64,000 bases of DNA from Halorarum halophilum (GCF_013401515.1 NZ_CP058529.1:2914001-2978000), one strand, 5' to 3'; positions 1 through 64,000 are shown, counted from the first letter of the stretch. Notes: generated from the sequence alone by a model not told the origin. Program-made: numbers and translations.

Positions 1-2
1 TC

Positions 3-638
3 CCGTTCAGCATGGCCGTCCTGGGCGACCCGGAGTCGTTCCCCATCACGGTCGAGGACGCGCGGGACCCGATGAACTGGTACGGCCGGACGAAGGTGCT
101 CTCCGAGGACGCCATCGAGACGTTCGCCGACGGCGCGTTCCCCGCACACCTCTACCTGAAGTCGAACCTGTACGGCGAGCACGAGGTGGGCGGCACGCGC
201 GTCTCGAAGGGTACCGTCATCAACTTCTTCGTGAACCGCGCCATGGCCGGCGAGCCGCTCACGGTGTACGAGCCGGGGACGCAGGCTCGCAACTACATCC
301 ACGTGAAGGACGTCGCACGGGCGTACGTCCGCAGCGCCGAGCGCCTCTTCGAGCAACTGGACGCAGGCGAGACGGGCGTCGAGAAGTACGAGATCGCGTC
401 CGAGGAGGACCCCAGCGTGGGGGCCGTCGCGGAACTGGTCCAGCGGCTCGCCGCCGAGGAACTCGGCCGGGACCTCGAGGTGAACCTGGTCGAGAACCCG
501 CGCAGCGCCGAGACGCTCGTCGACTCGTTCGCGGTGGACATCTCCACGGCCCGCGAGAAACTGGGCTGGGAGCCGGAGTTCCGTGTCGAGGACTCGGTTC
601 GGACGCTGTTGAACGCGAAGGCGGAGCGAGCTGACTGA
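3..638 (+). CDS. NAD-dependent epimerase/dehydratase, 3' part only
   Basis: The reading frame is open from the left edge of the window, so the Rossmann N-terminus and NAD-binding glycine motif are missing. What remains is the C-terminal part of an extended short-chain dehydrogenase: YGRTK fits the catalytic YxxxK, and NYIHVKDVARAYV is the usual C-terminal substrate-domain signature of UDP-sugar epimerases and dTDP-sugar dehydratases. The ATG at 12 is internal, because the residue before it belongs to the expected catalytic Ser region. The family acts in the cytoplasm on nucleotide sugars. That suits the nearby glmS, nucleotidyltransferases and S-layer genes, but the exact substrate cannot be read. 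Confidence 0.8.
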   Translation, partial: PFSMAVLGDPESFPITVEDARDPMNWYGRTKVLSEDAIETFADGAFPAHLYLKSNLYGEHEVGGTRVSKGTVINFFVNRAMAGEPLTVYEPGTQARNYIHVKDVARAYVRSAERLFEQLDAGETGVEKYEIASEEDPSVGAVAELVQRLAAEELGRDLEVNLVENPRSAETLVDSFAVDISTAREKLGWEPEFRVEDSVRTLLNAKAERAD

Positions 639-706
639 ACACATCACGCCGTCCACCGGTTCTAGCTGACTGCCCCTGTACCGCCAGTCAGGCCGAATCA
701 GCGGCT

Positions 707-1483
707 TCAGAACACCGAGTCCGTCATCCAGATTGTGTGGTCCGCGGCCTCTTCCACCCGTTCCCAACCCCACCACGACACGTCGAACGCCCACACTTCG
801 CCCGCCGGGAGGTCCGCTACGTTCGTCCACTCGCCGCCGATCACCACACCGTTATCGTCGTATATCTTCGCGTTGGCTTCGACGTACGAAACTGCTCCGT
901 CGCGTTCGTTTGCGACCCGCCCCGAGACTAGGGCCTCGTCCCCGTCGATCCGGAGATCGCTCTCCAGGAGCCGCAGCCCGTCTGGGTTCATCCGTGGGGG
1001 TGCGGTGTCGTACTCCCCCGTTACTTCGTAGTCACTCACTCGCTCCGCATCCGTCCCCAGAAAGTACACTCGGGCGGCCCAGACCTCCCCGGAGTCGAGG
1101 GAGTTCAGGTACGCGTAGCCGTTGTCCAGGTAGTCCCCCGCCTCGTCGTACCAGTCGACGGTGACTTCGACGGCGCCGGACGGCGCACCGCCGACGTTCT
1201 CGAGGGACGCCGTGACGTACACGTCTGTACCGAACTCTCCCTCGTCGACGACGAGTTCGGATTCGCCGATCACGACCTCCGGTTCCCCATCGGGACCGGA
1301 TTCGGTCTGTGATCTGCTCGTCCGCGACGCTGTTTCGGCTGCGGTCCCGGTTCCGGGTTCCGTCCCCGTTTCGGTGCCTCCCTGCACGAAGGTCGCTGGC
1401 CGTTCGTCGGAATCGGTGACATACCCGCCGAGCATCGTCGCTGCGAACAGTCCAGTGCCGCTGAGATACTTCCGTCGACGCAT
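707..1483 (-). CDS. Secreted FxLYD-type protein, Tat-like signal, lipobox Cys absent
   Basis: A 258-residue secreted protein of unknown function. The N-terminus RRRKYLSGTG resembles a twin-arginine signal, followed by a hydrophobic stretch ending MLGGY. Haloarchaeal lipoproteins normally have Cys at this point (LxGC), but here the codon is TAT (Tyr). A Thr/Ser/Glu-rich linker (about 35-70) leads to two similar beta-sandwich modules (about 70-160 and 170-258), each with the 'LENVG...VEVTVDWYDEAGDYLDNG' or 'VANERDG..YVEANAKIYDDNG' pattern of FxLYD domains. It is transcribed convergently with the upstream epimerase, with about 70 nt between their ends. It is probably extracytoplasmic. Without the Cys it cannot be lipid-anchored in the standard way. 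Confidence 0.72.
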   Translation of the reverse strand: MRRRKYLSGTGLFAATMLGGYVTDSDERPATFVQGGTETGTEPGTGTAAETASRTSRSQTESGPDGEPEVVIGESELVVDEGEFGTDVYVTASLENVGGAPSGAVEVTVDWYDEAGDYLDNGYAYLNSLDSGEVWAARVYFLGTDAERVSDYEVTGEYDTAPPRMNPDGLRLLESDLRIDGDEALVSGRVANERDGAVSYVEANAKIYDDNGVVIGGEWTNVADLPAGEVWAFDVSWWGWERVEEAADHTIWMTDSVF

Positions 1484-1674
1484 GACTACTCCGTGTTCCG
1501 GGAGCGCAAAGTAACGAAGAAACTACCGGAAGATGACCTGTTCACGGCTCCTCATAATCGAATTCGAACGGAAGGCGTCGACGAGTAGGAGGCCAGACTG
1601 CGACAAATTGGCGGGGGTGGGGACCGAATCCTCGTCGACGCGCTCTCGATGGCCTCGCGGTCGGCGTCTCGATA

Positions 1675-2538
1675 CTACGCCCCGCCGTACGGGTCCGTCT
1701 CCAGCGTGTCGTACTCCCAGGTCAGATCGAAGTACCGCTCCAGCCCCGCGACGAAGGAGGCGTTCCCCGTCACCGCCGCCTGGCGCTTGTGTAGTGGGAT
1801 GTCCTCCTCCTCGACGAGGAGCACCGCCCGTCCGGAGTCGTACTCCAGGCTCGGGTCGGCGATGGTGCCGCGCCACGGGAGCCGGGTCGTGCTGAATCGA
1901 AGCGCGACGTCGGGGTACCCCCCACACAGGTGCTCGACCATCCGCTCCTGGACGGCCGCGTTCTCCGCGGAGAGGAACGACGGATCGAGGAACAGCACGC
2001 CCAGTTCGCAGCCGCGCTCGTAGGCGGCCGTGAACGCGGGTTCGATCGCGTCGAAGTACTCGAAGCTCTTTGTGAGGACGTGCACGCGCTCTTCCGCCTC
2101 GCCGTACAGCGCGCGCGTCTCCCGTTCGCTCGCCTCGCCCACGTCGACGACGTGGAACAGCTCCTCGGTCGGCGAGATGTCCTCGCTCGCGCGTTCGTAC
2201 AGCGGGCCGAACGCCTCGAGGAACGGCTCCCTGATCTCCTCCACGTCGCTCCGGTACGTCTCGTAGGACTGGCGGCGGTTCTCGACCGCGCGGTCGAGGA
2301 TCTCCGCCGGCGGTTTCGGCTGGTACTGCTTCGGCCGTCCCGGGATGACCTTGATGTAGCCAGCGTTGCCGAGTTCCTCGAGTACGCCGTAGATGCGGGC
2401 CTTCGGCACCCCCGTCGCCTCCGAGAGATCGGGCGCTGTAGTGCGCCCCAGCTCGATGAGCCGCTCGAGGGCGCGCTCCTCGTACTCCGTGAGTTCGAGC
2501 GCGTCGAGGAGGTCGCTCGGGTCGCGTTCGCCGTCCAT
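1675..2538 (-). CDS. TrmB-family transcriptional regulator
   Basis: A 287-residue cytoplasmic DNA-binding protein. Residues about 10-80 form the TrmB winged helix-turn-helix: LTEYEERALERLIELG, then APDLSEATGVPKARIYGVLEEL, then the wing ending GRPKQYQP. A helical linker (about 80-115) joins it to a C-terminal TrmB-type effector domain. TrmB proteins of archaea sense sugars or sugar derivatives and control sugar uptake and central carbon genes. The gene is divergent from the 53-codon gene at 2664 and lies next to sugar-nucleotide genes. A site matching the published Halobacterium TrmB motif TACT-N8-GAGTA lies at 2653-2670. A TATA-like GGTTAAGC about 28 nt before the start suggests a leaderless transcript. 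Confidence 0.88.
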   Translation of the reverse strand: MDGERDPSDLLDALELTEYEERALERLIELGRTTAPDLSEATGVPKARIYGVLEELGNAGYIKVIPGRPKQYQPKPPAEILDRAVENRRQSYETYRSDVEEIREPFLEAFGPLYERASEDISPTEELFHVVDVGEASERETRALYGEAEERVHVLTKSFEYFDAIEPAFTAAYERGCELGVLFLDPSFLSAENAAVQERMVEHLCGGYPDVALRFSTTRLPWRGTIADPSLEYDSGRAVLLVEEEDIPLHKRQAAVTGNASFVAGLERYFDLTWEYDTLETDPYGGA

Positions 2539-2651
2539 GCGCCCCGCTCAACTGTCCAGCGGCTTAACCTGGGGTGGTGCGCCCCGGAAGCTGACCCCGA
2601 ACTGCCGACCTGATACGCCGGACCGGTAGATTCATACCACCTGCTTGTATG

Positions 2652-2672
2652 GTTACTCAGTATATGAGTAAC
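2652..2672. promoter_or_regulatory. Perfect inverted repeat, TrmB-type operator, over a start codon
   Basis: Arms GTTACTCA and TGAGTAAC are exact reverse complements around a 5-nt spacer. The inner part reads TACT-N8-GAGTA, matching the TrmB cis-motif TACT-N(7-8)-GAGTA described for Halobacterium salinarum. The start codon of the small gene (2664-2666) lies inside it, so a bound regulator would block initiation. The nearest regulator gene is the TrmB homologue that begins 114 bp to the left. Confidence 0.7.
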
Positions 2673-2825
2673 ACCACGCGCCGCTCCGACGACCTCGACG
2701 CCCACCTCGCGGAGGTCGAGGACGGCGCCGGCTGCACTGAGATCTGGGAGACGCTGAGCGAACGACGCGACGGGGACGCCCAAGAGGTCGACTCAGAAGC
2801 CGACCCGAAAGCAGACGCCGAATAG
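2664..2825 (+). CDS. Small acidic haloarchaeal protein, 53 residues, function unknown
   Basis: The ATG at 2664 gives 53 codons ending at TAG (2823-2825). The protein starts MSNTTRRSDDLDAHLAEVED and continues with GAGCTEIWETLSERR before an acidic tail; the central Cys and Trp look like a conserved core. I recall similar small haloarchaeal proteins but no function. It is probably leaderless, with a weak TATA-like ATTCATAC about 30 nt upstream. Because its start codon lies inside a TrmB-type operator, expression is probably repressed or gated by sugar status. It ends about 70 nt before the nucleotidyltransferase gene. Confidence 0.7.
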   Translation: MSNTTRRSDDLDAHLAEVEDGAGCTEIWETLSERRDGDAQEVDSEADPKADAE

Positions 2826-2895
2826 CCACCTTTCCGTCCCGAACCGTTCCTCGCCGAGGAAACGCCTTTTGAAGACGCCTCCAGACCATACACCA

Positions 2896-4089
2896 ATGCA
2901 ACTCGATACCGCCGTCGTTCTCGCCGCGGGTGAGGGCCAGCGCCTCCGCCCGCTCACCCGTCACCGGCCGAAGCCGATGCTCCCGGCCGCGAACCGACCG
3001 ATCCTCGAGTACGTCCTCGATGCGCTCGTGAACGCCGGCATCGACGACCTCCACGTCATCGTCGGCTACCACCGCGACCGCGTACAGAACCACTTCGGGT
3101 CGAGCTACCGCGGAACCCCGATCACCTACCACGTCCAGCGCAAGCAACTCGGCAGCGGACACGCGCTCCTCCAGGCCAGGGAGGACATCGACGAGGACTT
3201 CCTCGTCGTGAACGGCGACGAGGTGGTCGCAGACGGGATGATCGAGTCGGTGCTCGACGCCCACACCGCCGAGGACGTGACGACCCTGGCCGTCGTCGAG
3301 TCGGACGAGGCGCCGATGTACGGCGCCGTCGTGCTGGACGGCGACACCGTGACGGATCTCATCGAGAAGCCCGGCCGCGACGAGTACCGCCTCCTCAACG
3401 CGGGCGTGTACGCGTTCGGCCCCTCCGTCTTCTCCGACCTCGAAGCGACCCCCCGCGAGGACGGGGAACTCGGCCTCACCGATGCATTGGCCGCGGTCAT
3501 CGAGCGTGGCGGACACGTCCGCGGCGTCCGCGCCGGCGGCCTCCGCTCAGAGGTGACCTACCCCTGGGACCTCCTCACGCTCGCGAGGCGGCTCCTCGAA
3601 CGGGGGCTGGTCGACGAGTCCGAACGGACCGACGGCGTGTTCGTCGCCGGGAGCGCCAGCGTCCACGAGGACGCGACGCTGTTCGGGCCGGTCGTCGTCG
3701 GCGGGGACGCGGTCGTCGAACCCGGCGCCGTCGTCGGCCCCGACGTCGCGCTCGGACGGAACACGACGGTCGAGGCCGGCGCGACGGTTCGGCGGAGCGT
3801 GATCGACACGGACACCCGGATCGGCGCGAACGCGGCGCTCGCCGACACCGTCACCGGCCAGGGCGCGGTCGTGGGCGCCGGCGCGACGGTGCCGTCGGGG
3901 CCGGGCGACGTCCGGGTCGGCAACAGGGTCCACGAGGATCGGCGGCTCGGCTGCGTGCTCGCAGACCGCGCGCGGCTCGGCGGCGGCGCGACCGTCGTCC
4001 CCGGCTCGCTCGTCGGCCCCGGCGCCCGGATCGGCCACGGCGTCGTCGTCGACGGCAACGTCGGTCAGGACGCGGAGGTGACCCGCTGA
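2896..4089 (+). CDS. Sugar-1-phosphate nucleotidylyltransferase with left-handed beta-helix tail
   Basis: The enzyme should join a sugar-1-phosphate to a nucleoside triphosphate in the cytoplasm. From the ATG at 2896 the protein is 397 residues and opens with the pyrophosphorylase signature LAAGEGQRLRPLT...KPMLP. An ATG 27 nt upstream is less likely because the family begins directly at this motif. Residues about 1-230 form the nucleotidyltransferase domain. The rest consists of hexapeptide repeats of a left-handed beta-helix, as in GlmU-type acetyltransferases. Its stop codon overlaps the glmS start by one base (TGATG), so the two are translationally coupled. It probably feeds UDP-GlcNAc-type sugars to glycosylation, but the sugar is not proven. 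Confidence 0.88.
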   Translation: MQLDTAVVLAAGEGQRLRPLTRHRPKPMLPAANRPILEYVLDALVNAGIDDLHVIVGYHRDRVQNHFGSSYRGTPITYHVQRKQLGSGHALLQAREDIDEDFLVVNGDEVVADGMIESVLDAHTAEDVTTLAVVESDEAPMYGAVVLDGDTVTDLIEKPGRDEYRLLNAGVYAFGPSVFSDLEATPREDGELGLTDALAAVIERGGHVRGVRAGGLRSEVTYPWDLLTLARRLLERGLVDESERTDGVFVAGSASVHEDATLFGPVVVGGDAVVEPGAVVGPDVALGRNTTVEAGATVRRSVIDTDTRIGANAALADTVTGQGAVVGAGATVPSGPGDVRVGNRVHEDRRLGCVLADRARLGGGATVVPGSLVGPGARIGHGVVVDGNVGQDAEVTR

Positions 4090-5897
4090 TGTGCGGCATC
4101 ATCGGCGTCGTCGGCCGCGGCGACGAGACGCTCGACGTGGTGCTCGACGGGCTCTCGACGCTGGAGTACCGCGGTTACGACTCCGCGGGCGTCGCGCTCT
4201 CGAACGGGACGCTCGACGTGGTGAAACGGTCGGGCGAACTATCGAACCTCCGCGAGGCCATCGACGCGGGCGAGTCGGTCCCCGGGGGCTCGGTCGGTAT
4301 CGGCCACACCCGGTGGAGCACCCACGGCCCGCCGACGGACGCGAATGCGCACCCGCACACCGACGAGTCCGGTCGGGTCGCGGTGGTGCACAACGGCATC
4401 ATCGAGAACTACCGGGCGCTCCGCGACGAACTCGAGGCCGAGGGCGTTGCGTTCGAGAGCGAGACGGACACGGAGGTCGTCCCGCACCTCGTCGCTCGCG
4501 CGCTGGACGAGGGGCTGGAGCCCGAGGCGGCGGTCCGCGACGCGGTTGAACGGCTCGACGGGAGCTACGCGATCGCCGTCGTCGTCGCCGGCGAGGAGCG
4601 CGTCTTCGCCGCCCGGAACGACTCGCCGCTGGTGCTGGGCGTCGCCGAGGACGCCACCTACCTCGGGAGCGACGTGCCGGCGTTCCTCGAACACACGCGC
4701 GACGTCGTCTACCTCGACGACGGCGAGTTCGCGGTCCTCTCGGCCGACGGCTGGCGCGTGACCGACGCCGACGGCGGCCGGGTCGAGAAGGAGGTGACCA
4801 CCGTGGAGTGGAGCGCCGAGCAGACCGGCAAGAGCGGCTACGACCACTTCATGCTGAAGGAGATCAACGAGCAGCCGACCGCGCTCCGGCAGGGGCTCAG
4901 CGGCCGGCTCGACGAGCTCGCGGGGCGGGTCACCGTCGAGGAGCTCTCGGACGTGGAGACGCCCGGCCGGGTGGAGTTCGTCGCCTGCGGGACCTCCTAC
5001 CACGCGGCGCTGTTCGGAGTCGAGGCGCTGCGCGCGGCGGACATCCCGGCCCAAGCGTTCCTCGCGAGCGAGTATGCGACCGGCCCCGCGCCCGTCCGTG
5101 ACGACACGCTCGTCGTCGGCGTGACCCAGAGCGGGGAGACGGCGGACACGCTGTCGGCGCTCCGGGAGGCGCGTGCGCGCGGCGCGGAGACGCTCGCGGT
5201 CACGAACGTGGTCGACTCCAGCGCGGCGCGGGAGTGCGACCACGTGCTGTACATCCGTTCGGGCCCCGAGATCGGCGTGGCGGCGACGAAGACGTTCTCC
5301 TCGCAGCTCGTCGCGCTCACGCTCTTCACGGCGACGCTCGCTGAGCGCGGCGGCGAGGACGCCCGCGAACTCGTCGCGGCGCTGCGCGACCTGCCCAACC
5401 ACCTCCAGCACGTGCTCGACGAGTCGCGCGCGGCGGACGTCGTGGAGGAGTACCTCGACTCCGAGGCGTACTTCTTCATCGGCCGCGGGCCGGCCTTCCC
5501 CGTGGCGCTGGAGGGGGCGCTCAAGTTCAAGGAGATCACCTACGAGCACGCCGAGGGGTTCGCGTCGGGCGAGCTGAAACACGGGCCGCTCGCGCTCGTC
5601 ACCGCGAACACCCCCGTGTTCGCGGTCGTCACGGGCGACGACGAGCGGGCGCGCAAGACCATCGGGAACGTGAAGGAGGTCGAGGCGCGCGACGCGCCGG
5701 TCGTCGCGGTCACCGACGGCGCCTCGGACGTCGAGCGGTACGCCGACGACGTGCTGGAGATTCCCGAGACCCACCCGCGAACGGCACCGGTACTCACGAA
5801 CGCGCAGCTCCAGCTCGTCGCCTACCACATGGCGAACCGGCTCGGACGGGCGATCGACAAGCCGCGCAACCTGGCCAAGAGCGTGACGGTGGAGTGA
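4089..5897 (+). CDS. glmS: Glutamine--fructose-6-phosphate aminotransferase (isomerizing)
   Basis: GlmS makes glucosamine-6-phosphate from fructose-6-phosphate and glutamine, the entry step to amino-sugar nucleotides. The 602-residue length is typical. The protein begins MCGIIGVVG, with Cys2 as the N-terminal nucleophile of the glutaminase domain (about 1-220), and keeps RGYDSAG and GHTRWSTHG. Two SIS domains follow (about 280-420 and 455-585), including CGTSYHAA and the TQSGETADT loop. The C-terminus LAKSVTVE carries the expected lysine (about residue 597). It is sandwiched between two nucleotidyltransferase genes, forming one biosynthetic operon. Confidence 0.96.
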   Translation: MCGIIGVVGRGDETLDVVLDGLSTLEYRGYDSAGVALSNGTLDVVKRSGELSNLREAIDAGESVPGGSVGIGHTRWSTHGPPTDANAHPHTDESGRVAVVHNGIIENYRALRDELEAEGVAFESETDTEVVPHLVARALDEGLEPEAAVRDAVERLDGSYAIAVVVAGEERVFAARNDSPLVLGVAEDATYLGSDVPAFLEHTRDVVYLDDGEFAVLSADGWRVTDADGGRVEKEVTTVEWSAEQTGKSGYDHFMLKEINEQPTALRQGLSGRLDELAGRVTVEELSDVETPGRVEFVACGTSYHAALFGVEALRAADIPAQAFLASEYATGPAPVRDDTLVVGVTQSGETADTLSALREARARGAETLAVTNVVDSSAARECDHVLYIRSGPEIGVAATKTFSSQLVALTLFTATLAERGGEDARELVAALRDLPNHLQHVLDESRAADVVEEYLDSEAYFFIGRGPAFPVALEGALKFKEITYEHAEGFASGELKHGPLALVTANTPVFAVVTGDDERARKTIGNVKEVEARDAPVVAVTDGASDVERYADDVLEIPETHPRTAPVLTNAQLQLVAYHMANRLGRAIDKPRNLAKSVTVE

Positions 5898-5964
5898 CCG
5901 GATCGTCACCCTGGGCGACGGCCAAGCCAAAACCGATTTCCCGCCGCCCCCCGCGGTAGCGTTT

Positions 5965-7161
5965 ATGCAGACTGTCCTGCTCGCGGCGGGCGAAGGCACG
6001 CGAATGCGGCCGCTGACCGCACGACGCCCGAAGCCCATGCTCCCGGTCGCCGACCGGCCGCTCGCAGCCCACGCCGCGGAGTCCGCGGTCTCGGCCGGCG
6101 CCTCGCGGCTCGTGCTGGTCGTCGGCTACGAGTCCGAACCGGTGCGCGAGTACTTCGGCGACGAGTTCGCCGGCGTCCCCGTCGAGTACGCGGAACAGAC
6201 CGACCAGCGGGGCACCGCCGACGCGGTCCGCGCCGCGTCGTCGCAGCTCGACGACGGGCCGTTCGCGGTCCTCAACGGCGACGCGCTGTACGACGAACGC
6301 TCGCTCTCGACGCTGTACGACGCGGCGCCCGCGGTGGGCTCCTATCGGGTCGAGAACCCCGAGAACTACGGCGTGCTCTACACCGAATCTCGGGGCGGCG
6401 ACACGTTCGCCACGGGCGTCATCGAGAAGCCCGCCGACCCGCCATCGGACCTCATCAACACCGGCGCGTACGTCTTCCCGGCCGAGGCGCAGGCGTGGCT
6501 CGACGTCGGCGAGAGCGAGCGCGGGGAGCTCGAACTGACGGATGTTCTCACGCGCGCGTGCGAGGAGAGCGACGTCCGGGCCGTCCCGTTCGACCGCTGG
6601 CTCGACGTCGGGCGGCCGTGGGAACTCCTTGAGGCGAACGAGTGGAAGCTCGGCGAGCTGGAGCGGGAACTGCTCGGCGACATCCACGCGGACGCGGACA
6701 TTCGTGGTTCGGTCGTGGTCGAGGAGGGTGCGGAGATCGACGCCGGCGTGGTCATCGAGGGACCCGCGCTGATTCGGTCGGGCGCGACCGTCGGGCCGAA
6801 CGCGTACATCCGGGGGGCGACGATGCTCGGCGATGGCGCGAAGGTGGGCCACGCGGTCGAGGTGAAGAACAGCCTCCTGATGGCTGGCGCGACGGTCGGC
6901 CACCTCTCGTACGTCGGCGACAGCGTGCTCGGGCGCGACGTGAACTTCGGCGCGGGGACGAACGTCGCGAACCTGAGGCACGACGACGAGCCGGTGCGCG
7001 TGCGCGTCAAGGGCGAGTCGACCTCGACGGGTCGCCGGAAGTTCGGCGTCGTTTGTGGCGACGGGGTGAAGACGGGCATCGACACGAACCTGAACGCCGG
7101 CGTCGTGCTGAGCGGGGGCGCGTCGACGACGCCCGGCGAGTCGGTGCTGCGGGATCGGTAG
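5965..7161 (+). CDS. glmU: Bifunctional sugar-1-phosphate nucleotidylyltransferase / amino-sugar acetyltransferase (GlmU-like)
   Basis: A 398-residue cytoplasmic enzyme expected to acetylate glucosamine-1-phosphate and form UDP-GlcNAc. It starts with LAAGEGTRMRPLTARRPKPMLP, the nucleotidyltransferase signature. The C-terminal beta-helix contains KNSLLMAGATVGHLSYVGD and NFGAGTNVANLR, close to the acetyltransferase motifs of archaeal GlmU/ST0452-type enzymes. It lies 67 nt after glmS. A TATA-like GCGTTT just before the start could give a second promoter, but cotranscription with glmS is likely. It differs from the nucleotidyltransferase at 2896 by having the clearer acetyltransferase motif. Confidence 0.9.
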   Translation: MQTVLLAAGEGTRMRPLTARRPKPMLPVADRPLAAHAAESAVSAGASRLVLVVGYESEPVREYFGDEFAGVPVEYAEQTDQRGTADAVRAASSQLDDGPFAVLNGDALYDERSLSTLYDAAPAVGSYRVENPENYGVLYTESRGGDTFATGVIEKPADPPSDLINTGAYVFPAEAQAWLDVGESERGELELTDVLTRACEESDVRAVPFDRWLDVGRPWELLEANEWKLGELERELLGDIHADADIRGSVVVEEGAEIDAGVVIEGPALIRSGATVGPNAYIRGATMLGDGAKVGHAVEVKNSLLMAGATVGHLSYVGDSVLGRDVNFGAGTNVANLRHDDEPVRVRVKGESTSTGRRKFGVVCGDGVKTGIDTNLNAGVVLSGGASTTPGESVLRDR

Positions 7162-7474
7162 CGCTCGGCGGCCGTCGGCAGTCGACGTGGCATCCCTTTT
7201 GGTCGGCTTACTCGGCTTTTCCTCGACGTACGATAGGCTTGTCGAGCGGGCGAGCCCGTGTACGCTCATCGTACTAACTCCGACAGCGCGCGAAGATGTA
7301 GGGGTCTAAATCGGGTCGATGACCGACGGTCGTCCGACGCCTGTACGCCGAACCTATTTCTTTCTCGCCGGAAATATGCACAAAGTACTTGTACTGCGGT
7401 GCGGCGAGAACCGCTCACGCGCCCGAATTCGGGTGTGTGAAGCGTTGTCCCGACTCACAGTTCACCACAAGAGA

Positions 7475-7482
7475 TTTATAAC
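7475..7482 (+). promoter_or_regulatory. TATA element of the S-layer gene
   Basis: TTTATAAC is a good haloarchaeal TATA box. Initiation about 25 nt downstream (near 7505) would leave a leader of roughly 105 nt before the ATG at 7611. This stands out because most genes in the window look leaderless. From memory, leaders of similar length are reported for csg genes of Halobacterium and Haloferax. Confidence 0.7.
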
Positions 7483-7542
7483 GGGCGGTGTTCGTTTTGG
7501 CTACCCCTACCCATGGTGACACCAGGTAGTACCCCCGGCCAA

Positions 7543-7557
7543 GTCCGCTTCGCGGGC
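7543..7557 (+). promoter_or_regulatory. Hairpin in the S-layer mRNA leader
   Basis: GTCCGC and GCGGGC can pair (one G-U) around a 3-nt loop within the predicted leader of the S-layer mRNA. No Shine-Dalgarno-like sequence precedes the ATG, so the leader may act on mRNA stability or initiation instead. Confidence 0.4.
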
Positions 7558-7610
7558 GCACTGGTCGAGGCGGGGCGAACGCTGACGTCGCCGACCGATA
7601 GCAACCAACC

Positions 7611-9800
7611 ATGACAAACACAAACGACAAGATCCGCGCGCTGTTCCTGACGGCGCTTATGGTATTCAGCGTCTTCGCTGGTACCGTGGCGCTCACCGGG
7701 ACGACCGCGGCACAGGAAGCAGCGGGCAATAGCTCGTTCTCCCACAACGGGATTGTCTTCCAAGGCGAAGACGCTGTATGGGACTATGAAGCAAGCGATG
7801 ACAGTACTGGATCTGGGGACTACCAGCTCTATGAGGATAGAGGGGAGGACGCAGCCCCGGTCCGGCAGCTGCAAGAAGATGATGACGGTACAATCACGGT
7901 AAAAACTGGTAGCCTCGAAGCGGGCACGACCTACTTCATCTCGGACCAGGGTGCTGACACGGCTGACGTCAGGTTCACTATTCGTGAGCAGGACTTCAGT
8001 ACCTCGTTCGATAATGATGAAGTCGGCAATCAGGGATCGACCACTGTCGACCTTGAAGTTGCATCCGAAAACCGCGTCGAGGACTACACCGTGGAAGTCA
8101 CGGCTGACGACCTCGATGACTCAGATCTCATGACCATCTTCGGTGACGATGCGTGGAACGCTGCCAACGCAGACGTCGACGGTGACGACGACGCCGACGA
8201 CGATGACGGTATCGAAGTCACCGTCAGCGGGACCGAAGACAACCCGACCGAATTCAACGACATCGACGCAGGCAACTACACCTTCAACTTCGAAGTGGCC
8301 GACACGTCGGCTGAGGCCTCGGATTCCATCGTGGTCAACGACGTGGCAGAGGGTGAGACGTCCTTCGCTGAGGACAGTTCGCTCGAAGTTGCACAGGGTG
8401 GTGTTGCGAACATCACTATCGACCTCAGTGGGGCCGCCACTGATGGCACTCTCGTGATTGGTGAGGAGGACTCCGACGGGTACCAGGCCAGTGTCGAATT
8501 CACCGACGAAGATGACGACGGCCAGGTTTCCATCCTCTTCAACAGCTACGCAGCAGGCGATGGAGACCCTGATACGGACGTCTTCACCGTTGCTAGCGAC
8601 GATGAGATTGCAAACTCGGACGAGTCCGGGGCCCTGAGCTCGATTCTCGCCACGGGCGAGTACACGATTGCGACGAGCACCAGCACCGACGCGTCCGTCG
8701 ATTCGGACACAACCGGCGCTGAGGAAACGCTCGAATCGCCGGAAGACATCAGTTCGATCTTCATCGAGGAGCGGTCCACGGACGAAATGTCGACGTGGAC
8801 GGCCCCCGAGGACGTTGACTTCGACGCTGACGAGGACGGCGATACCACCGAAGAAGACCTCAACTCGCTTGTTGAGGACGGCGTCCTGACCGAGGACGAC
8901 ACCGTCGCTCTCGGCGACTACGTCGTTTTCCAGGTCAGTGCGACTGGTCTTGACGGACTCGTTGACGCTGAGGGAAGTCTTCAGAACGCAATCGATAATG
9001 GTCTGAGCCTTACGATCGAGCAGACCAACCCGGTTCAGAACCGCGATCCCAAGACGCTTGACGTATCGTCGGGCGATGTCACTGTCGTCGAAGGTGACGG
9101 TGCCTACTACCTCGCGATCGACGTCGAAGGCGCCGACTTCGAGCGTGGTGACGATACTGGACTTAATGCCGAAGATGGTGACGAGTTCGAGAGCGAGTTC
9201 ACGGTCAACGACCAGTGGCTCCTCGGCCTAGACGACGATGAGGCAGGTGACGAGGACAACTACGAGTCGGTCAACTCGACCTTCGCGGTCGAGGATGCGG
9301 AGACCGAACTCGACAGCGACCCGGTCGAAGTCACTGCCTCGGAGAACCAGTCCATCTCCGGCACGACGAACCTCGCACCCGGCACCGAGCTGACGATCCG
9401 CGTCCGCTCCTCGGGTGACACGCAGCCGCGGTTCTTCAACACGAAGGACGTGACCGTCCAGTCGGACGGCACGTTCTCTGGCGAGTTCGACTTCAGCGAG
9501 CAGGCTGAGGGCGACACGTTCAACGTAAACGTCCGCCATGCCGGTTCCACTGTGGTCGACAACGTTGAAGGTAACGTCGTCGAGTCCACGGACACGGCAA
9601 CGCCGACGGATAACGGCACGGTGACCACGACGGGCACCGGTACGCCGGCGACGGACGAGCCGACGGACGAGCCGACGGACGAGCCGACGGACGAGCCGAC
9701 GGACGAGCCGACGACGACGACCACGACGCCCGGCTTCACTGCCGTGCTCGCGCTCGTCGCGCTCATCGGCGCCGCGCTGCTCGCGACCCGTCGCGACTAA
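7611..9800 (+). CDS. csg: Major S-layer glycoprotein with PGF-CTERM
   Basis: The likely main cell-wall protein, 729 residues, exported and glycosylated. An N-terminal Sec signal peptide (hydrophobic 10-32) ends near TAAQ/EAAG. The mature part is Asp-rich beta-domain sequence with six N-glycosylation sequons (NSS, NYT, NIT, NST, NQS, NGT). Near the C-terminus is a Thr-rich stalk with five TDEP-type repeats, then the tripartite PGF-CTERM signal: PGF, a hydrophobic segment and a basic end (TRRD). Archaeosortase A processes this kind of tail, and its gene is the next one downstream. The coding sequence from about 7740 to 9300 uses visibly more A/T-ending codons than its neighbours, suggesting allele exchange. 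Another PGF-CTERM surface protein is possible, but promoter, leader and architecture fit csg. Confidence 0.88.
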   Translation: MTNTNDKIRALFLTALMVFSVFAGTVALTGTTAAQEAAGNSSFSHNGIVFQGEDAVWDYEASDDSTGSGDYQLYEDRGEDAAPVRQLQEDDDGTITVKTGSLEAGTTYFISDQGADTADVRFTIREQDFSTSFDNDEVGNQGSTTVDLEVASENRVEDYTVEVTADDLDDSDLMTIFGDDAWNAANADVDGDDDADDDDGIEVTVSGTEDNPTEFNDIDAGNYTFNFEVADTSAEASDSIVVNDVAEGETSFAEDSSLEVAQGGVANITIDLSGAATDGTLVIGEEDSDGYQASVEFTDEDDDGQVSILFNSYAAGDGDPDTDVFTVASDDEIANSDESGALSSILATGEYTIATSTSTDASVDSDTTGAEETLESPEDISSIFIEERSTDEMSTWTAPEDVDFDADEDGDTTEEDLNSLVEDGVLTEDDTVALGDYVVFQVSATGLDGLVDAEGSLQNAIDNGLSLTIEQTNPVQNRDPKTLDVSSGDVTVVEGDGAYYLAIDVEGADFERGDDTGLNAEDGDEFESEFTVNDQWLLGLDDDEAGDEDNYESVNSTFAVEDAETELDSDPVEVTASENQSISGTTNLAPGTELTIRVRSSGDTQPRFFNTKDVTVQSDGTFSGEFDFSEQAEGDTFNVNVRHAGSTVVDNVEGNVVESTDTATPTDNGTVTTTGTGTPATDEPTDEPTDEPTDEPTDEPTTTTTTPGFTAVLALVALIGAALLATRRD
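9651..9710 (+). repeat. Five perfect 12-bp tandem repeats in the S-layer stalk
   Basis: The unit ACGGACGAGCCG is repeated five times exactly and encodes the TDEP stalk next to the membrane anchor. Copy number can be expected to vary between strains by slippage. Confidence 0.9.
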
Positions 9801-9813
9801 CTCCAACCACGAC

Positions 9814-9852
9814 TGACCGGCGTTACCGGTCACACGTCCGCTTCGCGCGGAC
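9814..9852 (+). terminator. Tandem hairpins after the S-layer gene
   Basis: Two perfect stem-loops follow each other: TGACCGG/CCGGTCA (9814-9832, loop CGTTA) and GTCCGC/GCGGAC (9836-9852, loop TTCGC), followed by a T-rich stretch. They lie directly behind the stop codon of a gene expected to be very strongly transcribed, so a termination or mRNA-stabilising role is likely. Confidence 0.6.
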
Positions 9853-9920
9853 TCATTCTTTCGACGCACTACCTCGAGTAGCGACGGCGTACCCCGTCAC
9901 CCAACTCGGACAAGACAAGG

Positions 9921-9928
9921 GCTTTACC
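9921..9928 (+). promoter_or_regulatory. TATA-like element of artA
   Basis: GCTTTACC is centred about 27 nt before the artA ATG (9951), which predicts a leaderless transcript separate from the S-layer mRNA. Confidence 0.5.
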
Positions 9929-9950
9929 GGACCGTCACCTCCCGTCACGC

Positions 9951-10982
9951 ATGCAGAGCGCCGTCGACACCGCCCTCGACGCCCTCCTCGCGGCGCCGAA
10001 CGCCTACACGGACGCGTTCGCGTGGCTGGTCGTCCTGACGTTCGTCGCCGGCGCCGGGATCGAGTGGGCGGTCCGAACGGACAGACTCCAGTCATCGTTC
10101 GACCGGGCGGCTCGCGGCGTCGTCGCCGGCGCGTGGGGGCTGTTCGCGGCGTTCTGGCTCGTCCTGTTCCCGCACTTCGCGTTCGGACAGAAGAGCTACG
10201 TCGAGGGCCTGCTCGCCCTGCTCGCGGTACCGGCGTGTCTCTACGTGGCGAAACTCCTCTGGGAGGGTCGCGACTCGCTGTTCGTGCTCTCCCGGGCCGT
10301 CGCCGGAATGGGGATGGTGTACCTCCCGTTCGAGACCATTCCCAGCATCTCCCTGTTCGGCGCCACATTCCCCGCCCCGAAGGAGGTGCTCATCCGGACG
10401 GTGACCGTCCAGACGGGCTTTCTCATCCGCCTCCTGGGGTACGATCCCGAACTCGTCCGGGGGCCGGAACTGGGCTACTGGAACGCCTTCCAGTTCACCA
10501 CCGCGGAGGGGCACACGCTCCTGTTCGAGATCGTGCTCGCGTGCACCGGCCTCGGCAGCATGGCCATCTTCGTCGGCCTGATCGCGGCCGTCCGCGCGCC
10601 GGTGGCCCGGAAGCTCCGCGCGCTGGCGGTGTCGATCCCGGTCATCTGGGGGCTGAACCTCGTCCGCACGACGTTCATCGGCGTCACCTTCGGCAACCAG
10701 TACCTCCAGGTGTTCGTCGACGAGGTGCTGTTCCTCTTCGGCTCCTCGGACCCGCACATGGTGTCGTTCTTCCTCTCGGACCGGGTGATCAGCCAGGTGC
10801 TCGCGGTCGTCGCGCTCGTCGGCGTCACCTACCTCGTTGTGCGCGAACTGCCCGAACTGCTCACCGTCATCGAGGACGTGCTGTACCTCGCCACAAACGA
10901 GGAGTACGACCTGCGGGGGTCGCTGGACCTGCCGGGCGACCGCCCGGACAGTCCCGGCGGGTCGAAGTCGGGACGACTGTAG
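9951..10982 (+). CDS. artA: Archaeosortase A
   Basis: A multi-spanning membrane cysteine transpeptidase-like enzyme that removes the PGF-CTERM tail of surface proteins so they can be lipid-anchored. The 343-residue protein has about eight hydrophobic segments. The catalytic triad can be placed: Cys198 in VLACTGLG, Arg239 in GLNLVRTTF and Arg278 in SDRVISQ. The spacing (41 and 39 residues) equals that reported for Haloferax volcanii ArtA (C173, R214, R253). A soluble tail follows the last membrane segment. Its position right behind the S-layer gene puts enzyme and main substrate side by side. The importer binding protein at 16971 also carries a similar tail. Confidence 0.95.
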   Translation: MQSAVDTALDALLAAPNAYTDAFAWLVVLTFVAGAGIEWAVRTDRLQSSFDRAARGVVAGAWGLFAAFWLVLFPHFAFGQKSYVEGLLALLAVPACLYVAKLLWEGRDSLFVLSRAVAGMGMVYLPFETIPSISLFGATFPAPKEVLIRTVTVQTGFLIRLLGYDPELVRGPELGYWNAFQFTTAEGHTLLFEIVLACTGLGSMAIFVGLIAAVRAPVARKLRALAVSIPVIWGLNLVRTTFIGVTFGNQYLQVFVDEVLFLFGSSDPHMVSFFLSDRVISQVLAVVALVGVTYLVVRELPELLTVIEDVLYLATNEEYDLRGSLDLPGDRPDSPGGSKSGRL

Positions 10983-11006
10983 TCCGTCTCCCGTCTCGAA
11001 CCCGGC

Positions 11007-11816
11007 TCAGAACTCGGGGAGGACGCCGGCCGGACAGCCCGCGAGCGTCGCCAGCGCCTCGGCTTCGAGGTGGTGGACGTCGCCCGGCACCACGAGCATG
11101 TGGAGTGGAGCACCGAAGTCACGCTCGGCGAGCGCGGCGAGCGTGTCGGCAGCGACGACGGGGTCCGGACTGCCCGCCCGCGCGACCGCGACGCCGAGTA
11201 CCTCCGAGTCCCAGTCCTCGGCGAGCATCCCCGCGGCCTCGCTCGCCGTCATGAACTCGTCCGGCTCACCCTCGGCGGGGCCGGCGGGGGAGGACCCCGC
11301 GACCTTGATGTCGAGGTAGACGAGGGTGTGGAGGCCGCGCTCCCGGTTGTCCTCGATGGCGTCCACGACGCTCGCGGGGACGCCGTCGGCGCCGTGGGCG
11401 TACGGGAACGGGAGCGTCACGGCCTTCCCGAAGCGGTAGTTCTGGAGGCCGGTGAGCGAGGAGGCTGCCGACTGTGCGGTGACGCCGTGGATCACTCGGG
11501 TGTCGATGCCGCGTTCGACCGCCCGCATCCGGAGGTCGACGTGCGTCGTCGAGATCATCGTGTCGCCGGCGGTGAGGAAGGCGACGTCGCTCGACTCGGC
11601 CGCGTCGAGGATCGGCTCGGGGTGCTGCTCGACGCCCGCCCTGTCGCGCACCTCAACGTCGACGGCGTGGTACGCCTCCAGCTCGCCGACCGTCGCCCCG
11701 ACGAGTCGACTGGTGTAGAACTCCGCGAAGACGCGGTCGGCGGCCCGAAGCGCGTCCTGGCCCTCGACGGTGACCGAGCGCTCGTCGTAGAGGCCGAGAC
11801 CGATGAAGGTGAGCAT
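11007..11816 (-). CDS. dph5: Diphthine synthase
   Basis: Dph5 methylates the modified histidine of elongation factor 2 in diphthamide synthesis. The 269-residue protein begins MLTFIGLGLYDERSVTVEG and contains GDTMISTTHVDLR and IHGVTAQSAASSLTGLQNYRFGK, hallmarks of the tetrapyrrole-methylase fold of Dph5. The family uses S-adenosylmethionine and acts in the cytoplasm. It is convergent with artA (24 nt between ends) and lies just downstream of tRNA-Thr on the same strand. Confidence 0.95.
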   Translation of the reverse strand: MLTFIGLGLYDERSVTVEGQDALRAADRVFAEFYTSRLVGATVGELEAYHAVDVEVRDRAGVEQHPEPILDAAESSDVAFLTAGDTMISTTHVDLRMRAVERGIDTRVIHGVTAQSAASSLTGLQNYRFGKAVTLPFPYAHGADGVPASVVDAIEDNRERGLHTLVYLDIKVAGSSPAGPAEGEPDEFMTASEAAGMLAEDWDSEVLGVAVARAGSPDPVVAADTLAALAERDFGAPLHMLVVPGDVHHLEAEALATLAGCPAGVLPEF

Positions 11817-11830
11817 AGGAGGAAAACGGA

Positions 11831-11903
11831 AGCCGGTGGAGGGATTTGAACCCTCGGCCTATTCCTTACGAAGGAATCGCTCTGCCAGCTGAGCTACACC
11901 GGC
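11831..11903 (-). tRNA. tRNA-Thr (anticodon CGT)
   Basis: Read on the minus strand, GCCGGTG pairs with CACCGGC as a 7-bp acceptor, followed by discriminator U73. The D arm contains AGCTGGCAG and the T arm GGTTCAAATCC. The anticodon arm ATTCC-TTCGTAA-GGAAT places CGT at 34-36, which reads ACG (Thr). No intron is seen, and CCA is not encoded. Confidence 0.96.
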
Positions 11904-11970
11904 GCTCGCATTCGGTATACCGGCATGACGGAAATAAGGATTCCGAAAGCGGCGCGCCCGTGGGCCGACG

Positions 11971-12954
11971 TCACACCCGGGTCAATCGGACGTCGAGACA
12001 GACGTTCACCTCGTGGGGCGCGTACGACCGGACGACCCGCTCGGTCTCGACGGTCACCTCGTACTCGTCGCCTGCGACCGCGCGGACCGCACGCTCGCCC
12101 GGCCCGAACGGGTCGTCCTCGTGCTGGATGTCGTACAGGTGGAGAACGCAGTCGTCGCCCGCGAGGGTGACCGCCGTGTCGAGGAACTCGTTCGCGGAGT
12201 GGGGGAGGTTCATCACCACGCGGTCGGCCCAGCCGTCGTACTCCGCGGCGACCTCGCGGACGTCCCCCTCGATCGCGGTGAGGTTCTCCGAAACGCCGTT
12301 CCGTCTCGCGTTTTCCCGGAGGTACTCGACGGCACGCGGATTCACGTCGCAGGCGACGACCTCCGCGCCGCGGACGGCCATCGGGATCGCGAACGGGCCG
12401 ACGCCCGCGAACATGTCGAAGGCGCGCTCGCCCGCCGCCACCTGCTCGACGACGCGGTGGCGTTCGGTGGCGAGTCGGGGCGAGAAGTACACCTCCGCGA
12501 TGTCGAGGAGGAACTCGTGGCCGTACTCGCGGTGGACCGTCTCGGTGCCGTCCCCGGCGAGCACCTCCCAGTCGCGGATCCGGTACTCTCCCCGGACCTT
12601 CGAGGCGCGGTTCACGACCGTCTCGCACGGGAAATCCGACTCCATGATCGCATCGGCGACCCGCCTCGCCTCGGCGGGGTCGTCCTCGTCGACGATCGCG
12701 ATGTCGCCCAGGCGCTCGTAACTCGGCTCGTACCCCAGGATCTCGTCGGGGGTCACCTGTCCGGTGCGTTCGGCGGCCACGCGCTCGACGACCTCGTACT
12801 CGGCGGGGACCGTGTCGGCGTCGGTGACCGGGATGAAGATGTCGCCGTCCTCGACCGAGATCTCCCGGTCGCCGTCCAGTAGGGCGGCCTCGGCGAGGCG
12901 CTGGCGGGTCGCCTCGCCGGACTCGACGGGGACCCTGACGCACGGGACGCGCAT
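11971..12954 (-). CDS. trm5: tRNA (guanine-37 N1)-methyltransferase Trm5
   Basis: Trm5 methylates G37 next to the anticodon, guarding the reading frame. The 327-residue class I methyltransferase shows an N-terminal recognition domain (about 1-150, starting MRVPCVRVP), then the SAM motif DMFAGVGPFAIPMA, the acidic motif ACDVNPRAVEYL and the catalytic-site motif NLPHSANEFLD. The C-terminus ENxxVCLDVRL-like end (HEVNVCLDVRLTRV) is usual for the family. It lies 67 nt upstream of tRNA-Thr on the same strand, fitting a tRNA/translation block with dph5. Confidence 0.93.
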   Translation of the reverse strand: MRVPCVRVPVESGEATRQRLAEAALLDGDREISVEDGDIFIPVTDADTVPAEYEVVERVAAERTGQVTPDEILGYEPSYERLGDIAIVDEDDPAEARRVADAIMESDFPCETVVNRASKVRGEYRIRDWEVLAGDGTETVHREYGHEFLLDIAEVYFSPRLATERHRVVEQVAAGERAFDMFAGVGPFAIPMAVRGAEVVACDVNPRAVEYLRENARRNGVSENLTAIEGDVREVAAEYDGWADRVVMNLPHSANEFLDTAVTLAGDDCVLHLYDIQHEDDPFGPGERAVRAVAGDEYEVTVETERVVRSYAPHEVNVCLDVRLTRV

Positions 12955-13087
12955 GATTCGTCTCGCCGACGGGCGGCGAAAGGGCTACCGGTTCGTGAGT
13001 TCGGGGCTGGTTCGGATGGGGAGGCGGACGAATCTCACGGCCTTGGGTGTGGAGGTCGGCCGGGAGCCGCCTCGGAGCGAACTCAGC

Positions 13088-14167
13088 TCAGAACCCGAAT
13101 ATCGGGACGAACCGGAAGGTGAGGTACGCGCCGAGCGTCGCGATCGCCGGCACGACGTTCTGCATCAGGACGATCCGGACGGTCGTCGCGGGGTTGAACA
13201 GGTCGGTCGCGGTGGGGACGTCCGAGGAGCCGGTCATCGGCCGGGTCGCCCGGCCCCAGCCGAGCCCGATGATCGACATCGTCGCGATGACGACGAAGCT
13301 CGCGGGGATGCCGAGCGCCGAGAGGAAGACGACGAGCGTGGAACTGACCGACGCGACGACGATCGCGGCCGTCAGCGGCAGTTCCGTGATGTCGCTCCCC
13401 ATCGTCTCCAGGGTCCGGCGAGCGATCGTGAACGCGCCGATCGTGACGGCGACGCCGCCGAAAATGATCGCCGGGTTCATCGCCAGTTCCCCGCTCCCGA
13501 CCAGCGGCGCGACGGCGTTGGCGATGTTCGAGGTCCCGGAGCTGAACGCCATCAGACAGCCGATCGCGACGACGGTGATCGTCCCGGCCAACTCCCGACG
13601 GTTGGTCGTCCGATGGACGCGCGGGATCGGCACCGCGCCCGAGCGATCGACGTCGAACAGCGGACCTTCGCTGCGCTCCATCGCGACCACGCGGTTGAGC
13701 CGCGCGTAGAAGTACCGGCCGATGATCAGCGACACCCAGAAGCCGATGATCGGCGAGACGACCCACCAGGTGAGGATCTCGCCCATGACGGCGAAGTCCA
13801 GCACGCCACCGGCGAGCCCCAGCCCCGCGATCGCCCCGACGGCGGTCATCGAGGTCGAGGCCGGCACGCCGAAGATGTTCCCGACGAGGAGCGCGACGCC
13901 GATGAAGAAGAGGACCGCGATGGACGATTCGAGCGTGAACACGCCGGTGTCGACGACCAGTTCCGTTCCGAGTTTCGTCACGACGTTCCGGCCGATGGTC
14001 CAGGCGCCGATGAAGAAGAACACGCCCATCAGCCCCGCCGCGACCGTCTTCGAGATCGCGTCCGCGCCGACGGCCGGGCCGAACGCCGGGCCCGTCGTCG
14101 AGCCGCCGATGTTGTACGCGACGAACATCGCGACGAGGACGCCGACGACGAGCAGGAGTTCGACCAT
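13088..14167 (-). CDS. Inorganic phosphate transporter, PiT family
   Basis: A membrane protein of 359 residues with about ten hydrophobic segments, expected to take up phosphate with a cation. The two inverted PiT signatures are present: YNIGGSTTGPAFGPAVGAD at about 18-36, and FSSGTSNIANAVAPLVGSG in the second half. Haloarchaeal PitA often has a PhoU/DUF47 partner; none is seen here. Instead its ATG overlaps the stop of the upstream repeat-protein gene by one base (TGATG), so the two are translationally coupled. Confidence 0.93.
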   Translation of the reverse strand: MVELLLVVGVLVAMFVAYNIGGSTTGPAFGPAVGADAISKTVAAGLMGVFFFIGAWTIGRNVVTKLGTELVVDTGVFTLESSIAVLFFIGVALLVGNIFGVPASTSMTAVGAIAGLGLAGGVLDFAVMGEILTWWVVSPIIGFWVSLIIGRYFYARLNRVVAMERSEGPLFDVDRSGAVPIPRVHRTTNRRELAGTITVVAIGCLMAFSSGTSNIANAVAPLVGSGELAMNPAIIFGGVAVTIGAFTIARRTLETMGSDITELPLTAAIVVASVSSTLVVFLSALGIPASFVVIATMSIIGLGWGRATRPMTGSSDVPTATDLFNPATTVRIVLMQNVVPAIATLGAYLTFRFVPIFGF

Positions 14168-14826
14168 CAGTTGCCCCCGGTCTGGGTGTCGGAGCCCTCC
14201 TCGTCCTCCTTCACGTCTTCCTCCTCGGCCGCCTCCAACTGCTCTTCCAGCGTCTGTTCGACGGTTTCTTCGACCGTCTCACCGACCTTCTCCTCGACGG
14301 TTTCGTCGACCGTCTTTTCGACCGTTTCGCCGACGGTTTTCTCGACCGTCTCGCCGACAGTCTTCTCGACCGTCTCGCCGACAGTCTTCTCGACCGTCTC
14401 GTTGACTTTCTCCTCGACCGCTTCACCGACGGTTTCCTCGACGGTTTCACTGACGGTCTCGTCGACCGTCTTCTCTACCGTCTCCCCGACTGTCTTCTCG
14501 ACGGTCTCGCCGACCGTCTCCTCGACCGTCTCCCCCACCGTCTTCTCCACCGTCTCACCGACCTTCTCCTCGACCGTCTCGTCGACGGTCTCCTCGACCG
14601 TCTCCTTGACCGCCGTCGTCATCCAGTCCGGGTCGAACCGGGCCATCTTCCAGACGACGTGGATGATGTACGAGATGAGGACGCCGAACCCGAACGCCAG
14701 CCCGATGGCGTTGCCGGCGATCATGATCAGGCCCACCGAGATCGCGATCAGCAGGCCGTACGTGAGGTCGACGATCGAGTCGACGCGGCTCGGATTCACT
14801 GTTCTCCCGGGGTGTTCTCGGGCCAC
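14167..14826 (-). CDS. Membrane protein with about 30 tetrapeptide (VxxT) repeats, coupled to PiT
   Basis: A 219-residue protein from a GTG start (14826); a second GTG at 14799 (MNPSRVDS) is also possible. Two membrane segments (about 21-60) are followed by residues 73-197, where a Val (Leu at the last two) occurs strictly every fourth position, with Glu and Thr between (units such as VEKT, VGET, VEET, VDET). The end is acidic. I do not recognise the family. A four-residue period suggests one very long helix with a slowly rotating hydrophobic stripe. The gene overlaps the phosphate transporter start, so the protein is probably its accessory or sensor subunit, with the repeats cytoplasmic or outside depending on topology. 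Confidence 0.75.
   Translation of the reverse strand: MAREHPGRTVNPSRVDSIVDLTYGLLIAISVGLIMIAGNAIGLAFGFGVLISYIIHVVWKMARFDPDWMTTAVKETVEETVDETVEEKVGETVEKTVGETVEETVGETVEKTVGETVEKTVDETVSETVEETVGEAVEEKVNETVEKTVGETVEKTVGETVEKTVGETVEKTVDETVEEKVGETVEETVEQTLEEQLEAAEEEDVKEDEEGSDTQTGGN
14245..14620 (-). repeat. 12-bp tandem repeat array encoding the VxxT tetrads
   Basis: About 30 degenerate 12-nt units (variants of GACGGTCTCCTC or GACCGTCTTCTC on the plus strand) underlie the tetrapeptide repeats. They are in frame throughout, without spacers. Confidence 0.85.
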
Positions 14827-15038
14827 TCGGTTGTGAGAGCGTTTCGCTGCCCACCAGATGATAGAGAATACACGTCTACCCGTCTAGAGTAACTCTCCGC
14901 TCAAGTACCTTGGCAAAGATGGCCGAAATCAGGCTGTAGGGTGCCACTTCTCCGCGCATCCCGGCTACGGTTCGGTGCTCCTCGTCGGCCCGTATTCGGC
15001 CGAACACCCCCGTCGTCCAACGATCGCCGGACGAACAG

Positions 15039-15818
15039 CTACTCGTCCTCGTCCGAGAGCGCGGTGACGAGCGGCGCGTCGACGGCCGGGTCGCGGTTCA
15101 GCGCCGTCCGCACGCCGAACGCCTCCGCGAGCGCGTCGTCGGCGAGCACCGCCTCGGGCGACCCGGTCGCGCGGACCTCGCCGTCGGCGAGGAGCACCAG
15201 TCGATCGCAGAAGCGCGCCGCGAGGTTGAGGTCGTGGATGGCCGCGAGCGCGGCCTTCCCGTCCGCGACGGCCTCTGCGACGAGCCCGAACGTCCGGAGC
15301 TGGTGGTTGATGTCGAGGCTCGCGGTCGGCTCGTCGAGCAGGAGCGCGGGCGTCTGCTGGGCGAGCGCACGGGCGAACAGCAGCCGCTGGCGCTCCCCGC
15401 CCGAGAGCGTCGTCACGGCCCTGTCCGCGAACTCGGCGACCTGCGCGCGTTCCATCGCCTCTCGGACGGCCTCGCGGTCCGCGCTGGTCGTCCGGCCGAA
15501 CCGCGAGACGTACGGCGTTCGGCCCATCTCAACGGCCTGCTCGACGGTGAACTCGAACGAGAGGCCGGTGTCCTGCGGGACGGTCGCGACGAGCCGGGCG
15601 ACCTCGCGGGCGGACAGCTCCGCGACGTCCGCGCCGTCGATCTCGACGGTCCCCGAATCGGGCGCGAGCGTCCCGTTGAGCGCCCGGAGGAGCGTCGTCT
15701 TGCCCGCGCCGTTCGGACCGACCAGCCCCACGAGTTCGCCCGCGTCGACCGAGACGGAGACGCCCTCGAGCACCGACTCGCCGCCGAGGGCGACGTGGAG
15801 GTCGCGCGCCCGGATCAC
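15039..15818 (-). CDS. ABC transporter ATP-binding protein, BtuD/FecE type
   Basis: A cytoplasmic ATPase (259 residues) that powers import of cobalamin, heme or an iron-siderophore. Walker A is GPNGAGKTT, the signature is LSGGERQRL, Walker B is ALLLDEPT, followed by the H-loop IHDLN. The chosen start is GTG at 15818: it overlaps the permease stop (GTGA) and fits the family N-terminus (IRARDLHVALGG). It forms an operon with the permease and is divergent from the binding protein. The substrate is not determined by the sequence. Confidence 0.92.
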   Translation of the reverse strand: MIRARDLHVALGGESVLEGVSVSVDAGELVGLVGPNGAGKTTLLRALNGTLAPDSGTVEIDGADVAELSAREVARLVATVPQDTGLSFEFTVEQAVEMGRTPYVSRFGRTTSADREAVREAMERAQVAEFADRAVTTLSGGERQRLLFARALAQQTPALLLDEPTASLDINHQLRTFGLVAEAVADGKAALAAIHDLNLAARFCDRLVLLADGEVRATGSPEAVLADDALAEAFGVRTALNRDPAVDAPLVTALSDEDE

Positions 15819-16912
15819 AGCTCGTACACCTCCCGCTTCCTGAGGAGGTAGAGGAAGAACGGCGCGCCCGCGGCCGCGGTGACGATGCCGACCGGAACCT
15901 CCGCGGCGCCCGCCCGAGCGACCGTGTCGGCGGCGACGAGGAACGTCCCGCCGGCGAGCGCGCTGGTCGGCAGGAGGATGCGGTGGTCCGGCCCGACGAC
16001 GAGCCGGAGGACGTGGGGGACGACGAGCCCGACGAAGCCGATGACGCCCGAGACGGCCACGGCGACGGCGGTGAGCACCGCCGAGACGGCGAGCAGCGAC
16101 CGCTTGCTCCGCTCGACGTTCACGCCGAGCGCGCCCGCGTCGCCCTCGCCGAGCAGGAGGACGTTCAGGTCGCGCGCGTAGGTGAAGAGGACGAGCACGA
16201 GGACGGGGACGAGCAGGGCCACCGAGCCCACGTCGCCCCAGGTGGCGTTGTCGAGGTGGCCCATGAGCCAGTAGACGACTCGGCGCATCGACTCGCCCGA
16301 GCGCAGTAGCATGAACGAGACGACCGCACCGAGGAACGTCTGGACGGCGACGCCCGCGAGCAGCAGCGTCGCGACCGGCGTCCGGCCGTCGCGGGTGGCG
16401 ACGAGGTAGACGCCGAAGCCGGCCGCGAGCGCCCCGACGAACGCCGCGCCGCGGAGGCCGATGCCGAACGGGAGCGCCAGCGGGGCGACGATGGCGAAGA
16501 CGGCGCCGACGGCGGCGCCGGAGGAGACGCCGACGATGGAGGGGTCGGCCATCGGATTGCGGAAGAACCCCTGCATCACGGTGCCGGCGGCCGCGAGCGC
16601 GACGCCGACGAACGCACCGAGGACGATGCGGGGGAGGCGGACCTTCATCACGATGGCCTCGTGGGTCGAGGAGACGGGGAACGCGAACGGGTGGACGTAG
16701 CGGACGTCCATTCCGGTGCCGACGAGGCCGGCGTCGGCCGCGCCGGCGACGCGCTCGACGCTGACCGGCACCGCGACGTTGTTCGCGATCGCGGCCAGGA
16801 CGGTTCGGGCGGGGATGGGGACCGGACCGACGCCGGCGCTCACGGTGACGACGGCCAACAGCGTGGCGAGAAGCGCCGCCGACCAGGCGCCCGTCCGGGC
16901 CCACACGCGCAT
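15815..16912 (-). CDS. ABC transporter permease, BtuC/FecCD family
   Basis: A membrane permease of 365 residues, starting at the ATG at 16912 (MRVWARTGAW). Key family stretches are RLPRIVLGAFVGVALAAAGTVMQG, followed by RNPMADPSIVGVSSGAA, then GEGDAGALGVNVERSK and the coupling region FVGLVVPHVLRL. The open frame extends further upstream, but the perfect TATA palindrome 29.5 bp before this ATG supports a leaderless start here. Its 3' end overlaps the ATPase gene. Confidence 0.93.
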   Translation of the reverse strand: MRVWARTGAWSAALLATLLAVVTVSAGVGPVPIPARTVLAAIANNVAVPVSVERVAGAADAGLVGTGMDVRYVHPFAFPVSSTHEAIVMKVRLPRIVLGAFVGVALAAAGTVMQGFFRNPMADPSIVGVSSGAAVGAVFAIVAPLALPFGIGLRGAAFVGALAAGFGVYLVATRDGRTPVATLLLAGVAVQTFLGAVVSFMLLRSGESMRRVVYWLMGHLDNATWGDVGSVALLVPVLVLVLFTYARDLNVLLLGEGDAGALGVNVERSKRSLLAVSAVLTAVAVAVSGVIGFVGLVVPHVLRLVVGPDHRILLPTSALAGGTFLVAADTVARAGAAEVPVGIVTAAAGAPFFLYLLRKREVYEL

Positions 16913-16935
16913 GGATGAAAGGGGACTTGCTTTAG

Positions 16936-16947
16936 ATAAATATTTAT
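16936..16947. promoter_or_regulatory. Palindromic, bidirectional TATA box
   Basis: ATAAATATTTAT is a perfect 12-bp palindrome. Its centre (16941.5) is exactly 29.5 bp from the first base of the permease ATG (16912, minus strand) and exactly 29.5 bp from the GTG of the binding protein (16971, plus strand). One element can therefore serve two leaderless transcripts in opposite directions. Confidence 0.75.
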
Positions 16948-16970
16948 TGCTCTCCACGTTCCCGTTCGGT

Positions 16971-18179
16971 GTGCGACGATACACAGCGATCCTTCTGGCG
17001 ACCGCCCTCGTGCTCTCGGGGGCGGTCCCGGCCGTCGCCGCCGGGGCCTCCGCCCCGACGGCTTCCGACGGGGTGGCGGGCGTGGACGCCCCGGCCGTCG
17101 GTGGCGACGCCCGGGCGGTCGACGGACAGTTCCGGACGAACGGACAGGCGGCCTCCTGCGAGTTCCCGTTCACCGCGACGGACGCGACGGGGACCGAGGT
17201 CACCCTCGAGGAACGGCCCGAGCGCGTGACGACGCTCAACCCCAGCGCCGCCCAGACGATGTGGGAGATCGGCGGGAAGGAGCAGGTCGTCGGCCTCACG
17301 CAGTACGCGCTGTACCTCGACGGCGCCGACTCGCGGACTAACGTCTCCGCGTCCGGCATGGGCGTGAGCGTGGAGGCGGTCGTCGGGACGAACCCGGACC
17401 TCGTGCTTGCGCCGAACGCCAGCTCCCCGGAGACCGTGTCGGCCCTCCGCGAGGCGGGCGTCACCGTGTTCCACTTCGCGGAGGCGACGAACGTCACCGA
17501 CGTGCGGACGAAGACGACGCTCATCGGCCAGCTCACGGGCAACTGTCGGGGCGCCGCCGAGGCGAACGCGTGGATGGACGCGAACGTCGAGGCCGCCGGG
17601 ACGGCGACCGCCGACGCCGAGCGCCCCACCGCGCTCTACCCGCTCGGCGGCGGGTACGTCGCGAACACCGGCACGTTCATCTCCGCGATGATCGAGGCCG
17701 CGGGCGCGGAGAACGCGGCCGGCCAGCGGGAGTTCTCGACGACCTACCCGCAGGTGAGCGACGAGGTCGTCCTCGAACTCTCGCCCGACTACCTCGTGCT
17801 CACGGACTCCACGACCTACCTCACCGAGCAGGAGCCCTACGCGAGCCTCGACGCCGTGCGGGAGAACAACACGGTGATGGTAGAGACGAATTACCTGAAC
17901 CAGCCCGCGCCGCGCTCGGTCGTCTACGCGGTGCGGAACCTCACCGAGGGGTTCCACCCAGAGGCGGCCGCGAACGCCGAGTTCGTCGCACGGAGTGAGG
18001 TGAGCGTCGAGACCGCCTCGTCGACGGCGAGTCCGACGCCCGACGGGGAGACCGGCGACGCGACCGCCGAACCGACCGAGGAGCCGACCACGACCGACAC
18101 GACCGCCGCCGGCTTCGGCGCGGCCGTCGCCACGCTGGCCCTGCTCGCGAGCGCGCTGCTCGCGCGACGCGGCCGGTAG
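16971..18179 (+). CDS. PGF-CTERM-anchored ABC transporter substrate-binding protein (BtuF-like)
   Basis: A surface-anchored binding protein for the divergent BtuCD-type importer. From the GTG at 16971 it has 402 residues and starts VRRYTAILLATALVLSGAVPAVAAG, a signal peptide. The open frame continues upstream, but the promoter geometry supports the GTG. The body (about 60-335) is a cluster A-II/BtuF fold: TLEERPERVTTLNPSAAQTMWEIGG and VGTNPDLVLAPN are typical. A Thr/Glu/Pro-rich linker leads to a tail resembling PGF-CTERM with AGFG in place of PGF, a hydrophobic helix and RRGR. It is therefore a probable archaeosortase substrate. Confidence 0.9.
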   Translation: MRRYTAILLATALVLSGAVPAVAAGASAPTASDGVAGVDAPAVGGDARAVDGQFRTNGQAASCEFPFTATDATGTEVTLEERPERVTTLNPSAAQTMWEIGGKEQVVGLTQYALYLDGADSRTNVSASGMGVSVEAVVGTNPDLVLAPNASSPETVSALREAGVTVFHFAEATNVTDVRTKTTLIGQLTGNCRGAAEANAWMDANVEAAGTATADAERPTALYPLGGGYVANTGTFISAMIEAAGAENAAGQREFSTTYPQVSDEVVLELSPDYLVLTDSTTYLTEQEPYASLDAVRENNTVMVETNYLNQPAPRSVVYAVRNLTEGFHPEAAANAEFVARSEVSVETASSTASPTPDGETGDATAEPTEEPTTTDTTAAGFGAAVATLALLASALLARRGR

Positions 18180-18192
18180 CGGAGCCGCCCCG

Positions 18193-18200
18193 TTTTATAC
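18193..18200 (+). promoter_or_regulatory. TATA box of the SHOCT gene
   Basis: TTTTATAC lies about 27 nt before the ATG at 18224 and only 14 nt after the preceding stop codon, so the SHOCT protein has its own leaderless promoter. Confidence 0.6.
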
Positions 18201-18223
18201 TGGACCTCCGCGCTCTAGGCCGT

Positions 18224-18670
18224 ATGGCCGAGACACCTCGCGAGCGCCTCCGGGAGAACGCGACCGAGATCGCCGGGACGGTGGTGACCGGACTCTGGCT
18301 CGCAGCGCTGTTCACCGGGCAGAGCTGGTGGCTCGCCGCGCTCCTGATCGGCTACGTCGTCGTCGTTCCGCTCGTCGCGCTCCTCTTCGGCGACGAGGAC
18401 GACGTCACAGAGTGGTGGGACGACGGGTGGGACGACCTCTGGTCGTGGGGCGACACGGAGTCGGACGAGCCGACCCGGACCGCCGACTCGGACCGCCCGA
18501 ACAACCGCGACGCGCTGGCGACGCTCAGGGAGCGGTACGCGCGCGGGGAGCTCACGGACGAGCAGTTCGAGCGGAAGCTCGAGCGACTCCTCGATTCCGA
18601 GTCGCTCGAGGACGTCGAGGACAGGGCACACAGTAGGGAGCGAGGCATGCGCGAGCGCGAGCGTTCGTAG
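18224..18670 (+). CDS. SHOCT domain membrane protein
   Basis: A 148-residue protein with two membrane segments (about 17-55), a Trp/Asp-rich stretch (WWDDGWDDLWSWGD) and a C-terminal SHOCT module: ALATLRERYARGELTDEQFERKLERLLDSE. SHOCT helices are short oligomerisation or tethering modules attached to many membrane proteins; the exact role is unknown. A similar protein without the Trp-rich part is encoded at 48750. Confidence 0.85.
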   Translation: MAETPRERLRENATEIAGTVVTGLWLAALFTGQSWWLAALLIGYVVVVPLVALLFGDEDDVTEWWDDGWDDLWSWGDTESDEPTRTADSDRPNNRDALATLRERYARGELTDEQFERKLERLLDSESLEDVEDRAHSRERGMRERERS

Positions 18671-18912
18671 CTCCCTTGGTGCGGGGTTCAGCTCCCCCGC
18701 ATCAACTCTCGGCCGGTGTGGCCGGGTACCGCCCAGAACCGGCCATGTTCGGCGAGTAAGCAGGGATTTTCGGCTGCTCTTGTACTCGACTGGGGTCGAT
18801 TCTCGGACATGGACGATTATGACGTTCATCCCGTTTTCCGCCCGTCTCCTGGCCGTTCGTTAGCCATTCTCACGCCGAGGTAGGGTGATCGTAGGTCCTT
18901 CACGATAGAAAC

Positions 18913-18928
18913 TACTCGATAACGAGTA
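18913..18928. promoter_or_regulatory. Second TrmB-type operator (TACT-N7-GAGTA)
   Basis: Arms TACTCG and CGAGTA are perfect around ATAA and match the TACT-N(7-8)-GAGTA motif with N7. The site lies just upstream of a weak TATA-like CTTTTC (about 18932-18938), itself about 28 nt before the ATG at 18963. In Halobacterium, TrmB sites upstream of TATA tend to be associated with activation. Confidence 0.6.
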
Positions 18929-18962
18929 AGGCTTTTCAACACCCCTCGTCTCCGTTCTAGTG

Positions 18963-19013
18963 ATGAACGACATTACCTCCAAGAAAGCCCCTCCAACCGC
19001 GGGTGAACGATGA
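18963..19013 (+). CDS. Possible 16-residue leader peptide, coupled to the next gene
   Basis: The ATG at 18963 opens 16 codons (MNDITSKKAPPTAGER) whose TGA overlaps the ATG of the membrane protein at 19010 (ATGATG). The distance from the operator and TATA-like element fits a leaderless start here, which would make the downstream protein depend on reinitiation. The peptide is too short for any homology argument. Confidence 0.35.
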   Translation: MNDITSKKAPPTAGER

Positions 19014-19312
19014 TGTGGCAGGACCTGATCTTCCTCTGTGGCAGCGTCTTCTCGCTCCTCGTGCTCGTGCCGACCCTCCGCGACTCGATGGCGAACATCC
19101 CCCTCGGAACCTCCCTCCCGTCGGCGACGATCGGTATCATCTACGGGACGACGTTCTTCACCCTCGGGATGACGATGTCGGCCGTCGGGTCGCTCCTCAC
19201 CGGCATCATGTGGAGCGTCATCGCGCTCCTCCGATCGCCCCACCCTCTCGACCACGTGTTCGATGCGGAGGACGAGGCGACGCCCCGTGCTGCACCCCCG
19301 AACGCCGACTGA
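19010..19312 (+). CDS. Small membrane protein, function unknown
   Basis: A 100-residue protein (start at 19010, or the next ATG at 19013) with an N-terminal hydrophobic segment (about 5-22), a second stretch rich in Gly/Thr (about 38-72) and an acidic tail. I recall similar short haloarchaeal proteins with conserved WQDL and LPTLRDSMANIPLGTSLPS-like core (here VPTLRDSMANIPLGTSLPS), but no function. The TrmB-type operator upstream suggests control by sugar or energy status. Confidence 0.7.
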   Translation: MMWQDLIFLCGSVFSLLVLVPTLRDSMANIPLGTSLPSATIGIIYGTTFFTLGMTMSAVGSLLTGIMWSVIALLRSPHPLDHVFDAEDEATPRAAPPNAD

Positions 19313-19435
19313 AGCCGAGTAGACGCCGATCGCACGACGACCGATCGACCGGATCGACGCGTCCGTCCCTCCGTTCCCGGACTCGACGCCGAGGTCGATA
19401 GCACCCTTTTTCCGCCCGGCGCGCGCCCCTCCGGT

Positions 19436-19717
19436 ATGGTCGAGAACGTCCTCTGGCCCGCGTACTTCGACGCGGCGCTCACCCGCGCGGAGGGGCGGCG
19501 CGTCTCCGAGGAGCAGGCAGTCGCGGAGCCGACGGTGGACGAGATCGCGAGGGCGGTCCAGCAGGTCGGCTACGACGCGACGATCGAACGGGACAAGACG
19601 TACTCGCGGGAGTACGAGGAGCGCGGGCGCGTGCTCGTCTCGGGCACCGAGGACACCGCGAAGAACGACCTCGTGCAGGCCGTCGCCGCCTACATCGGCA
19701 TCCTCAGGGGCGAGTGA
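19436..19717 (+). CDS. srp19: Signal recognition particle subunit SRP19
   Basis: SRP19 binds 7S RNA and helps SRP54 assemble for cotranslational membrane targeting. The 93-residue protein begins [23 protein letters not shown] and has [28 protein letters not shown], the RNA-contact part typical of archaeal SRP19. It overlaps gar1 by one base, a pairing I know from other haloarchaea. The 7S RNA gene itself is not seen in the window. Confidence 0.95.
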
Positions 19718-19947
19718 TGCGCCGGGTCGGCGAGGTGGTCCGGACCGCCCAGGGGCTCGCCGTGCTGCGCGTGCCCGACGGGGAGGACCCCGCGGACATC
19801 GGCACGATGGTGCTCGACGACTCGCTCACGACCGTCGGGCGCGTGGTCGACGTGTTCGGACCCGTGACGCATCCGTACGTCGCGGTGACGCCGAAGGACT
19901 CGACGGCGCTCGCGGAGCTGCTCGGGCAGTCCCTGTACGCGCGCTGA
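19717..19947 (+). CDS. gar1: H/ACA ribonucleoprotein subunit Gar1
   Basis: Gar1 is a core protein of the box H/ACA complex that makes pseudouridine in rRNA. It has about 76 residues: [19 protein letters not shown], then IGTMVLDDSLTTVGRVVDVFGPVTHPYVAV, the beta-barrel signature of Gar1. The ATG at 19717 overlaps the srp19 stop (TGATG); a GTG three bases earlier could also start it. Confidence 0.92.
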   Translation: MRRVGEVVRTAQGLAVLRVPDGEDPADIGTMVLDDSLTTVGRVVDVFGPVTHPYVAVTPKDSTALAELLGQSLYAR

Positions 19948-20093
19948 ATTTCTCCGATTCGCACCGCTGTCTGTCGGTTTCGCTCCACTTCGAACGGACG
20001 ATCGGTTTCGGTGGAGGGGGCGCTGATCGCACCGCGGGTGAAAGGGCCTCGGCCGTGCCGTCACGCCCGCCCAGAAATCCGCCGGTGACGCGG

Positions 20094-20519
20094 TCAGTCC
20101 TCCAGGTCGATCCCCTCCCGGAACTCCTCGAACGCGTGGTCCAGCTCCCGCTGGATCGCATCCCGTTCCGCTGCGGAGAGCTCGCGCTTCTCCTGTGCGG
20201 CCAGTATCCCTCGCGCGATCATCTCGTCGTTCATCCGCATCGACGGTCCGGCGAAGTTCGTCGAGAGGTCCTGTCGGTCCCGCGCCATCTGGTTCCAGAC
20301 GCCGCCCTCCGTGTAGAGGTACGTGAACACGAGCGTCCCGACGCTGATGACGGCGATGAGCGGCCAGGCGTACTCGCCGTGGCCGTACTGTCGGAGCGTG
20401 AGCGTCGCGGTCGAGATGCCGGTGAGCCCGAGCATGGCCAGCCGGATCATCCCGGAGACGCCGTCGACCCTGGCCAGCCAGCGGGCCGCGAGCTTGACCC
20501 ACCACCGTGTCGCAGTCAT
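20094..20519 (-). CDS. Haloarchaeal membrane protein, function unknown
   Basis: A 141-residue protein starting MTATRWWVKLAARWLARVDG. Two hydrophobic segments (about 25-42 and 49-66) are followed by a soluble helical part rich in Arg and Glu (MNDEMIARGILAAQEKRELSAAERDAIQRELDHAFEEF). The start at 20519 fits a membrane protein N-terminus; the frame continues upstream through gatB only as antisense sequence. It is divergent from gatB. I do not recognise a family. Confidence 0.7.
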   Translation of the reverse strand: MTATRWWVKLAARWLARVDGVSGMIRLAMLGLTGISTATLTLRQYGHGEYAWPLIAVISVGTLVFTYLYTEGGVWNQMARDRQDLSTNFAGPSMRMNDEMIARGILAAQEKRELSAAERDAIQRELDHAFEEFREGIDLED

Positions 20520-20660
20520 GGATTCACCCGACGAAGGCGTGCCGCCCGTAAATACTGTCCGTCGTCGTCCCGCCATCGCCCCGCCGTCGTGAGGGCGACG
20601 ACGCACGCGCCGGAAATCCGCTCCGTTAGCCTTTACCTCCGGCGACCCAATCCGTCGGTA

Positions 20661-22178
20661 ATGGCACGAGCAGCCGAGCGGGCCGACCTCGAACCCGTCA
20701 TCGGGCTGGAGGTCCACGTCCAGCTCGAGACGGACACGAAGGTCTTCTGTGGATGCTCGACCGAGCCCGCGGAGGACGAGGCCCCGAACACGCGCGTCTG
20801 CCCCGTCTGTCTGGGGCTCCCCGGTTCCCTCCCTGTCCTCAACGAGGCCGCCGTCGAGGCCGCCGTCAAGGTTGGGAAGGCCCTCGAGGCCGACATCCCC
20901 GAGGAGACCCGCTTCCACCGGAAGAACTACTACTACCCCGACCTGCCGAAGAACTTCCAGATCACCCAGTACGACGCCCCCCTGTGTGCCGACGGTCGAC
21001 TGGAGTTCTCGACCGAGGGCGAGCGCCGGACGGTGAACGTCCGCCGCGCCCACCTCGAGGAGGACCCCGGTAGCCTCCGGCACGTCCGCGAGGGAACCGA
21101 GTCGATCGACGTCCGCACCACTTCGGTCGACCGCGCCGACTACACGCTGATCGACTACAACCGCGCCGGCACGCCGCTGATGGAAGTCGTCACCGAACCT
21201 GACTTCCGCGACCCGGGCGAGGTCCGCGCCTTCCTCGAGAAACTGGAGGAGGTGCTGGAGTACCTCGGCGTGTTCGACGCCTCGCGCGACGGCAGCCTCC
21301 GCATCGACGCGAACCTCTCGATGGTCCCCGCCGACGAGATCGACGAGGACGGCACCATCGCCGAATCGACCCTCGAGTCCGCGAACCGGACCGAGGTGAA
21401 GAACATCTCCAGCCACAGGGGGGCCGAGAAGGCGCTCTCGTACGAGGAGAGCCGCCAGCGCCGGCTCATCCAGTCGGGCGGCGCCGTCGAACAGGAGACG
21501 CGCCACTTCAACGAGACCCACGGCAACACCGTCTCGATGCGCTCGAAGGAGGCGGAGAAGGACTACCGCTACTTCGCCGAGGCGGACCTCCCCCCGCTGC
21601 AGGTGTCGGGCTGGAAGGAGGAGATCCCCATCCCCGAACTCCCGGACGCCCGGCGCGCCCGCTTCCGCGAGGAGTACGGCCTCGACGCGGAGGCCGCCTC
21701 GAAGCTCACCTCGCGCAAGGCGGTCGCCGACTTCTACGAGGAGGTCGCCGCCGAGTTCGACCCGGACCTCGCCGCGACGTGGGTCGCCGACAACCTGCTC
21801 GGCGAACTCAACTACCGCGACATGGCCGTCGAGGACGTGACCGACCGCCTCGACGAGTTCACGCGCCTGGTCGAACTCGTCGCCGAGGACGAGGTGACGA
21901 CCAAGAACGCCGAGGAGACGGTGCTGCGAACGATGCTCGACGAGGGGCTCGACCCCGACGAGGTGATCGAGCGGGAGGGCCTCGGCAAGGCCGACGACGA
22001 CCAGGTCACCGACGCCGTCGACGCGGCGATCGAGGACAACCCCGACGCCGTCGAGGACTACCACGGCGGCGACGAGGGCGCGGTCAACTTCCTCGTGGGC
22101 CAGGTGATGGCCGCGACCGGCGGGTCGGCGGACCCCGGAACGGTGAACCAGTTGCTCCGCGAACGGCTGGACGACTAA
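20661..22178 (+). CDS. gatB: Asp-tRNA(Asn)/Glu-tRNA(Gln) amidotransferase subunit B
   Basis: GatB phosphorylates and amidates mischarged tRNA together with GatA and GatC. The ATG at 20661 gives 505 residues: VIGLEVHVQLETDTKVFCGCS, then a Cys pair (CPVCLGLPG) that completes a metal site, FHRKNYYYPDLPKNFQITQYD and RIDANLSM. The C-terminal third is the helical GatB/YqeY tail domain that grips tRNA. A TATA-like TTAGCCTTTACC lies about 25-30 nt upstream. In archaea GatCAB mainly makes Asn-tRNA, so this should work with a non-discriminating AspRS; aspS is at 45804. Confidence 0.96.
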   Translation: MARAAERADLEPVIGLEVHVQLETDTKVFCGCSTEPAEDEAPNTRVCPVCLGLPGSLPVLNEAAVEAAVKVGKALEADIPEETRFHRKNYYYPDLPKNFQITQYDAPLCADGRLEFSTEGERRTVNVRRAHLEEDPGSLRHVREGTESIDVRTTSVDRADYTLIDYNRAGTPLMEVVTEPDFRDPGEVRAFLEKLEEVLEYLGVFDASRDGSLRIDANLSMVPADEIDEDGTIAESTLESANRTEVKNISSHRGAEKALSYEESRQRRLIQSGGAVEQETRHFNETHGNTVSMRSKEAEKDYRYFAEADLPPLQVSGWKEEIPIPELPDARRARFREEYGLDAEAASKLTSRKAVADFYEEVAAEFDPDLAATWVADNLLGELNYRDMAVEDVTDRLDEFTRLVELVAEDEVTTKNAEETVLRTMLDEGLDPDEVIEREGLGKADDDQVTDAVDAAIEDNPDAVEDYHGGDEGAVNFLVGQVMAATGGSADPGTVNQLLRERLDD

Positions 22179-22312
22179 CGCCCCGTCGAACCCCCCGATT
22201 CGGGGATACTCTCCCGTGAAAGAGACGCTTGGTGGATCTGCGTATTGACTACTGCCAAGCACTACTCGGTTTCTCGTCTCTGGCGGCTCCTGATCCTGTG
22301 AACGAACACCTC

Positions 22313-23035
22313 CTAATCGAGCAACGACGCCGCGGCTGCAACCAGTTCCCCGTTGTCTTTGGCTGGACGACCGTCAGGAAGGGCCGTCGTATCCTCCAGC
22401 CCGGTACGGATCCCGTGACCGCGTGCTACCGCGCGTCGATTGACCGCCCATGAGGCGATGCCGTCGCCGTGATGGACCTGCTCGAGCTGGATGCCGCCGT
22501 CGTCGACCGTCCGCTCGATCGACTCGGCGAGAGCGACGGCGTCATCGGGGTCGGGGTCCAGTGGCTCGACCATCACACGTTCGCAACGTGGTGCGACTCC
22601 CGACGTGACGAAAGCGTGCGCGTCGTCCAGCGATAAGAGGCCCGCCTCGATGCCGATACCACGCTCGACGAGTAGCTCGCAGAGGTCGTGAATCCCCTTC
22701 TCGCCCTGATTGGCCGTCACGAGGTCCGGGAGCTCCGTCCAGGCCGCGATGAGTTCGTATCGTCGCTCTGGGTCGGGCTCGATACCTGCTGAAGTACTGA
22801 GTGAAATCGGAACCTCGGGACAAGCATTGCGGACTGCGCGCAACGCTTCGGCACACGGCTCCGCTGCGAGCGTTTGGCGGTCGTTCTCGTCGTACGGGTG
22901 AAGATGGAGCGATTCGGCCCCGGCAGCGACTGCAGCGTGTGCCTCCACGGCAAGCTCTTCCGGCGTATGGGGAGCCGCGGGATGCTCACGACCTCCGTTC
23001 AGTGCCGCCTGCAACAAGGTACCGCTATTCGGCAT
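22313..23035 (-). CDS. BKACE / 3-keto-5-aminohexanoate cleavage family protein
   Basis: A 240-residue TIM-barrel enzyme of the beta-keto acid cleavage (BKACE, DUF849) family, which condenses a beta-keto acid with acetyl-CoA under metal catalysis. Visible motifs are ALNGGREHP at the N-terminus, a His pair in SLHLHPYDEND that should bind the metal, and RTGLEDTTALPDGRPAKDNGELV at the C-terminus. It is shorter than the usual 270-310 residues, so part of the barrel or lid is reduced. The substrate is unknown. An inverted repeat covers the start codon. Confidence 0.82.
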   Translation of the reverse strand: MPNSGTLLQAALNGGREHPAAPHTPEELAVEAHAAVAAGAESLHLHPYDENDRQTLAAEPCAEALRAVRNACPEVPISLSTSAGIEPDPERRYELIAAWTELPDLVTANQGEKGIHDLCELLVERGIGIEAGLLSLDDAHAFVTSGVAPRCERVMVEPLDPDPDDAVALAESIERTVDDGGIQLEQVHHGDGIASWAVNRRAVARGHGIRTGLEDTTALPDGRPAKDNGELVAAAASLLD

Positions 23036-23042
23036 ACCGAAT
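23027..23042. promoter_or_regulatory. Inverted repeat over the BKACE start codon
   Basis: ATTCGG-CATA-CCGAAT is a perfect dyad, and the four central bases contain the start codon (minus strand, 23035-23033). A protein bound here would block initiation. Confidence 0.45.
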
Positions 23043-23215
23043 CTCTATCGTGTCGGATCAGATTAGCAGTTTCGCAGCACGTTTCGGTCTTATCTGATCG
23101 CTACCTCATCTCCACTACCCGTTGAGGTGCCGAACTGTTCACTCTCCCGGAGTTACAACGGAGCCGGGCTAACCGCCCGCGTGGGGCTCGATGGCCTGCT
23201 TCCCGTTGCCAGTTG

Positions 23216-24616
23216 TCAATCGTCGCCGGCCGTCGGCGCGTCCCGCTCGATGATGCCCTCCTTCCAGGTCCCGCGCAGGAACCAGGCGACGCCGACGACG
23301 AACGAAGCGACCGCGCTCAGCGCGTAGGCCCACCAGAGCCCCACGACGCCGACGTCCATTCCCGAGACGACGCCGACGCCGGGGACGGTGACGGTCCAGG
23401 CGAACGCGAGCACCAGCGCCGTCGGGATGCGGAACAGCCACCGCGAGCACAGCGACAGCGCCATCGCGACCCGGGTGTCGCCGGCGCCGCGGAACGCCCC
23501 CTGAACGACCATCAGACCGCCGAAGAAGCCCCACGAGAGGGCGACCACCCGGAGGAACGTCACGCCCTCCGTGACGACGGCGGGGTCGCCGACGAACACC
23601 CGGATGGCGGTGGCGGGGAACCACCAGACGAGTCCGCCAGCCGCGAACAGCAGCGCCATCGTCGCGCCGGTCGCCGTGGCGGTCACCTGGCTGGCCCGTT
23701 CCGGCGTCTCCGCGCCGAGGTTCTGACCGACGCCCGTGGCGGTCGCCTGCCCGACGGCACCCGCTACCGTCCAGGAGACGGACATCAGCCGCACGCCGAT
23801 GCCGTAGGCGGCCGTCGCGGCTGGGCCGAACCGGGCGACCAGCGCGGCCATCGCAACCGCGGCGAACGACCGCGCCCATCCGTCGAGCGTCGCGGGATAG
23901 CCGACGTCCACGAGCCGACGGAGCAGCTCCGGGTCGGGTCGGAGGTCGCGAACGTGGAGCCGGATCCCCCAATCGCCGCGCAGGAGGATGTACACGCCGA
24001 CGCCGGCCGCGAGTCCCCGCGAGAGGAACGTCGCCACGGCGGCCCCGCGGGTGCCCAACGCAGGGAACACCCACCAGCCGAGCACGAGGAACGGGTCGAG
24101 GACGATGTTGAAGCCGGCTGAGACGGCCACGAGCCACATCGCCGTCTTGGTGTCGCCCGCGCCCTGGAGCGACGACCGGAACGCGAAGAAGAGGAACGTG
24201 AGCGGGAGCGTGAGGAAGATGACCTCGATGTACGCGAGCGACTGGACGAACACCTCGCCCCGCGCGCCGATCCACCGGAGGAGCGGTACGCGCCCGAGCA
24301 GCCCGACGACCATCAGAACGAGCGAGACGCCGATCGCGAGCAGCGTCGTCTGCCCGACGACCCTGTCGGCCGCCCGGTCCTCGCCCGCCCCGACGTGCTG
24401 GGAGACGAGCGCGATGGTCGCCGCGGTGAGCCCCATCGCCGTCGAGACGAACATCCACGACAGCGGGAACATCAGGGAGACGGCCGCGACCGCCTCCGGA
24501 CTCACGCGTCCGACCCAGAACATGTCCGCGAGGTTGTACAGCGTCTGCAGCAGGTTCCCCAGGACGAGCGGCCACGCGAGTCTGAACAGCCGCGGGGGGA
24601 TTGCGCCGGTCGTCAT
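23216..24616 (-). CDS. MATE family efflux transporter
   Basis: A 466-residue exporter with about twelve membrane segments. It is expected to expel drugs or metabolites by cation antiport. The start MTTGAIPPRLFRLAWPLVLGNLLQTLYNLADMFWVGR is the MATE N-terminus. The two halves repeat: DTKTAMWLVAVSAGFNIVLDP in the first and GDTRVAMALSLCSRW in the second. A GTG about 30 nt upstream (VANQDARVD) is an alternative start; the longer frame upstream is Arg-rich and unlikely. Neighbours give no hint of substrate. Confidence 0.92.
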   Translation of the reverse strand: MTTGAIPPRLFRLAWPLVLGNLLQTLYNLADMFWVGRVSPEAVAAVSLMFPLSWMFVSTAMGLTAATIALVSQHVGAGEDRAADRVVGQTTLLAIGVSLVLMVVGLLGRVPLLRWIGARGEVFVQSLAYIEVIFLTLPLTFLFFAFRSSLQGAGDTKTAMWLVAVSAGFNIVLDPFLVLGWWVFPALGTRGAAVATFLSRGLAAGVGVYILLRGDWGIRLHVRDLRPDPELLRRLVDVGYPATLDGWARSFAAVAMAALVARFGPAATAAYGIGVRLMSVSWTVAGAVGQATATGVGQNLGAETPERASQVTATATGATMALLFAAGGLVWWFPATAIRVFVGDPAVVTEGVTFLRVVALSWGFFGGLMVVQGAFRGAGDTRVAMALSLCSRWLFRIPTALVLAFAWTVTVPGVGVVSGMDVGVVGLWWAYALSAVASFVVGVAWFLRGTWKEGIIERDAPTAGDD

Positions 24617-24816
24617 GTCGACGCGCGCGTCCTGGTTCGCCACGGGAATCCGCCTGAACCTCCGGTGTCGGCATCGGTAGCTCTTGCGAAGCCGGAAGCA
24701 GCCGGTCGAACCTCCATCGTGGCTCCGTCGGAAAATTTGATATAGCGAAATACGATTCACTAGCTCCGTTCCGGTAGCTCTCCTGGAAGCGTAAGACTAG
24801 GCCCGGATACGGCGTT

Positions 24817-25699
24817 TGAGGCGTCCAGAGCGCCGAAATCGGCATGTAATGGGGTCGATTAGTGGGAGGGGATTCGCTGGCTCCGCGTCGGCTCCCGATT
24901 TTCGTCGTCCGGAAAGGAGTCCCTCGGCTGCTGGAGCGATCCCGGACACCTGTTGGGTCCTACCGATCAACTCTCTTCGCAACTGTCCTCGAATGCAGGG
25001 TCAACTGAAAGGCGGGGACGCCCGGTCTGTTCGGTCGTTCGGACTGTTCTCGGCGGTCGGCGAATCGCAGGTGATACCTCTACGTTCTCCTGGGTGGTGG
25101 GTTCACAAGCTACCTCATCCCGGGTCCCGCCGATCCGAGACCCTCACGCGCGAAGAGTACTATCGAAGGAGCGTCCGCTACCGTCACGTGTTCGGAGTGA
25201 CGCTGGATCCAACCGTCATGTTCCGTGGCTATTCCTTCGAGCTTGGGGCTCGATTTGGCCCCCGTTCTGGCAATCGTTCGGCCGTCCTCCAAATCGACTG
25301 TTCTCAGAGGATTCGCCCGCTCCTACTGATCGTGAGCCCCCACGACCCTCGGATTCCCCGGACTTCCGGAAGTCGATTCAGAGTACTGCAGCGAGAGAAT
25401 CCATACTGCTTGCTTTGGGCCGATTCGCTGTCACGCGTGAGTGCCTCACACTCGACACTGTAAATCGAATAACGCGATACAAAACCTGTCCCGATGGACG
25501 AAGTCCCGGCCCGTCATCGGGCTTGAGAAACGCCGAAAATCGGATTCATAGTCGTTCTAAACGCTGTCTGCGCGTTGAAGGCGTATTTCCGCGATAGGAC
25601 TGCCTGCTCGGCGAGGTAACGAGTCCCTACCACCGACTCATCTCCGGCACGACGCGCCGCCTGCACAACAGCGAAGCCCCCTCCGACGCCCGTATCCGC
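24817..25699. other. Long gene-free, lower-GC region, probably decayed
   Basis: Nearly 900 nt between the MATE and M20 genes carry no frame with credible protein features. The open frames present are Ser/Arg/Pro-rich, overlap each other and lack haloarchaeal acidity. GC is lower than in the flanks, especially at 25380-25600. No terminal repeats or transposase motifs could be seen. It may be remnant DNA of a lost gene or mobile element, or hold an unrecognised RNA. Confidence 0.5.
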
Positions 25700-27043
25700 A
25701 TGTGCGCGACCGACGCGGCAATCGACGATCGACTCGACGGCTACCGCGAGGCGCTGTTCGAACTCCTCCGTCTCCCGACCGTCAGCGCGACGGGCGAGGG
25801 AATGGAGGGGGGTGCCGACGCGGTGACGGACTTCTTCGGCGAGTTCGGCTTCGACGCCCGACGAATCGAGACCGACCACTACCCGCTCGTGTACGCCGAG
25901 CGACTCGCCGACCCCGACGCGCCGACGGTGCTGTTCTACGGCCACTACGACGTCCAACCAGCCGAGGACGCCGAAGCGTGGGACTCGCTGGCATTCGAGC
26001 CGACGGTCCGCGACGGCAGCATCTACGCCCGCGGCGCCGGCGACAACAAGGGCCAGTTCGCGTGCCACGCGTTCGCGGTGGACGCCCTCGACGGAGCCGG
26101 GGAACTGCCCGACGTGAACGTGAAGGTGCTCGTCGAGGGCGGCGAGGAGAGCGGCAGCCTGGGCCTTGCGGGGTACCTCGAAGGCGATGCCGCCGAGATC
26201 GCCGACGTGGACCTGGTGTACGTGGCGGACGGGCCCCAGCATCGCAGCGGCCGGCCGACGCTCCTCTACGGTAACCGCGGCATCCTCACCTTCCAGCTCG
26301 ACCTCCGGACCGCGAACGCGGACCTCCACTCCGGCAACTTCGGCGGCCCGGTCCCGAACGCCGCGACCGAACTGACGGAGGTGCTCGCGTCGATGGTCTC
26401 CGGCGACGAGGTCACCGTCGACGGCTTCCACGACGATACTGAGGTGACTGACGCGGACCGCGAGCTGGTCGACCGACTCCCGGACGACGAGGACGCCATT
26501 CGCGAGGAACTCGGTCTCACTCACCTCGCGACCGGGAAGCCGTACTACGAACGCCTGTTGCTGGAGCCGGTCCTCAACGTCAACGGCCTCGACTCCGGCT
26601 ACCAGGGTGAGGGAAGCAAGACGATCGTCCCCTGCGAGGCGACCGCGAAGTGCGACTGCCGGCTCGTCCCCGGACAGGACCCGGACAGGATCTTTGACCG
26701 GATCCGCGAGCACGTCGCGGCCGAACACCCGGACGTCGTCGTCACCAAGGGGACGACGTTCCCGCCCATGAAGACGCCCGTCGACGCGCCCGCCGCCGAC
26801 CCGGTTCGCGAGGCGCTCGCCGCGGTGTGGGACGAGGAACCGGTCGAACTCCCGGTGCTCGGCGGCTCGCTCCCGGCCGCGTTCTTCCGGCGCGTCGAGG
26901 CGCTCGCCGACGTGCCGGTGCTCGTCGTCCCGTACGCGAACCCGGACCAGGCGAACCACTCGCCGAACGAGCACCTCGACCTGACCTGCTTCGAGAACGG
27001 GATTCGGACGACCGCGGCGGTCCTCGAACGGTTCGGGGACTGA
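25700..27043 (+). CDS. M20 family metallopeptidase (dipeptidase-like)
   Basis: A cytoplasmic di-zinc peptidase of 447 residues. The first metal ligand is His82 in YGHYDVQPA, followed by the bridging region ARGAGDNKGQ and the catalytic pair in EGGEESGS. HSGNFGGPVPNA marks the dimerisation/lid domain, and the last ligand is in NHSPNEHLDL. The overall layout is that of the CPG2/CNDP branch acting on dipeptides or acylated amino acids; the exact substrate is open. The start at 25700 gives a normal N-terminus. Confidence 0.93.
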   Translation: MCATDAAIDDRLDGYREALFELLRLPTVSATGEGMEGGADAVTDFFGEFGFDARRIETDHYPLVYAERLADPDAPTVLFYGHYDVQPAEDAEAWDSLAFEPTVRDGSIYARGAGDNKGQFACHAFAVDALDGAGELPDVNVKVLVEGGEESGSLGLAGYLEGDAAEIADVDLVYVADGPQHRSGRPTLLYGNRGILTFQLDLRTANADLHSGNFGGPVPNAATELTEVLASMVSGDEVTVDGFHDDTEVTDADRELVDRLPDDEDAIREELGLTHLATGKPYYERLLLEPVLNVNGLDSGYQGEGSKTIVPCEATAKCDCRLVPGQDPDRIFDRIREHVAAEHPDVVVTKGTTFPPMKTPVDAPAADPVREALAAVWDEEPVELPVLGGSLPAAFFRRVEALADVPVLVVPYANPDQANHSPNEHLDLTCFENGIRTTAAVLERFGD

Positions 27044-27070
27044 GGCCCGAACCGCCGGAATCCCCCTCGA

Positions 27071-27880
27071 TCAGTTCCGCTTGCGGCGGGGCATCGTCGA
27101 CTTGCGACCGACGCCCTGCATGTCCGGACGGTTCGACGGCATCGAGGAGTACCGTCCCCGGCGGGAGCGGGACTTCCGGTCCGACTCGTCGTCCTCTTCT
27201 GGTTCCGCTTCGTCTTCGGCTTCCTCGGCTTCCTCGGCTTCTTCGGCTTCGTCATCGCCCGTGACGGCGTCCGCCGCCGCCTCCGTCTCGTCGGCCACGC
27301 TCTCGGCGGCGGTCTCAGAGAGTTGATTCGCCGCGTCCCGAAGCCTGTCGACGAACGACGCGGTTCCCCCGGATCGCTCGTCGTCCTCGGACTCGGCTTC
27401 GTCCCCGGGTTCCTCTGCTTCCTCGGTCTCGTCAGGTTCGGCGGTCGAACCGTCGTCTGTCGATTCCACGGTATCACCCACCCCGCTGTCGGCCGAAACG
27501 CCCTCGAACAGGTCCCGAAGCTGTTCGTGCCGCTCGTCGGACTCCAGGCCCTCCCACTCCTCCGCCAGATCCCGAAGCCCGAGTAATCGGTGGACGGTAT
27601 CGACCTCCTCGTCGTCCGCCTGCCCCACGAGTTCCGGGAGGTCCGTGGGCTTCGGGTCGTCGGGCAGGTCCTCGAATCCGGCGGCCCGAAGCAACGTCTC
27701 GAAGTCGGCCTCCCGTGCCTCTTCCGCGAACTCCGCGAGCGCGTCGCCGACCGCATCCTCGTCCTCGGACGAGAGGCCCTCCCCCTCGTCGAGGAGCGGG
27801 ACGATGCGGTCGGTCGCCTCCGCGAGGCGGTTCGCGAGTTCTGTGGCCCGGTCCTCCGGCTCCGAGGAGGGTTCCGTCAA
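27071..27880 (-). CDS. Acidic protein with basic tail, fourth gene of the low-complexity operon
   Basis: A 269-residue protein of unknown function. Residues 1-125 look like a helical globular domain (AEATDRIVPLLDEGEGLSSEDEDAV, LLRAAGFEDLPDD, HRLLGLRDLAEEWEGL). A disordered acidic middle follows (Asp/Glu-rich, about 130-235). The tail is strongly basic, with RSRRGRYSSMPSNRP and GRKSTMPRRKRN. Such an acid-then-base layout suits electrostatic self-association or nucleic-acid contact. Its ATG overlaps the stop of the gene before it by four bases (ATGA), so both are made together. I do not recognise any family. Confidence 0.72.
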   Translation of the reverse strand: MTEPSSEPEDRATELANRLAEATDRIVPLLDEGEGLSSEDEDAVGDALAEFAEEAREADFETLLRAAGFEDLPDDPKPTDLPELVGQADDEEVDTVHRLLGLRDLAEEWEGLESDERHEQLRDLFEGVSADSGVGDTVESTDDGSTAEPDETEEAEEPGDEAESEDDERSGGTASFVDRLRDAANQLSETAAESVADETEAAADAVTGDDEAEEAEEAEEAEDEAEPEEDDESDRKSRSRRGRYSSMPSNRPDMQGVGRKSTMPRRKRN

Positions 27881-28701
27881 CCGCTCCCACCCTCCCCCCC
27901 GTCGGAGGATTCCGCCTCCTCGGTCTCGTCCTGGGCCTCCTGGGCTTCCTCCTCCGCGAACTGCTCGACGATGGCGTTGGTCATCTCCTCGCGCCCCAGG
28001 TTCGCCTTCACGTCGACAGACTTGGCGACCGACTGGAGGTCGGAGTAGGAGAGCACGTCGAGCAGTTCGCGGTACGTCTCGCGTTTGAGGTCGCCCGTGT
28101 CCCCCTGGAGCGCCTCCACGGCGTCGGAGCCCGCCCCTGTCGCGGTGTCGGCCGCCTCCCCCGCGGCGTCGGCCGCCTCCCCCGCGGCGTCGGCCGCGCC
28201 TCCGGCCGCATCGGTCGCCTGGTCGGCCACCCCTTCTGCCGTGTCGGTCGCCTGGTCGGCCGCGTCCTCGGCCGTCTCAGTCGCCTGGTCGGCGGCCTCT
28301 TCGGCGGTCTCCCCTGCGGTCTCAGCGGCGTCCTCCGCGGTCTCCTGGGCCTCCTCGCCACGCTCGGCGATCCCCTGAAGCGCGTCGCCGACGGCGTCCT
28401 GGAACTGTGGCTGTGAGAAGGTCCGACCGATGGCGACCACTAGCGCCCGAAGAACCCGGCCCGGAAGCGACAGTTCCCGGTCGGGGTCGCTGACGAACGG
28501 CAGCCAGTCCCGAACTCGCCGTGCGATCCGTCGACCGAGTTGCCGACCTGCCATGGCGCCGAGCGACTTACCCAGCGTGCGGCCGAGCGACTCGCCGTCC
28601 AGCTGGTCCTCGATGTCGCCGCCTGCCAGGAGGTCGCCGACGTCGGCCTGTTCGCGTACCTCCTCGACGATCGCCGCCTTCGGATCGGGCTCGTCACTCA
28701 T
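27877..28701 (-). CDS. Glycine-zipper and Ala-rich repeat protein with SAP-like domain, third gene of the operon
   Basis: A 274-residue protein with no recognised family. Residues about 35-62 carry a glycine zipper (SLGRTLGKSLGAMAGRQLGRR), Gly every fourth residue, followed by a basic amphipathic stretch and a hydrophobic helix near 80-92. Residues about 112-190 are Ala/Glu/Asp/Thr repeats (AADAAGE-type) resembling LEA or phasin helices. Residues about 200-240 (YRELLDVLSYSDLQSVAKSV) resemble a SAP/HeH helix-extension-helix fold. The tail is acidic. It is coupled to the gene after it and lies 48 nt after the 132-residue protein gene. Confidence 0.72.
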   Translation of the reverse strand: MSDEPDPKAAIVEEVREQADVGDLLAGGDIEDQLDGESLGRTLGKSLGAMAGRQLGRRIARRVRDWLPFVSDPDRELSLPGRVLRALVVAIGRTFSQPQFQDAVGDALQGIAERGEEAQETAEDAAETAGETAEEAADQATETAEDAADQATDTAEGVADQATDAAGGAADAAGEAADAAGEAADTATGAGSDAVEALQGDTGDLKRETYRELLDVLSYSDLQSVAKSVDVKANLGREEMTNAIVEQFAEEEAQEAQDETEEAESSDGGEGGSG

Positions 28702-28749
28702 CGACCGTCACCCGCCGTCGGCGGTTTCGGCCAGTGGGAAACGACATGC

Positions 28750-29148
28750 TCACTCCTCGTCGTCCTCGTCGGCCTCGTCTTCGTCCCCATCACCTTCCCC
28801 TTCTTCCTCGCCTTCCCCGCTTTCTTCCTCTTCGCCTTCTCCTTCCTCGCCTTCCTCCTCTTCGCCTTCACCTTCCTCCTCGTCGCCCGCCAGCGTCTCC
28901 GTCAGCGAAGCGACGATGAGCCCCCCCAGCCATGCGCCGAGGCTCCTCCCGAGGAAGGAGCCGATGCGGCCGCCGACGTACTCGGCCGTCGACTCCCCCT
29001 CCTGTGGCGATCCCTCGAGGGGCGTCCCTTCGAACACCTCCTCGAAGTCGATCCCCTTGACGGACTGGACGACGTCTAACTGCTCACCGTCGCCGTTCCC
29101 ATCACCGCTTCCACCGTCGTCCCCGTTGCCGTCCTCGTTCTCGCTCAT
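28750..29148 (-). CDS. Small glycine-zipper protein with poly-acidic tail, second gene of the operon
   Basis: A 132-residue protein. After a Gly/Asp/Asn-rich start it has FEEVFEGTPLEG, then a glycine zipper (YVGGRIGSFLGRSLGAWLGG) and a short hydrophobic helix (IVASLTETLAG), probably membrane-inserting. The last 45 residues are almost only Glu, Gly and Asp. The zipper resembles that of the 274-residue neighbour (both follow a D/E-GES motif), so the two may be diverged paralogues. The ATG overlaps the previous stop by four bases (ATGA). Function unknown. Confidence 0.7.
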   Translation of the reverse strand: MSENEDGNGDDGGSGDGNGDGEQLDVVQSVKGIDFEEVFEGTPLEGSPQEGESTAEYVGGRIGSFLGRSLGAWLGGLIVASLTETLAGDEEEGEGEEEEGEEGEGEEEESGEGEEEGEGDGDEDEADEDDEE

Positions 29149-30041
29149 GTGCTGGACTCCCCGTCAGATTCGCTCGACTCCTCGGAGCCGTCGCCGAACA
29201 GCTCGGAGACGAACTCCTTCAGCACCTGGGTCAGGATGGCATTGATATCGATCTTCTCCAGCGCGTCACTGACTGGCCCCGAGACGGACTCCTTCGCGGA
29301 GGAGGCCCAATTGGACACGCCACCTCCGCCCTCACCTTCCTCGTCTTCACCCTCGCCGCCGGAGCCGCCGAGCAGATCTCCCAGGCCGGGCAGTCCGCCG
29401 AGGAGGCTGCCCAGCCCGCCGCCGGACATCGGCTTGAGCAGTCCCGCGACCCCGGAGAGGAGGTTGCCGAGCAGGTTGTTCTCCCCCTTCACCGCGTCCA
29501 CGTCGAGGACCACCTCGTTCAGGTCGACCTCCAGGCCGAGCAGGTTGAGGAACAGCCCCTCGAGGTCGAGGTGGAGGACGGTCGCACGCTCCCCCTCCTC
29601 TTCAGCGCCTTCCTCACCTTCTTCTCCCTCCTCGGCGCCCTGCTCGCCTTCTTCCTCACCTTCAGCACCTTCTTCGCCTTCCTCCCCTTCCTCTTCGGTA
29701 CCTTCCTCACCTTCTTCCTCTTCGGCACCCTGTTCGCCTTCTTCCTCCTCCTCGCCTTCCTCACCTTCTTCCTGGGCTGCCTCGTCCTCTCCCTCTTCCT
29801 CGCCTTCCTCCTCGGTATCCTCCTCACCCTCGTCGCCGCCTTCATCGCCCTCGTCCGCACCTTCGTCTTCCTCGTCGCCCTCGGCCTCCTCGTCCGTTCC
29901 GCCGTCGGTCACGAGGCGGTGATGGCGATTCGACGAGGGTCCTTCGTCCGACAGAACGCGCACTCCGTCTCGTGCCTCGACGCCTGCCGACTCCCGTGAT
30001 TCGGGGTCGTCCTCCGACTCCTGACTGCTGGAAAATCGCAT
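29145..30041 (-). CDS. Large acidic protein with a Leu/Gly core, first gene of the operon
   Basis: A 298-residue protein from the ATG at 30041 (MRFSSSQESEDD). A further 24 codons upstream are open, but a TATA-like TTACAA about 28 nt before this ATG favours it. There is no signal peptide. Residues about 50-155 are Glu/Gly/Asp repeats. The core (about 160-240) contains LDLEGLFLNLLGLEVDLNEV, then VKGENNLLGNLLSGVAGLL, followed by a Gly/Leu stretch (GGGLGSLLGGLPGLGDLLGG). A C-terminal helix (about 265-290) follows. From memory, a similar 'NLLGNLL' motif occurs in some bacterial proteins of unknown function. It heads four coupled genes. Confidence 0.72.
   Translation of the reverse strand: MRFSSSQESEDDPESRESAGVEARDGVRVLSDEGPSSNRHHRLVTDGGTDEEAEGDEEDEGADEGDEGGDEGEEDTEEEGEEEGEDEAAQEEGEEGEEEEEGEQGAEEEEGEEGTEEEGEEGEEGAEGEEEGEQGAEEGEEGEEGAEEEGERATVLHLDLEGLFLNLLGLEVDLNEVVLDVDAVKGENNLLGNLLSGVAGLLKPMSGGGLGSLLGGLPGLGDLLGGSGGEGEDEEGEGGGGVSNWASSAKESVSGPVSDALEKIDINAILTQVLKEFVSELFGDGSEESSESDGESST
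29582..29880 (-). repeat. Long purine-rich (minus) / pyrimidine-rich (plus) tract
   Basis: About 300 bp, mostly C and T on the plus strand, encode the Glu/Gly repeats (GAG, GAA and GGC codons). Similar shorter tracts lie at 28745-28885. Such tracts can form triplex DNA and are prone to slippage. Confidence 0.7.
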
Positions 30042-30391
30042 ATCCGATATGTTCGGGAGAAACGTTGTAAGGGATTGGGCCTGTATACGCATGGTAGGGT
30101 CGTTCTGTCCCAACTGTAGGCCACTCCAGTCGGTCGATTCGCCGATCGACGAACGGTACCGGGTCCCCGTTATCCCCGCGAGTACCGATTCGGCAGTAAC
30201 CCGAGGTGAGCGTCCGACCCGGCGGTCTCGGACGAGTCGTCACACGAGACGTTCGGCCGAACCGCTACTTGACCGATTCGGAATAGCCTCCGTTTCGTCG
30301 CGCCGTCTCCGGGTATCGAACTCGCCCTCGACCCGACTCGCGGCTCGCCGACACGCCAACCCTTTAGCCGACCCCGACACCCGGAGGGAGC

Positions 30392-32260
30392 ATGAGCGAC
30401 ACCGATACGGAGCCGGCGTACGGCGTGGCCCGGTACCTCGCCGTCGAGCACGTCGACTCCCCGACGGTCACGCCCGCTGGCCGACTGCTGTTCCTCGCGG
30501 ACACCTCCGGCACGCCGCAGGTGTGGACGACGAGCGACCCCGGGGCGTGGCCCGAGCGACTCACCCCGCACGAGGAGCGCGTCTCGACGGTCGCTGCGTC
30601 GCCGACCGACGAGGCGTTCGTCTTCGGCATGGACCGCGGGAGCGACGAGCGCGACCAGCTGTTCCACTACGACCTCGACACCGGAGCCGAGACGGCGCTG
30701 ACGGCCGACCCCGAGTCGAAGCACGCCTGGGGCGCCTGGGGGCCGGACGGCGAGCGGATCGCCTATACCGCGAACCGCGACGAGGACGGCCGCTTCGACG
30801 TGTACGTCCAGCGCGTCGGCGCGGGCTGCGAGCGAGGCGAGGGGTGTGACCCGGGTCACCCCGAGCGAGTACACGAGGGACCGGGCGGCTGGCTCGACGT
30901 CGAGGCGTTCGGCCCCCGCGGCGAGCGGCTCGTCATCTCGAAGCCACACTCGAGTTATGACGTGGAGCTCTCGCTGCTCGACCTCGACTCGGGCGAGGTC
31001 ACGACGCTCTCGGACGACGCGGAGGCGACCTACTCCCACGTCCACTTCGACGGCGACGGCGGCCTGTACTGCATCACCGATCACGGGACGGACACGACCC
31101 ACGTAGGTCGATTCGATCTCGATACCGGTGAACTCGAGAAAGTCGCAGGCTGCGACGGGAATCGGAGCGGCGAACCGGGAACTGCCGCCTGGAACGTGGA
31201 CGCGCTGGCGTACGACGCCGAGACGGGGCGGCTTGCGTTCGCCGTTAACGAGGGTGGCTACTCGGCGGTCCGCACGGGAACCCTCGACGGAACCGACTTC
31301 GAGCCGACGGATGCGCCCGAGGTGGACGGTATCGCGTCGGGGTTCACGTTCGGCCCGGACGCCGAGCGGGTGGCGTTCACCCACACGGCGCCGACGGAGC
31401 CGTACGGCGTTCACAGCGTCGAGTACGGCGAAACTGAGGAGACCATCTGGACGCCCGTCGGGACGAACGGTCTTCCCGAGGAGTCCTTCCGGGCGCCCGA
31501 GACGGTGCACTACGAGACGTTCGACGGGCGGGAGATACCCGCGTACTGGACCAGCCCGGAGGGAGCGTCCGCCGACGACCCCGCCCCGGTCATCGTTGAC
31601 ATCCACGGCGGTCCCGAACACCAGCGCCGGCCGTGGTTCTACCCGACAAAGCAGTTCTTCCTGAATCGCGGCTACGCCGTGCTGGAACCGAACGTCCGCG
31701 GCTCGTCGGGGTACGGGAAGGCCTACGCCCACCTTGACGACGTGGAGAGACGGATGGACTCGGTCGCGGATATCGCCGCGGCGGTGGAGTGGCTCGAGGG
31801 GCGACCCGACGTCGATCCCGACCGGGTCGTCGCCTACGGCCGCTCGTACGGCGGGTTCATGGTGCTCGCGGCCATCACCGAGTACCCCGACCTGTGGGCC
31901 GCCGCGGTCGACTTCGTCGGCATCGCCGACTTCACGACGTTCCTGGAGAACACGGGCGAGTGGCGCCGGAGCCACCGCGAGGCCGAATACGGCAGCCTGG
32001 TGGACGACTACGAGTTCCTGAAGTCCATCTCGCCGCTCTCGCACGTCGAGAACGTCCGGTGTCCACTGTTCGTGCAACACGGCGCGAACGACCCGCGCGT
32101 CCCCGTCGGGGAGGCCGAGCAGGTGGTCGAGGCGGTGCGCGAGCGCGGCGTCCCGGTCGAGAAACTGATCTTCGAGGACGAGGGGCACCACACGACCTCG
32201 CGGGAGAACCTCGTCGAGGAGTTCGAAGCCATCGCGGAGTTCCTCGACGAGCACGTCTGA
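30392..32260 (+). CDS. S9 family serine peptidase (prolyl oligopeptidase / acylaminoacyl-peptidase type)
   Basis: A cytoplasmic peptidase of 622 residues. Residues about 1-370 form a beta-propeller with repeated blades (LTADPESKHAWGAWGPDGERIAYTAN is typical). The C-terminal alpha/beta hydrolase domain carries the triad Ser485 in YGRSYGGFM, Asp567 in GANDPRVP and His599 in EGHHTTS. The sequence HGGPEHQRRPWF is the oxyanion region of the acylaminoacyl-peptidase branch. A TATA-like CCCTTTAGCC about 28 nt before the ATG suggests a leaderless transcript. It is divergent from the acidic operon. Confidence 0.94.
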   Translation: MSDTDTEPAYGVARYLAVEHVDSPTVTPAGRLLFLADTSGTPQVWTTSDPGAWPERLTPHEERVSTVAASPTDEAFVFGMDRGSDERDQLFHYDLDTGAETALTADPESKHAWGAWGPDGERIAYTANRDEDGRFDVYVQRVGAGCERGEGCDPGHPERVHEGPGGWLDVEAFGPRGERLVISKPHSSYDVELSLLDLDSGEVTTLSDDAEATYSHVHFDGDGGLYCITDHGTDTTHVGRFDLDTGELEKVAGCDGNRSGEPGTAAWNVDALAYDAETGRLAFAVNEGGYSAVRTGTLDGTDFEPTDAPEVDGIASGFTFGPDAERVAFTHTAPTEPYGVHSVEYGETEETIWTPVGTNGLPEESFRAPETVHYETFDGREIPAYWTSPEGASADDPAPVIVDIHGGPEHQRRPWFYPTKQFFLNRGYAVLEPNVRGSSGYGKAYAHLDDVERRMDSVADIAAAVEWLEGRPDVDPDRVVAYGRSYGGFMVLAAITEYPDLWAAAVDFVGIADFTTFLENTGEWRRSHREAEYGSLVDDYEFLKSISPLSHVENVRCPLFVQHGANDPRVPVGEAEQVVEAVRERGVPVEKLIFEDEGHHTTSRENLVEEFEAIAEFLDEHV

Positions 32261-32296
32261 ACGGTGCCCCTCCCGACCGTGCAACGAAGTGGTATG

Positions 32297-32314
32297 GTAT
32301 CGGTATGCTGATAC
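32297..32314. promoter_or_regulatory. Inverted repeat upstream of the bactofilin-like gene
   Basis: GTATC and GATAC flank an 8-bp spacer, and GGTAT occurs three times in direct order in the same stretch. It lies just before a TATA-like TTTATCC (32319-32325), the usual place for an activator or BRE-adjacent operator. Confidence 0.4.
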
Positions 32315-32342
32315 TAGTTTATCCCCTCGCCCAGCGTCTATA

Positions 32343-33455
32343 ATGGCGATCATGCAATCCACAGCACTGCGGCTCCTCGCCGCGCTCCTTGTGCTCCTCC
32401 TGGTCGCGAGCGGGCCGGCGGCGGCCGCTGAATCGAGTTTCGGCGGCACCGTCGTCGTCGCCGAGGGCGAGACCGTGAACGGCGACCTCGACGCGGTCGG
32501 CGGCACCATCGTCGTCCGCGGGACGGTCGACGGCGACCTGAACGCGGCCGGCGGGACGGTGCTCGTCGCGCCCACCGGCGTCGTCACCGGCGACCTCTCC
32601 GGCGCGGCCGGCGCGGTGACCATCGAGGGCCGCGTCGACGGCAACGTCGAGGTCGGCACCGGCGCGTTCATGCTGCGCGAGTCGGGCGCTGTCGGCGGCG
32701 ACCTCGAGGTCGGTGCCGGCGAGGTGCTCGTCGACGGCGCCGTCTCGGGCGACGTGACCGCGGGCGCCGACCGGATCCGCATCGGCCCGACCGCGACCGT
32801 CGGCGGGAACGTCGCGTACGACTCCGACGACTTCGCCTACGAGGGCGACGGCGTGGCCGGCACGGTCAGCCGGACGGACCTCGACGGCGCGGCGGCCTGG
32901 AACTTCGACGGTGCGCTGTTCACCCTTCCCGCGTGGCTGGGCGTGCTGTACAGCACGCTCGTCCACCTCGCGCTCGGGGCCGTCCTGCTGCTCGTCGCGC
33001 CCCGCTTCGTGGGCGAGGTGAGCGAGGCCGGCCTGACCGACACCGCCCGGAGCGGCGGCGTGGGGCTGGCGGCGCTCCTGCTCGTCCCGGTCGGCCTCGT
33101 GCTCCTGGCGATCACGCTGATCGGCATCCCCCTCGCCCTGCTCGGCGGCGTCGCCTACGGCCTGCTGCTGTGGGCCGGGCTGGTGCTCGGCGCGTTCACG
33201 CTCGGAACGTGGGCCCTGCGGGCGCTCGACCGTGCGGACGCCGAGAACGCACGCTGGCTGGCGCTCGGCTTCGGTCTCCTCGTCGTGGCGCTCACCCAGT
33301 TCGTTCCCGGCGGCGGCCTGGTCCGCCTGGCGCTGACGGTGATTGGCGCCGGCGCCGTGCTGCTCGTCCTGCGGGCGCGACGCGCGGGTGACGGGGATGT
33401 CGGGTCCGCGGGCGTCGACGGCGACGGCGAGTCGAAGCGCGGCCCGGCGGTCTGA
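32343..33455 (+). CDS. Exported bactofilin-like (polymer-forming) membrane protein
   Basis: A 370-residue protein with an N-terminal signal peptide (cleavage near AAAAESS). Residues about 32-165 are short beta repeats (VNGDLDAVGGTIVVRGTVDGDL, VGGDLEVGAGEVLVDGAVSGDV) of a right-handed beta-helix, as in bactofilins. Four to five membrane segments follow (about 205-345). Bactofilins polymerise into filaments, normally inside the cell; here the signal peptide puts the domain outside, tethered to the membrane. The ATG at 32343 is about 25 nt after a TATA-like element; an ATG nine bases later is also possible. It may help organise the envelope. Confidence 0.83.
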   Translation: MAIMQSTALRLLAALLVLLLVASGPAAAAESSFGGTVVVAEGETVNGDLDAVGGTIVVRGTVDGDLNAAGGTVLVAPTGVVTGDLSGAAGAVTIEGRVDGNVEVGTGAFMLRESGAVGGDLEVGAGEVLVDGAVSGDVTAGADRIRIGPTATVGGNVAYDSDDFAYEGDGVAGTVSRTDLDGAAAWNFDGALFTLPAWLGVLYSTLVHLALGAVLLLVAPRFVGEVSEAGLTDTARSGGVGLAALLLVPVGLVLLAITLIGIPLALLGGVAYGLLLWAGLVLGAFTLGTWALRALDRADAENARWLALGFGLLVVALTQFVPGGGLVRLALTVIGAGAVLLVLRARRAGDGDVGSAGVDGDGESKRGPAV

Positions 33456-33632
33456 ATCGACCCCGGATCGTCGCTTGACTTCTCCGATTCGGGTCGCAGT
33501 ATATCGATTTTCGATCGGCCGGTCGGCGTCATCCCCCGTCGGTTTTTCCGTCGGTGAATCGCGGGTTCCGAACCCACAATCGGGCGGACGAGTCGGCCGC
33601 TCGACGCTCCGATTCGAACCGCAGTCTCCCGA

Positions 33633-34376
33633 TTACCAGCCGGCGCCGATGTCGTCCGTCAGCGCATCGAGGATGCGGTCGGTCGTGTTGGTGACGACCT
33701 CCTTCATGAACTCGGGGTCGGAGTTCGTCGGGTCGCCCAGCCCGCCCTGCTCGGTCACGTCGTCGAAGTAGGTCCACGAGCGGGTCTCGGGGAGCTCCCT
33801 CGTCGTCTGGGGCTCCTTCTTCCCCTCCTTCACGAGGTCGGGGCGGTACAGTTCCACGAACGACGTCTCGTGGTCGCCGGCGTGGCCCCAGCCCTCGCCG
33901 AAGTGGTCCTCCAGTTCGTCGCGGGCGAAGTCGGTCCAGTGGACGAAGTGGGCCGTGAGCTCCGTGTCGCGGTTGAGCCGGTCCGACGCGAGCGACAGCG
34001 CCTCCTTGTTGCCGCCGTGGGTATTGAGAAAGAGCAGGCGTTCGGCGCCGTGCTCGGCGAGCGACTCGCCCACGTCGACGAGGACGGACTTGTAGGTGTC
34101 CTGTGAGAGCGTCACGGTGCCCGGGAAGCGCATGTGGTGCTCGGAGTAGCCGTACGGGAGCGTGGGGAGGCGCACGAACTCGAGGCCGTGGTCCTCGGCC
34201 GCCTCGACGAGTTCGGCCGTGAGGTGGTCCGCCCGCAGGGTGTCGGTCGAGACGGGGAGGTGGGTCGAGTGCTGTTCGACGCTTCCGGTCGGGAGGACGG
34301 CGCAGTCGGCCGTGAGGAACGCCTCGCCGGCGTCCTCCCACGTCATGCCGAACAGGTCCGAGTCGGTTTCTGGCAT
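33633..34376 (-). CDS. Creatininase family amidohydrolase
   Basis: A 247-residue metal-dependent hydrolase of the creatininase/MftE-type family, which acts on cyclic amides or trims modified peptides. Metal-site motifs are visible: PTGSVEQHSTHLPVSTDTL (Glu, His, Asp ligands), PYGYSEHHMRFPGT, LNTHGGNKEAL and GHAGDHETSF. The start MPETDSDLFGMTWEDAGE fits the family. It stands alone; no redox-cofactor peptide or radical-SAM partner lies nearby, so the substrate cannot be guessed. Confidence 0.9.
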   Translation of the reverse strand: MPETDSDLFGMTWEDAGEAFLTADCAVLPTGSVEQHSTHLPVSTDTLRADHLTAELVEAAEDHGLEFVRLPTLPYGYSEHHMRFPGTVTLSQDTYKSVLVDVGESLAEHGAERLLFLNTHGGNKEALSLASDRLNRDTELTAHFVHWTDFARDELEDHFGEGWGHAGDHETSFVELYRPDLVKEGKKEPQTTRELPETRSWTYFDDVTEQGGLGDPTNSDPEFMKEVVTNTTDRILDALTDDIGAGW

Positions 34377-34745
34377 GGTGGGTTCGAGGGTCGGGCGGGG
34401 AAAACGCTCCGGGTAGCGGAACGGTTCGGGTCGGGCAGGGAATTCAGTGATCGGATCAGCGATGGATGGTTCGGTGGATAGCTGGTAGGAACGCTGGTGA
34501 CGACCGCGAAAGCCCCCGTGGCTCTCGGCGAACGCGGACGAAGCAAGCACCGCAGGCGAGCGACCGATGGGAGCAAGCCGAGGAGCACAGCGGCCGAACC
34601 GAGCCGAGACGTGCGGGGGCTTTCGAGGTGGTCGCTGCTGTTGTGGTCGCTCTCTTTGGGTAACCGCCTCCGAAACGCACCAACCCCCAATCACCCGCGA
34701 CGTATCGGTCCGTGAATTGAAGCCGACGCGCGCCGTCGCGCTCCC
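34377..34745. other. Divergent intergenic region with a palindromic element
   Basis: This 369-bp gap between two divergent genes is mostly occupied by a palindromic element (see the repeat at 34497-34636). Short overlapping frames inside it are Arg/Ser-rich and lack acidic bias. The remainder should hold the two promoters; no strong TATA box is evident. Confidence 0.55.
34497..34636. repeat. MITE-like element with inverted ends
   Basis: CGAAAGCCCCCG (34507-34518) is exactly reversed by CGGGGGCTTTCG (34614-34625), about 95 bp apart. The pairing continues imperfectly outward (GACGACC and GGTGGTC). From memory, similar CGAAAGCCCCCG dyads recur in intergenic regions of other haloarchaeal genomes. 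No transposase gene is inside. Confidence 0.6.
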
Positions 34746-36134
34746 ATGGACACGAACGCGGAGCGGACCGTGGGGGAGCTCGTCCGGCGGACGATGCGCC
34801 GGGACCGGCTGCCGGGCGTGAGCGTCGCGGTGGTGGCCGACGACTCGGTCGCGTACGCCGACGGGTTCGGCTCGCGCGACCTCGCGGGCAACCGGCCGGC
34901 GACGCCCGACACGCTGTACGGCATCGGGTCGCTGACGAAGTCGTTCACCGCGCTCGCGGTCATGCAGCTCCAGGAGTCGGGGATGCTCTCGGTCGAGGAC
35001 CCGGTGACGGACTACCTGGACGTCGATCTGGGGGCCGAGGGGGACGAGCCCATCCGCCTGCATCACCTCCTCACCCACTCCTCGGGCTACCCGTCGCTCG
35101 GGGTGAGCGAGGCGCTCATCGCCCGGCGGCTGCGGCGGGGGACCGACACGCTCGCGCTCGGCGACGAGGCGGACTTCCACGCGCACCTCGCGGGCGCGGC
35201 CGACGAGCGAGCGGCGGCGCCGGGCGAGCGCTTCGCCTACTGCAACACCGGCTACACGCTGCTTGGCGAGGTCGTGGAGGCGTGCACGGGCAAGCCGTTC
35301 GACGAGTACGTCACCGCCCACGTGTTCGAGCCGCTCGACATGCCCCGCGCGACGTTCGACGACACCGAGTTCGCGATGGACGACGACCACATGACCCAGT
35401 ACCTCCGCGAGGACGACGACATCGTCGCCGCCTCGCTTCCGATTCGGGAGCGCTCGCGCGCCGCGGGCGGCGTCCTGACGTCCGTCCGCGAACTCGCGGA
35501 CTACCTCCGACTCCACCTGAACGACGGCGAGGTCGACGGGTCGCGCCTCCTGAGCGAGGCGGGCGTCCGCGCGCTCCACGAGGGCCACGTCGACACGCCC
35601 GCCGGGCCGTACGGCTACGGCTGGCGAACCCGTCGGGTCTGCGACCGCGACTTGGTCGGCCACTCGGGCTCCATCGCGGTCTCCAGCGCCTACGCGGGCT
35701 TCTCCCCCGATGAGGGTCTCGGCGTCGCGGTCGCCGCGAACGCCTCACCGGACTACCCCCTCGCGCACCTCGGAATGGGCGTCTTCGCCGCCGCGCTGGG
35801 CGAGGACCCGGCGGAGGTCGTCCCGTTCTTCGAGCGCCGCGCCCGCTTCGACCGGCTGACTGGCGAGTACGCCTCCTACCGGGGCATCAAGCGCGCGTAC
35901 GTCGCCCGCGACGGCGGCACCCTCCGGCTCGAACTCGGCGGGGCGCTCGGCGGCGACGGCACGCCGCTCGTCCCGGACGACGACGGGTCGCGATACGACT
36001 TCTACGCGCTCGACGACGCCGGGAACCGGGAGCCCGTGGAGTTCCGGGTGGACGACGACGCGGGCGACGTCGACCTCCTCTACGACCGCTGGCGCTTCCA
36101 CAAGACCGCCGACGCCGTATCGGAGTTCGACTGA
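34746..36134 (+). CDS. Serine hydrolase, beta-lactamase / class C penicillin-binding family
   Basis: A 462-residue hydrolase. The active Ser62 is in GIGSLTKSF (SxxK), Tyr165 is in FAYCNTGY (YxN), and VGHSGSI supplies the third (HxG) motif. HHLLTHSSGYPS is a usual family stretch. Residues about 370-460 form an added beta domain. No signal peptide is seen, so it should be cytoplasmic. Archaea lack peptidoglycan, so it is more likely an esterase or peptidase than a lactamase. Confidence 0.92.
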   Translation: MDTNAERTVGELVRRTMRRDRLPGVSVAVVADDSVAYADGFGSRDLAGNRPATPDTLYGIGSLTKSFTALAVMQLQESGMLSVEDPVTDYLDVDLGAEGDEPIRLHHLLTHSSGYPSLGVSEALIARRLRRGTDTLALGDEADFHAHLAGAADERAAAPGERFAYCNTGYTLLGEVVEACTGKPFDEYVTAHVFEPLDMPRATFDDTEFAMDDDHMTQYLREDDDIVAASLPIRERSRAAGGVLTSVRELADYLRLHLNDGEVDGSRLLSEAGVRALHEGHVDTPAGPYGYGWRTRRVCDRDLVGHSGSIAVSSAYAGFSPDEGLGVAVAANASPDYPLAHLGMGVFAAALGEDPAEVVPFFERRARFDRLTGEYASYRGIKRAYVARDGGTLRLELGGALGGDGTPLVPDDDGSRYDFYALDDAGNREPVEFRVDDDAGDVDLLYDRWRFHKTADAVSEFD

Positions 36135-36330
36135 CCGCGCCTCGGCCCGGACGGCGAACGAACGGACGACGAACGGATCCTCCACTGCGCGTGGCGCACG
36201 ACCGCAGAACGCGGGACTTCACGCTGTTCCCGTCTGTTTTGGGCCCAAAACCCAACCCTCGTCTACTGACACCGATTCGCACGAAAGACCGCGAAACCTT
36301 TAGAAGGTGAATCGGCCTATCAATGCGACA

Positions 36331-38862
36331 ATGGAACTCATCATCACGGAGAAGGACAACGCCGCGAGGCGGATCGCCGAGATCCTCTCGGGGGAGTCCT
36401 TCGACTCCGAGCGCCAGGCCGGCGTCAACGTCTACCGGTGGGGTGGGACCCGGTGTATCGGGCTCTCGGGGCACGTCGTCGGGGTCGACTTCCCGCCGGA
36501 GTACGACGACTGGCGCGACGTCGAACCGGTCGAACTCATCGACGCGCCCGTCCAGAAGCGCCCGACCCAGGAGAACATCGTCCGGGCGCTCCGCCTGCTC
36601 TCTCGCAAGGCCGACCGGGTCGTCATCGCGACCGACTACGACCGCGAGGGTGAACTCATCGGTAAGGAGGCGTACGAACTCGTGCGCGAGGTGAACGAGG
36701 ACGCCCCGGTCGACCGCGTGCGCTTCTCCTCGATCACGAAGCGCGAGGTGACCGACGCGTTCGAGAACCCCGACGAGATCGACTTCGACCTCGCCGCGGC
36801 GGGCGAGGCGCGGCAGGTCATCGACCTCGTGTGGGGCGCCGCCCTGACTCGGTTCCTCTCGCTGTCGGCCCGCCAGCTCGGCGACGACTTCATCTCCGTC
36901 GGCCGGGTGCAGGGGCCGACGCTGAAGCTCATCGTCGACCGCGAGCGCGAGATCCAGGCGTTCGACCCCGAGGACTACTGGGAGCTGTTCGCCGACCTCC
37001 TGAAGCGGGAGGGTGACGACGAGGAGGACGTCGAGTTCGAGGCGCAGTACTTCTACGAGGACGACGACGGCACCGAGGCCGAGCGCGTCTGGGACGAGGC
37101 GACCGCGGAGGCCGTCTACGAGGTGCTGGAGGGGGCCGAGTCCGCGACGGTCGACTCGGTGCGCCGGCGCACCCGGACGGACGAGCCGCCTGCGCCGTTC
37201 AACACGACGCAGTTCATCCGCGCGGCGTCGTCGCTCGGTTACTCCGCCCAGCGCGCGATGAGCATGGCCGAGGACCTGTACACGGCCGGCTACATGACCT
37301 ACCCGCGGACGGACAACACGGTGTACCCCGAGGACCTCGACGAGCGCGAACTGCTGGAGGAGTTCTCGGGGACGCGGCAGTTCGGCGAGGACGCCGACTC
37401 GCTGCTCGACCAGGACGAACTGGTGCCGACCGAGGGCGACGAGGAGACGACCGACCACCCGCCCATCCACCCGACGGGGGAGCTCCCGTCGGCCTCGGAG
37501 CTGTCGGACGCCGAGTGGGAGGTGTACGAACTGGTGGTGCGGCGCTTCTTCGCGACAGTGGCGCCCGACGCGACCTGGGAGCACCTGCGCGTCGTGTCGG
37601 AGGTCGCGGCCGACGGCGGCGTGGGCCCGAACGACGGCCCGCTCTCGCTGAAGTCCAACGGCAAGCGGCTGGTGGAGGAGGGGTACCACGCCGTCTACCC
37701 GTACTTCTCGACCAACGAGAGCTACGTGCCGGACGTCACCGAGGGGGAGGAACTGGGCGTGGCCGACACGCAGTTCGAGGCGAAGCAGACTCAGCCCCCG
37801 CGGCGGTACGGCCAGTCGCGGCTCATCGAGACGATGGAGCAGATGGGCATCGGGACGAAGGCGACGCGGCACGACGTCATCCAGAAGCTGTACGACCGGG
37901 GGTACATCGAGAGCGACCCGCCGCGCCCGACGAAGCTGGCGGAGGCGGTCGTCGAGGCCAGCGAGACGTTCGCCGACCGCATCGTCTCCGACGAGATGAC
38001 CGCCCAGCTCGAGGCGGACATGCGCGCCATCGCCGACGGCGACAAGGACTACGACGAGGTGACGGAGGAGTCGCGGGACATCCTCGAGAAGGTGTTCGAC
38101 GGGCTGACCGAGTCGAGCGACGAGGTGGGCGACATGCTCCAGAAGTCGCTGAAGGCGGACAAGCGCCTCGGTCCGTGCCCCGAGTGCGGCGAGGACCTGC
38201 TCGTGCGCAAGTCGCGGCACGGCTCGTACTTCGTCGGCTGCGACGGCTACCCGGACTGCACGTACACGCTCCCGCTCCCGTCGACGGGCAAGCCGCTCAT
38301 CCTGGAGGAGGAGTGCGAGGAGCACGGCCTCAGCCACGTGAAGATGCTCGCCGGGCGGAAGACGTTCGTCCACGGCTGCCCGCAGTGCAAGGCCGACGAG
38401 GCGGACGAGGAGGAGGACGAGGTCATCGGCGTGTGTCCCGAGTGCGGGGAGGAGGAGGGTGGGGAACTGGCGATCAAGCGCCTCCGCTCGGGCTCCAGGC
38501 TGGTGGGCTGTACGCGCTATCCGGACTGCGACTACTCGCTCCCGCTGCCGCGCCGCGGCGAGATCGAGATCACGGACGAGGAGTGCGAGGAGCACGGGCT
38601 CCCGCATCTGATCGTCCACTCGGGCGACGAGCCGTGGGAGCTCGGCTGTCCCATCTGCAACTACCGGGAGTACCAGTCCCGACAGGACGGGTCGGAACTG
38701 GAGGCCATCCAGGGCATCGGGGAGAAGACCGCCGAGAAGTTGAAGGCGGCCGGCGTCGAGGACGTGAAGTCGCTGAAGGACGTCGAGCCGGACGATCTGG
38801 CTGCCGAGGTGGAGGGTGTGGGGGCGGACACGGTGCGGGACTGGCAGGCGAAGGCGGACTGA
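36331..38862 (+). CDS. topA: DNA topoisomerase I (type IA)
   Basis: Relaxes negatively supercoiled DNA. The 843-residue protein begins MELIITEKDNAARRIAEI (Toprim), with the acidic triad region ATDYDREGELIG. The catalytic Tyr324 is in GYMTYPRTD. Three C4 zinc modules follow from about 610 (CPECGEDLLVR...YPDCTYTLPLP and two more), then a C-terminal helix-hairpin-helix (about 790-843, AIQGIGEKTAEKLKAAGVEDV). The ATG at 36331 lies about 30 nt after a TATA-like CCTTTAGAA, giving a leaderless start; an earlier in-frame ATG is not needed. Length is typical of haloarchaeal TopA. Confidence 0.96.
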   Translation: MELIITEKDNAARRIAEILSGESFDSERQAGVNVYRWGGTRCIGLSGHVVGVDFPPEYDDWRDVEPVELIDAPVQKRPTQENIVRALRLLSRKADRVVIATDYDREGELIGKEAYELVREVNEDAPVDRVRFSSITKREVTDAFENPDEIDFDLAAAGEARQVIDLVWGAALTRFLSLSARQLGDDFISVGRVQGPTLKLIVDREREIQAFDPEDYWELFADLLKREGDDEEDVEFEAQYFYEDDDGTEAERVWDEATAEAVYEVLEGAESATVDSVRRRTRTDEPPAPFNTTQFIRAASSLGYSAQRAMSMAEDLYTAGYMTYPRTDNTVYPEDLDERELLEEFSGTRQFGEDADSLLDQDELVPTEGDEETTDHPPIHPTGELPSASELSDAEWEVYELVVRRFFATVAPDATWEHLRVVSEVAADGGVGPNDGPLSLKSNGKRLVEEGYHAVYPYFSTNESYVPDVTEGEELGVADTQFEAKQTQPPRRYGQSRLIETMEQMGIGTKATRHDVIQKLYDRGYIESDPPRPTKLAEAVVEASETFADRIVSDEMTAQLEADMRAIADGDKDYDEVTEESRDILEKVFDGLTESSDEVGDMLQKSLKADKRLGPCPECGEDLLVRKSRHGSYFVGCDGYPDCTYTLPLPSTGKPLILEEECEEHGLSHVKMLAGRKTFVHGCPQCKADEADEEEDEVIGVCPECGEEEGGELAIKRLRSGSRLVGCTRYPDCDYSLPLPRRGEIEITDEECEEHGLPHLIVHSGDEPWELGCPICNYREYQSRQDGSELEAIQGIGEKTAEKLKAAGVEDVKSLKDVEPDDLAAEVEGVGADTVRDWQAKAD

Positions 38863-38881
38863 CACCCCCGCGCTTTTCAGG

Positions 38882-39889
38882 TTACTGACTGAGATACGTC
38901 AGGGTCGAACCTGGACCCTCGGATTGGGTTTCTGGGAGTCTCTGTAACCAGTTTCGGACCGAACTCCCACGGCGACTGATGCTCTGTTCGGAGAGCCCAG
39001 TGGTTTCTGAACTGATGGTTTCCTTTATCTCACATCTCTTCAACTCTCCACGGTCACGGAGTTCAACGAGTAGCTTTTGAATCAACTCGACGCCACGAAT
39101 CGCCTCGGCATAGGTCTGCGTTTCCTCTTCGGAACCGGGGGCCGTCGTTATCAGTTGCGCACCGAGTCCAGTCAATCCCCATCGCTTTACGGACCGATCC
39201 CCGGTCGGTGGTTCGGTTCGTGCGAGCCCGAGGACTGCTGCGGCGTTGGCATTGATGTAGACGTGGCGGCTGGAGATCTCCTGTGGTCGGTTCTCCTTCA
39301 CCCACCGGTGTATCGCATTCGCGGTGCCATCGGTGTACTTCATCGCTATCAGAACTGTGCGGATGCGATCGAAGTTGCTCGCCAGCGGAACGTCACCCGC
39401 CGGTATTCGCTCGCTCGCCGCGACGAGGTCGTCCCAGAACTCCGCCCTTAGCTCGTATCCGTTATCGGTTCGCGTAACTCCGATTCTGTTAGTAACCATC
39501 GCGTCGGCCAACTCATCGCCCGAAACGAGCTATACTGGCAGCTGATTCGACGCCGCGACGGCCGGTTTGGTGTATGAACTCGTCGTTATGAACGTTCCCA
39601 AGTGGTAGTTGTTGCTGAGAAGCGCCCCTGCGAGCCGATGGACGCGATCACTTCCCACCGTGTTCTCCTCGGCGTACCGCTTGACCTGGACACCGTAGTC
39701 CGCTGCGAACCAGTCGTAACTGAGTCGGCCTTCGATATCGATTCCGCCGTCCTGCGACCTCGGCGTTACTGACAGCTCCGTCGTTCGAAGAGTCCGGCCA
39801 AGAACGAGTGAACACAGGACCTCGAATTCATCGGGAGAGATCGACCGGGCGCGTGAGAGTAGCTCCTCGCGCGCCTCGACAGTCTGCAT
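38882..39889 (-). pseudogene. Mrr-family restriction endonuclease, interrupted by an in-frame amber codon
   Basis: From the ATG at 39889, 119 codons encode an Mrr catalytic domain: [15 protein letters not shown], catalytic DGGIDIEG (Asp51) and VQVKRY (Gln68-x-Lys70). A TAG at 39532-39530 then stops it after NQLPV. The same frame continues without any shift as LVSGDELADAMVTNRIGV, the normal end of the Mrr domain, then about 190 more residues of a helical C-terminal part, to a stop at 38882. Together they would be 335 residues. One base change explains the break. It may be a recent pseudogene or be read through; a sequencing error is also possible. It is divergent from GGGP synthase. Confidence 0.82.
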
Positions 39890-39910
39890 GGCTCCTGATA
39901 TTAGGTGACG

Positions 39911-39951
39911 ATCATAAGCGTTGTTCAACGTCCAATCAGCGCCCTTTTTAC
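39911..39951. promoter_or_regulatory. Divergent promoters of the Mrr gene and GGGP synthase
   Basis: On the minus strand CTTATGAT (about 39912-39919) lies 28 nt before the Mrr ATG. On the plus strand CTTTTTAC (39944-39951) lies 30 nt before the GGGP synthase ATG. Both predict leaderless transcripts. Confidence 0.5.
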
Positions 39952-39978
39952 CGTCCCTCGCACACTCACACTCCAACG

Positions 39979-40701
39979 ATGACCGCGCCCTGGGATGACT
40001 GGGACCACGTTCTGAAGGTGGACCCGGACAAGGAACTGCACGCCGACGAGACGTTCGAGGACGTCTGTGCGACCGGCACCGACGCCATCGAGATCGGCGG
40101 CACGCTCGACGTTACCGCCGACAAGATGCGGCGCGTCGTCGAGGCGTGCGAGGAGTACGACGTCCCGCTGTACCAGGAGCCGTCGAACCCCGGCGTCGTC
40201 ATCGACTCGGACGCGCTGGAGGGCTACCTCGTCCCGACGGTGTTCAACGCCGGCGGGCCGTTCTGGATCACCGGCGCGCACAAGGAGTGGGTCCGCATCG
40301 ACAACGGCCTCGACTGGTCGCGCACCCACACCGAGGCGTACATCGTCCTCAATCCGGAGGCCTCGGTCGCCCAGCTCACCGACGCGGACTGCGACCTCGG
40401 GGCCGACGACGTGGCCGCCTACGCCCGCGTCGCCGAGCGGATGTTCGGCCAGGAGATCGTCTACATCGAGTACTCGGGCACCTTCGGCGACACCGAGAAA
40501 GTCGGCGCGGCACAGGACGCCCTCGACGATGCCAGCCTGTTCTACGGCGGCGGCATCCGCGACTACGACGCGGCCCACGAGATGGGCAAACACGCCGACA
40601 CCGTCGTCGTCGGCGACCTGCTCCACGACGAGGGCTGCGACGCCGTCCGCGAGACCGTCGAGGGCGTGAAGGACGCCCACGCCGAACTCGCGGACGTCTG
40701 A
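39979..40701 (+). CDS. Phosphoglycerol geranylgeranyltransferase (GGGP synthase)
   Basis: Makes the first ether bond of archaeal lipids by joining geranylgeranyl diphosphate to sn-glycerol-1-phosphate. The 240-residue TIM barrel begins [20 protein letters not shown], contains [27 protein letters not shown], the active-site stretch [10 protein letters not shown] and the phosphate-binding [11 protein letters not shown]. The ATG at 39979 fits the haloarchaeal N-terminus and the promoter position. The protein acts at the cytoplasmic membrane face. Confidence 0.96.
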
Positions 40702-40842
40702 ACGGCACGGTCCCGCGAACTCCGCTCACATCCCACGGCCGCGCATTCCGCGTTCTCACCCACTCCTCGCCGCGCGTCAGCCGCGCTTCCCGCCGACCCG
40801 GCCGTCGGCGTTCCGTGCTGGCGTGACGGTCGGCGTTCGCTG

Positions 40843-42138
40843 TCAGCGTTCGCCGTCACCCCCGCCGTCGCGGTTCCCCGCCGCCCCACCGTCGGCGAGT
40901 GCGACCGTCGAGCCGTCGGCGCCGTACAGTTCCCCGGACCGGTCCAGGAGGCGGACGCCCCACGTCATCGTCACCGGCACCATCGCGGTGGTGAAGATGG
41001 CGATGAACACCAGCATCGAGAACAGCGACTGGTCGATGATGCCCGCCGAGAGCCCGACGGAGGCGATGATGATCTCGACGGTCCCCCGGCCGTTCATCCC
41101 CAGCCCGACGACCAGCCCCTCGCGGGAGGTGAGCCCGGTCGGGAGCGAGAACAGCCACGAGCCGACGATCTTCCCGACGAACGCGACGGCGACGAGCAGC
41201 GCGAGCGTTCCGAGCGCCGAGCCGAACACGTCCAGCGTCAGCTCGAACCCGACCGTCACGAAGAACACGGGCGCGAACACCCCGACCGCGAGGTCCCGGA
41301 CCACGTGCTCCATGTGGTCGTACAGCGCCGGCTCGAGGTCCGCCTGGCGGATGAACATCCCCGCGACGAAGCCGCCGATGATGGCGTGGAGCCCGGCGAG
41401 GTGCGCGAGTTCGGCGAACACGAGCGCGACGACGAGCGCGACCGTGAACGCGGTCGTCTCGGTGACGAAGCCGTACCGTTCGCGGAACGTCTCCACCCCG
41501 TGCCACACGGCGGGGAGGAACCGGTCGCCGACGACGAACGCGACCGCGAAGAAGGCGAGCGCCTGTCCGAGCACGACTCCGAGTTCGACGGCGTTCACGC
41601 TCCCCGCGTCGGCGTAGCCGAGGACGCCCGCGAACGCGACCAGCACCCCGACGTCGGAGACGAGCGCGCCCCCGAGGAGCACCCCGGCGATGCGGGTGTC
41701 CAGCAGCCCGAGGTCCGAGAGGATGCGGGACTTCGTCGCGAGCGACGTCGCTGCCATCGCGAGCCCGACGAACAGCGACGCCCCGACGTCGAAGCCGAGG
41801 AGGGCGCCGATGCCGTAGCCGAGCCCGAACGGCACGAGGAAGCCGCCGACCGCGACGACGAGCGCCTTCGGGCCGAGCGCGAACAGCTCGTGCATGTCCA
41901 CCTCCATGCCCACGTACACCATCAGCAGGAACACGCCGAGCTCGGCGAGCACCTCCAGCCCCGCGCTCGGCGAGAGCAGGCCGAGCAACGGCGGCCCGAA
42001 GACGATGCCGGCGAACAGTTCGCCCATCATCGCGGGGTAGCCCGCGCGCTCGGCGAGCGAGCCGAACACGAGCGCGAGTGCGAGGACGAGTAGTATCCCC
42101 AGCAGGTCGATTCCGGCCGCCTCGACCATCTCAGCCAC
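40843..42138 (-). CDS. Cation:proton antiporter, CPA2 (Na+/H+ antiporter NapA/KefB-type)
   Basis: A 431-residue membrane antiporter with about twelve segments. GSLAERAGYPAMMGELFAGIVFGP is the N-terminal family signature, and the ion-binding region follows as MAATSLATKSRILSDLG and GALVSDVGVLV. The C-terminus is a short Gly/Asp-rich tail with no RCK domain. The start is GTG at 42138, or the ATG three codons later (MVEAAG). Such carriers export Na+ or exchange K+ for H+, important in hypersaline cells. Confidence 0.92.
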   Translation of the reverse strand: MAEMVEAAGIDLLGILLVLALALVFGSLAERAGYPAMMGELFAGIVFGPPLLGLLSPSAGLEVLAELGVFLLMVYVGMEVDMHELFALGPKALVVAVGGFLVPFGLGYGIGALLGFDVGASLFVGLAMAATSLATKSRILSDLGLLDTRIAGVLLGGALVSDVGVLVAFAGVLGYADAGSVNAVELGVVLGQALAFFAVAFVVGDRFLPAVWHGVETFRERYGFVTETTAFTVALVVALVFAELAHLAGLHAIIGGFVAGMFIRQADLEPALYDHMEHVVRDLAVGVFAPVFFVTVGFELTLDVFGSALGTLALLVAVAFVGKIVGSWLFSLPTGLTSREGLVVGLGMNGRGTVEIIIASVGLSAGIIDQSLFSMLVFIAIFTTAMVPVTMTWGVRLLDRSGELYGADGSTVALADGGAAGNRDGGGDGER

Positions 42139-42338
42139 CCCCCGCTGTCCGCGACGCGGCGACGGTCTCGGGCGTCGATGGGGTCGGTCCGACGAGGATC
42201 GGGTCGGGGCCGGCCGATCGGATGGAGATCGGGCTGGTTCCGGCCGGCCGAGTTCGAGTGGATCGGCTGCGAATCGGTTGGACGTGTCTGGTGACGTCGG
42301 TCATCACCGCCGCGTAGATCGCGCTACAGCATAAACCA

Positions 42339-42360
42339 GACGATTAATTCACGAATCGTC
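42339..42360. terminator. Inverted repeat straddling the AsnC-type regulator's stop codon
   Basis: GACGATT and AATCGTC are perfect arms around an 8-bp spacer that contains the regulator's stop codon. On the minus strand the dyad is followed by TGGTTTATG. It may terminate the regulator mRNA; that T-rich piece could also be a TATA element for the antiporter gene. Confidence 0.45.
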
Positions 42361-42864
42361 GGATAATGGGTCCTCAGTTTCGGAATCAGCATCCTTCTCG
42401 CAGTCCGGGTCGAACCAGTGGAACGGGCAGGTGTACTCGTTGTGCACCAGTTCCTCCTCGACGATCTCCAGTCCTATCCCGGAGAGGTCGCGGCCGATGC
42501 GGCTGAGGTCGTCGCCGCTCCGCCCCACTGCGACGACGTGGAGGTTCTCCTCGCCGGTCATCAGTTCGCGGACGGACACGACGCCCGGTACCTCGAGCGC
42601 GTCCCTGGCGAGCTGTTCGCGCTGGGGGATGGGCGCGGTGCAGAAGATGATGGTGAACAGCTGGTAGCCCACCAGCTCGTAGTCGATGTCGACGTGGCTT
42701 CCCCGGATCACCTCGTCCTCCTCGAGCCGCTTGATCCGGTTCCGCACTGTGCTCGGGGAGACCCCGAAATCCTCCGCGATCTCCGCGGCCGACGTGGTCC
42801 GAGCGTCCCCCTGCAGCCGGTAGATGATGTACCCGTCCAGCTCGTCCAACTCGCGCTTCGGCAT
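42349..42864 (-). CDS. Lrp/AsnC family transcriptional regulator
   Basis: A 171-residue DNA-binding protein. Residues about 5-60 are the AsnC helix-turn-helix (LDELDGYIIYRLQGDARTTSAAEIAEDFGVSPSTVRNRIKRLEEDEVI). Residues about 75-145 form the RAM ligand-sensing domain (VPGVVSVRELMTGEENLHVVAVG). The C-terminus contains CPFHWFDPDCE, with Cys and His that could bind a metal. It lies 44 nt downstream of the amino-acid transporter gene on the same strand, so it probably regulates that transporter in response to an amino acid. Confidence 0.93.
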   Translation of the reverse strand: MPKRELDELDGYIIYRLQGDARTTSAAEIAEDFGVSPSTVRNRIKRLEEDEVIRGSHVDIDYELVGYQLFTIIFCTAPIPQREQLARDALEVPGVVSVRELMTGEENLHVVAVGRSGDDLSRIGRDLSGIGLEIVEEELVHNEYTCPFHWFDPDCEKDADSETEDPLSDDS

Positions 42865-42908
42865 GACCACTCACGCGAACTCGCCCCGGAAAGCGTTTGC
42901 GTTCGCCG

Positions 42909-45140
42909 CTACAGCAGCCAGCGCTCCAGCGCGCGGGCGAACCGCCCGGGCGTCGTCTCCTCGCGTGGCCGGACGACGAGCGTTGGGCAGTCTACGTTCT
43001 CGAGGATCTCACCGGCGCCGACGCCCGTGACGAGGACGTCCGTCTCGTCGGCCTCGAAGTCCACCTTGCCGCCGTCGGGGAGCACGAACCCGGTCCGGAC
43101 GGGCGCCGAGCACAGCCCCGCGATCTCCTCGTGGTAGTCGTCGATGACTCGCCGCTGCTCCTCCGAGACGAAGCCATCGACGCTGTACTCGAAGCGGACC
43201 TCGGCGTCGTGGGCCATCGCGACCGCGTCCGCGACCGCGACCTTGGCCGGGTCGTACGGCCCCTCGTCGGTGAGCACCGAGACGACGTTCACGTCGCCGA
43301 GGCCGACGCCGTCGGGGGCATCCATCCCGCCCCGCGAACCGCCGGACTCAGGCGCGCCGTCGTCGACGAGCACCGCGTCGCAGTCGGTGTGGTCGAGCAC
43401 CCAGTCCACGTCCGAACTGAACAGCCGCTCGCGCAGTCCACTGGGTTCGTGCTCCATGACGAGCACGTCGACGTCGGTCGACTCGACGTGGTTGGCGAGC
43501 GCGTGACGGGTGTCGTGGCTGACGACCTCGCTCACCCGCACCGGGACGTCGACGTCGAGTTCGGCCGCGATGTCGTCCGTCCGCTCCTCGAACTGGACGT
43601 CCGCGGCGGACTGCTCCTCGGCGGCATCCAGGGGCACCTGGTCTGCCACCTCGTCGAACCGGACGACCGACACGCTGCCGTGCTGGGGCGCCGCGAGGTC
43701 CGCGGCCACGTCCACGAGCGCGCGCTCGTGGGAGGGGTCCATGTCCTCCGGGACCGCGACCAGCGCCTCGTAGCCGCTCCCCGTGGGCGCGACCGCCTCG
43801 CGTGTCCGGTCGAGCGCCTGCCTGCCGAGTTCGCGCCGAACCGCGTCCACGGCGGCGCCCTCGCGGTCCACGCGACCGCGGGCGTACAGGAAGTACCACC
43901 CGACGCTCGCGGCCGTGATGACCACCGCGCCGACGAGCGGTACGGTCCCCATCTGCGTGAGCAGGACGAGCCCGCCGACCACGCCGAACCCCTGCATCCA
44001 CGGGTACAGCGGCGACTCGAACGACGGCTCGTACTCCATCGTGCCGCGGCGGAACGCGATCACGGCGACGTTGATGAGGACGAACACGAGGATCTGGAAC
44101 GCGCTCGCCAGTTTGGCGATGCTCTCGAGGGGGACGAACGCGATGAGCAGGAGGAGGACCGCGCCGGTGAGCAGGATGGACGTGCTCGGCGTGTTGAACC
44201 GCTCGTGGATCTCCCCGAGCGACGGGGGGACGAGGTTGTCCCGTGCCATCGCGAACGGGTAGCGCGAGGAGGAGAGCACGCCCGCGTTGGCCGTGCTCAC
44301 GAGCGCGAGCAGGGCTGCGATGATGACCGCAACGACGCCTGCGGGGCCGAGTGCGGCCTCCGCGGCGACCGCCATCGGCGCGCTGGAGTCGGCGATCGCG
44401 GACCGCTCGGTGACGCCGAGCATGACGAACACGATGAGCGCGTACAGCACCGTGGTGAACGCGAGCGAGCCGAGGATGCCGATGGGGATGTTCCGGCCCG
44501 GATTCTCGATCTCCTCGGCGACGCTCGCCACCTTCGTCACGCCCGCGTACGAGACGAACACGAGTCCGGTGGCCGCGAGGATCCCGCCGGTGCCGCTGTC
44601 GAAGAACCCGTCGTAGTTCACCATGTCCACCGCGGGGGTCCCCCCGACCGCGAACCAGCCGAGCGCGACGAGCATGACGGCGACGATAGCGACCTGCACC
44701 CGGCCGGTCTGCTTCGCGCCGAGCAGGTTCACGAGGACGAGGATCGTAGCGAGCGTGAGAGCCAGCGGCGTCGTGATGCTGGGTGGGACGTTGAACTGGT
44801 AGAGGATGTACGGTACCCCGCCCACCAGCGCCAGCCCACCCTTGAACGACAGCGCGAACCACGTCCCGATGCCGGCGACCGTCCCGAGCAGCGGGCCCAT
44901 CCCGCGCTCGATGAACAGGTACGTGCCGCCGGACTCGGGCATCGCGGTGGCCATCTCCGCCTTCGACAGCGCCGCCGGGAGGACGACGAGGCCGGCGAGT
45001 ACGTACGCCAGCACGACCGCCGGGCCCGCGTACTCGACGGCCACCGCCGGGAGGATGAAGATACCGCTGCCGATCATCGCCCCGATGCTGATGGCGAGCA
45101 CCGAGAACAGACCGAGGTCGCGTTCGAGGCCCTTCGGCAC
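42909..45140 (-). CDS. APC family amino-acid permease fused to two USP domains
   Basis: A 743-residue membrane transporter. Residues about 8-425 contain twelve hydrophobic segments with the APC signatures LAISIGAMIGSGIFILPA and ESGGTYLFIERGMGPLLG. Two universal-stress-protein-like domains follow in the cytoplasm (about 455-600 and 610-743). The start is a GTG at 45140 that overlaps the TAG of the TrkA-N gene by one base. With that gene upstream and the AsnC regulator downstream it forms an apparent three-gene unit. The substrate is probably an amino acid or another cationic metabolite. Confidence 0.93.
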   Translation of the reverse strand: MPKGLERDLGLFSVLAISIGAMIGSGIFILPAVAVEYAGPAVVLAYVLAGLVVLPAALSKAEMATAMPESGGTYLFIERGMGPLLGTVAGIGTWFALSFKGGLALVGGVPYILYQFNVPPSITTPLALTLATILVLVNLLGAKQTGRVQVAIVAVMLVALGWFAVGGTPAVDMVNYDGFFDSGTGGILAATGLVFVSYAGVTKVASVAEEIENPGRNIPIGILGSLAFTTVLYALIVFVMLGVTERSAIADSSAPMAVAAEAALGPAGVVAVIIAALLALVSTANAGVLSSSRYPFAMARDNLVPPSLGEIHERFNTPSTSILLTGAVLLLLIAFVPLESIAKLASAFQILVFVLINVAVIAFRRGTMEYEPSFESPLYPWMQGFGVVGGLVLLTQMGTVPLVGAVVITAASVGWYFLYARGRVDREGAAVDAVRRELGRQALDRTREAVAPTGSGYEALVAVPEDMDPSHERALVDVAADLAAPQHGSVSVVRFDEVADQVPLDAAEEQSAADVQFEERTDDIAAELDVDVPVRVSEVVSHDTRHALANHVESTDVDVLVMEHEPSGLRERLFSSDVDWVLDHTDCDAVLVDDGAPESGGSRGGMDAPDGVGLGDVNVVSVLTDEGPYDPAKVAVADAVAMAHDAEVRFEYSVDGFVSEEQRRVIDDYHEEIAGLCSAPVRTGFVLPDGGKVDFEADETDVLVTGVGAGEILENVDCPTLVVRPREETTPGRFARALERWLL

Positions 45141-45631
45141 TACGCGTCACCCCCGCCGTCCGAGCGCAACCGCTCGTTCTCGTTCGTCGACCACTTGTGG
45201 TCCTCGGAGCTTTCCTCCGTTTCGAACACCTCCTCTCCGTGGCGCTTCCTGTCGAGCGCGGACGCCAGGGCGGTCGAAGCACAGACGGGCTCCACCCCCG
45301 CGTCGACGAACGCATCCACGTTCTCCGGGTCGTTCACGAGCGCGATGACGCGGTTGGCCCGCCGAATCCGAACCAGTTGTGCGACGAGGAGGTTTCGGCC
45401 ATCCTCGTGCGAGGCCACGATGACGACGTCCGGGCCGTCGAGGCCCTCCCGGTCGAGCGCGGTCCCCGTTTTCAGATCGACGACGCGCGCGTCGGCGCCG
45501 GCCGCCGCGGCACGCTCGACCGCGCGGTGGTCATCGCCGAGGAACGCCACCTCACCGGATTCGTTCGCCAGTTCCTCCGCGAGCGTCTCTCCAGCGCCTC
45601 TTCCGCCGATGATGACAGTGTCGTGGTTCAT
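45140..45631 (-). CDS. TrkA-N (RCK) NAD-binding regulatory protein
   Basis: A 163-residue cytoplasmic Rossmann protein. MNHDTVIIGGRGAGETLAEEL gives a nucleotide-binding glycine loop (GGRGAG), followed by AFLGDDHRAVERAA and VIVASHEDGRNLLVAQLVRIRRANRVIALVNDPEN, the TrkA-N pattern. No TrkA-C domain is present; the end is a charged tail. TrkA-N usually gates potassium channels or transporters by nucleotide binding. Here it is coupled to an amino-acid permease, so it may gate that one. Confidence 0.9.
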   Translation of the reverse strand: MNHDTVIIGGRGAGETLAEELANESGEVAFLGDDHRAVERAAAAGADARVVDLKTGTALDREGLDGPDVVIVASHEDGRNLLVAQLVRIRRANRVIALVNDPENVDAFVDAGVEPVCASTALASALDRKRHGEEVFETEESSEDHKWSTNENERLRSDGGGDA

Positions 45632-45724
45632 GACGAGTCGCTTTCCTTGGTGCCACGTAGATGCCGAATCCGGATAAACTAGGCGGTATTTTCTCGAATC
45701 AGGATACTAGCAACCTAATACGAA

Positions 45725-45736
45725 CAAAACGTTTTG
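45725..45736. promoter_or_regulatory. Palindrome between divergent TrkA-N and aspS
   Basis: CAAAACGTTTTG is a perfect 12-bp palindrome midway between the two divergent genes, about 40 nt upstream of the aspS TATA element. It may be an operator for either side. Confidence 0.4.
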
Positions 45737-45771
45737 GGTGTGGGCGACCTCCGGCGCTCTCGAATCGACCG

Positions 45772-45779
45772 TTTTTAAG
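45772..45779 (+). promoter_or_regulatory. TATA box of aspS
   Basis: TTTTTAAG lies about 28 nt before the ATG at 45804, consistent with a leaderless or nearly leaderless transcript. Confidence 0.55.
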
Positions 45780-45803
45780 CCCCGTGAGCCGGAACGAACG
45801 CGT

Positions 45804-47108
45804 ATGCAGGGAAGAACCTACACGGCCGACGCCGAGCCGGGCGACGAGGTCACCGTCGCCGGCTGGGTCCACGAGACCCGCGACCTCGGCGGGATCGCGT
45901 TCCTCATCCTCCGGGACACGACCGGCCGGATCCAGGTGAAGTTCGAGAAGGACGAGATGGACGACGACCTCGTGGAGACGGGACTGGGCGTCCACCGCGA
46001 GTCGGTAATCTCCGTGACGGGCGAGGTGGCTGAGGAGCCCCGCGCACCGACCGGCGTCGAGATTGTCCCCGAGTCCGTCGAGATCGTCTCCGCAGCGGAC
46101 CCCGAACTGCCGCTCGACCCCTCCGGGAAGGTCGACGCCGAACTCCCGACCCGGCTCGACAACCGCACGCTCGACCTCCGGAAGGACGAGGTGAAGGCCG
46201 TCTTCGAGGTCCGCGCCGAGATCCTCCGCGCGACCCGCGAGACGTTCCGCGAGCTCGGCTGCACGGAGATCAACACGCCGAAGATCGTCGCCACCGGCAC
46301 GGAGGGCGGCACCGAGCTGTTCCCCATCACCTACTTCGGCCGCGAGGCGTTCATGAACCAGTCGCCGCAGCTGTTCAAGCAGCTGATGGCAGGCTCCGGC
46401 CTGGAGCGCGTCTTCGAGATCGGTCCGATCTTCCGCGCCGAGGAGCACAACACGCCTCGCCACCTCAACGAGGCGACGTCCATCGACTTCGAGGGCGCCT
46501 TCTGCGACCACCACGAGGCGATGGACGCCGCCGAAGCGGTCACGAGGAACGCCTACGAGGCCGTCGCGGAGAACTGCGAGGAGCAGCTCGAGGCGCTCGA
46601 CCTCACCGACGAGTTCGAGGTCCCCGGAGGCGAGTTCCCGCGGCTCTCCTACGAGGAGGCCCTCGAGCGCATCAACGCCACGGGCGACCTGGACGAGCAC
46701 CTCGTCTACGGCGACGACCTCTCCACGGAGGCCGAGCACGCGCTCGGGCAGGACGTCGGCGAGCACTACTTCATCACCGACTGGCCCTCCGAGATCAAGC
46801 CGTTCTACATCAAGGACCACGACGACGACGAGTCGCTCTCGACCGGCTTCGACATGATGCACCCCCGGATGGAACTCGTCTCGGGCGGCCAGCGCGAACA
46901 CCGCCACGAGCGGCTCATCGAGGGGTTCGAACAGCAGGGACTCGACCCCGAGGCGTTCGAGTACTACACGAAGATGTTCAAGTACGGCATGCCCCCGCAC
47001 GCCGGCTGGGGGATGGGCGCAGAGCGCCTCGTCATGACGATCCTCGGCCTGAAGAACATCCGCGAGGCCGTCCTGTTCCCGCGGGACCGCCAGCGACTGA
47101 GCCCCTAG
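45804..47108 (+). CDS. aspS: Aspartate--tRNA ligase, archaeal type
   Basis: A 434-residue class II synthetase. The OB-fold anticodon domain (about 1-100: [23 protein letters not shown]) is followed by the catalytic core with motif 2 ([19 protein letters not shown]) and motif 3 ([16 protein letters not shown]). The start [11 protein letters not shown] is chosen because it matches the TATA position; the frame is open further upstream. Given gatB at 20661, it may be a non-discriminating enzyme that also charges tRNA-Asn; residues deciding this were not checked. Confidence 0.96.
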
Positions 47109-47200
47109 CCGACGTCGCAAAGCGGGCTCGCGGGAACGCGATTGCGACACGCCCTCCGCCCCACCTTCCGCTCCGCGCCGGCCGCTCGCCCCCTCGCCGT

Positions 47201-48499
47201 CTACGCCGCGGCTCCCTCGTCTTCTCCCGCTCCCGTCTCCCCGCTCTCCTCCTCGCTCTCGCCGACGAACCACCTCATCGCGTACGGCGCGGTCACGCCG
47301 TGGAGGAACACGGAGACGAGGACCACGAAACCCACGAGCGCCCAGATGAGGCCGGCGTCGGCGAACTCCGCCGACCCAAGCCCGTAGGCGAGGTAGAAGA
47401 TGGAGCCGACCCCGCGGACCCCGAAGAAGGAGACGACGGCCCGCTCGCCCGCCGAGCGGGACAGCCCGAGGACGCCGGCCGCGCCGGCCAGCGGCCGGAC
47501 GAGCAGCACCAGCGCCAGACCGACAAGGGCGGCCTCGACCGACAGCGGCGCCAGCAGACCGGTCGCGACGGCGCCCCCGAACAGCACCAGCAGCAGCGCC
47601 AGCGACAGGCGTTCGACGACCTCCGCGAAGTCGTGGAGCGCCTGGTTGTACTCGTGGCCGCGCTCGATATCCCGGATCAGCAGCGCCGCGACGAACACGG
47701 CGAGGAAGCCGTATCCGTTGAGGATCTCCGCCACCCCGTACGACAGGAGCGTGCACGCCAGCGCCTCCGTCCCCTCGACGGCCTTCCCGATGCGAGTCGT
47801 CGGGGAGTGTCGGAACAGGAGCTTTCCCAGCCCCCAGCCCGCGCCGTAGCCGACGAGACAGCCGACGACGATCCGGTAGCCGACGTCGACGAGGAGCCAC
47901 TCCTGGAGCCAGTTCTCGGGCGCCAGCCCGGCGGTCGCGACGGCGATCGCGAGGTACGTGAACGGGAACGCGAGGCCGTCGTTCAGCCCGGCCTCGGACG
48001 TGAGCGCGAAGCGGACCTCCTGGTCGTCGGCCTCCTCAGGGCTGAGTTCCCCGGCCGCGGGGCGGTCGACCTGCACGTCGGAGGCCAGGACGGGGTCGGT
48101 GGGGGCGATGACGGCGCCGAGGAGGATCGCCCCCGCCGGGGCCAGGCCGACCCACCACCAGCCGAGGAGGGCGGCGGCTGCGATGGTTAGCGGCATCGTC
48201 ACCGCGAGGAGGCGCCAGGTCACCGACCAGCCGCGGACGGAGAACGGTCGGTCGAGCTTCAGCCCCACGCCCATCAGCGCGACGATGACGACGAACTCCG
48301 CGAAGTGTTCGGTCGCGGTCTCGTACTCCAGCGGGTTCGGAGCCGGCAGCCCCAGCGGGAGCGAGAACACGGCCGCGCCGAAGAGGACGTACAGCATCGC
48401 CGGCGACACGGGAGCGCCGTCGAGCTCTTCCGGCAGCAGCGCAGCGCCGAGGAAGACGATGCCGAGGAGGGTGAGCACGACGACGTCGATGGAGACCAT
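47201..48499 (-). CDS. Cation:proton antiporter, CPA1/NhaP type
   Basis: A 432-residue membrane antiporter with about twelve segments. The ion-binding stretch is GAVIAPTDPVLASDVQ, followed by ALTSEAGLNDGLAFPFTYLAI, then SFFGVRGVGSIFYLAYGL, all typical of NhaP-type Na+/H+ exchangers. A short acidic tail follows the last helix. The start MVSIDVVVLTLLGIVFLGAAL at 48499 is preferred; the longer frame upstream is Arg/Pro-rich. It is the second cation/proton antiporter in the window. Confidence 0.93.
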   Translation of the reverse strand: MVSIDVVVLTLLGIVFLGAALLPEELDGAPVSPAMLYVLFGAAVFSLPLGLPAPNPLEYETATEHFAEFVVIVALMGVGLKLDRPFSVRGWSVTWRLLAVTMPLTIAAAALLGWWWVGLAPAGAILLGAVIAPTDPVLASDVQVDRPAAGELSPEEADDQEVRFALTSEAGLNDGLAFPFTYLAIAVATAGLAPENWLQEWLLVDVGYRIVVGCLVGYGAGWGLGKLLFRHSPTTRIGKAVEGTEALACTLLSYGVAEILNGYGFLAVFVAALLIRDIERGHEYNQALHDFAEVVERLSLALLLVLFGGAVATGLLAPLSVEAALVGLALVLLVRPLAGAAGVLGLSRSAGERAVVSFFGVRGVGSIFYLAYGLGSAEFADAGLIWALVGFVVLVSVFLHGVTAPYAMRWFVGESEEESGETGAGEDEGAAA

Positions 48500-48749
48500 G
48501 TTCACGGAACGGACGGCGGACGGATAGGTCCTGTCGCCGATCGCTGCTCCGCCCGGCGGTTTCGGCGGAGTCGGCCTTGCGGTCGCAAGGCGACCTGTCC
48601 GCGGACGGCACCGTTCACTCCCCTTCACCGACCACTTTCTCACCGACTACTCCCGCATCGATCCCTCTCTCACAGACACGCCTTCACTGACCTTACCCCG
48701 TCGTCCCCCGACCACGCCGTTTCTTCATGCGCTGGTGCGTAAGACGGCC

Positions 48750-49226
48750 ATGGACCGGTCGAACCCGGGGGGCGACCGCCCCGGAAGCGAGGGCGTGGAC
48801 GAGGAGGACACGCCCCTCCAGGAGGCCGTCGGCGGCGTGGTCGTCGCGCTCGTCCTCCTCGTCGCGTTCGGCCTGCTCGCGGTCGACTATCCGTACTTCT
48901 GGGTCGCGTTCCCCGTCGGGTTTGGCGGGGTGCTCCCTGCGGCGGTCGCGCTCGCGAGGTACTACGAGCGACGGCGCGCAGAGGACGCGGAGGGGACAGC
49001 CGATCCCGAAGCGGACGCGCTCGAGATACTCCGTGACCGCTACGCCCGCGACGAGATCGACGAGGCGGAGTTCGAGCGCCGGGTGGACGCCCTCCTGCGG
49101 ACGGAGTCGGTCGAGGACGCCAGAGCTGACGCCGCCCGGCGTGCGGCCGAGCGCGAGCGTGCGACCGACCAGGGTACCGACGTCGAACGCGGGGGTTGCT
49201 CCGGACGGGAGCGCGACGCGGAGTGA
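48750..49226 (+). CDS. SHOCT domain membrane protein
   Basis: A 158-residue protein from MDRSNPGGDRPG. Two hydrophobic segments (about 28-65) are followed by the SHOCT module ALEILRDRYARDEIDEAEFERRVDALLRTE and a charged tail. Architecture matches the protein at 18224, so they are likely paralogues. Upstream frame extension (GTG at 48735) is possible. Function unknown. Confidence 0.83.
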   Translation: MDRSNPGGDRPGSEGVDEEDTPLQEAVGGVVVALVLLVAFGLLAVDYPYFWVAFPVGFGGVLPAAVALARYYERRRAEDAEGTADPEADALEILRDRYARDEIDEAEFERRVDALLRTESVEDARADAARRAAERERATDQGTDVERGGCSGRERDAE

Positions 49227-49227
49227 G

Positions 49228-49728
49228 CTACGCCCACTCGTTCTCGCCGCCCGCGCCGCGTCGCCACCGCTGGGTCTCCGTGCCGCAGATCTCGCAGACG
49301 ACCGCCCTCGCGTCAGGCTCGTCATCCGGGCGGACGATGTCGTGGGAGGTGCGCTCGCCGCACGTCGGGCAGTCGACGAGCGTCTCGCCGCCCTCGTACG
49401 CCAGCGGTGCGCCGAGCGCGATGGCGTGGACCCGTTTCTCGCCCCGGTTCCACCCGCGCTGGAGTTCGCCCGGGCCGAAGCGGATCGCCTCGTTCGAGTC
49501 GACCGTCACGTCGCCCTCCTCGGTTTCGAACGTCGCCGTCCCCTCGAGGATCACGAACACCTCCTCCTGGGCGTCGTGGCTGTGGTACGCGAACGCGAAT
49601 GAGTCGCCCGGCGCCAGCTCGTAGGAGTTGACCGCGAGGTCGGTGCAGCCGAGCGCGTCGGTGAGCGGCTTCAGCACCGCCGCTGGCTGGACACTGTTCT
49701 CCACGTCGTCGACGGCGACCCGTTCCAT
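49228..49728 (-). CDS. Cupin domain protein with C-terminal zinc ribbon
   Basis: A 166-residue protein. The cupin barrel has both metal motifs: FAYHSHDAQEEVFVILEG (His, His, Glu) and FGPGELQRGWNRGEKRVHAIALGAP. It is followed by a zinc ribbon, CPTCGERT and CEICGTE. The substrate is unknown; cupins of this kind bind small metabolites or sugars. It is convergent with the SHOCT gene, whose stop codon lies just next to its own. Confidence 0.87.
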   Translation of the reverse strand: MERVAVDDVENSVQPAAVLKPLTDALGCTDLAVNSYELAPGDSFAFAYHSHDAQEEVFVILEGTATFETEEGDVTVDSNEAIRFGPGELQRGWNRGEKRVHAIALGAPLAYEGGETLVDCPTCGERTSHDIVRPDDEPDARAVVCEICGTETQRWRRGAGGENEWA

Positions 49729-49770
49729 GCGGTCACTGGGCCGCCGGCCGACAAAGTTCCTCGCGCCTGC

Positions 49771-49986
49771 CTACAGCAGGAACGTCAGGATCGCGAGCAC
49801 GATGAACACGAACACGAGGATCCGCGCGATCTCCATGCTGATCCCGGCCACTCCGCGGAAGCCCGCGAACGCGGAGACGAGCGCCAGCACGAAGAACACG
49901 ATAGCGAGCCAGAGCAGGCCCCCCCCGCCCTGCAACGGTGTGGCTGCGACTGTGCCGGCCGACAGCATGGCTGTTGTTACTGACAT
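49771..49986 (-). CDS. DUF1328-type small membrane protein
   Basis: 71 residues starting [15 protein letters not shown]. The two hydrophobic helices ([23 protein letters not shown] and [19 protein letters not shown]) have the FG-x-GIA pattern of the DUF1328/YtjA family, whose role is unknown but which is often linked to stress. Confidence 0.82.
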
Positions 49987-50096
49987 GCAACCCAATTTTC
50001 GTCCCCTTCCATTGTAAAGCTCGGCCAGTATATTGAAGGGTGACGCCGCGCGCCGCTTCCACAACCGATACCTACCGGCCGGGCGATTCGGGAACG

Positions 50097-50987
50097 ATGA
50101 CCGACGAGGCGACCGCGTTCGCGCCCGGCCACGTGACGGCGTTCTTCGCGCCGTACCCCCACGACGACCCCGCCGTCGCTGGCTCCCGAGGCGCCGGCCT
50201 GGCGCTGTCGGACGGCGTCGAGGTGACGGTCCGCCCGACCGGATCGATCGAAGACGGCGGGCGGATCTTCCTCGACGGGACGCCAACCGAGATGGCTGCC
50301 GTGACGGGCGTGCTCGGGTCGCTCGACCCGGATTCCCGGGAGGGGGACTGCGAGTCCGGCGGGCTCCCGGCCGACGTGGACGTCCGGACGGACCTCCCGG
50401 TCGGCGCCGGGTTCGGCGTCTCCGGGGCGGCGGCCCTGGCGACCGCCCTCGCTGCGAACGACGCGTTCGACCTCGCGCGCTCGGAGAACGAACTGGTCCG
50501 GGCCGCCCACGTCGCGGAGGTCGAGGCCGGGACGGGGCTCGGCGACGTGGTCGCGCAGTTCCGCGGCGGCCTCCCCATCAGGCTCGAACCCGGCGCGCCG
50601 GGCCACGGCGAGTTCGACGGACTGCCCGCCCGCCCGCGCGTCGAGTACGTCACGTTCGGGGAACTGTCGACCGAGGCGGTGCTCGGGGGGGACCTCGACC
50701 CGGTTCGGACGGCCGGCGAGGCGGCGCTGACGCGGCTGCGCCGCCGCCCGACGGTCGACGAGCTGCTCGCGGCCGCGCGGGAGTTCGCCGAGGACGCGGG
50801 GCTCCTGGTTCCGGCGGTCGCGGAGGCCGTCGAGGCGGCCGAGGCGGAGGGGTCGCGGGCGTCGATGGCGATGCTCGGCCGGACGGCGTTCGCGCTCGGG
50901 ACGGGGCTCTCGGACGCCGGCTACGACGCGACCCCCTGTACGGTCCACCCGACCGGGGCGACGCTGGTGGGTCTCGGAGGTCCCTAG
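50097..50987 (+). CDS. Pantoate kinase (GHMP family)
   Basis: Phosphorylates pantoate, the first of two archaeal steps replacing bacterial pantothenate synthesis for CoA. From [19 protein letters not shown] it has 296 residues. The ATP loop is [17 protein letters not shown], the GHMP glycine-rich motif, and [23 protein letters not shown] is typical of pantoate kinase. The partner ligase is at 53004 on the same strand, but the two are separated by a two-gene cassette on the other strand. Confidence 0.92.
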
Positions 50988-51844
50988 CTCAGGACGTGGC
51001 CGCGGAGGTTCTTGAGGAGCACCCGACCGGCGAAGGACGGCTTGCGTCGGAGCGTCGTCGAGTAGTACGGCCCGAGCGAGTCGGGAACCGTCGGTTCGAT
51101 CGACGGGTCGCGGAGGTTCTCGATTCCCGTCGCCAGGGTGTTCGCCTGGAGATCGTGGAGCTCGTCGTAGATCTCCCAGAGGGTGGCGCCGTCGTCCACG
51201 TCGGTCTCGGCGTACGCGATGATCTCCCCGGCGTCGATGTCCTCGGTGAGCCGCTGTAGCGTCACGCCCATCCGGTCCCGGCCGTCGAGGTACGCCTGCG
51301 GCGGTCCCATCCCCCGATACAGTCGGATGTCCGCGGGGTGGAAACTCAGGACGCCGTACTCCGGCACCTCGAGGACGTCCCCCTTGAGGAGCCCGAAGCC
51401 GTACCGCATGCCGACGTCGCAGGACTCCCCCACCGCCTCGACGGCGTCCGGCGGGAGTTCGTTCCAGTTGCCGTCCTTCACCGGGCTGACTCGGCGGACG
51501 TCCGCGTCGTCGAACAGCGCGATGTCGTCGACGTGGATCCGCCTCGACGGTTCGACGCGGGTGCCGAACTCCTCCGCGAGTTTCTTCTCCGCGATGACGA
51601 ACGTCCACGCTCGCTCCCGCTCCAGGACGTCGAAGAACAGCCGGACGGCGTCCAGTCCGAGCCCCTCGTTGACGGTCTTCGCTTCCGCCTCCCGATCGTA
51701 GTCCGGGTCCTCGTCGTCGTTGACGAGCACGAGCGGGATCTCCACCCCCGCCCGCTCGACCGCGATCTCCATCGACCGGACCTGGTACCCCTTCAGGTAC
51801 GGGTCCGCGAGGACGCACAGGTTGTTCGGCGGTGCCTCAGACAC
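50984..51844 (-). CDS. Formyltransferase-family protein (N-formylation of an amino sugar or similar)
   Basis: A 286-residue protein with the fold of Met-tRNA and amino-sugar formyltransferases. The core motif is LSFHPADIRLYRGMGPPQAYL (His169), then VTLQRLTEDIDAGEII (Asp204). The usual triad is Asn-x-His...Asp, but here Ser167 replaces Asn, as counted from this motif. Residues 1-110 are an extended N-terminal domain. It should transfer a formyl group from formyl-tetrahydrofolate to an amine. Its start overlaps the deacetylase gene by 8 bases (51837-51844), and its stop overlaps the pantoate kinase end by 4 bases. Confidence 0.8.
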   Translation of the reverse strand: MSEAPPNNLCVLADPYLKGYQVRSMEIAVERAGVEIPLVLVNDDEDPDYDREAEAKTVNEGLGLDAVRLFFDVLERERAWTFVIAEKKLAEEFGTRVEPSRRIHVDDIALFDDADVRRVSPVKDGNWNELPPDAVEAVGESCDVGMRYGFGLLKGDVLEVPEYGVLSFHPADIRLYRGMGPPQAYLDGRDRMGVTLQRLTEDIDAGEIIAYAETDVDDGATLWEIYDELHDLQANTLATGIENLRDPSIEPTVPDSLGPYYSTTLRRKPSFAGRVLLKNLRGHVLS

Positions 51845-52763
51845 GGGCTTCCCTCCCGGTCGACGAGAGGTTGTCGAGCGCGTCGGCGATCGTCCCGTCG
51901 GGCTGGGGAACGGCCTCGTAGAACGTTCCGGGCGGGCCGACCCAGGCGCCCATGTCCAGCGCCCGCTCGATCAGGTCCTCGTATACCCGCGCGTAGTCGG
52001 GGTACTCGGGTTCGTACAGGACGTTCGAGTGCCAGTCGGCGACGAGCACGCTGCTGTTGTCCCGCGCGTCCTCGAGGACGCGCTGGCAGTTGGCCAGGAC
52101 CTCGTCGGTCGACTTCGCGGATCCCATCACCGCGTGGTCCATGAGCGACCACGGGAACACGACGAACTCGTCGTCGAACGGTCGGATCAGGTCGTACCCG
52201 TGTTGAAAGTCCATGGCAGTGGAGTCGCCCAGCGAGGTGTCGTACTTTATCCCGGCATCACGTAGGTGTTTCCACGTCTCCGGCGGCGACAGGCGCCAGT
52301 GGTGCTGTCTGTTGCCGATGATCTCCGTGTTCACGACGGATTCGATCCGCTCCTTCTCGTAGCCGAACCGGCCGGAGTTCTCCGAGGACGTGTACGACCC
52401 GTGCAGACCGATCTCCCAGCCGAGGTTGTCGAGCGTGCGGAACGTCGACGCGATCGCCCTGTCGGTCACGTCGTACCGACCCGTGTACAGCATCCAGCCC
52501 CGTTTGCTCACCCACTCCGACATCGGGCGGTCGGAGAGGTGGATCTCGTCCAGGACGTTGAACGACGAGCGGACGCCGAGTCCGGATTCGATGGCCATGA
52601 ACCGCTCGAACTGCCAGTAGGGGTTCTTCGATCCGAACGTCCCCCGAAGTTCGCCGATATCGCGGTCGGAGATCGCGTTGTAGAGGTACTGGTGTGTCTT
52701 GTACACCCGGTCGACGTCGTGGGAGAGGCAGAGGGCAAAACTGTAGTCCGACTGTCCGGTCAT
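51837..52763 (-). CDS. Polysaccharide deacetylase family protein (NodB-like)
   Basis: A 308-residue protein. Metal-site motifs: CLSHDVDRV (His15, Asp16, Asp18), IGLHGSYTSSEN, and a C-terminal VLVADWHSNVLYEPEYPDY with a Trp-His. NodB enzymes remove acyl groups from N-acyl sugars. No signal peptide is seen, so it likely acts on a cytoplasmic or lipid-linked sugar. A TATA-like TTTATGC lies about 24 nt upstream of the ATG. It is translationally coupled to the formyltransferase, suggesting sequential acyl exchange. Confidence 0.83.
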   Translation of the reverse strand: MTGQSDYSFALCLSHDVDRVYKTHQYLYNAISDRDIGELRGTFGSKNPYWQFERFMAIESGLGVRSSFNVLDEIHLSDRPMSEWVSKRGWMLYTGRYDVTDRAIASTFRTLDNLGWEIGLHGSYTSSENSGRFGYEKERIESVVNTEIIGNRQHHWRLSPPETWKHLRDAGIKYDTSLGDSTAMDFQHGYDLIRPFDDEFVVFPWSLMDHAVMGSAKSTDEVLANCQRVLEDARDNSSVLVADWHSNVLYEPEYPDYARVYEDLIERALDMGAWVGPPGTFYEAVPQPDGTIADALDNLSSTGREARV

Positions 52764-53003
52764 GTACGTTTGTCATGATTATGCATAAAGAACTTTCTGA
52801 GGTGAAATACTCGCTACATCTCCCAAGCCGGATACCGCTCGCTCACGTCTCGTCCGGAGCGTGCCGGCATCGCGGTCGAGCTGCGAGGGATGGACCACGC
52901 CCGGACGTGGGTTTCGGACGACCACCCACCGGGTCCCCAGACGGGACTCGTGGGGCCGACCGAAACGGGGTGAGTTTTCACCGGTCGGCGCTGACCACCT
53001 GCT

Positions 53004-53807
53004 ATGACCGACGAGGCCGCGCCGCCCGAGGTCGACCACGAGTCGGAGCTCCCGCGGGACCACCCGCGCTACCAGTCGCTCCTGACGCGCCACCGCATCG
53101 AGGAGGGCGTCGAGAAGGGTATCACCTCCACGCAGGGGCTCATCGCCGAGGGCCGCGGCGAGGCGTTCGACTACCTACTCGGCGAGGAGACGCTTCCGAG
53201 CGCGGACGCGGCCGCCCGGGCGGCGGCGGCCCACCTGCTGCTCGCCGAACATCCGGTGCTCTCGGTGAACGGCAACGTCGCCGCGCTCGTCCCGGCCGAG
53301 ATCGTCGACCTCGCGGAGGCGACCGACGCCGATATCGAGGTGAACCTGTTCAACCGGACCGAGGAGCGGATGGGGGCGATCGCCGACCACCTCCGCGAAC
53401 ACGGCGCCGACGAGGTGAAGGGACTCGCCGCGGACGGGCGCATCCCCGGACTGAACCACGAGCGGGCGAAGGTGGACGCCGACGGCATCGGCGCCGCCGA
53501 CGTCGTGCTCGTGCCGCTGGAGGACGGCGACCGGGCGGAGTCGCTCGGCGAACTCGGCAAGACGGAGATCGTCGTCGACCTGAACCCGATGTCCAGGTCG
53601 CCTCGGATGGCCGCCGTCCCAGTCATCGACAACATCATCCGCGCCGTGCCGAACATCACGCGTCACGCTCGTGAACTGGCCGACGCGCCGCGGGGGGAAC
53701 TCGAACGGATCGTCGAGGGGTTCGACAGCGAGGCCGCGCTTCGCGACGCGGAGCGCGCCATCCGCGAGGGAGACCTCGGGAAGCGCGACGGCAAGGATCA
53801 GGAGTGA
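53004..53807 (+). CDS. 4-phosphopantoate--beta-alanine ligase (phosphopantothenate synthetase)
   Basis: Joins phosphopantoate and beta-alanine, the second archaeal step to CoA. It has 267 residues, and the core contains HPRYQSLLTRHRIEEGVEKGITSTQGLIAEGRGEAFDYLLGE, VNGNVAALVP, and the C-terminal VIDNIIRAVPNITRHA, all signatures of this DUF137 family. A TATA-like TTTTCAC lies 28 nt before the ATG. It works with the pantoate kinase at 50097. Confidence 0.94.
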   Translation: MTDEAAPPEVDHESELPRDHPRYQSLLTRHRIEEGVEKGITSTQGLIAEGRGEAFDYLLGEETLPSADAAARAAAAHLLLAEHPVLSVNGNVAALVPAEIVDLAEATDADIEVNLFNRTEERMGAIADHLREHGADEVKGLAADGRIPGLNHERAKVDADGIGAADVVLVPLEDGDRAESLGELGKTEIVVDLNPMSRSPRMAAVPVIDNIIRAVPNITRHARELADAPRGELERIVEGFDSEAALRDAERAIREGDLGKRDGKDQE

Positions 53808-53906
53808 CGACTCACCGGTACCCTATCTCGCCGGAGCCGTTCTACCGAGGGGCGTCGCCGACCTGTTCGGCGACGGCGGCATCGACCATCTGATCTCCGA
53901 GGGAGA

Positions 53907-55034
53907 CTAGTCGAACCCCGAGATCAGCGTCACGAGCCACTGGGCCGGGTCGCCACGCTGTCGGACCTCCACGCGCTCGACCCACTTCACCCACTGGAAG
54001 CCGCGCCGTCCGGGAGCGACCAGCCGCGCCGGCGCGCCGTGGCCGTGGCTCAGGCGCTCCCCGCCGACCCGCGTCGCCAGCAGGGCGTCGCGTGCCTCCT
54101 CGACCGGGAGCGACCACCGGTAGCCCGTCACCGAGACGAACCTGACGTAGCGCGCCTCGCCGGAGGCGCCGGCCGACTCCAGGAGGTCGCCGACGCGGAC
54201 GCCGTCCCAGTTCTGGTGCGTGTACCAGCCGCTCGTGCAGTCGAGCGTCGCCTCCACCTGCGTGCCCTCCCCGCCGGAGTCGCCCGAACCGGCGGGGCCG
54301 GGGTCCACCTCGTCGTAACCGAGTTCAAGCGGTTCCTCGACCAGCCCTGCGACCGAGAGCGTCCACTCCTCGCGCTCGACCGGGTCGGGGTCGTCGGCGA
54401 CCCACGAGGTGACCGGGAACTCCCCGCCCTCAGTCTCCGCCCCGGAGAGGTCTGCCGTCGGCTTCGAGCCCGTGAACCGCCGGGTCGCGCCGCCGAGCAG
54501 GCGGTCGGTCGCCTCGCTGGCTTGCCAGGCGAGCGCGCCCCCGACGAGCAGCGCCCCGGTCCGCAGGGCCGCGCGCCTGTCGAGGTCGACGTCGCGGGGC
54601 GAGTGGTAGCGGGCGCCGAGGTGGACGAGCACCAGCGGGACGAGCACCAGCCCGAGCCCGATGTGGAGGTTCAGCGTCGTCCAGCCGAGGACGGGGATGT
54701 TGCCCCCGAGCACCCAAAACACGCCCGTCGCCAGCGCGGCGACCGCGACGACCGCCTGGAGCACCGAGAGCGGCGTGGCGCCGTCCCACGCGGCCGGCGT
54801 GCGCACGCGGCGGCGCACCCGCCACAGTTTGAACGCGAGCAGGCCCACGAGCGTCAGCCCGACCGTCGAGTGGAGCCAGAACACCCACTCGCCGTCGGGG
54901 GAGCCGACCGTGAACGAGAACAGCCCCGAGACGACCTGGAACGCGACGGTCGCCGCGAGCGCCCAGTCGACGACCCGCGGCGGTGGCTCCAGCCGCCGGA
55001 CGGCGGACGCGAGGCTCCCGGGGACCCCGTGCAT
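53907..55034 (-). CDS. Membrane-bound molybdopterin-dependent oxidoreductase with b-type cytochrome domain
   Basis: A 375-residue fusion. Residues 1-145 have four hydrophobic helices with His55, His124 and His138, like a small cytochrome b561/DUF4405-type domain. A further hydrophobic segment follows at 158-172. The rest is a sulfite-oxidase-fold Mo-cofactor domain, with the likely Mo ligand Cys266 in LDCTSGWYTHQNW, and SHGHGAPARLVAPGRRGFQWVKWVERVEV near the end. It should oxidise an external substrate (sulfite-like or methionine-sulfoxide-like) and pass electrons to the membrane. The start is the ATG at 55034. Confidence 0.88.
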   Translation of the reverse strand: MHGVPGSLASAVRRLEPPPRVVDWALAATVAFQVVSGLFSFTVGSPDGEWVFWLHSTVGLTLVGLLAFKLWRVRRRVRTPAAWDGATPLSVLQAVVAVAALATGVFWVLGGNIPVLGWTTLNLHIGLGLVLVPLVLVHLGARYHSPRDVDLDRRAALRTGALLVGGALAWQASEATDRLLGGATRRFTGSKPTADLSGAETEGGEFPVTSWVADDPDPVEREEWTLSVAGLVEEPLELGYDEVDPGPAGSGDSGGEGTQVEATLDCTSGWYTHQNWDGVRVGDLLESAGASGEARYVRFVSVTGYRWSLPVEEARDALLATRVGGERLSHGHGAPARLVAPGRRGFQWVKWVERVEVRQRGDPAQWLVTLISGFD

Positions 55035-55194
55035 AGGTGACGGGAGGCACCGGACGGGTTTAGTTCCGCTGTGGAAGCTGGGGCGTCGGAACGTCCTCAC
55101 GCGTGGCGAATCGGTCGACAACGGGACTACATCGACAGTAAAACTGACCGAAATCATCTCCTGGCTTAATGGGTCCGGGCGAGTATCGTTTCGT

Positions 55195-55644
55195 ATGTCG
55201 ATCGACGAGATACGTGAGTCCTCCCCGGATTTCATGACCGACGACCAGATGCGGGAGTTCCTGACGGAGGAGGGCGTCGGGGTCCTCGGACTCCTCGACG
55301 AGGGGGTTCCGTACCTCGTGCCGATGTCGTTCGGGTTCGACGGGGACTCGACGCTGTACTTCGTGTTCCTCCTGTTCGGAACCGAGAGCCGCAAGGAGAC
55401 GTTGAGCGATCGGGCGGGACAAGCGAGGTTCCTCGTCTACGACGCCGAGTCCGCGAACGAGTGGCGGAGTCTGAGCCTCACCGGTCCCCTCCGCGAGATC
55501 GAGGACGACGAGTGGACCGACCTCCGGGACGCCATGGAGAACGCGTGGCACCCGGACGTGTTCAGCGCCGCCGACCCCATGCGGGGCATTGAGGGGTACC
55601 GGCTCGAGATCGACGAGTGGACCGGAATACAGCACGGGTCGTAG
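55195..55644 (+). CDS. Pyridoxamine 5'-phosphate oxidase-like FMN-binding protein
   Basis: A 149-residue split-barrel flavoprotein. MTDDQMREFLTEEGVGVLGLLDEGVPYLVPMSFGFDGDSTLYF is the FMN-binding N-terminal half of this family; SRKETLSDRAGQARFLVYDAE follows. Such proteins may be flavin reductases or sense F420/FMN; the exact role is unknown. The ATG at 55195 gives a typical N-terminus. Confidence 0.87.
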   Translation: MSIDEIRESSPDFMTDDQMREFLTEEGVGVLGLLDEGVPYLVPMSFGFDGDSTLYFVFLLFGTESRKETLSDRAGQARFLVYDAESANEWRSLSLTGPLREIEDDEWTDLRDAMENAWHPDVFSAADPMRGIEGYRLEIDEWTGIQHGS

Positions 55645-55684
55645 CGCCGTCGACGGGCCGGTGGAGTCGAACCGACGTTGGTCG

Positions 55685-56836
55685 TTAGATCGTCTCCTCG
55701 ATCCGATCCAGCCCCAGTTCCAGTCGCTCCAGCGAGTTCGCGAACGACAGCCGAAGCTGTCCCCGTCCGGCGTCCCCGAAGCCGTCGCCCGGCGCGAGCA
55801 CAACGTCGCCGTCTTCGAGCAGACGCTTCGCCAGCGGGAGGCTCGCCTCGTCGGTATTGGGTTCGAGGAACGCGTAGAAGGCGCCCTCGGGACGCGGGGC
55901 AGTCACGCCGTCCATGCCCTCCAGCCGGTCGGCGACGTAGTCGCGTCGCTCCCGGAACGCCTCGTACATCTCCTCGACCGGGTCGCGCGGACCGGTGAGC
56001 GCAGCCAGCGCGCCGTGCTGGGCCATGGTCGGCGCACAGCAGGTCGTCGACTCGCGCACCTTCGTCGTCTCGTCGACGACGTCGGCGGTGCCCGCGAGCC
56101 AGCCGACCCGCCAGCCGGTCATCGCGAACGCCTTCGAGCAGGAGCCGACCGTGAGGACGTGCTCGGGGTTGCCCGTCATCGACGCGACCCCCTCCGGGTC
56201 GCGGTCGTAGGTGAGCGCACCGTACACCTCGTCGGAGATGACGTAGGCGTCGTGCTCGGCGGCCGCCTCGACGATGGCCCGGACCTCGTCGGGGTCGGCG
56301 ACGCGCCCGGTCGGGTTCGACGGCGAGCAGAGCACCACCGCGCCGGTGTCGGGGCCCATCCGGTCGATCACGCGCTCGGCGTCGAGGTCGTAGTCCGGCG
56401 CCGCCATCGGGACCTCGACGGGGTCGGCGTCGGCCAGTCGGGCCTGCGTCCAGTAGTTGGGCCACGCGGGCGATGGGATGAGCAGCTCCTCGCCCTGCTC
56501 GACGGTCGCGAGCACGGCGAGGTGGAGCGCCTCCATCCCCCCGGTCGTGACGAGGACCTCGTCGGGCGTCTGCTCGACGCCGTACTCCGCGTCGAGCGTG
56601 TCGGCGATGGCCTCGCGGAGTTCGAGCAGCCCCGCGTTCGAGGTGTAGTGGGTCGCGCCGCCACGTAGGGCATCGACCGCGGCCTCGGTGATGTGTTCGG
56701 GCGTGTCGAAGTCGGGTTCGCCGACCTCCAGGCGGACCGGGTCCCGCCCCTCGCGCTCGGCCTCGTCGGCGAGGTCGAACATCACTCGGATGCGGGAGCG
56801 GTCACAGGACCTGACGCGGGCTGTGGGTCTGGGCAT
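55685..56836 (-). CDS. PLP-dependent aminotransferase, class I/II
   Basis: A 383-residue cytoplasmic aminotransferase. The cofactor lysine is Lys235 in GSCSKAFAMTGWRVGW. PSPAWPNYW, PSNPTGRVAD and YVISDEVYGALTYD are further PLP-site signatures of the aspartate aminotransferase group. RLSFANSLERLELGLDRI ends the protein. The amino donor and acceptor cannot be told from the sequence. Confidence 0.93.
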   Translation of the reverse strand: MPRPTARVRSCDRSRIRVMFDLADEAEREGRDPVRLEVGEPDFDTPEHITEAAVDALRGGATHYTSNAGLLELREAIADTLDAEYGVEQTPDEVLVTTGGMEALHLAVLATVEQGEELLIPSPAWPNYWTQARLADADPVEVPMAAPDYDLDAERVIDRMGPDTGAVVLCSPSNPTGRVADPDEVRAIVEAAAEHDAYVISDEVYGALTYDRDPEGVASMTGNPEHVLTVGSCSKAFAMTGWRVGWLAGTADVVDETTKVRESTTCCAPTMAQHGALAALTGPRDPVEEMYEAFRERRDYVADRLEGMDGVTAPRPEGAFYAFLEPNTDEASLPLAKRLLEDGDVVLAPGDGFGDAGRGQLRLSFANSLERLELGLDRIEETI

Positions 56837-57225
56837 GGCCGGCTATTCGCGTGGGTCGCCGTAAAGCCCCGCATCCGGGTCGTCGTCGCCGATTCCGGGT
56901 GATCCACCCTCTGACACGAAGGTTTACATAATAAACTCTATAGTGCGATATGAAATCTCTCCGGCGACGCTTTAGTCGGGATGAACAATGACGTGCCGGA
57001 TCGCGATAAAACGGTGGTTTCGGGGCTCACCAAAACAAATTTCTGTATTCGAAGAAAGGGATTAAACTCGGACGGGAGAACATCTTGCGGAATATATGGA
57101 AAGTTGACGCGTCTATTAGTCGTATCGCGTTCCAGTTCGTCCTCGGCTGCTGGCTATGGTGGGCAGAAGTGGGGGCATTCGCCATCGAGCGACGTTGCGG
57201 CCTCCTCTAGGACGGGGAACGTCGC
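56837..57225. other. AT-rich intergenic region, no convincing gene
   Basis: This 389-bp gap is AT-rich from 56915 to 57120. A dyad at 56922-56936 encloses a TATA-like core. The only longer frame (56981-57364, plus) runs into the antisense of the next gene and is Ser/Gly-rich, so it is not called. A 13-codon frame (ATG at 56950) follows the dyad; it is probably chance. Confidence 0.5.
56922..56936. promoter_or_regulatory. TATA-containing inverted repeat
   Basis: GTTTA and TAAAC flank CATAA exactly, in an AT-rich island about 90 bp upstream of the aminotransferase. It could be a promoter overlapped by an operator, or a promoter for an unrecognised small RNA towards the right. Confidence 0.4.
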
Positions 57226-58257
57226 TCAATCCGCCGCCGCGTCCCCCACCAGTTCTGCGGGAGGTTCGCCGGGCAACCCGTCCCGGTCGTGCGGCGCCGA
57301 GAAGTCGATGTCTGGGCCGGTCGGTACGATGCGCTTCGGGTTCAGGCTCTCGTGCGACTTGTAGTAGTGGCGGGTGATGTGGTCCAGGTTCACCGTCCCC
57401 GCGACGCCGGGCGTCCCGAACACGTCCTTCGTGTACTCCCAGAGGTTCGGGTACTCGTGGATTGCACGGCGGTTGCACCGGAAGTGCGTGTGGTAGACGT
57501 GGTCGAAGCGGACGAGCGTCGCGAACAGCGCCACGTCGGCCTCGGTGAGGCGGTCGCCCGCGAGGTACCGGCGGTGGTCCAGGTGCTCCTCGTACTCGTC
57601 GAGCGCCTCGAACAGGTCATCGACCGCATCGTCGTACGCCGCCTGGGTGCCGGCGAAGCCGGCGCGGTAGACGCCGTTGTTGATTCGCGGGTAGACGTCG
57701 TCGATCAACTCGTCCACCTCCTCACGGTACCCCTCGGGGTAGAGGTCGACGCCGTTGCCGAGGTCGTGGAACGCGGTGTCGAGCATCCGCATGATCTCCT
57801 CGCTCTCGTTGTTCACGACCGTCTCGCGCTGGGTGTCCCAGAGCACCGGCACTGTTACGCGGCCGGTGTAGTCGGGATCGGCCTTCGTGTAGATGTCGCG
57901 GAGGTACCGCGCGCCGTAGAGCGGGTCGGGTTGGTCCTCGGAGAACTCCCACCCCTCGTTGTACCGTTCCGGTCGCGTGAGCGAGAGCGAGACCACGTCC
58001 TCCAGCCCCTTCAGCGCGCGCGTCATCGCGACGCGGTGGGCCCAGGGGCACGCCCGGTTGATGTAGACGTGGTACCTGTCCGGTTCTGCCGGGAAATCCG
58101 GGTTCTCGACCGGCTCCGCGTCCGGCCCGGGAACCGCGCCGTCGATCCAGTCCCGGAAGCTCGTCTCCTCCCGCTCGAACTCGCCGCCGTCGCCGGTGTC
58201 GCGGCGGACGTCCGTCCGCCACTCCCCGTCGACGAGCATGTTGGTCGCGTCGCTCAT
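57226..58257 (-). CDS. Glutathionyl-hydroquinone reductase-like protein (GST superfamily)
   Basis: A 343-residue protein of the YqjG/ECM4 family. The active Cys is in YHVYINRACPWAHRVAMTRALKGLEDVVSLS, followed by the second conserved stretch DPDYTGRVTVPVLWD and NNESEEIMRML. The C-terminal helical domain contains AGTQAAYDDAVDDLFEALDEYE and LTEADVALFATLVRFDHVYHTHF. In bacteria it reduces glutathionyl-hydroquinones. Haloarchaea use gamma-glutamylcysteine instead of glutathione, so the thiol partner should differ. The start MSDATNMLVDGEW is at 58257. Confidence 0.93.
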   Translation of the reverse strand: MSDATNMLVDGEWRTDVRRDTGDGGEFEREETSFRDWIDGAVPGPDAEPVENPDFPAEPDRYHVYINRACPWAHRVAMTRALKGLEDVVSLSLTRPERYNEGWEFSEDQPDPLYGARYLRDIYTKADPDYTGRVTVPVLWDTQRETVVNNESEEIMRMLDTAFHDLGNGVDLYPEGYREEVDELIDDVYPRINNGVYRAGFAGTQAAYDDAVDDLFEALDEYEEHLDHRRYLAGDRLTEADVALFATLVRFDHVYHTHFRCNRRAIHEYPNLWEYTKDVFGTPGVAGTVNLDHITRHYYKSHESLNPKRIVPTGPDIDFSAPHDRDGLPGEPPAELVGDAAAD

Positions 58258-58442
58258 TGTGACTCGTGTGGTGGTCGTTGGCGCTCCGACGGCAAAAACC
58301 CGCGTCGCTCGGGAGGGGCGACGACGCGGCGGTGCCGGGGCCCTGGAGGGCCGGCGTCGACGGGGTGAACCCGACCACCGTTTCAGGATGCCGTGGCCGA
58401 ATGAACCAAATGTTTGGGTCGAATCGGTAGCCGGTGCCCGTA

Positions 58443-60257
58443 ATGTCCGACCCCGATGCATCCGAGAACGAGACGGCGGTCAGGGACGCCGTCGAGCGCT
58501 CGCGGAGCGGCGCGCCGGCGGCGGGCCGGGTCGTCCGCGACCGGTTCTCGTCGGACGAGGTGTTCCAGCGGATCGTCGCCGCGGCCGACGAGGAGATAAC
58601 GTCCGGTAGCCGCGAACTGTTCTTCAGCGGGCTCGCGGGCGGCTTCGCCATCACCATCACGTTCATGCTGTACGTCTCGCTGTCGGCGACGACCGGCGGG
58701 GACCCCGTGGTGAGCGCCCTGCTGTACCCGCTCGGGTTCATCTACATCATCATCGGCGGCTACCAGCTGTACACCGAAAACACGCTCCCTCCGGTCGCGC
58801 TGACGCTCGAACGGCTCGCAAGCATTCCGGCCCTGCTGCGCAACTGGGTGGTCGTGATCAGCGGGAACGCCGCCGGCGGGGCCCTCGGGGCGACCGCGCT
58901 CGTCTTCGGCGGCGTGCTCTCACCGGAGGCGGCGACGGTGGCGGCGGAACTGGGCCAGCACGGCGTCGAAACCGGGTGGTGGCCCCTGTTCTCGAAGGCC
59001 GCGTTCGCCGGGCTAATCGTCGCAGGGGTCGTCTGGGTCGAGTACGCCTCCCAGGACACGATCTCCCGGCTCGTCGTCGTCTACCTCGCCTTCCTCGCCA
59101 TCCCCCTGGGGGGGCTGTACCACTCGGTCGTCTCGATCACCGAGATGGTGTACCTGGTCCTCCGGGGGGACCTCGCCGTGTTCGTCGGGTTCGTCGATTT
59201 CGTCCTCCCGGTCCTGCTCGGCAACACGGTCGGCGGGGTCATCCTCGTCACCGTCGTCAACTACTTCCAGACGACAGAGCGGCGCCTCGAGTCCGCGCGC
59301 TTTGAGGGCGCCGATCGGCAGCTCTCGCTCAAGGAGTGGCTCTTCGGCGGGCTGGTGGGGCAGTCGTACGTCCCGCTCGTCGACACTGCGGAGGAACCGA
59401 CGACCGACGACGGGGGGTACCGGGTACTTGTGCCGATCGCGAACCCGCGGACCGAGTCCAGGCTCGTGGAACTCGCGTGCACGCTCGCCGCCGAGAGGGA
59501 GGCCGCCACGGTCCACGTCGTCCACATCGTCCAGGTTCCCGACCGGTCCCCGGGTGGGTACGGCGCCGGGCAGAACCGGCGGATCGTCGCGGAGTCCGAG
59601 CGGCTGCTCGAGGACGTCCGCGAGACGGTGGGTACCTACGACGTCACCTGCGAAACCTCCACGATCGTCTCACACCGCTCGTTCGAGGCGGTGTTCAGGG
59701 TCGCCGAGCGCAGGGACACCGACCTCGTGATGCTTGGCTGGGGTGCCGACCGCCTGTGGGGTGCCGCACGACGGGACCGCCCGCTCCACGAACTCACGGG
59801 TCAGCTTCCCTGCGACTTCCTCGTGTTCAAGGATAGTGGAATTGACACTTCCCGGGTCCTGCTCCCCGTCACCGACTCCCCGCACTCGGACCTCTGTGCC
59901 GAGATCGCCAGGACGCTCCAGGCCGGAACGGGCGCCGAGGTCACGCTCCTGCACGTCGTCGACGATTCGGACGAGGTCGCGGCTGGGAAGCGCTTCCTCG
60001 TGGAGTGGGCCGCCGAGCACGACCTCGAGGATACCACGCCAGTGGTCGACGACTCCGGGGATCTCGAGGGGACCATCGCCCGGGAGGCGGCGGGCCACAC
60101 CATGCTGTTGATGGGGGCGACCGAACGAGGCCTGCTGTCGCGGCTCGTCCGCGACTCGCTCCACTACGACGTCGTGGACGAGGTGGACTGCTCGGTCCTG
60201 TTGGCGGAGCGGCCGATGGAGCGCGGGCTCGGAGAGCGCTTGCTGCCCCTGCGGTAG
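58443..60257 (+). CDS. Formate/nitrite transporter family protein fused to two USP domains
   Basis: A 604-residue membrane protein. Residues about 35-290 carry the FNT fold (about six helices: ELFFSGLAGGFAITITFMLYV, and NWVVVISGNAAGGALGATALV with the pore Asn-Ala-Ala signature). The C-terminal cytoplasmic half has two universal-stress-like domains (about 320-465 and 470-604; YRVLVPIANPRTESRLVELA, VLLPVTDSPHSDLCAEIA). FNT channels pass formate, nitrite or sulfide; the substrate is unclear. The start MSDPDASENE is at 58443. Confidence 0.93.
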   Translation: MSDPDASENETAVRDAVERSRSGAPAAGRVVRDRFSSDEVFQRIVAAADEEITSGSRELFFSGLAGGFAITITFMLYVSLSATTGGDPVVSALLYPLGFIYIIIGGYQLYTENTLPPVALTLERLASIPALLRNWVVVISGNAAGGALGATALVFGGVLSPEAATVAAELGQHGVETGWWPLFSKAAFAGLIVAGVVWVEYASQDTISRLVVVYLAFLAIPLGGLYHSVVSITEMVYLVLRGDLAVFVGFVDFVLPVLLGNTVGGVILVTVVNYFQTTERRLESARFEGADRQLSLKEWLFGGLVGQSYVPLVDTAEEPTTDDGGYRVLVPIANPRTESRLVELACTLAAEREAATVHVVHIVQVPDRSPGGYGAGQNRRIVAESERLLEDVRETVGTYDVTCETSTIVSHRSFEAVFRVAERRDTDLVMLGWGADRLWGAARRDRPLHELTGQLPCDFLVFKDSGIDTSRVLLPVTDSPHSDLCAEIARTLQAGTGAEVTLLHVVDDSDEVAAGKRFLVEWAAEHDLEDTTPVVDDSGDLEGTIAREAAGHTMLLMGATERGLLSRLVRDSLHYDVVDEVDCSVLLAERPMERGLGERLLPLR

Positions 60258-60343
60258 GGGCGCTCGCTCACCTTCGGTGCTCTGCCGCCGGGGCGACGGA
60301 GCGCCCCGCGTTCCGGACCATATTTTCGTCCTCAGACCACGGA

Positions 60344-60350
60344 ATTTATC
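60344..60350 (+). promoter_or_regulatory. TATA box of the zinc-binding microprotein
   Basis: ATTTATC lies about 30 nt before the ATG at 60377, consistent with a leaderless start. Confidence 0.5.
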
Positions 60351-60376
60351 ACGGATGCTGGGAAACGGCAGGTCGC

Positions 60377-60529
60377 ATGCGAGAGTGCAACAACTGTGGG
60401 TCGTCCGTCTCCGAGCAGTACGTCAGGGTGTTCGCGCCCGACGAGAGGGCGGGTCCGCGCGTGTGTCCCCACTGCGAGGACGTGGTCCGCGACGGCGCCG
60501 AGGTCCGCGAGGCGCGGGCGACGCGCTGA
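60377..60529 (+). CDS. Zinc-binding microprotein (about 50 residues, DUF7563-like)
   Basis: A 50-residue protein: MRECNNCGSSVSEQYVRVFAP followed by CPHCEDVVRDGAEVREARAT. Two CxxC pairs (CNNC and CPHC) form a rubredoxin-like zinc knuckle. I recall a haloarchaeal family of this layout but cannot give a function. Promoter and ATG agree on a leaderless transcript. Confidence 0.78.
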   Translation: MRECNNCGSSVSEQYVRVFAPDERAGPRVCPHCEDVVRDGAEVREARATR

Positions 60530-60630
60530 CGACGGACAGCGCCGACCGGCCTGGCCACCGGTCAGGGACGAACTGCTGATGGACCGGCCCTGGGGGGAGC
60601 GGCCACCGACGAACCGCGCTCGCCTGCCGG

Positions 60631-61287
60631 CTACCTGACGGTCCCCGCGCTCACCCGCGCGAACCCGCCGGCGAGCGTCCGTACGGTCACGTCCGTACAC
60701 CGCGCCCGGAGCGTCCGGTGAGCCGCCGCGACGCGGCCGTCGAGCACCGCCGTCGGGCTCTCGCTGAGGGACGTCGCGGTGCCCGGCGGCGAGCCGAGCC
60801 GGACGAACAGGCGAAAGCCCGGGTTGAGCGCGCGCCACCCGGGCCGCGTCGTCCGCGCGAGGTCGAGCAGCGCCAGGCGGCCGCCTGGTCCGACGAGGTC
60901 GGCCCAGGCCTCGACCGCCTCGGCCGGGTCGGCGAGCATCCCCGAGACGAACGCCGCACAGCAGGCGTCGACGCTCCCCGGTGTGATCGGCGGGCGCGTC
61001 GCGTCGGCGCGGACGAACGCCGCGCCGTCCGCCCGCTCCCGGTCCCACGCCACCGCGAGGACGCCCGGCGAGAAGTCGACGCCGACGTACCGGCCGGTCG
61101 GACCGACCCGCTCCCGGAGGTGGCGGTGGTTCGCGCCCGTGCCGCAGCCGAACTCGACGACGGCGTCGCCGGCATCGGGCGCGAGCGTGTCGGCGAGCGA
61201 CTCGCGGAGGTGCCCGACACCCGGGCCGTGCCGGGCGAGCGCGTCGTACAGCCCCGCGAACGTGGAATAGAACTCCGGCGCGTCCAT
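60631..61287 (-). CDS. Class I SAM-dependent methyltransferase
   Basis: A 218-residue protein. MDAPEFYSTFAGLYDALARH is followed by the SAM motif VVEFGCGTGANHRHLRER, acidic GVDFSP, and PITPGSVDACCAAFVSGMLADPAEAVEAWADLVGPGG, a small-molecule methyltransferase pattern. The substrate is unknown. It is the third gene in the dcd-ThiN regulator unit, 36 nt after the regulator. Confidence 0.88.
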   Translation of the reverse strand: MDAPEFYSTFAGLYDALARHGPGVGHLRESLADTLAPDAGDAVVEFGCGTGANHRHLRERVGPTGRYVGVDFSPGVLAVAWDRERADGAAFVRADATRPPITPGSVDACCAAFVSGMLADPAEAVEAWADLVGPGGRLALLDLARTTRPGWRALNPGFRLFVRLGSPPGTATSLSESPTAVLDGRVAAAHRTLRARCTDVTVRTLAGGFARVSAGTVR

Positions 61288-61323
61288 CGTCTCAGCGTCC
61301 CCCGTCCTCCCGATTCGGCCACA

Positions 61324-62223
61324 TCAGAGCAGCTCCTGGACGACGTTGGCGACCGTGGGCGCGTCCGGGCCGAGCACGTACACCACCGGTTCGATGCCGA
61401 AGCCGCCCGCCTGGTAGACGACGAACGTCTCCGGGAGGTCGCGATCGGCGAGCGCGGCCCGCACGGGGTCGGTCGGCGCCTCCGGGTCGAACGCGATGGC
61501 CTCGTACCCCGCCTCCTCCAGCGTCGCGACGATGTCGTCGTCGTGGGTGATGTTCACCGCGGCGCGGACGTCGGCGTCCGCCGCGCGTGCGGAGAGGAGC
61601 ACGCCGGCGACGTGCTCGCTCACGCCGAACTCCGGGTCGCCGGGGACCGTGGCCCGGCCCTTCACGTCGAAGATGCGCCCGGGGACGGCAGCGACCTCCT
61701 CGATGTCTGTCGCGTCGGGGAGACACTCGACCAGGTTCGAGCCGACGTGCGGGATGAGCCCGGCGAACCCGGACGTGTTGGTGAGGAGCCGGAGGCCGCG
61801 ACGGAGCGACGCGAGCGTCCGCTCGCGCTCCCGGAGCGCGCTCTCGGGGTCGTGGACCGTGAAGTCGTACTCGGCGCCGGCGAGTTCGGGCATCGCCTCC
61901 TCGTGGAGGTCCGCGAGCAGGTCGCCGTCCTCGAGCTCCCGGACGAGCACCTCGAACTCGACGAGCGCCGCGACCGGACCCATGTCGCCCGAGGCGAGCC
62001 CCTCGGCTACCCGCTCGACCAGCTCCTCCACGCGCTCGTCGTTCAGCACCTCCTCGCGCCGGCTCACCTCGCCGTGGGCGTACTTCGACACCGCCGACTG
62101 GCTGATGCCGAGCGCGTCCGCCACCTCGCTCTGGGTGAGCCCGCGGTCCCTGAGCTCCTCCGCGAGCATCGAGCGCACCGTCGGGAGGAACTCCTCGACG
62201 ACGATCTCCTCGATGAACCGCAC
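61324..62223 (-). CDS. thiR: Helix-turn-helix regulator with ThiN domain (ThiR-type)
   Basis: A 299-residue protein. Residues about 1-75 contain a Cro-like helix-turn-helix (LTQSEVADALGISQSAVSKYAHGE). Residues about 120-299 form a ThiN domain (DFTVHDPESALRERERTLASLRRGLRLL, HVAGVLLSARAADADVRAAVNITHDDD, PVVYVLGPDAPTVANVVQELL), which binds thiamine phosphates. Archaeal proteins of this layout (ThiR) repress thiamine genes. The start chosen is GTG at 62223, one base after the dcd stop, giving the family N-terminus VRFIEEIVVEEFLP; a longer form from 62259 would overlap dcd. Confidence 0.85.
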   Translation of the reverse strand: MRFIEEIVVEEFLPTVRSMLAEELRDRGLTQSEVADALGISQSAVSKYAHGEVSRREEVLNDERVEELVERVAEGLASGDMGPVAALVEFEVLVRELEDGDLLADLHEEAMPELAGAEYDFTVHDPESALRERERTLASLRRGLRLLTNTSGFAGLIPHVGSNLVECLPDATDIEEVAAVPGRIFDVKGRATVPGDPEFGVSEHVAGVLLSARAADADVRAAVNITHDDDIVATLEEAGYEAIAFDPEAPTDPVRAALADRDLPETFVVYQAGGFGIEPVVYVLGPDAPTVANVVQELL

Positions 62224-62224
62224 G

Positions 62225-62878
62225 CTACGCCCCCGTTCCTCCGGCTGTCTCGTCGCCATCGTCGCCGAGTTCGCCGCCGTGTCGGGTCCCGCGTCGACGG
62301 TTGGCGAACTCCGGGTCGTCGCCGATGCGCGAGGCCTGCGGGCCGGACTGGCCCTGGTACTTCGAGCCGCGCTCGCTGCCGTACGGGCGGTCGGCCGGCG
62401 ACTTCAGTTCGGTGAAGGTGAGCTGTGAGACGCGCATCCCCGGGCTGAGCGCGACCGGGGCGTTCCCCAGGTTCGACAGTTCGAGGGTGATCTGTCCCCG
62501 GTAGCCGGGGTCGCACAGCCCGGCCGTAGCGTGGACCACGATGGCGAGTCGGCCGAGCGAGGAGCGGCCCTCGACGTGGGCGACCAGGTCGTCGGGGATC
62601 TCGACGGTCTCCTTGGTCGTGCCGAGGACGAAGTCACCGGGGTGGAGGATGAAGTCGTCGCCCTCGGGGACGTGGGTCTCGGTCACGTACTCGTCGACCT
62701 CGCGCTCGTCGTTCGGGTGGATGCAGGGGATGTTCGTCCGGCGGAACTCGAGGAACTCCGGGCCGAGCCGGAGGTCGACGCTCGCCGGCTGCACCTGCGT
62801 GTCGACGTCGTCGAGCGGGTCGACGACGAGGTCCCCGTCGCGGAGTCGCGCGAGGATGTCGGTGTCCGCCAGTATCAT
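62225..62878 (-). CDS. dcd: dCTP deaminase
   Basis: Converts dCTP to dUTP in pyrimidine deoxynucleotide supply. From [22 protein letters not shown] it has 217 residues, with [48 protein letters not shown] and the C-terminal [18 protein letters not shown]. The conserved Glu/Arg active-site stretch is intact. A short Arg/Gly/Asp tail follows. It heads a three-gene unit with the ThiN regulator and methyltransferase. Confidence 0.95.
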
Positions 62879-62970
62879 GTCCCGATGACCGGGACGGGGC
62901 GACGTAAACCCTCCCGTCCGCGTCGCACGGCAGTGTCCCACTGCGCCGGGGCCTTACCCCTCCGCGCCCG

Positions 62971-63699
62971 TCAGACCGCCTCGAACAGCAGGCCGACGAG
63001 CGTGCTCGCGAGCACGATCCAGAACGCCTCGCCGGTCGTGATCTCCCTCGCGCTGGCGAGCCCGTACACCCGCACTGCCCCCGCCCAGACGGCGACGACG
63101 GCGGTCGCGACCAGCGAGATCGTGCTCAGTCCGGCGAAGGCGGCCTCCAGCGCCGCGACCGCACCCTCGGTGGAGCCCGGGAAGGTCGTCGTCCGGAGCT
63201 GGTACACCAGCAGCGCGCCGATGGCGAGCATGCGGGTGACGCTCGGGACCATCCCCCAGCCGGCGACCGCGAGCGTGTCCGAGAACGTCCCCTTGCCGTC
63301 GAAGAGCGCGCTCGCGCCGTGGAGCACCGCACCCTGAAACACCCAGAGGACGGGGACGAATAGCAGGACGACCAGGGGGAGCCAGGAGTACTTCTCGACG
63401 ACGAGCGAACCGACGTCCCGTTCGACCGTCTCCGGAACCGACGGGTGACAGCCGCTCGGCGTCGAGATGTCGCTCTCGGCGTAGTTCTCGCAGGCCCACT
63501 CGGGCACGTGCTCGGGGTTGTCCATCGTGACGGTCGCGTCGACCGCGCGGTCGAACTCGGAGAGGAACAGGCCGACGCCGCCGGCGGTGACGACGGCCAC
63601 CACCAGGACGGCGATCATGGCGTCCCCCAGCGGGGGCGAGCCGTCGTGGGCCTGGAAGTACGACTGCGGGCGGAGGAGGGGCGTACGGGGACGCGACAT
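62971..63699 (-). CDS. YIP1 family membrane protein
   Basis: A 242-residue protein with about five hydrophobic segments, starting MSRPRTPLLRPQSYFQAHDGSPPLGDAMI. The loop after the first segment has two Cys (ACENYAE and GCHPSV), possibly a disulfide outside. ALFDGKGTFSDTLAVAGWGMVPSV is the typical YIP1 core. The role is unknown; in haloarchaea these proteins are widespread. Confidence 0.85.
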   Translation of the reverse strand: MSRPRTPLLRPQSYFQAHDGSPPLGDAMIAVLVVAVVTAGGVGLFLSEFDRAVDATVTMDNPEHVPEWACENYAESDISTPSGCHPSVPETVERDVGSLVVEKYSWLPLVVLLFVPVLWVFQGAVLHGASALFDGKGTFSDTLAVAGWGMVPSVTRMLAIGALLVYQLRTTTFPGSTEGAVAALEAAFAGLSTISLVATAVVAVWAGAVRVYGLASAREITTGEAFWIVLASTLVGLLFEAV

Positions 63700-63878
63700 T
63701 GGCGGGTGCTCTCGGCGATCTGGTAAATGTTTTCGGACTTACTCGTCGGTCGTGATGGGCTTTCGCGGTCGTCACGGAATGTGTCGCGATGGAAGCAGTC
63801 ACCGCTCCGGGAAACCACGCCCAGCCGAACCCACCGGATAACAGCACCTATACCCCGAGCCGGGACAACCAGGAGAAC

Positions 63879-64000
63879 ATGAAACAGGCCATCGTCGCCC
63901 GGACCGACATCGGGATGGGGACGGGCAAGCTCGCCGCGCAGGTGGCACACGCCTCCCTCTCGGCCTACGAGGACGCCGACAGACGGACCCGGAAGGAGTG
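63879..64000 (+). CDS. pth2: Peptidyl-tRNA hydrolase, archaeal type, 5' part only
   Basis: Recycles peptidyl-tRNA released from ribosomes. The first 40 residues are seen, with [20 protein letters not shown], then [21 protein letters not shown]-like sequence; this is the Pth2 N-terminus with the catalytic Lys/His region ([12 protein letters not shown]). The gene runs off the right edge. A TATA-like CCTATACC lies about 30 nt upstream, and GGAG is 5 nt before the ATG. Confidence 0.93.

Follow-up and report, generated by a model that had tools for sequence, protein, structure and literature searches.

A four-gene cassette encoding a second GvpI-type protein accompanies GvpC-less gas-vesicle genes in haloarchaea

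Four coupled genes for acidic proteins

The window analyzed here, a stretch of 64,000 nucleotides from Halorarum halophilum (G000:C1:2914001-2978000), contains a cluster of four minus-strand genes transcribed in the order A, B, C, and D (Table 1). The original prediction of four co-directional genes with products of these lengths was confirmed at the coordinates listed there, as was the 48-nt gap, which lies between B and C. Two ATGA overlaps had also been predicted; the one between A and B is indeed ATGA, whereas C and D overlap by TTGA, with the TTG start codon of D overlapping the stop codon of C. Genes were called here with a simple program based on codon usage, which favors a GTG codon at position 29912 as the start of A, while the ATG at 30041 had been chosen originally. 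In several relatives, the N-terminus is a stretch that closes with R-x-L-L-[TP]-DGG, a feature that favors the start at 30041. The parts of A listed in Table 1 draw on an alignment of 27 sequences.

Table 1. Genes of the cassette in the window, their parts, and a small gene recurring at gvp-linked loci.
Feature	Coordinates	Strand	Product	Remarks
Gene A	29145..30041	(-)	298 aa	Start uncertain, alternative GTG 29912
Gene A, parts				Acidic N-terminal region; conserved core of ~50 residues VLHLDLEGLFLNLLGLEVDLNEVVLDVDAVKGENNLLGNLLSGVAGLL; C-terminal amphipathic helix
Gene B	28750..29148	(-)	132 aa	Acidic; single glycine-zipper helix VGGRIGSFLGRSLGAWLGGLI
Gene C	27877..28701	(-)	274 aa	Parts from predicted model
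Gene C, parts				Predicted glycine-zipper helix ~36-66; Ala/Glu-rich helix 98-169; SAP/Rho_N-like three-helix C-terminal domain 194-266
Gene D	27071..27880	(-)	269 aa	TTG start; GvpI paralogue
Gene D, parts				Acidic helical body; basic tail SSMPSNRPDMQGVGRKSTMPRRKRN
Small coiled-coil/zinc-ribbon gene (candidate accessory gene)	L172:4939-5292, L182:5044-5406, L183:13195-13530, L125:5229-5591

All four proteins are as acidic as had been anticipated, with a computed pI of about 4 and a combined content of aspartate and glutamate of 34.6% (A), 37.9% (B), 24.1% (C), and 33.1% (D). D ends in 35 residues of strongly basic character, in agreement with the predicted basic tail of the fourth protein, and the GxxxG-type zippers following a GES motif in B and C and the SAP-like end of C were recovered as well. 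Searches of the four proteins against Pfam and NCBIfam returned low-complexity matches only, all below cut-off, and A had no match in either collection. The proposed likeness of the third protein to phasins or LEA proteins did not survive these searches, since it is of the low-complexity type only (Phasin_2, E 0.99; YtxH, E 0.0017; both far below the cut-offs); with no profile of any other granule family matching, a phasin/LEA-type granule coat was rejected as a candidate. Within-genus comparisons gave dN/dS values of about 0.2-0.4 for each of the four genes, and D diverges fast (46% identity to the copy in genome G002). The four genes are thus real, conserved, and under purifying selection, and none of them encodes an enzyme; an assembly or scaffold function had been the right general idea.

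Adjoining the cassette, on the plus strand at 32343-33455 of the window, we also observed a reading frame with bactofilin-like beta-helix repeats (GDLxAxGGTVxVxGxVxGD) and transmembrane segments.

The cassette is conserved in gene order among haloarchaea

Of 60 related genomes searched with C, 16 contained relatives, and the A-B-C-D order recurs around these relatives beside unrelated housekeeping genes that vary from genus to genus. When genome contigs were scanned with a profile covering the 56 residues of the A core, 71 loci emerged: 69 belong to haloarchaea (many Natrialbaceae, Haladaptatus, Halegenticoccus, Halomarina, Halococcus, and others), and two to the bacterium Salipaludibacillus. 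At 46 of the 71 loci, A, B, C, and D are present in this order without any gvp gene in the 6-kb flanks. The four genes hence form a coupled system with conserved synteny, as had been surmised, rather than a set of homologues scattered one by one over unrelated contexts, and conservation extends well beyond the acidic repeats: the alignment of the A core contains 19 invariant columns. The lengths of A and C vary among species.

Neither full-length A nor its core alone had a tblastn match among plasmids. In Haladaptatus halobius the genes of the cassette are annotated as encoding hypothetical proteins, and no paper that we found mentions the A-D cassette. The two Salipaludibacillus loci (L127:5638-6225 and L144:5575-6165) encode proteins in which a signal-peptide-like N-terminus is joined to an A core (NLLGNLLSAVAGLLDG), a domain without a Pfam family. 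They have no gvp neighbors; GvpK is present in all three Salipaludibacillus genomes with an A core, to be read against a base rate of 17/35 in the family.

Physical linkage to gas-vesicle gene clusters

Gas vesicles are protein-walled flotation chambers. Among the first 16 neighborhoods inspected are five with a gas-vesicle (gvp) gene cluster that contains or adjoins a relative of A, B, or C; the neighbors at one of these loci, L041, proved by Pfam to be GvpO, A, F, G, H, K, and L together with the GvpA-type proteins J and M. Overall, A plus B and/or C were found inside or beside a gvp cluster at no fewer than 10 loci, with two typical layouts: gvpA-gvpO-(small gene)-A-B-C, and, within the gvpF-M operon, gvpH-A-(B/C)-gvpI. 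The small gene that is conserved between gvpO and A at such loci (Table 1) encodes a protein of about 111-120 amino acids with a coiled coil and a CPxC...CLDC zinc-ribbon-like motif, and is a candidate for a further accessory gene. An N-terminal TDGG motif that by eye seemed common to A and GvpO was rejected on counts (57/69 A vs. 2/42 GvpO proteins).

Linkage is confined to a minority of the genomes possessing both A and gvpK: in 14 of 77 (five genera, four families) no more than 15 kb separates A from gvpK, and in the others A is distant from gvpK or on another contig. The window genome is of the latter type: its gvpO, A, F, G, H, I, J, K, L, and M occupy C1:2.742-2.753 Mb, some 190 kb away from the cassette, and it has no GvpN or GvpC match over cut-off. 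Two other features of this genome were noted: two minus-strand genes (L044:5730-9325; 553 and 625 amino acids, with N-termini that by eye resemble asparagine synthetase) are inserted between gvpA and gvpF, and a lone second gvpA-like gene (L045:7165-7386; C1 ~2.557 Mb) stands some 190 kb away from the main gvp cluster, with no other gvp gene in its vicinity.

A natural loss of the genes is provided by genome G181 when compared with the closely related G256: the gvp regions of the two share about 94% identity, yet A, B, and C are all present in G256 and all missing from G181. Where G256 has A, B, and C after gvpM (L181:4782-7756), G181 keeps a 136-amino-acid glycine-zipper protein (L157:7332-7742).

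Co-occurrence with gvp genes and mutual exclusion with GvpC

Among 242 genomes of Halobacteria, the A core is present in 78 and GvpK in 96, and 77 genomes have both (Fisher p = 1.3e-43); GvpK is thus found in 77/78 A-positive but in only 19/164 A-negative genomes. Sampling of genomes is uneven, and relatedness was taken into account only through the linkage in several families and by counting genera, at which level GvpK occurs in 30/31 A-positive and 11/42 other genera (p = 3e-10). The sole exception is Natribaculum breve (G162), which has A-B-C but neither GvpK nor GvpF/L. Conversely, seven genomes with an extended-GvpI cluster lack A, and A is therefore not strictly required. Collectively, the association of the cassette with gas-vesicle genes is well supported.

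The presence of A is also related to the absence of GvpC. The Halo_GVPC repeats (PF05465) were found in 0/40 A-positive and 12/19 A-negative gvpK-positive genomes (p = 4.5e-8), a comparison in which a very divergent GvpC may escape the search and in which one of the 12 positives, G181, is represented by a single marginal match far from the gvp cluster. PF05465 had no match anywhere in the window genome or in the other 39 A-positive genomes; it was used in place of PF01304, the cyanobacterial-type GvpC model, which was uninformative as it matched in no genome. Some gvp-carrying genomes possess neither GvpC nor A, and the two are distributed over different species even within a single genus (g51), one having A without GvpC and another GvpC without A. 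In the gvp clusters of A-positive genomes GvpI is extended, at about 230-350 residues, a form that was not seen in GvpC-positive clusters. In a GvpF tree the A-positive rows cluster together; since the row of G069, with its very long branch, is a bad call, we use this tree as supporting evidence only.

These data agree with reports that the vac regions of Natrialba, Halopiger, Haladaptatus, and others are devoid of gvpC, gvpD, and gvpE (PMC4390858). According to the same review, several haloarchaea with gvp clusters lacking gvpC and gvpDE have no visible vesicles, for a reason that is not known (PMC4390858). The presence of gvp genes is not equivalent to the presence of vesicles.

Domains of A, B, and C and homology of D to GvpI

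The model of A places four strands and a helix in the core at low confidence (pLDDT 63), and Foldseek returned no meaningful match for it. B and the N-terminal part of C are homologous, with the glycine-zipper helix common to both, and in gvp-linked copies B and C can be a single fused gene with a zipper and a SAP-like end; because of these fusions, B and C look like products of a single ancestral gene. The model of C reaches an overall pLDDT of 77, and its C-terminal three-helix domain one of 87-96. This domain resembles SAP/Rho_N helical domains in predicted fold, with Foldseek matches of the SAP type (DEK, FAN1, Rho, and Tho1) at an rmsd of about 1 Å and probabilities of 0.85-0.97 but E-values above 0.1, while the sequences of C and of its relatives score below the cut-offs of the SAP/Rho_N profiles. 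The same domain was observed in a haloarchaeal protein (L040:7033-7551) that fuses it to an HSP20 domain (Pfam E 1.8e-11) and that is encoded at a site with no gvp gene nearby; GvpH is HSP20-like as well.

For D, a profile built from 49 proteins matched a profile of 26 extended GvpI proteins with a probability of 99.4 (E 4e-21) over 245 columns. As controls, 30 column-shuffled profiles reached at most 0.4, and the D profile was negative against those of C, GvpH, and GvpO. D is therefore homologous to GvpI, and since the true GvpI of the window genome is encoded elsewhere (L044:11436-12284), with D not positioned between gvpH and gvpJ, it is a paralogue, an additional copy that shares its operon with A, B, and C and lies apart from the gvp cluster. 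The homology covers the length of D, including the basic tail with S-x-P-S...DM...ST-x-P, although the tail of D stops earlier and is without the RYSSAPN..RLYG part found in GvpI. In Halobacterium, GvpI is a basic protein that binds GvpH, GvpF, and GvpL, and it promotes the formation of GvpJ, GvpK, and GvpM oligomers; its loss changes vesicle length and results in very long vesicles (PMC7688916).

Discussion

We propose, with a probability of about 0.62, that A to D constitute a satellite operon supplying accessory factors to the GvpC-less, extended-GvpI type of haloarchaeal gas-vesicle machinery. D, as a second GvpI-type protein, would dock on the GvpL/GvpF/GvpH accessory complex in the manner of Halobacterium GvpI. 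B and C may associate through their glycine-zipper helices, either pairing with one another or attaching to the hydrophobic ribs formed by GvpA, GvpJ, and GvpM, and A could contribute a beta-rich hydrophobic core along with its amphipathic helix. Acting together, putatively as a physical complex, the four proteins would control how the vesicle nucleates or grows or how strong its wall is, and would assume part of the role in shape and strength that GvpC holds elsewhere. In its exact role, the cassette is putatively a set of assembly or shell-shaping factors, perhaps one that offsets the missing GvpC.

The mutual exclusion of A and GvpC would also be expected if A and/or C coated the outer vesicle wall and stiffened it as GvpC does in Halobacterium, that is, if they were structural substitutes and not assembly factors. 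The regular Ala/Glu helix of 70 residues modeled in C could then run along the ribs, and the different lengths of A and C among species would be reminiscent of coat proteins with repeats. We consider this rather unlikely, however: similarity to GvpC repeats is absent, with no match of the GvpC model in the window genome, D is an accessory-type and not a coat protein, some gvp genomes manage without both GvpC and A, and the exclusion might merely mark two lineages of gvp clusters. It is less probable still that the cassette positions or segregates vesicles, with the SAP/Rho_N-like domain of C binding nucleic acid or a nucleoid protein and thereby tethering growing vesicles. The confidently modeled fold of this domain and its recurrence in fusions with B-like zippers in gvp-linked copies speak for such a module, but the E-values of the fold matches (> 0.1) fall short of statistical significance, folds of the SAP/LEM type bind proteins too, and C is highly acidic.

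A scaffold, granule coat, or membrane condensate independent of gas vesicles, as envisaged in the original prediction, would account for a cassette that is mostly unlinked to gvp genes, for the one genome that has it without gvp, and for the acidic low-complexity regions; the co-occurrence would then reflect lineage inertia. Such a free-standing function is very improbable given that D is a GvpI homologue, that A, B, and C reside within gvp clusters in four families, that the presence of the cassette tracks gvp genes also when genera are counted, and that A and GvpC part company within genus g51. Least credible of all is a decaying remnant, a paralogous cluster derived from gvp genes and now out of use. 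Several carrier species are reported to be vesicle-negative (PMC4390858) and D diverges rapidly, yet the low dN/dS ratios of all four genes, their intact frames, and a gene order kept across many genera are contrary to decay.

Beyond the satellite operon proposed above, one may tentatively imagine two haloarchaeal routes to finish a gas vesicle, the classical one with GvpC and another in which unlinked A, B, and C together with a GvpI paralogue replace it and represent the missing partner of gvp clusters that have so far been regarded as complete but silent; we regard this wider idea as possible and not probable. Related species in several of the genera with vesicle-less gvp clusters (PMC4390858) do carry the second, unlinked A-D operon. 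The cassette offers a testable function for three undescribed protein families, plus a second GvpI, and our data suggest that the satellite genes would have to accompany gvp clusters of this kind on transfer to a test host. Gas vesicles serve as ultrasound reporters, an application in which wall strength and shape matter.

When viewed against known systems, GvpC and the cassette occupy complementary sets of gvp-positive genomes, and GvpC and C are alike in being non-enzymatic, acidic, and helix-rich; they differ in that there is no sequence similarity, that the gene order is another one, and that several proteins stand in the place of one. Bacterial accessory proteins, namely GvpP/Q/R/S/T/U of Bacillus megaterium and GvpV-Z (names and roles as in PMC9501494), resemble the cassette as lineage-specific extras on a conserved gvp core. 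Their likeness to C is limited to a weak, YtxH-like low-complexity similarity, they show no significant family match to the cassette, and the haloarchaeal genes are distinguished from them by their organization in a separate operon.
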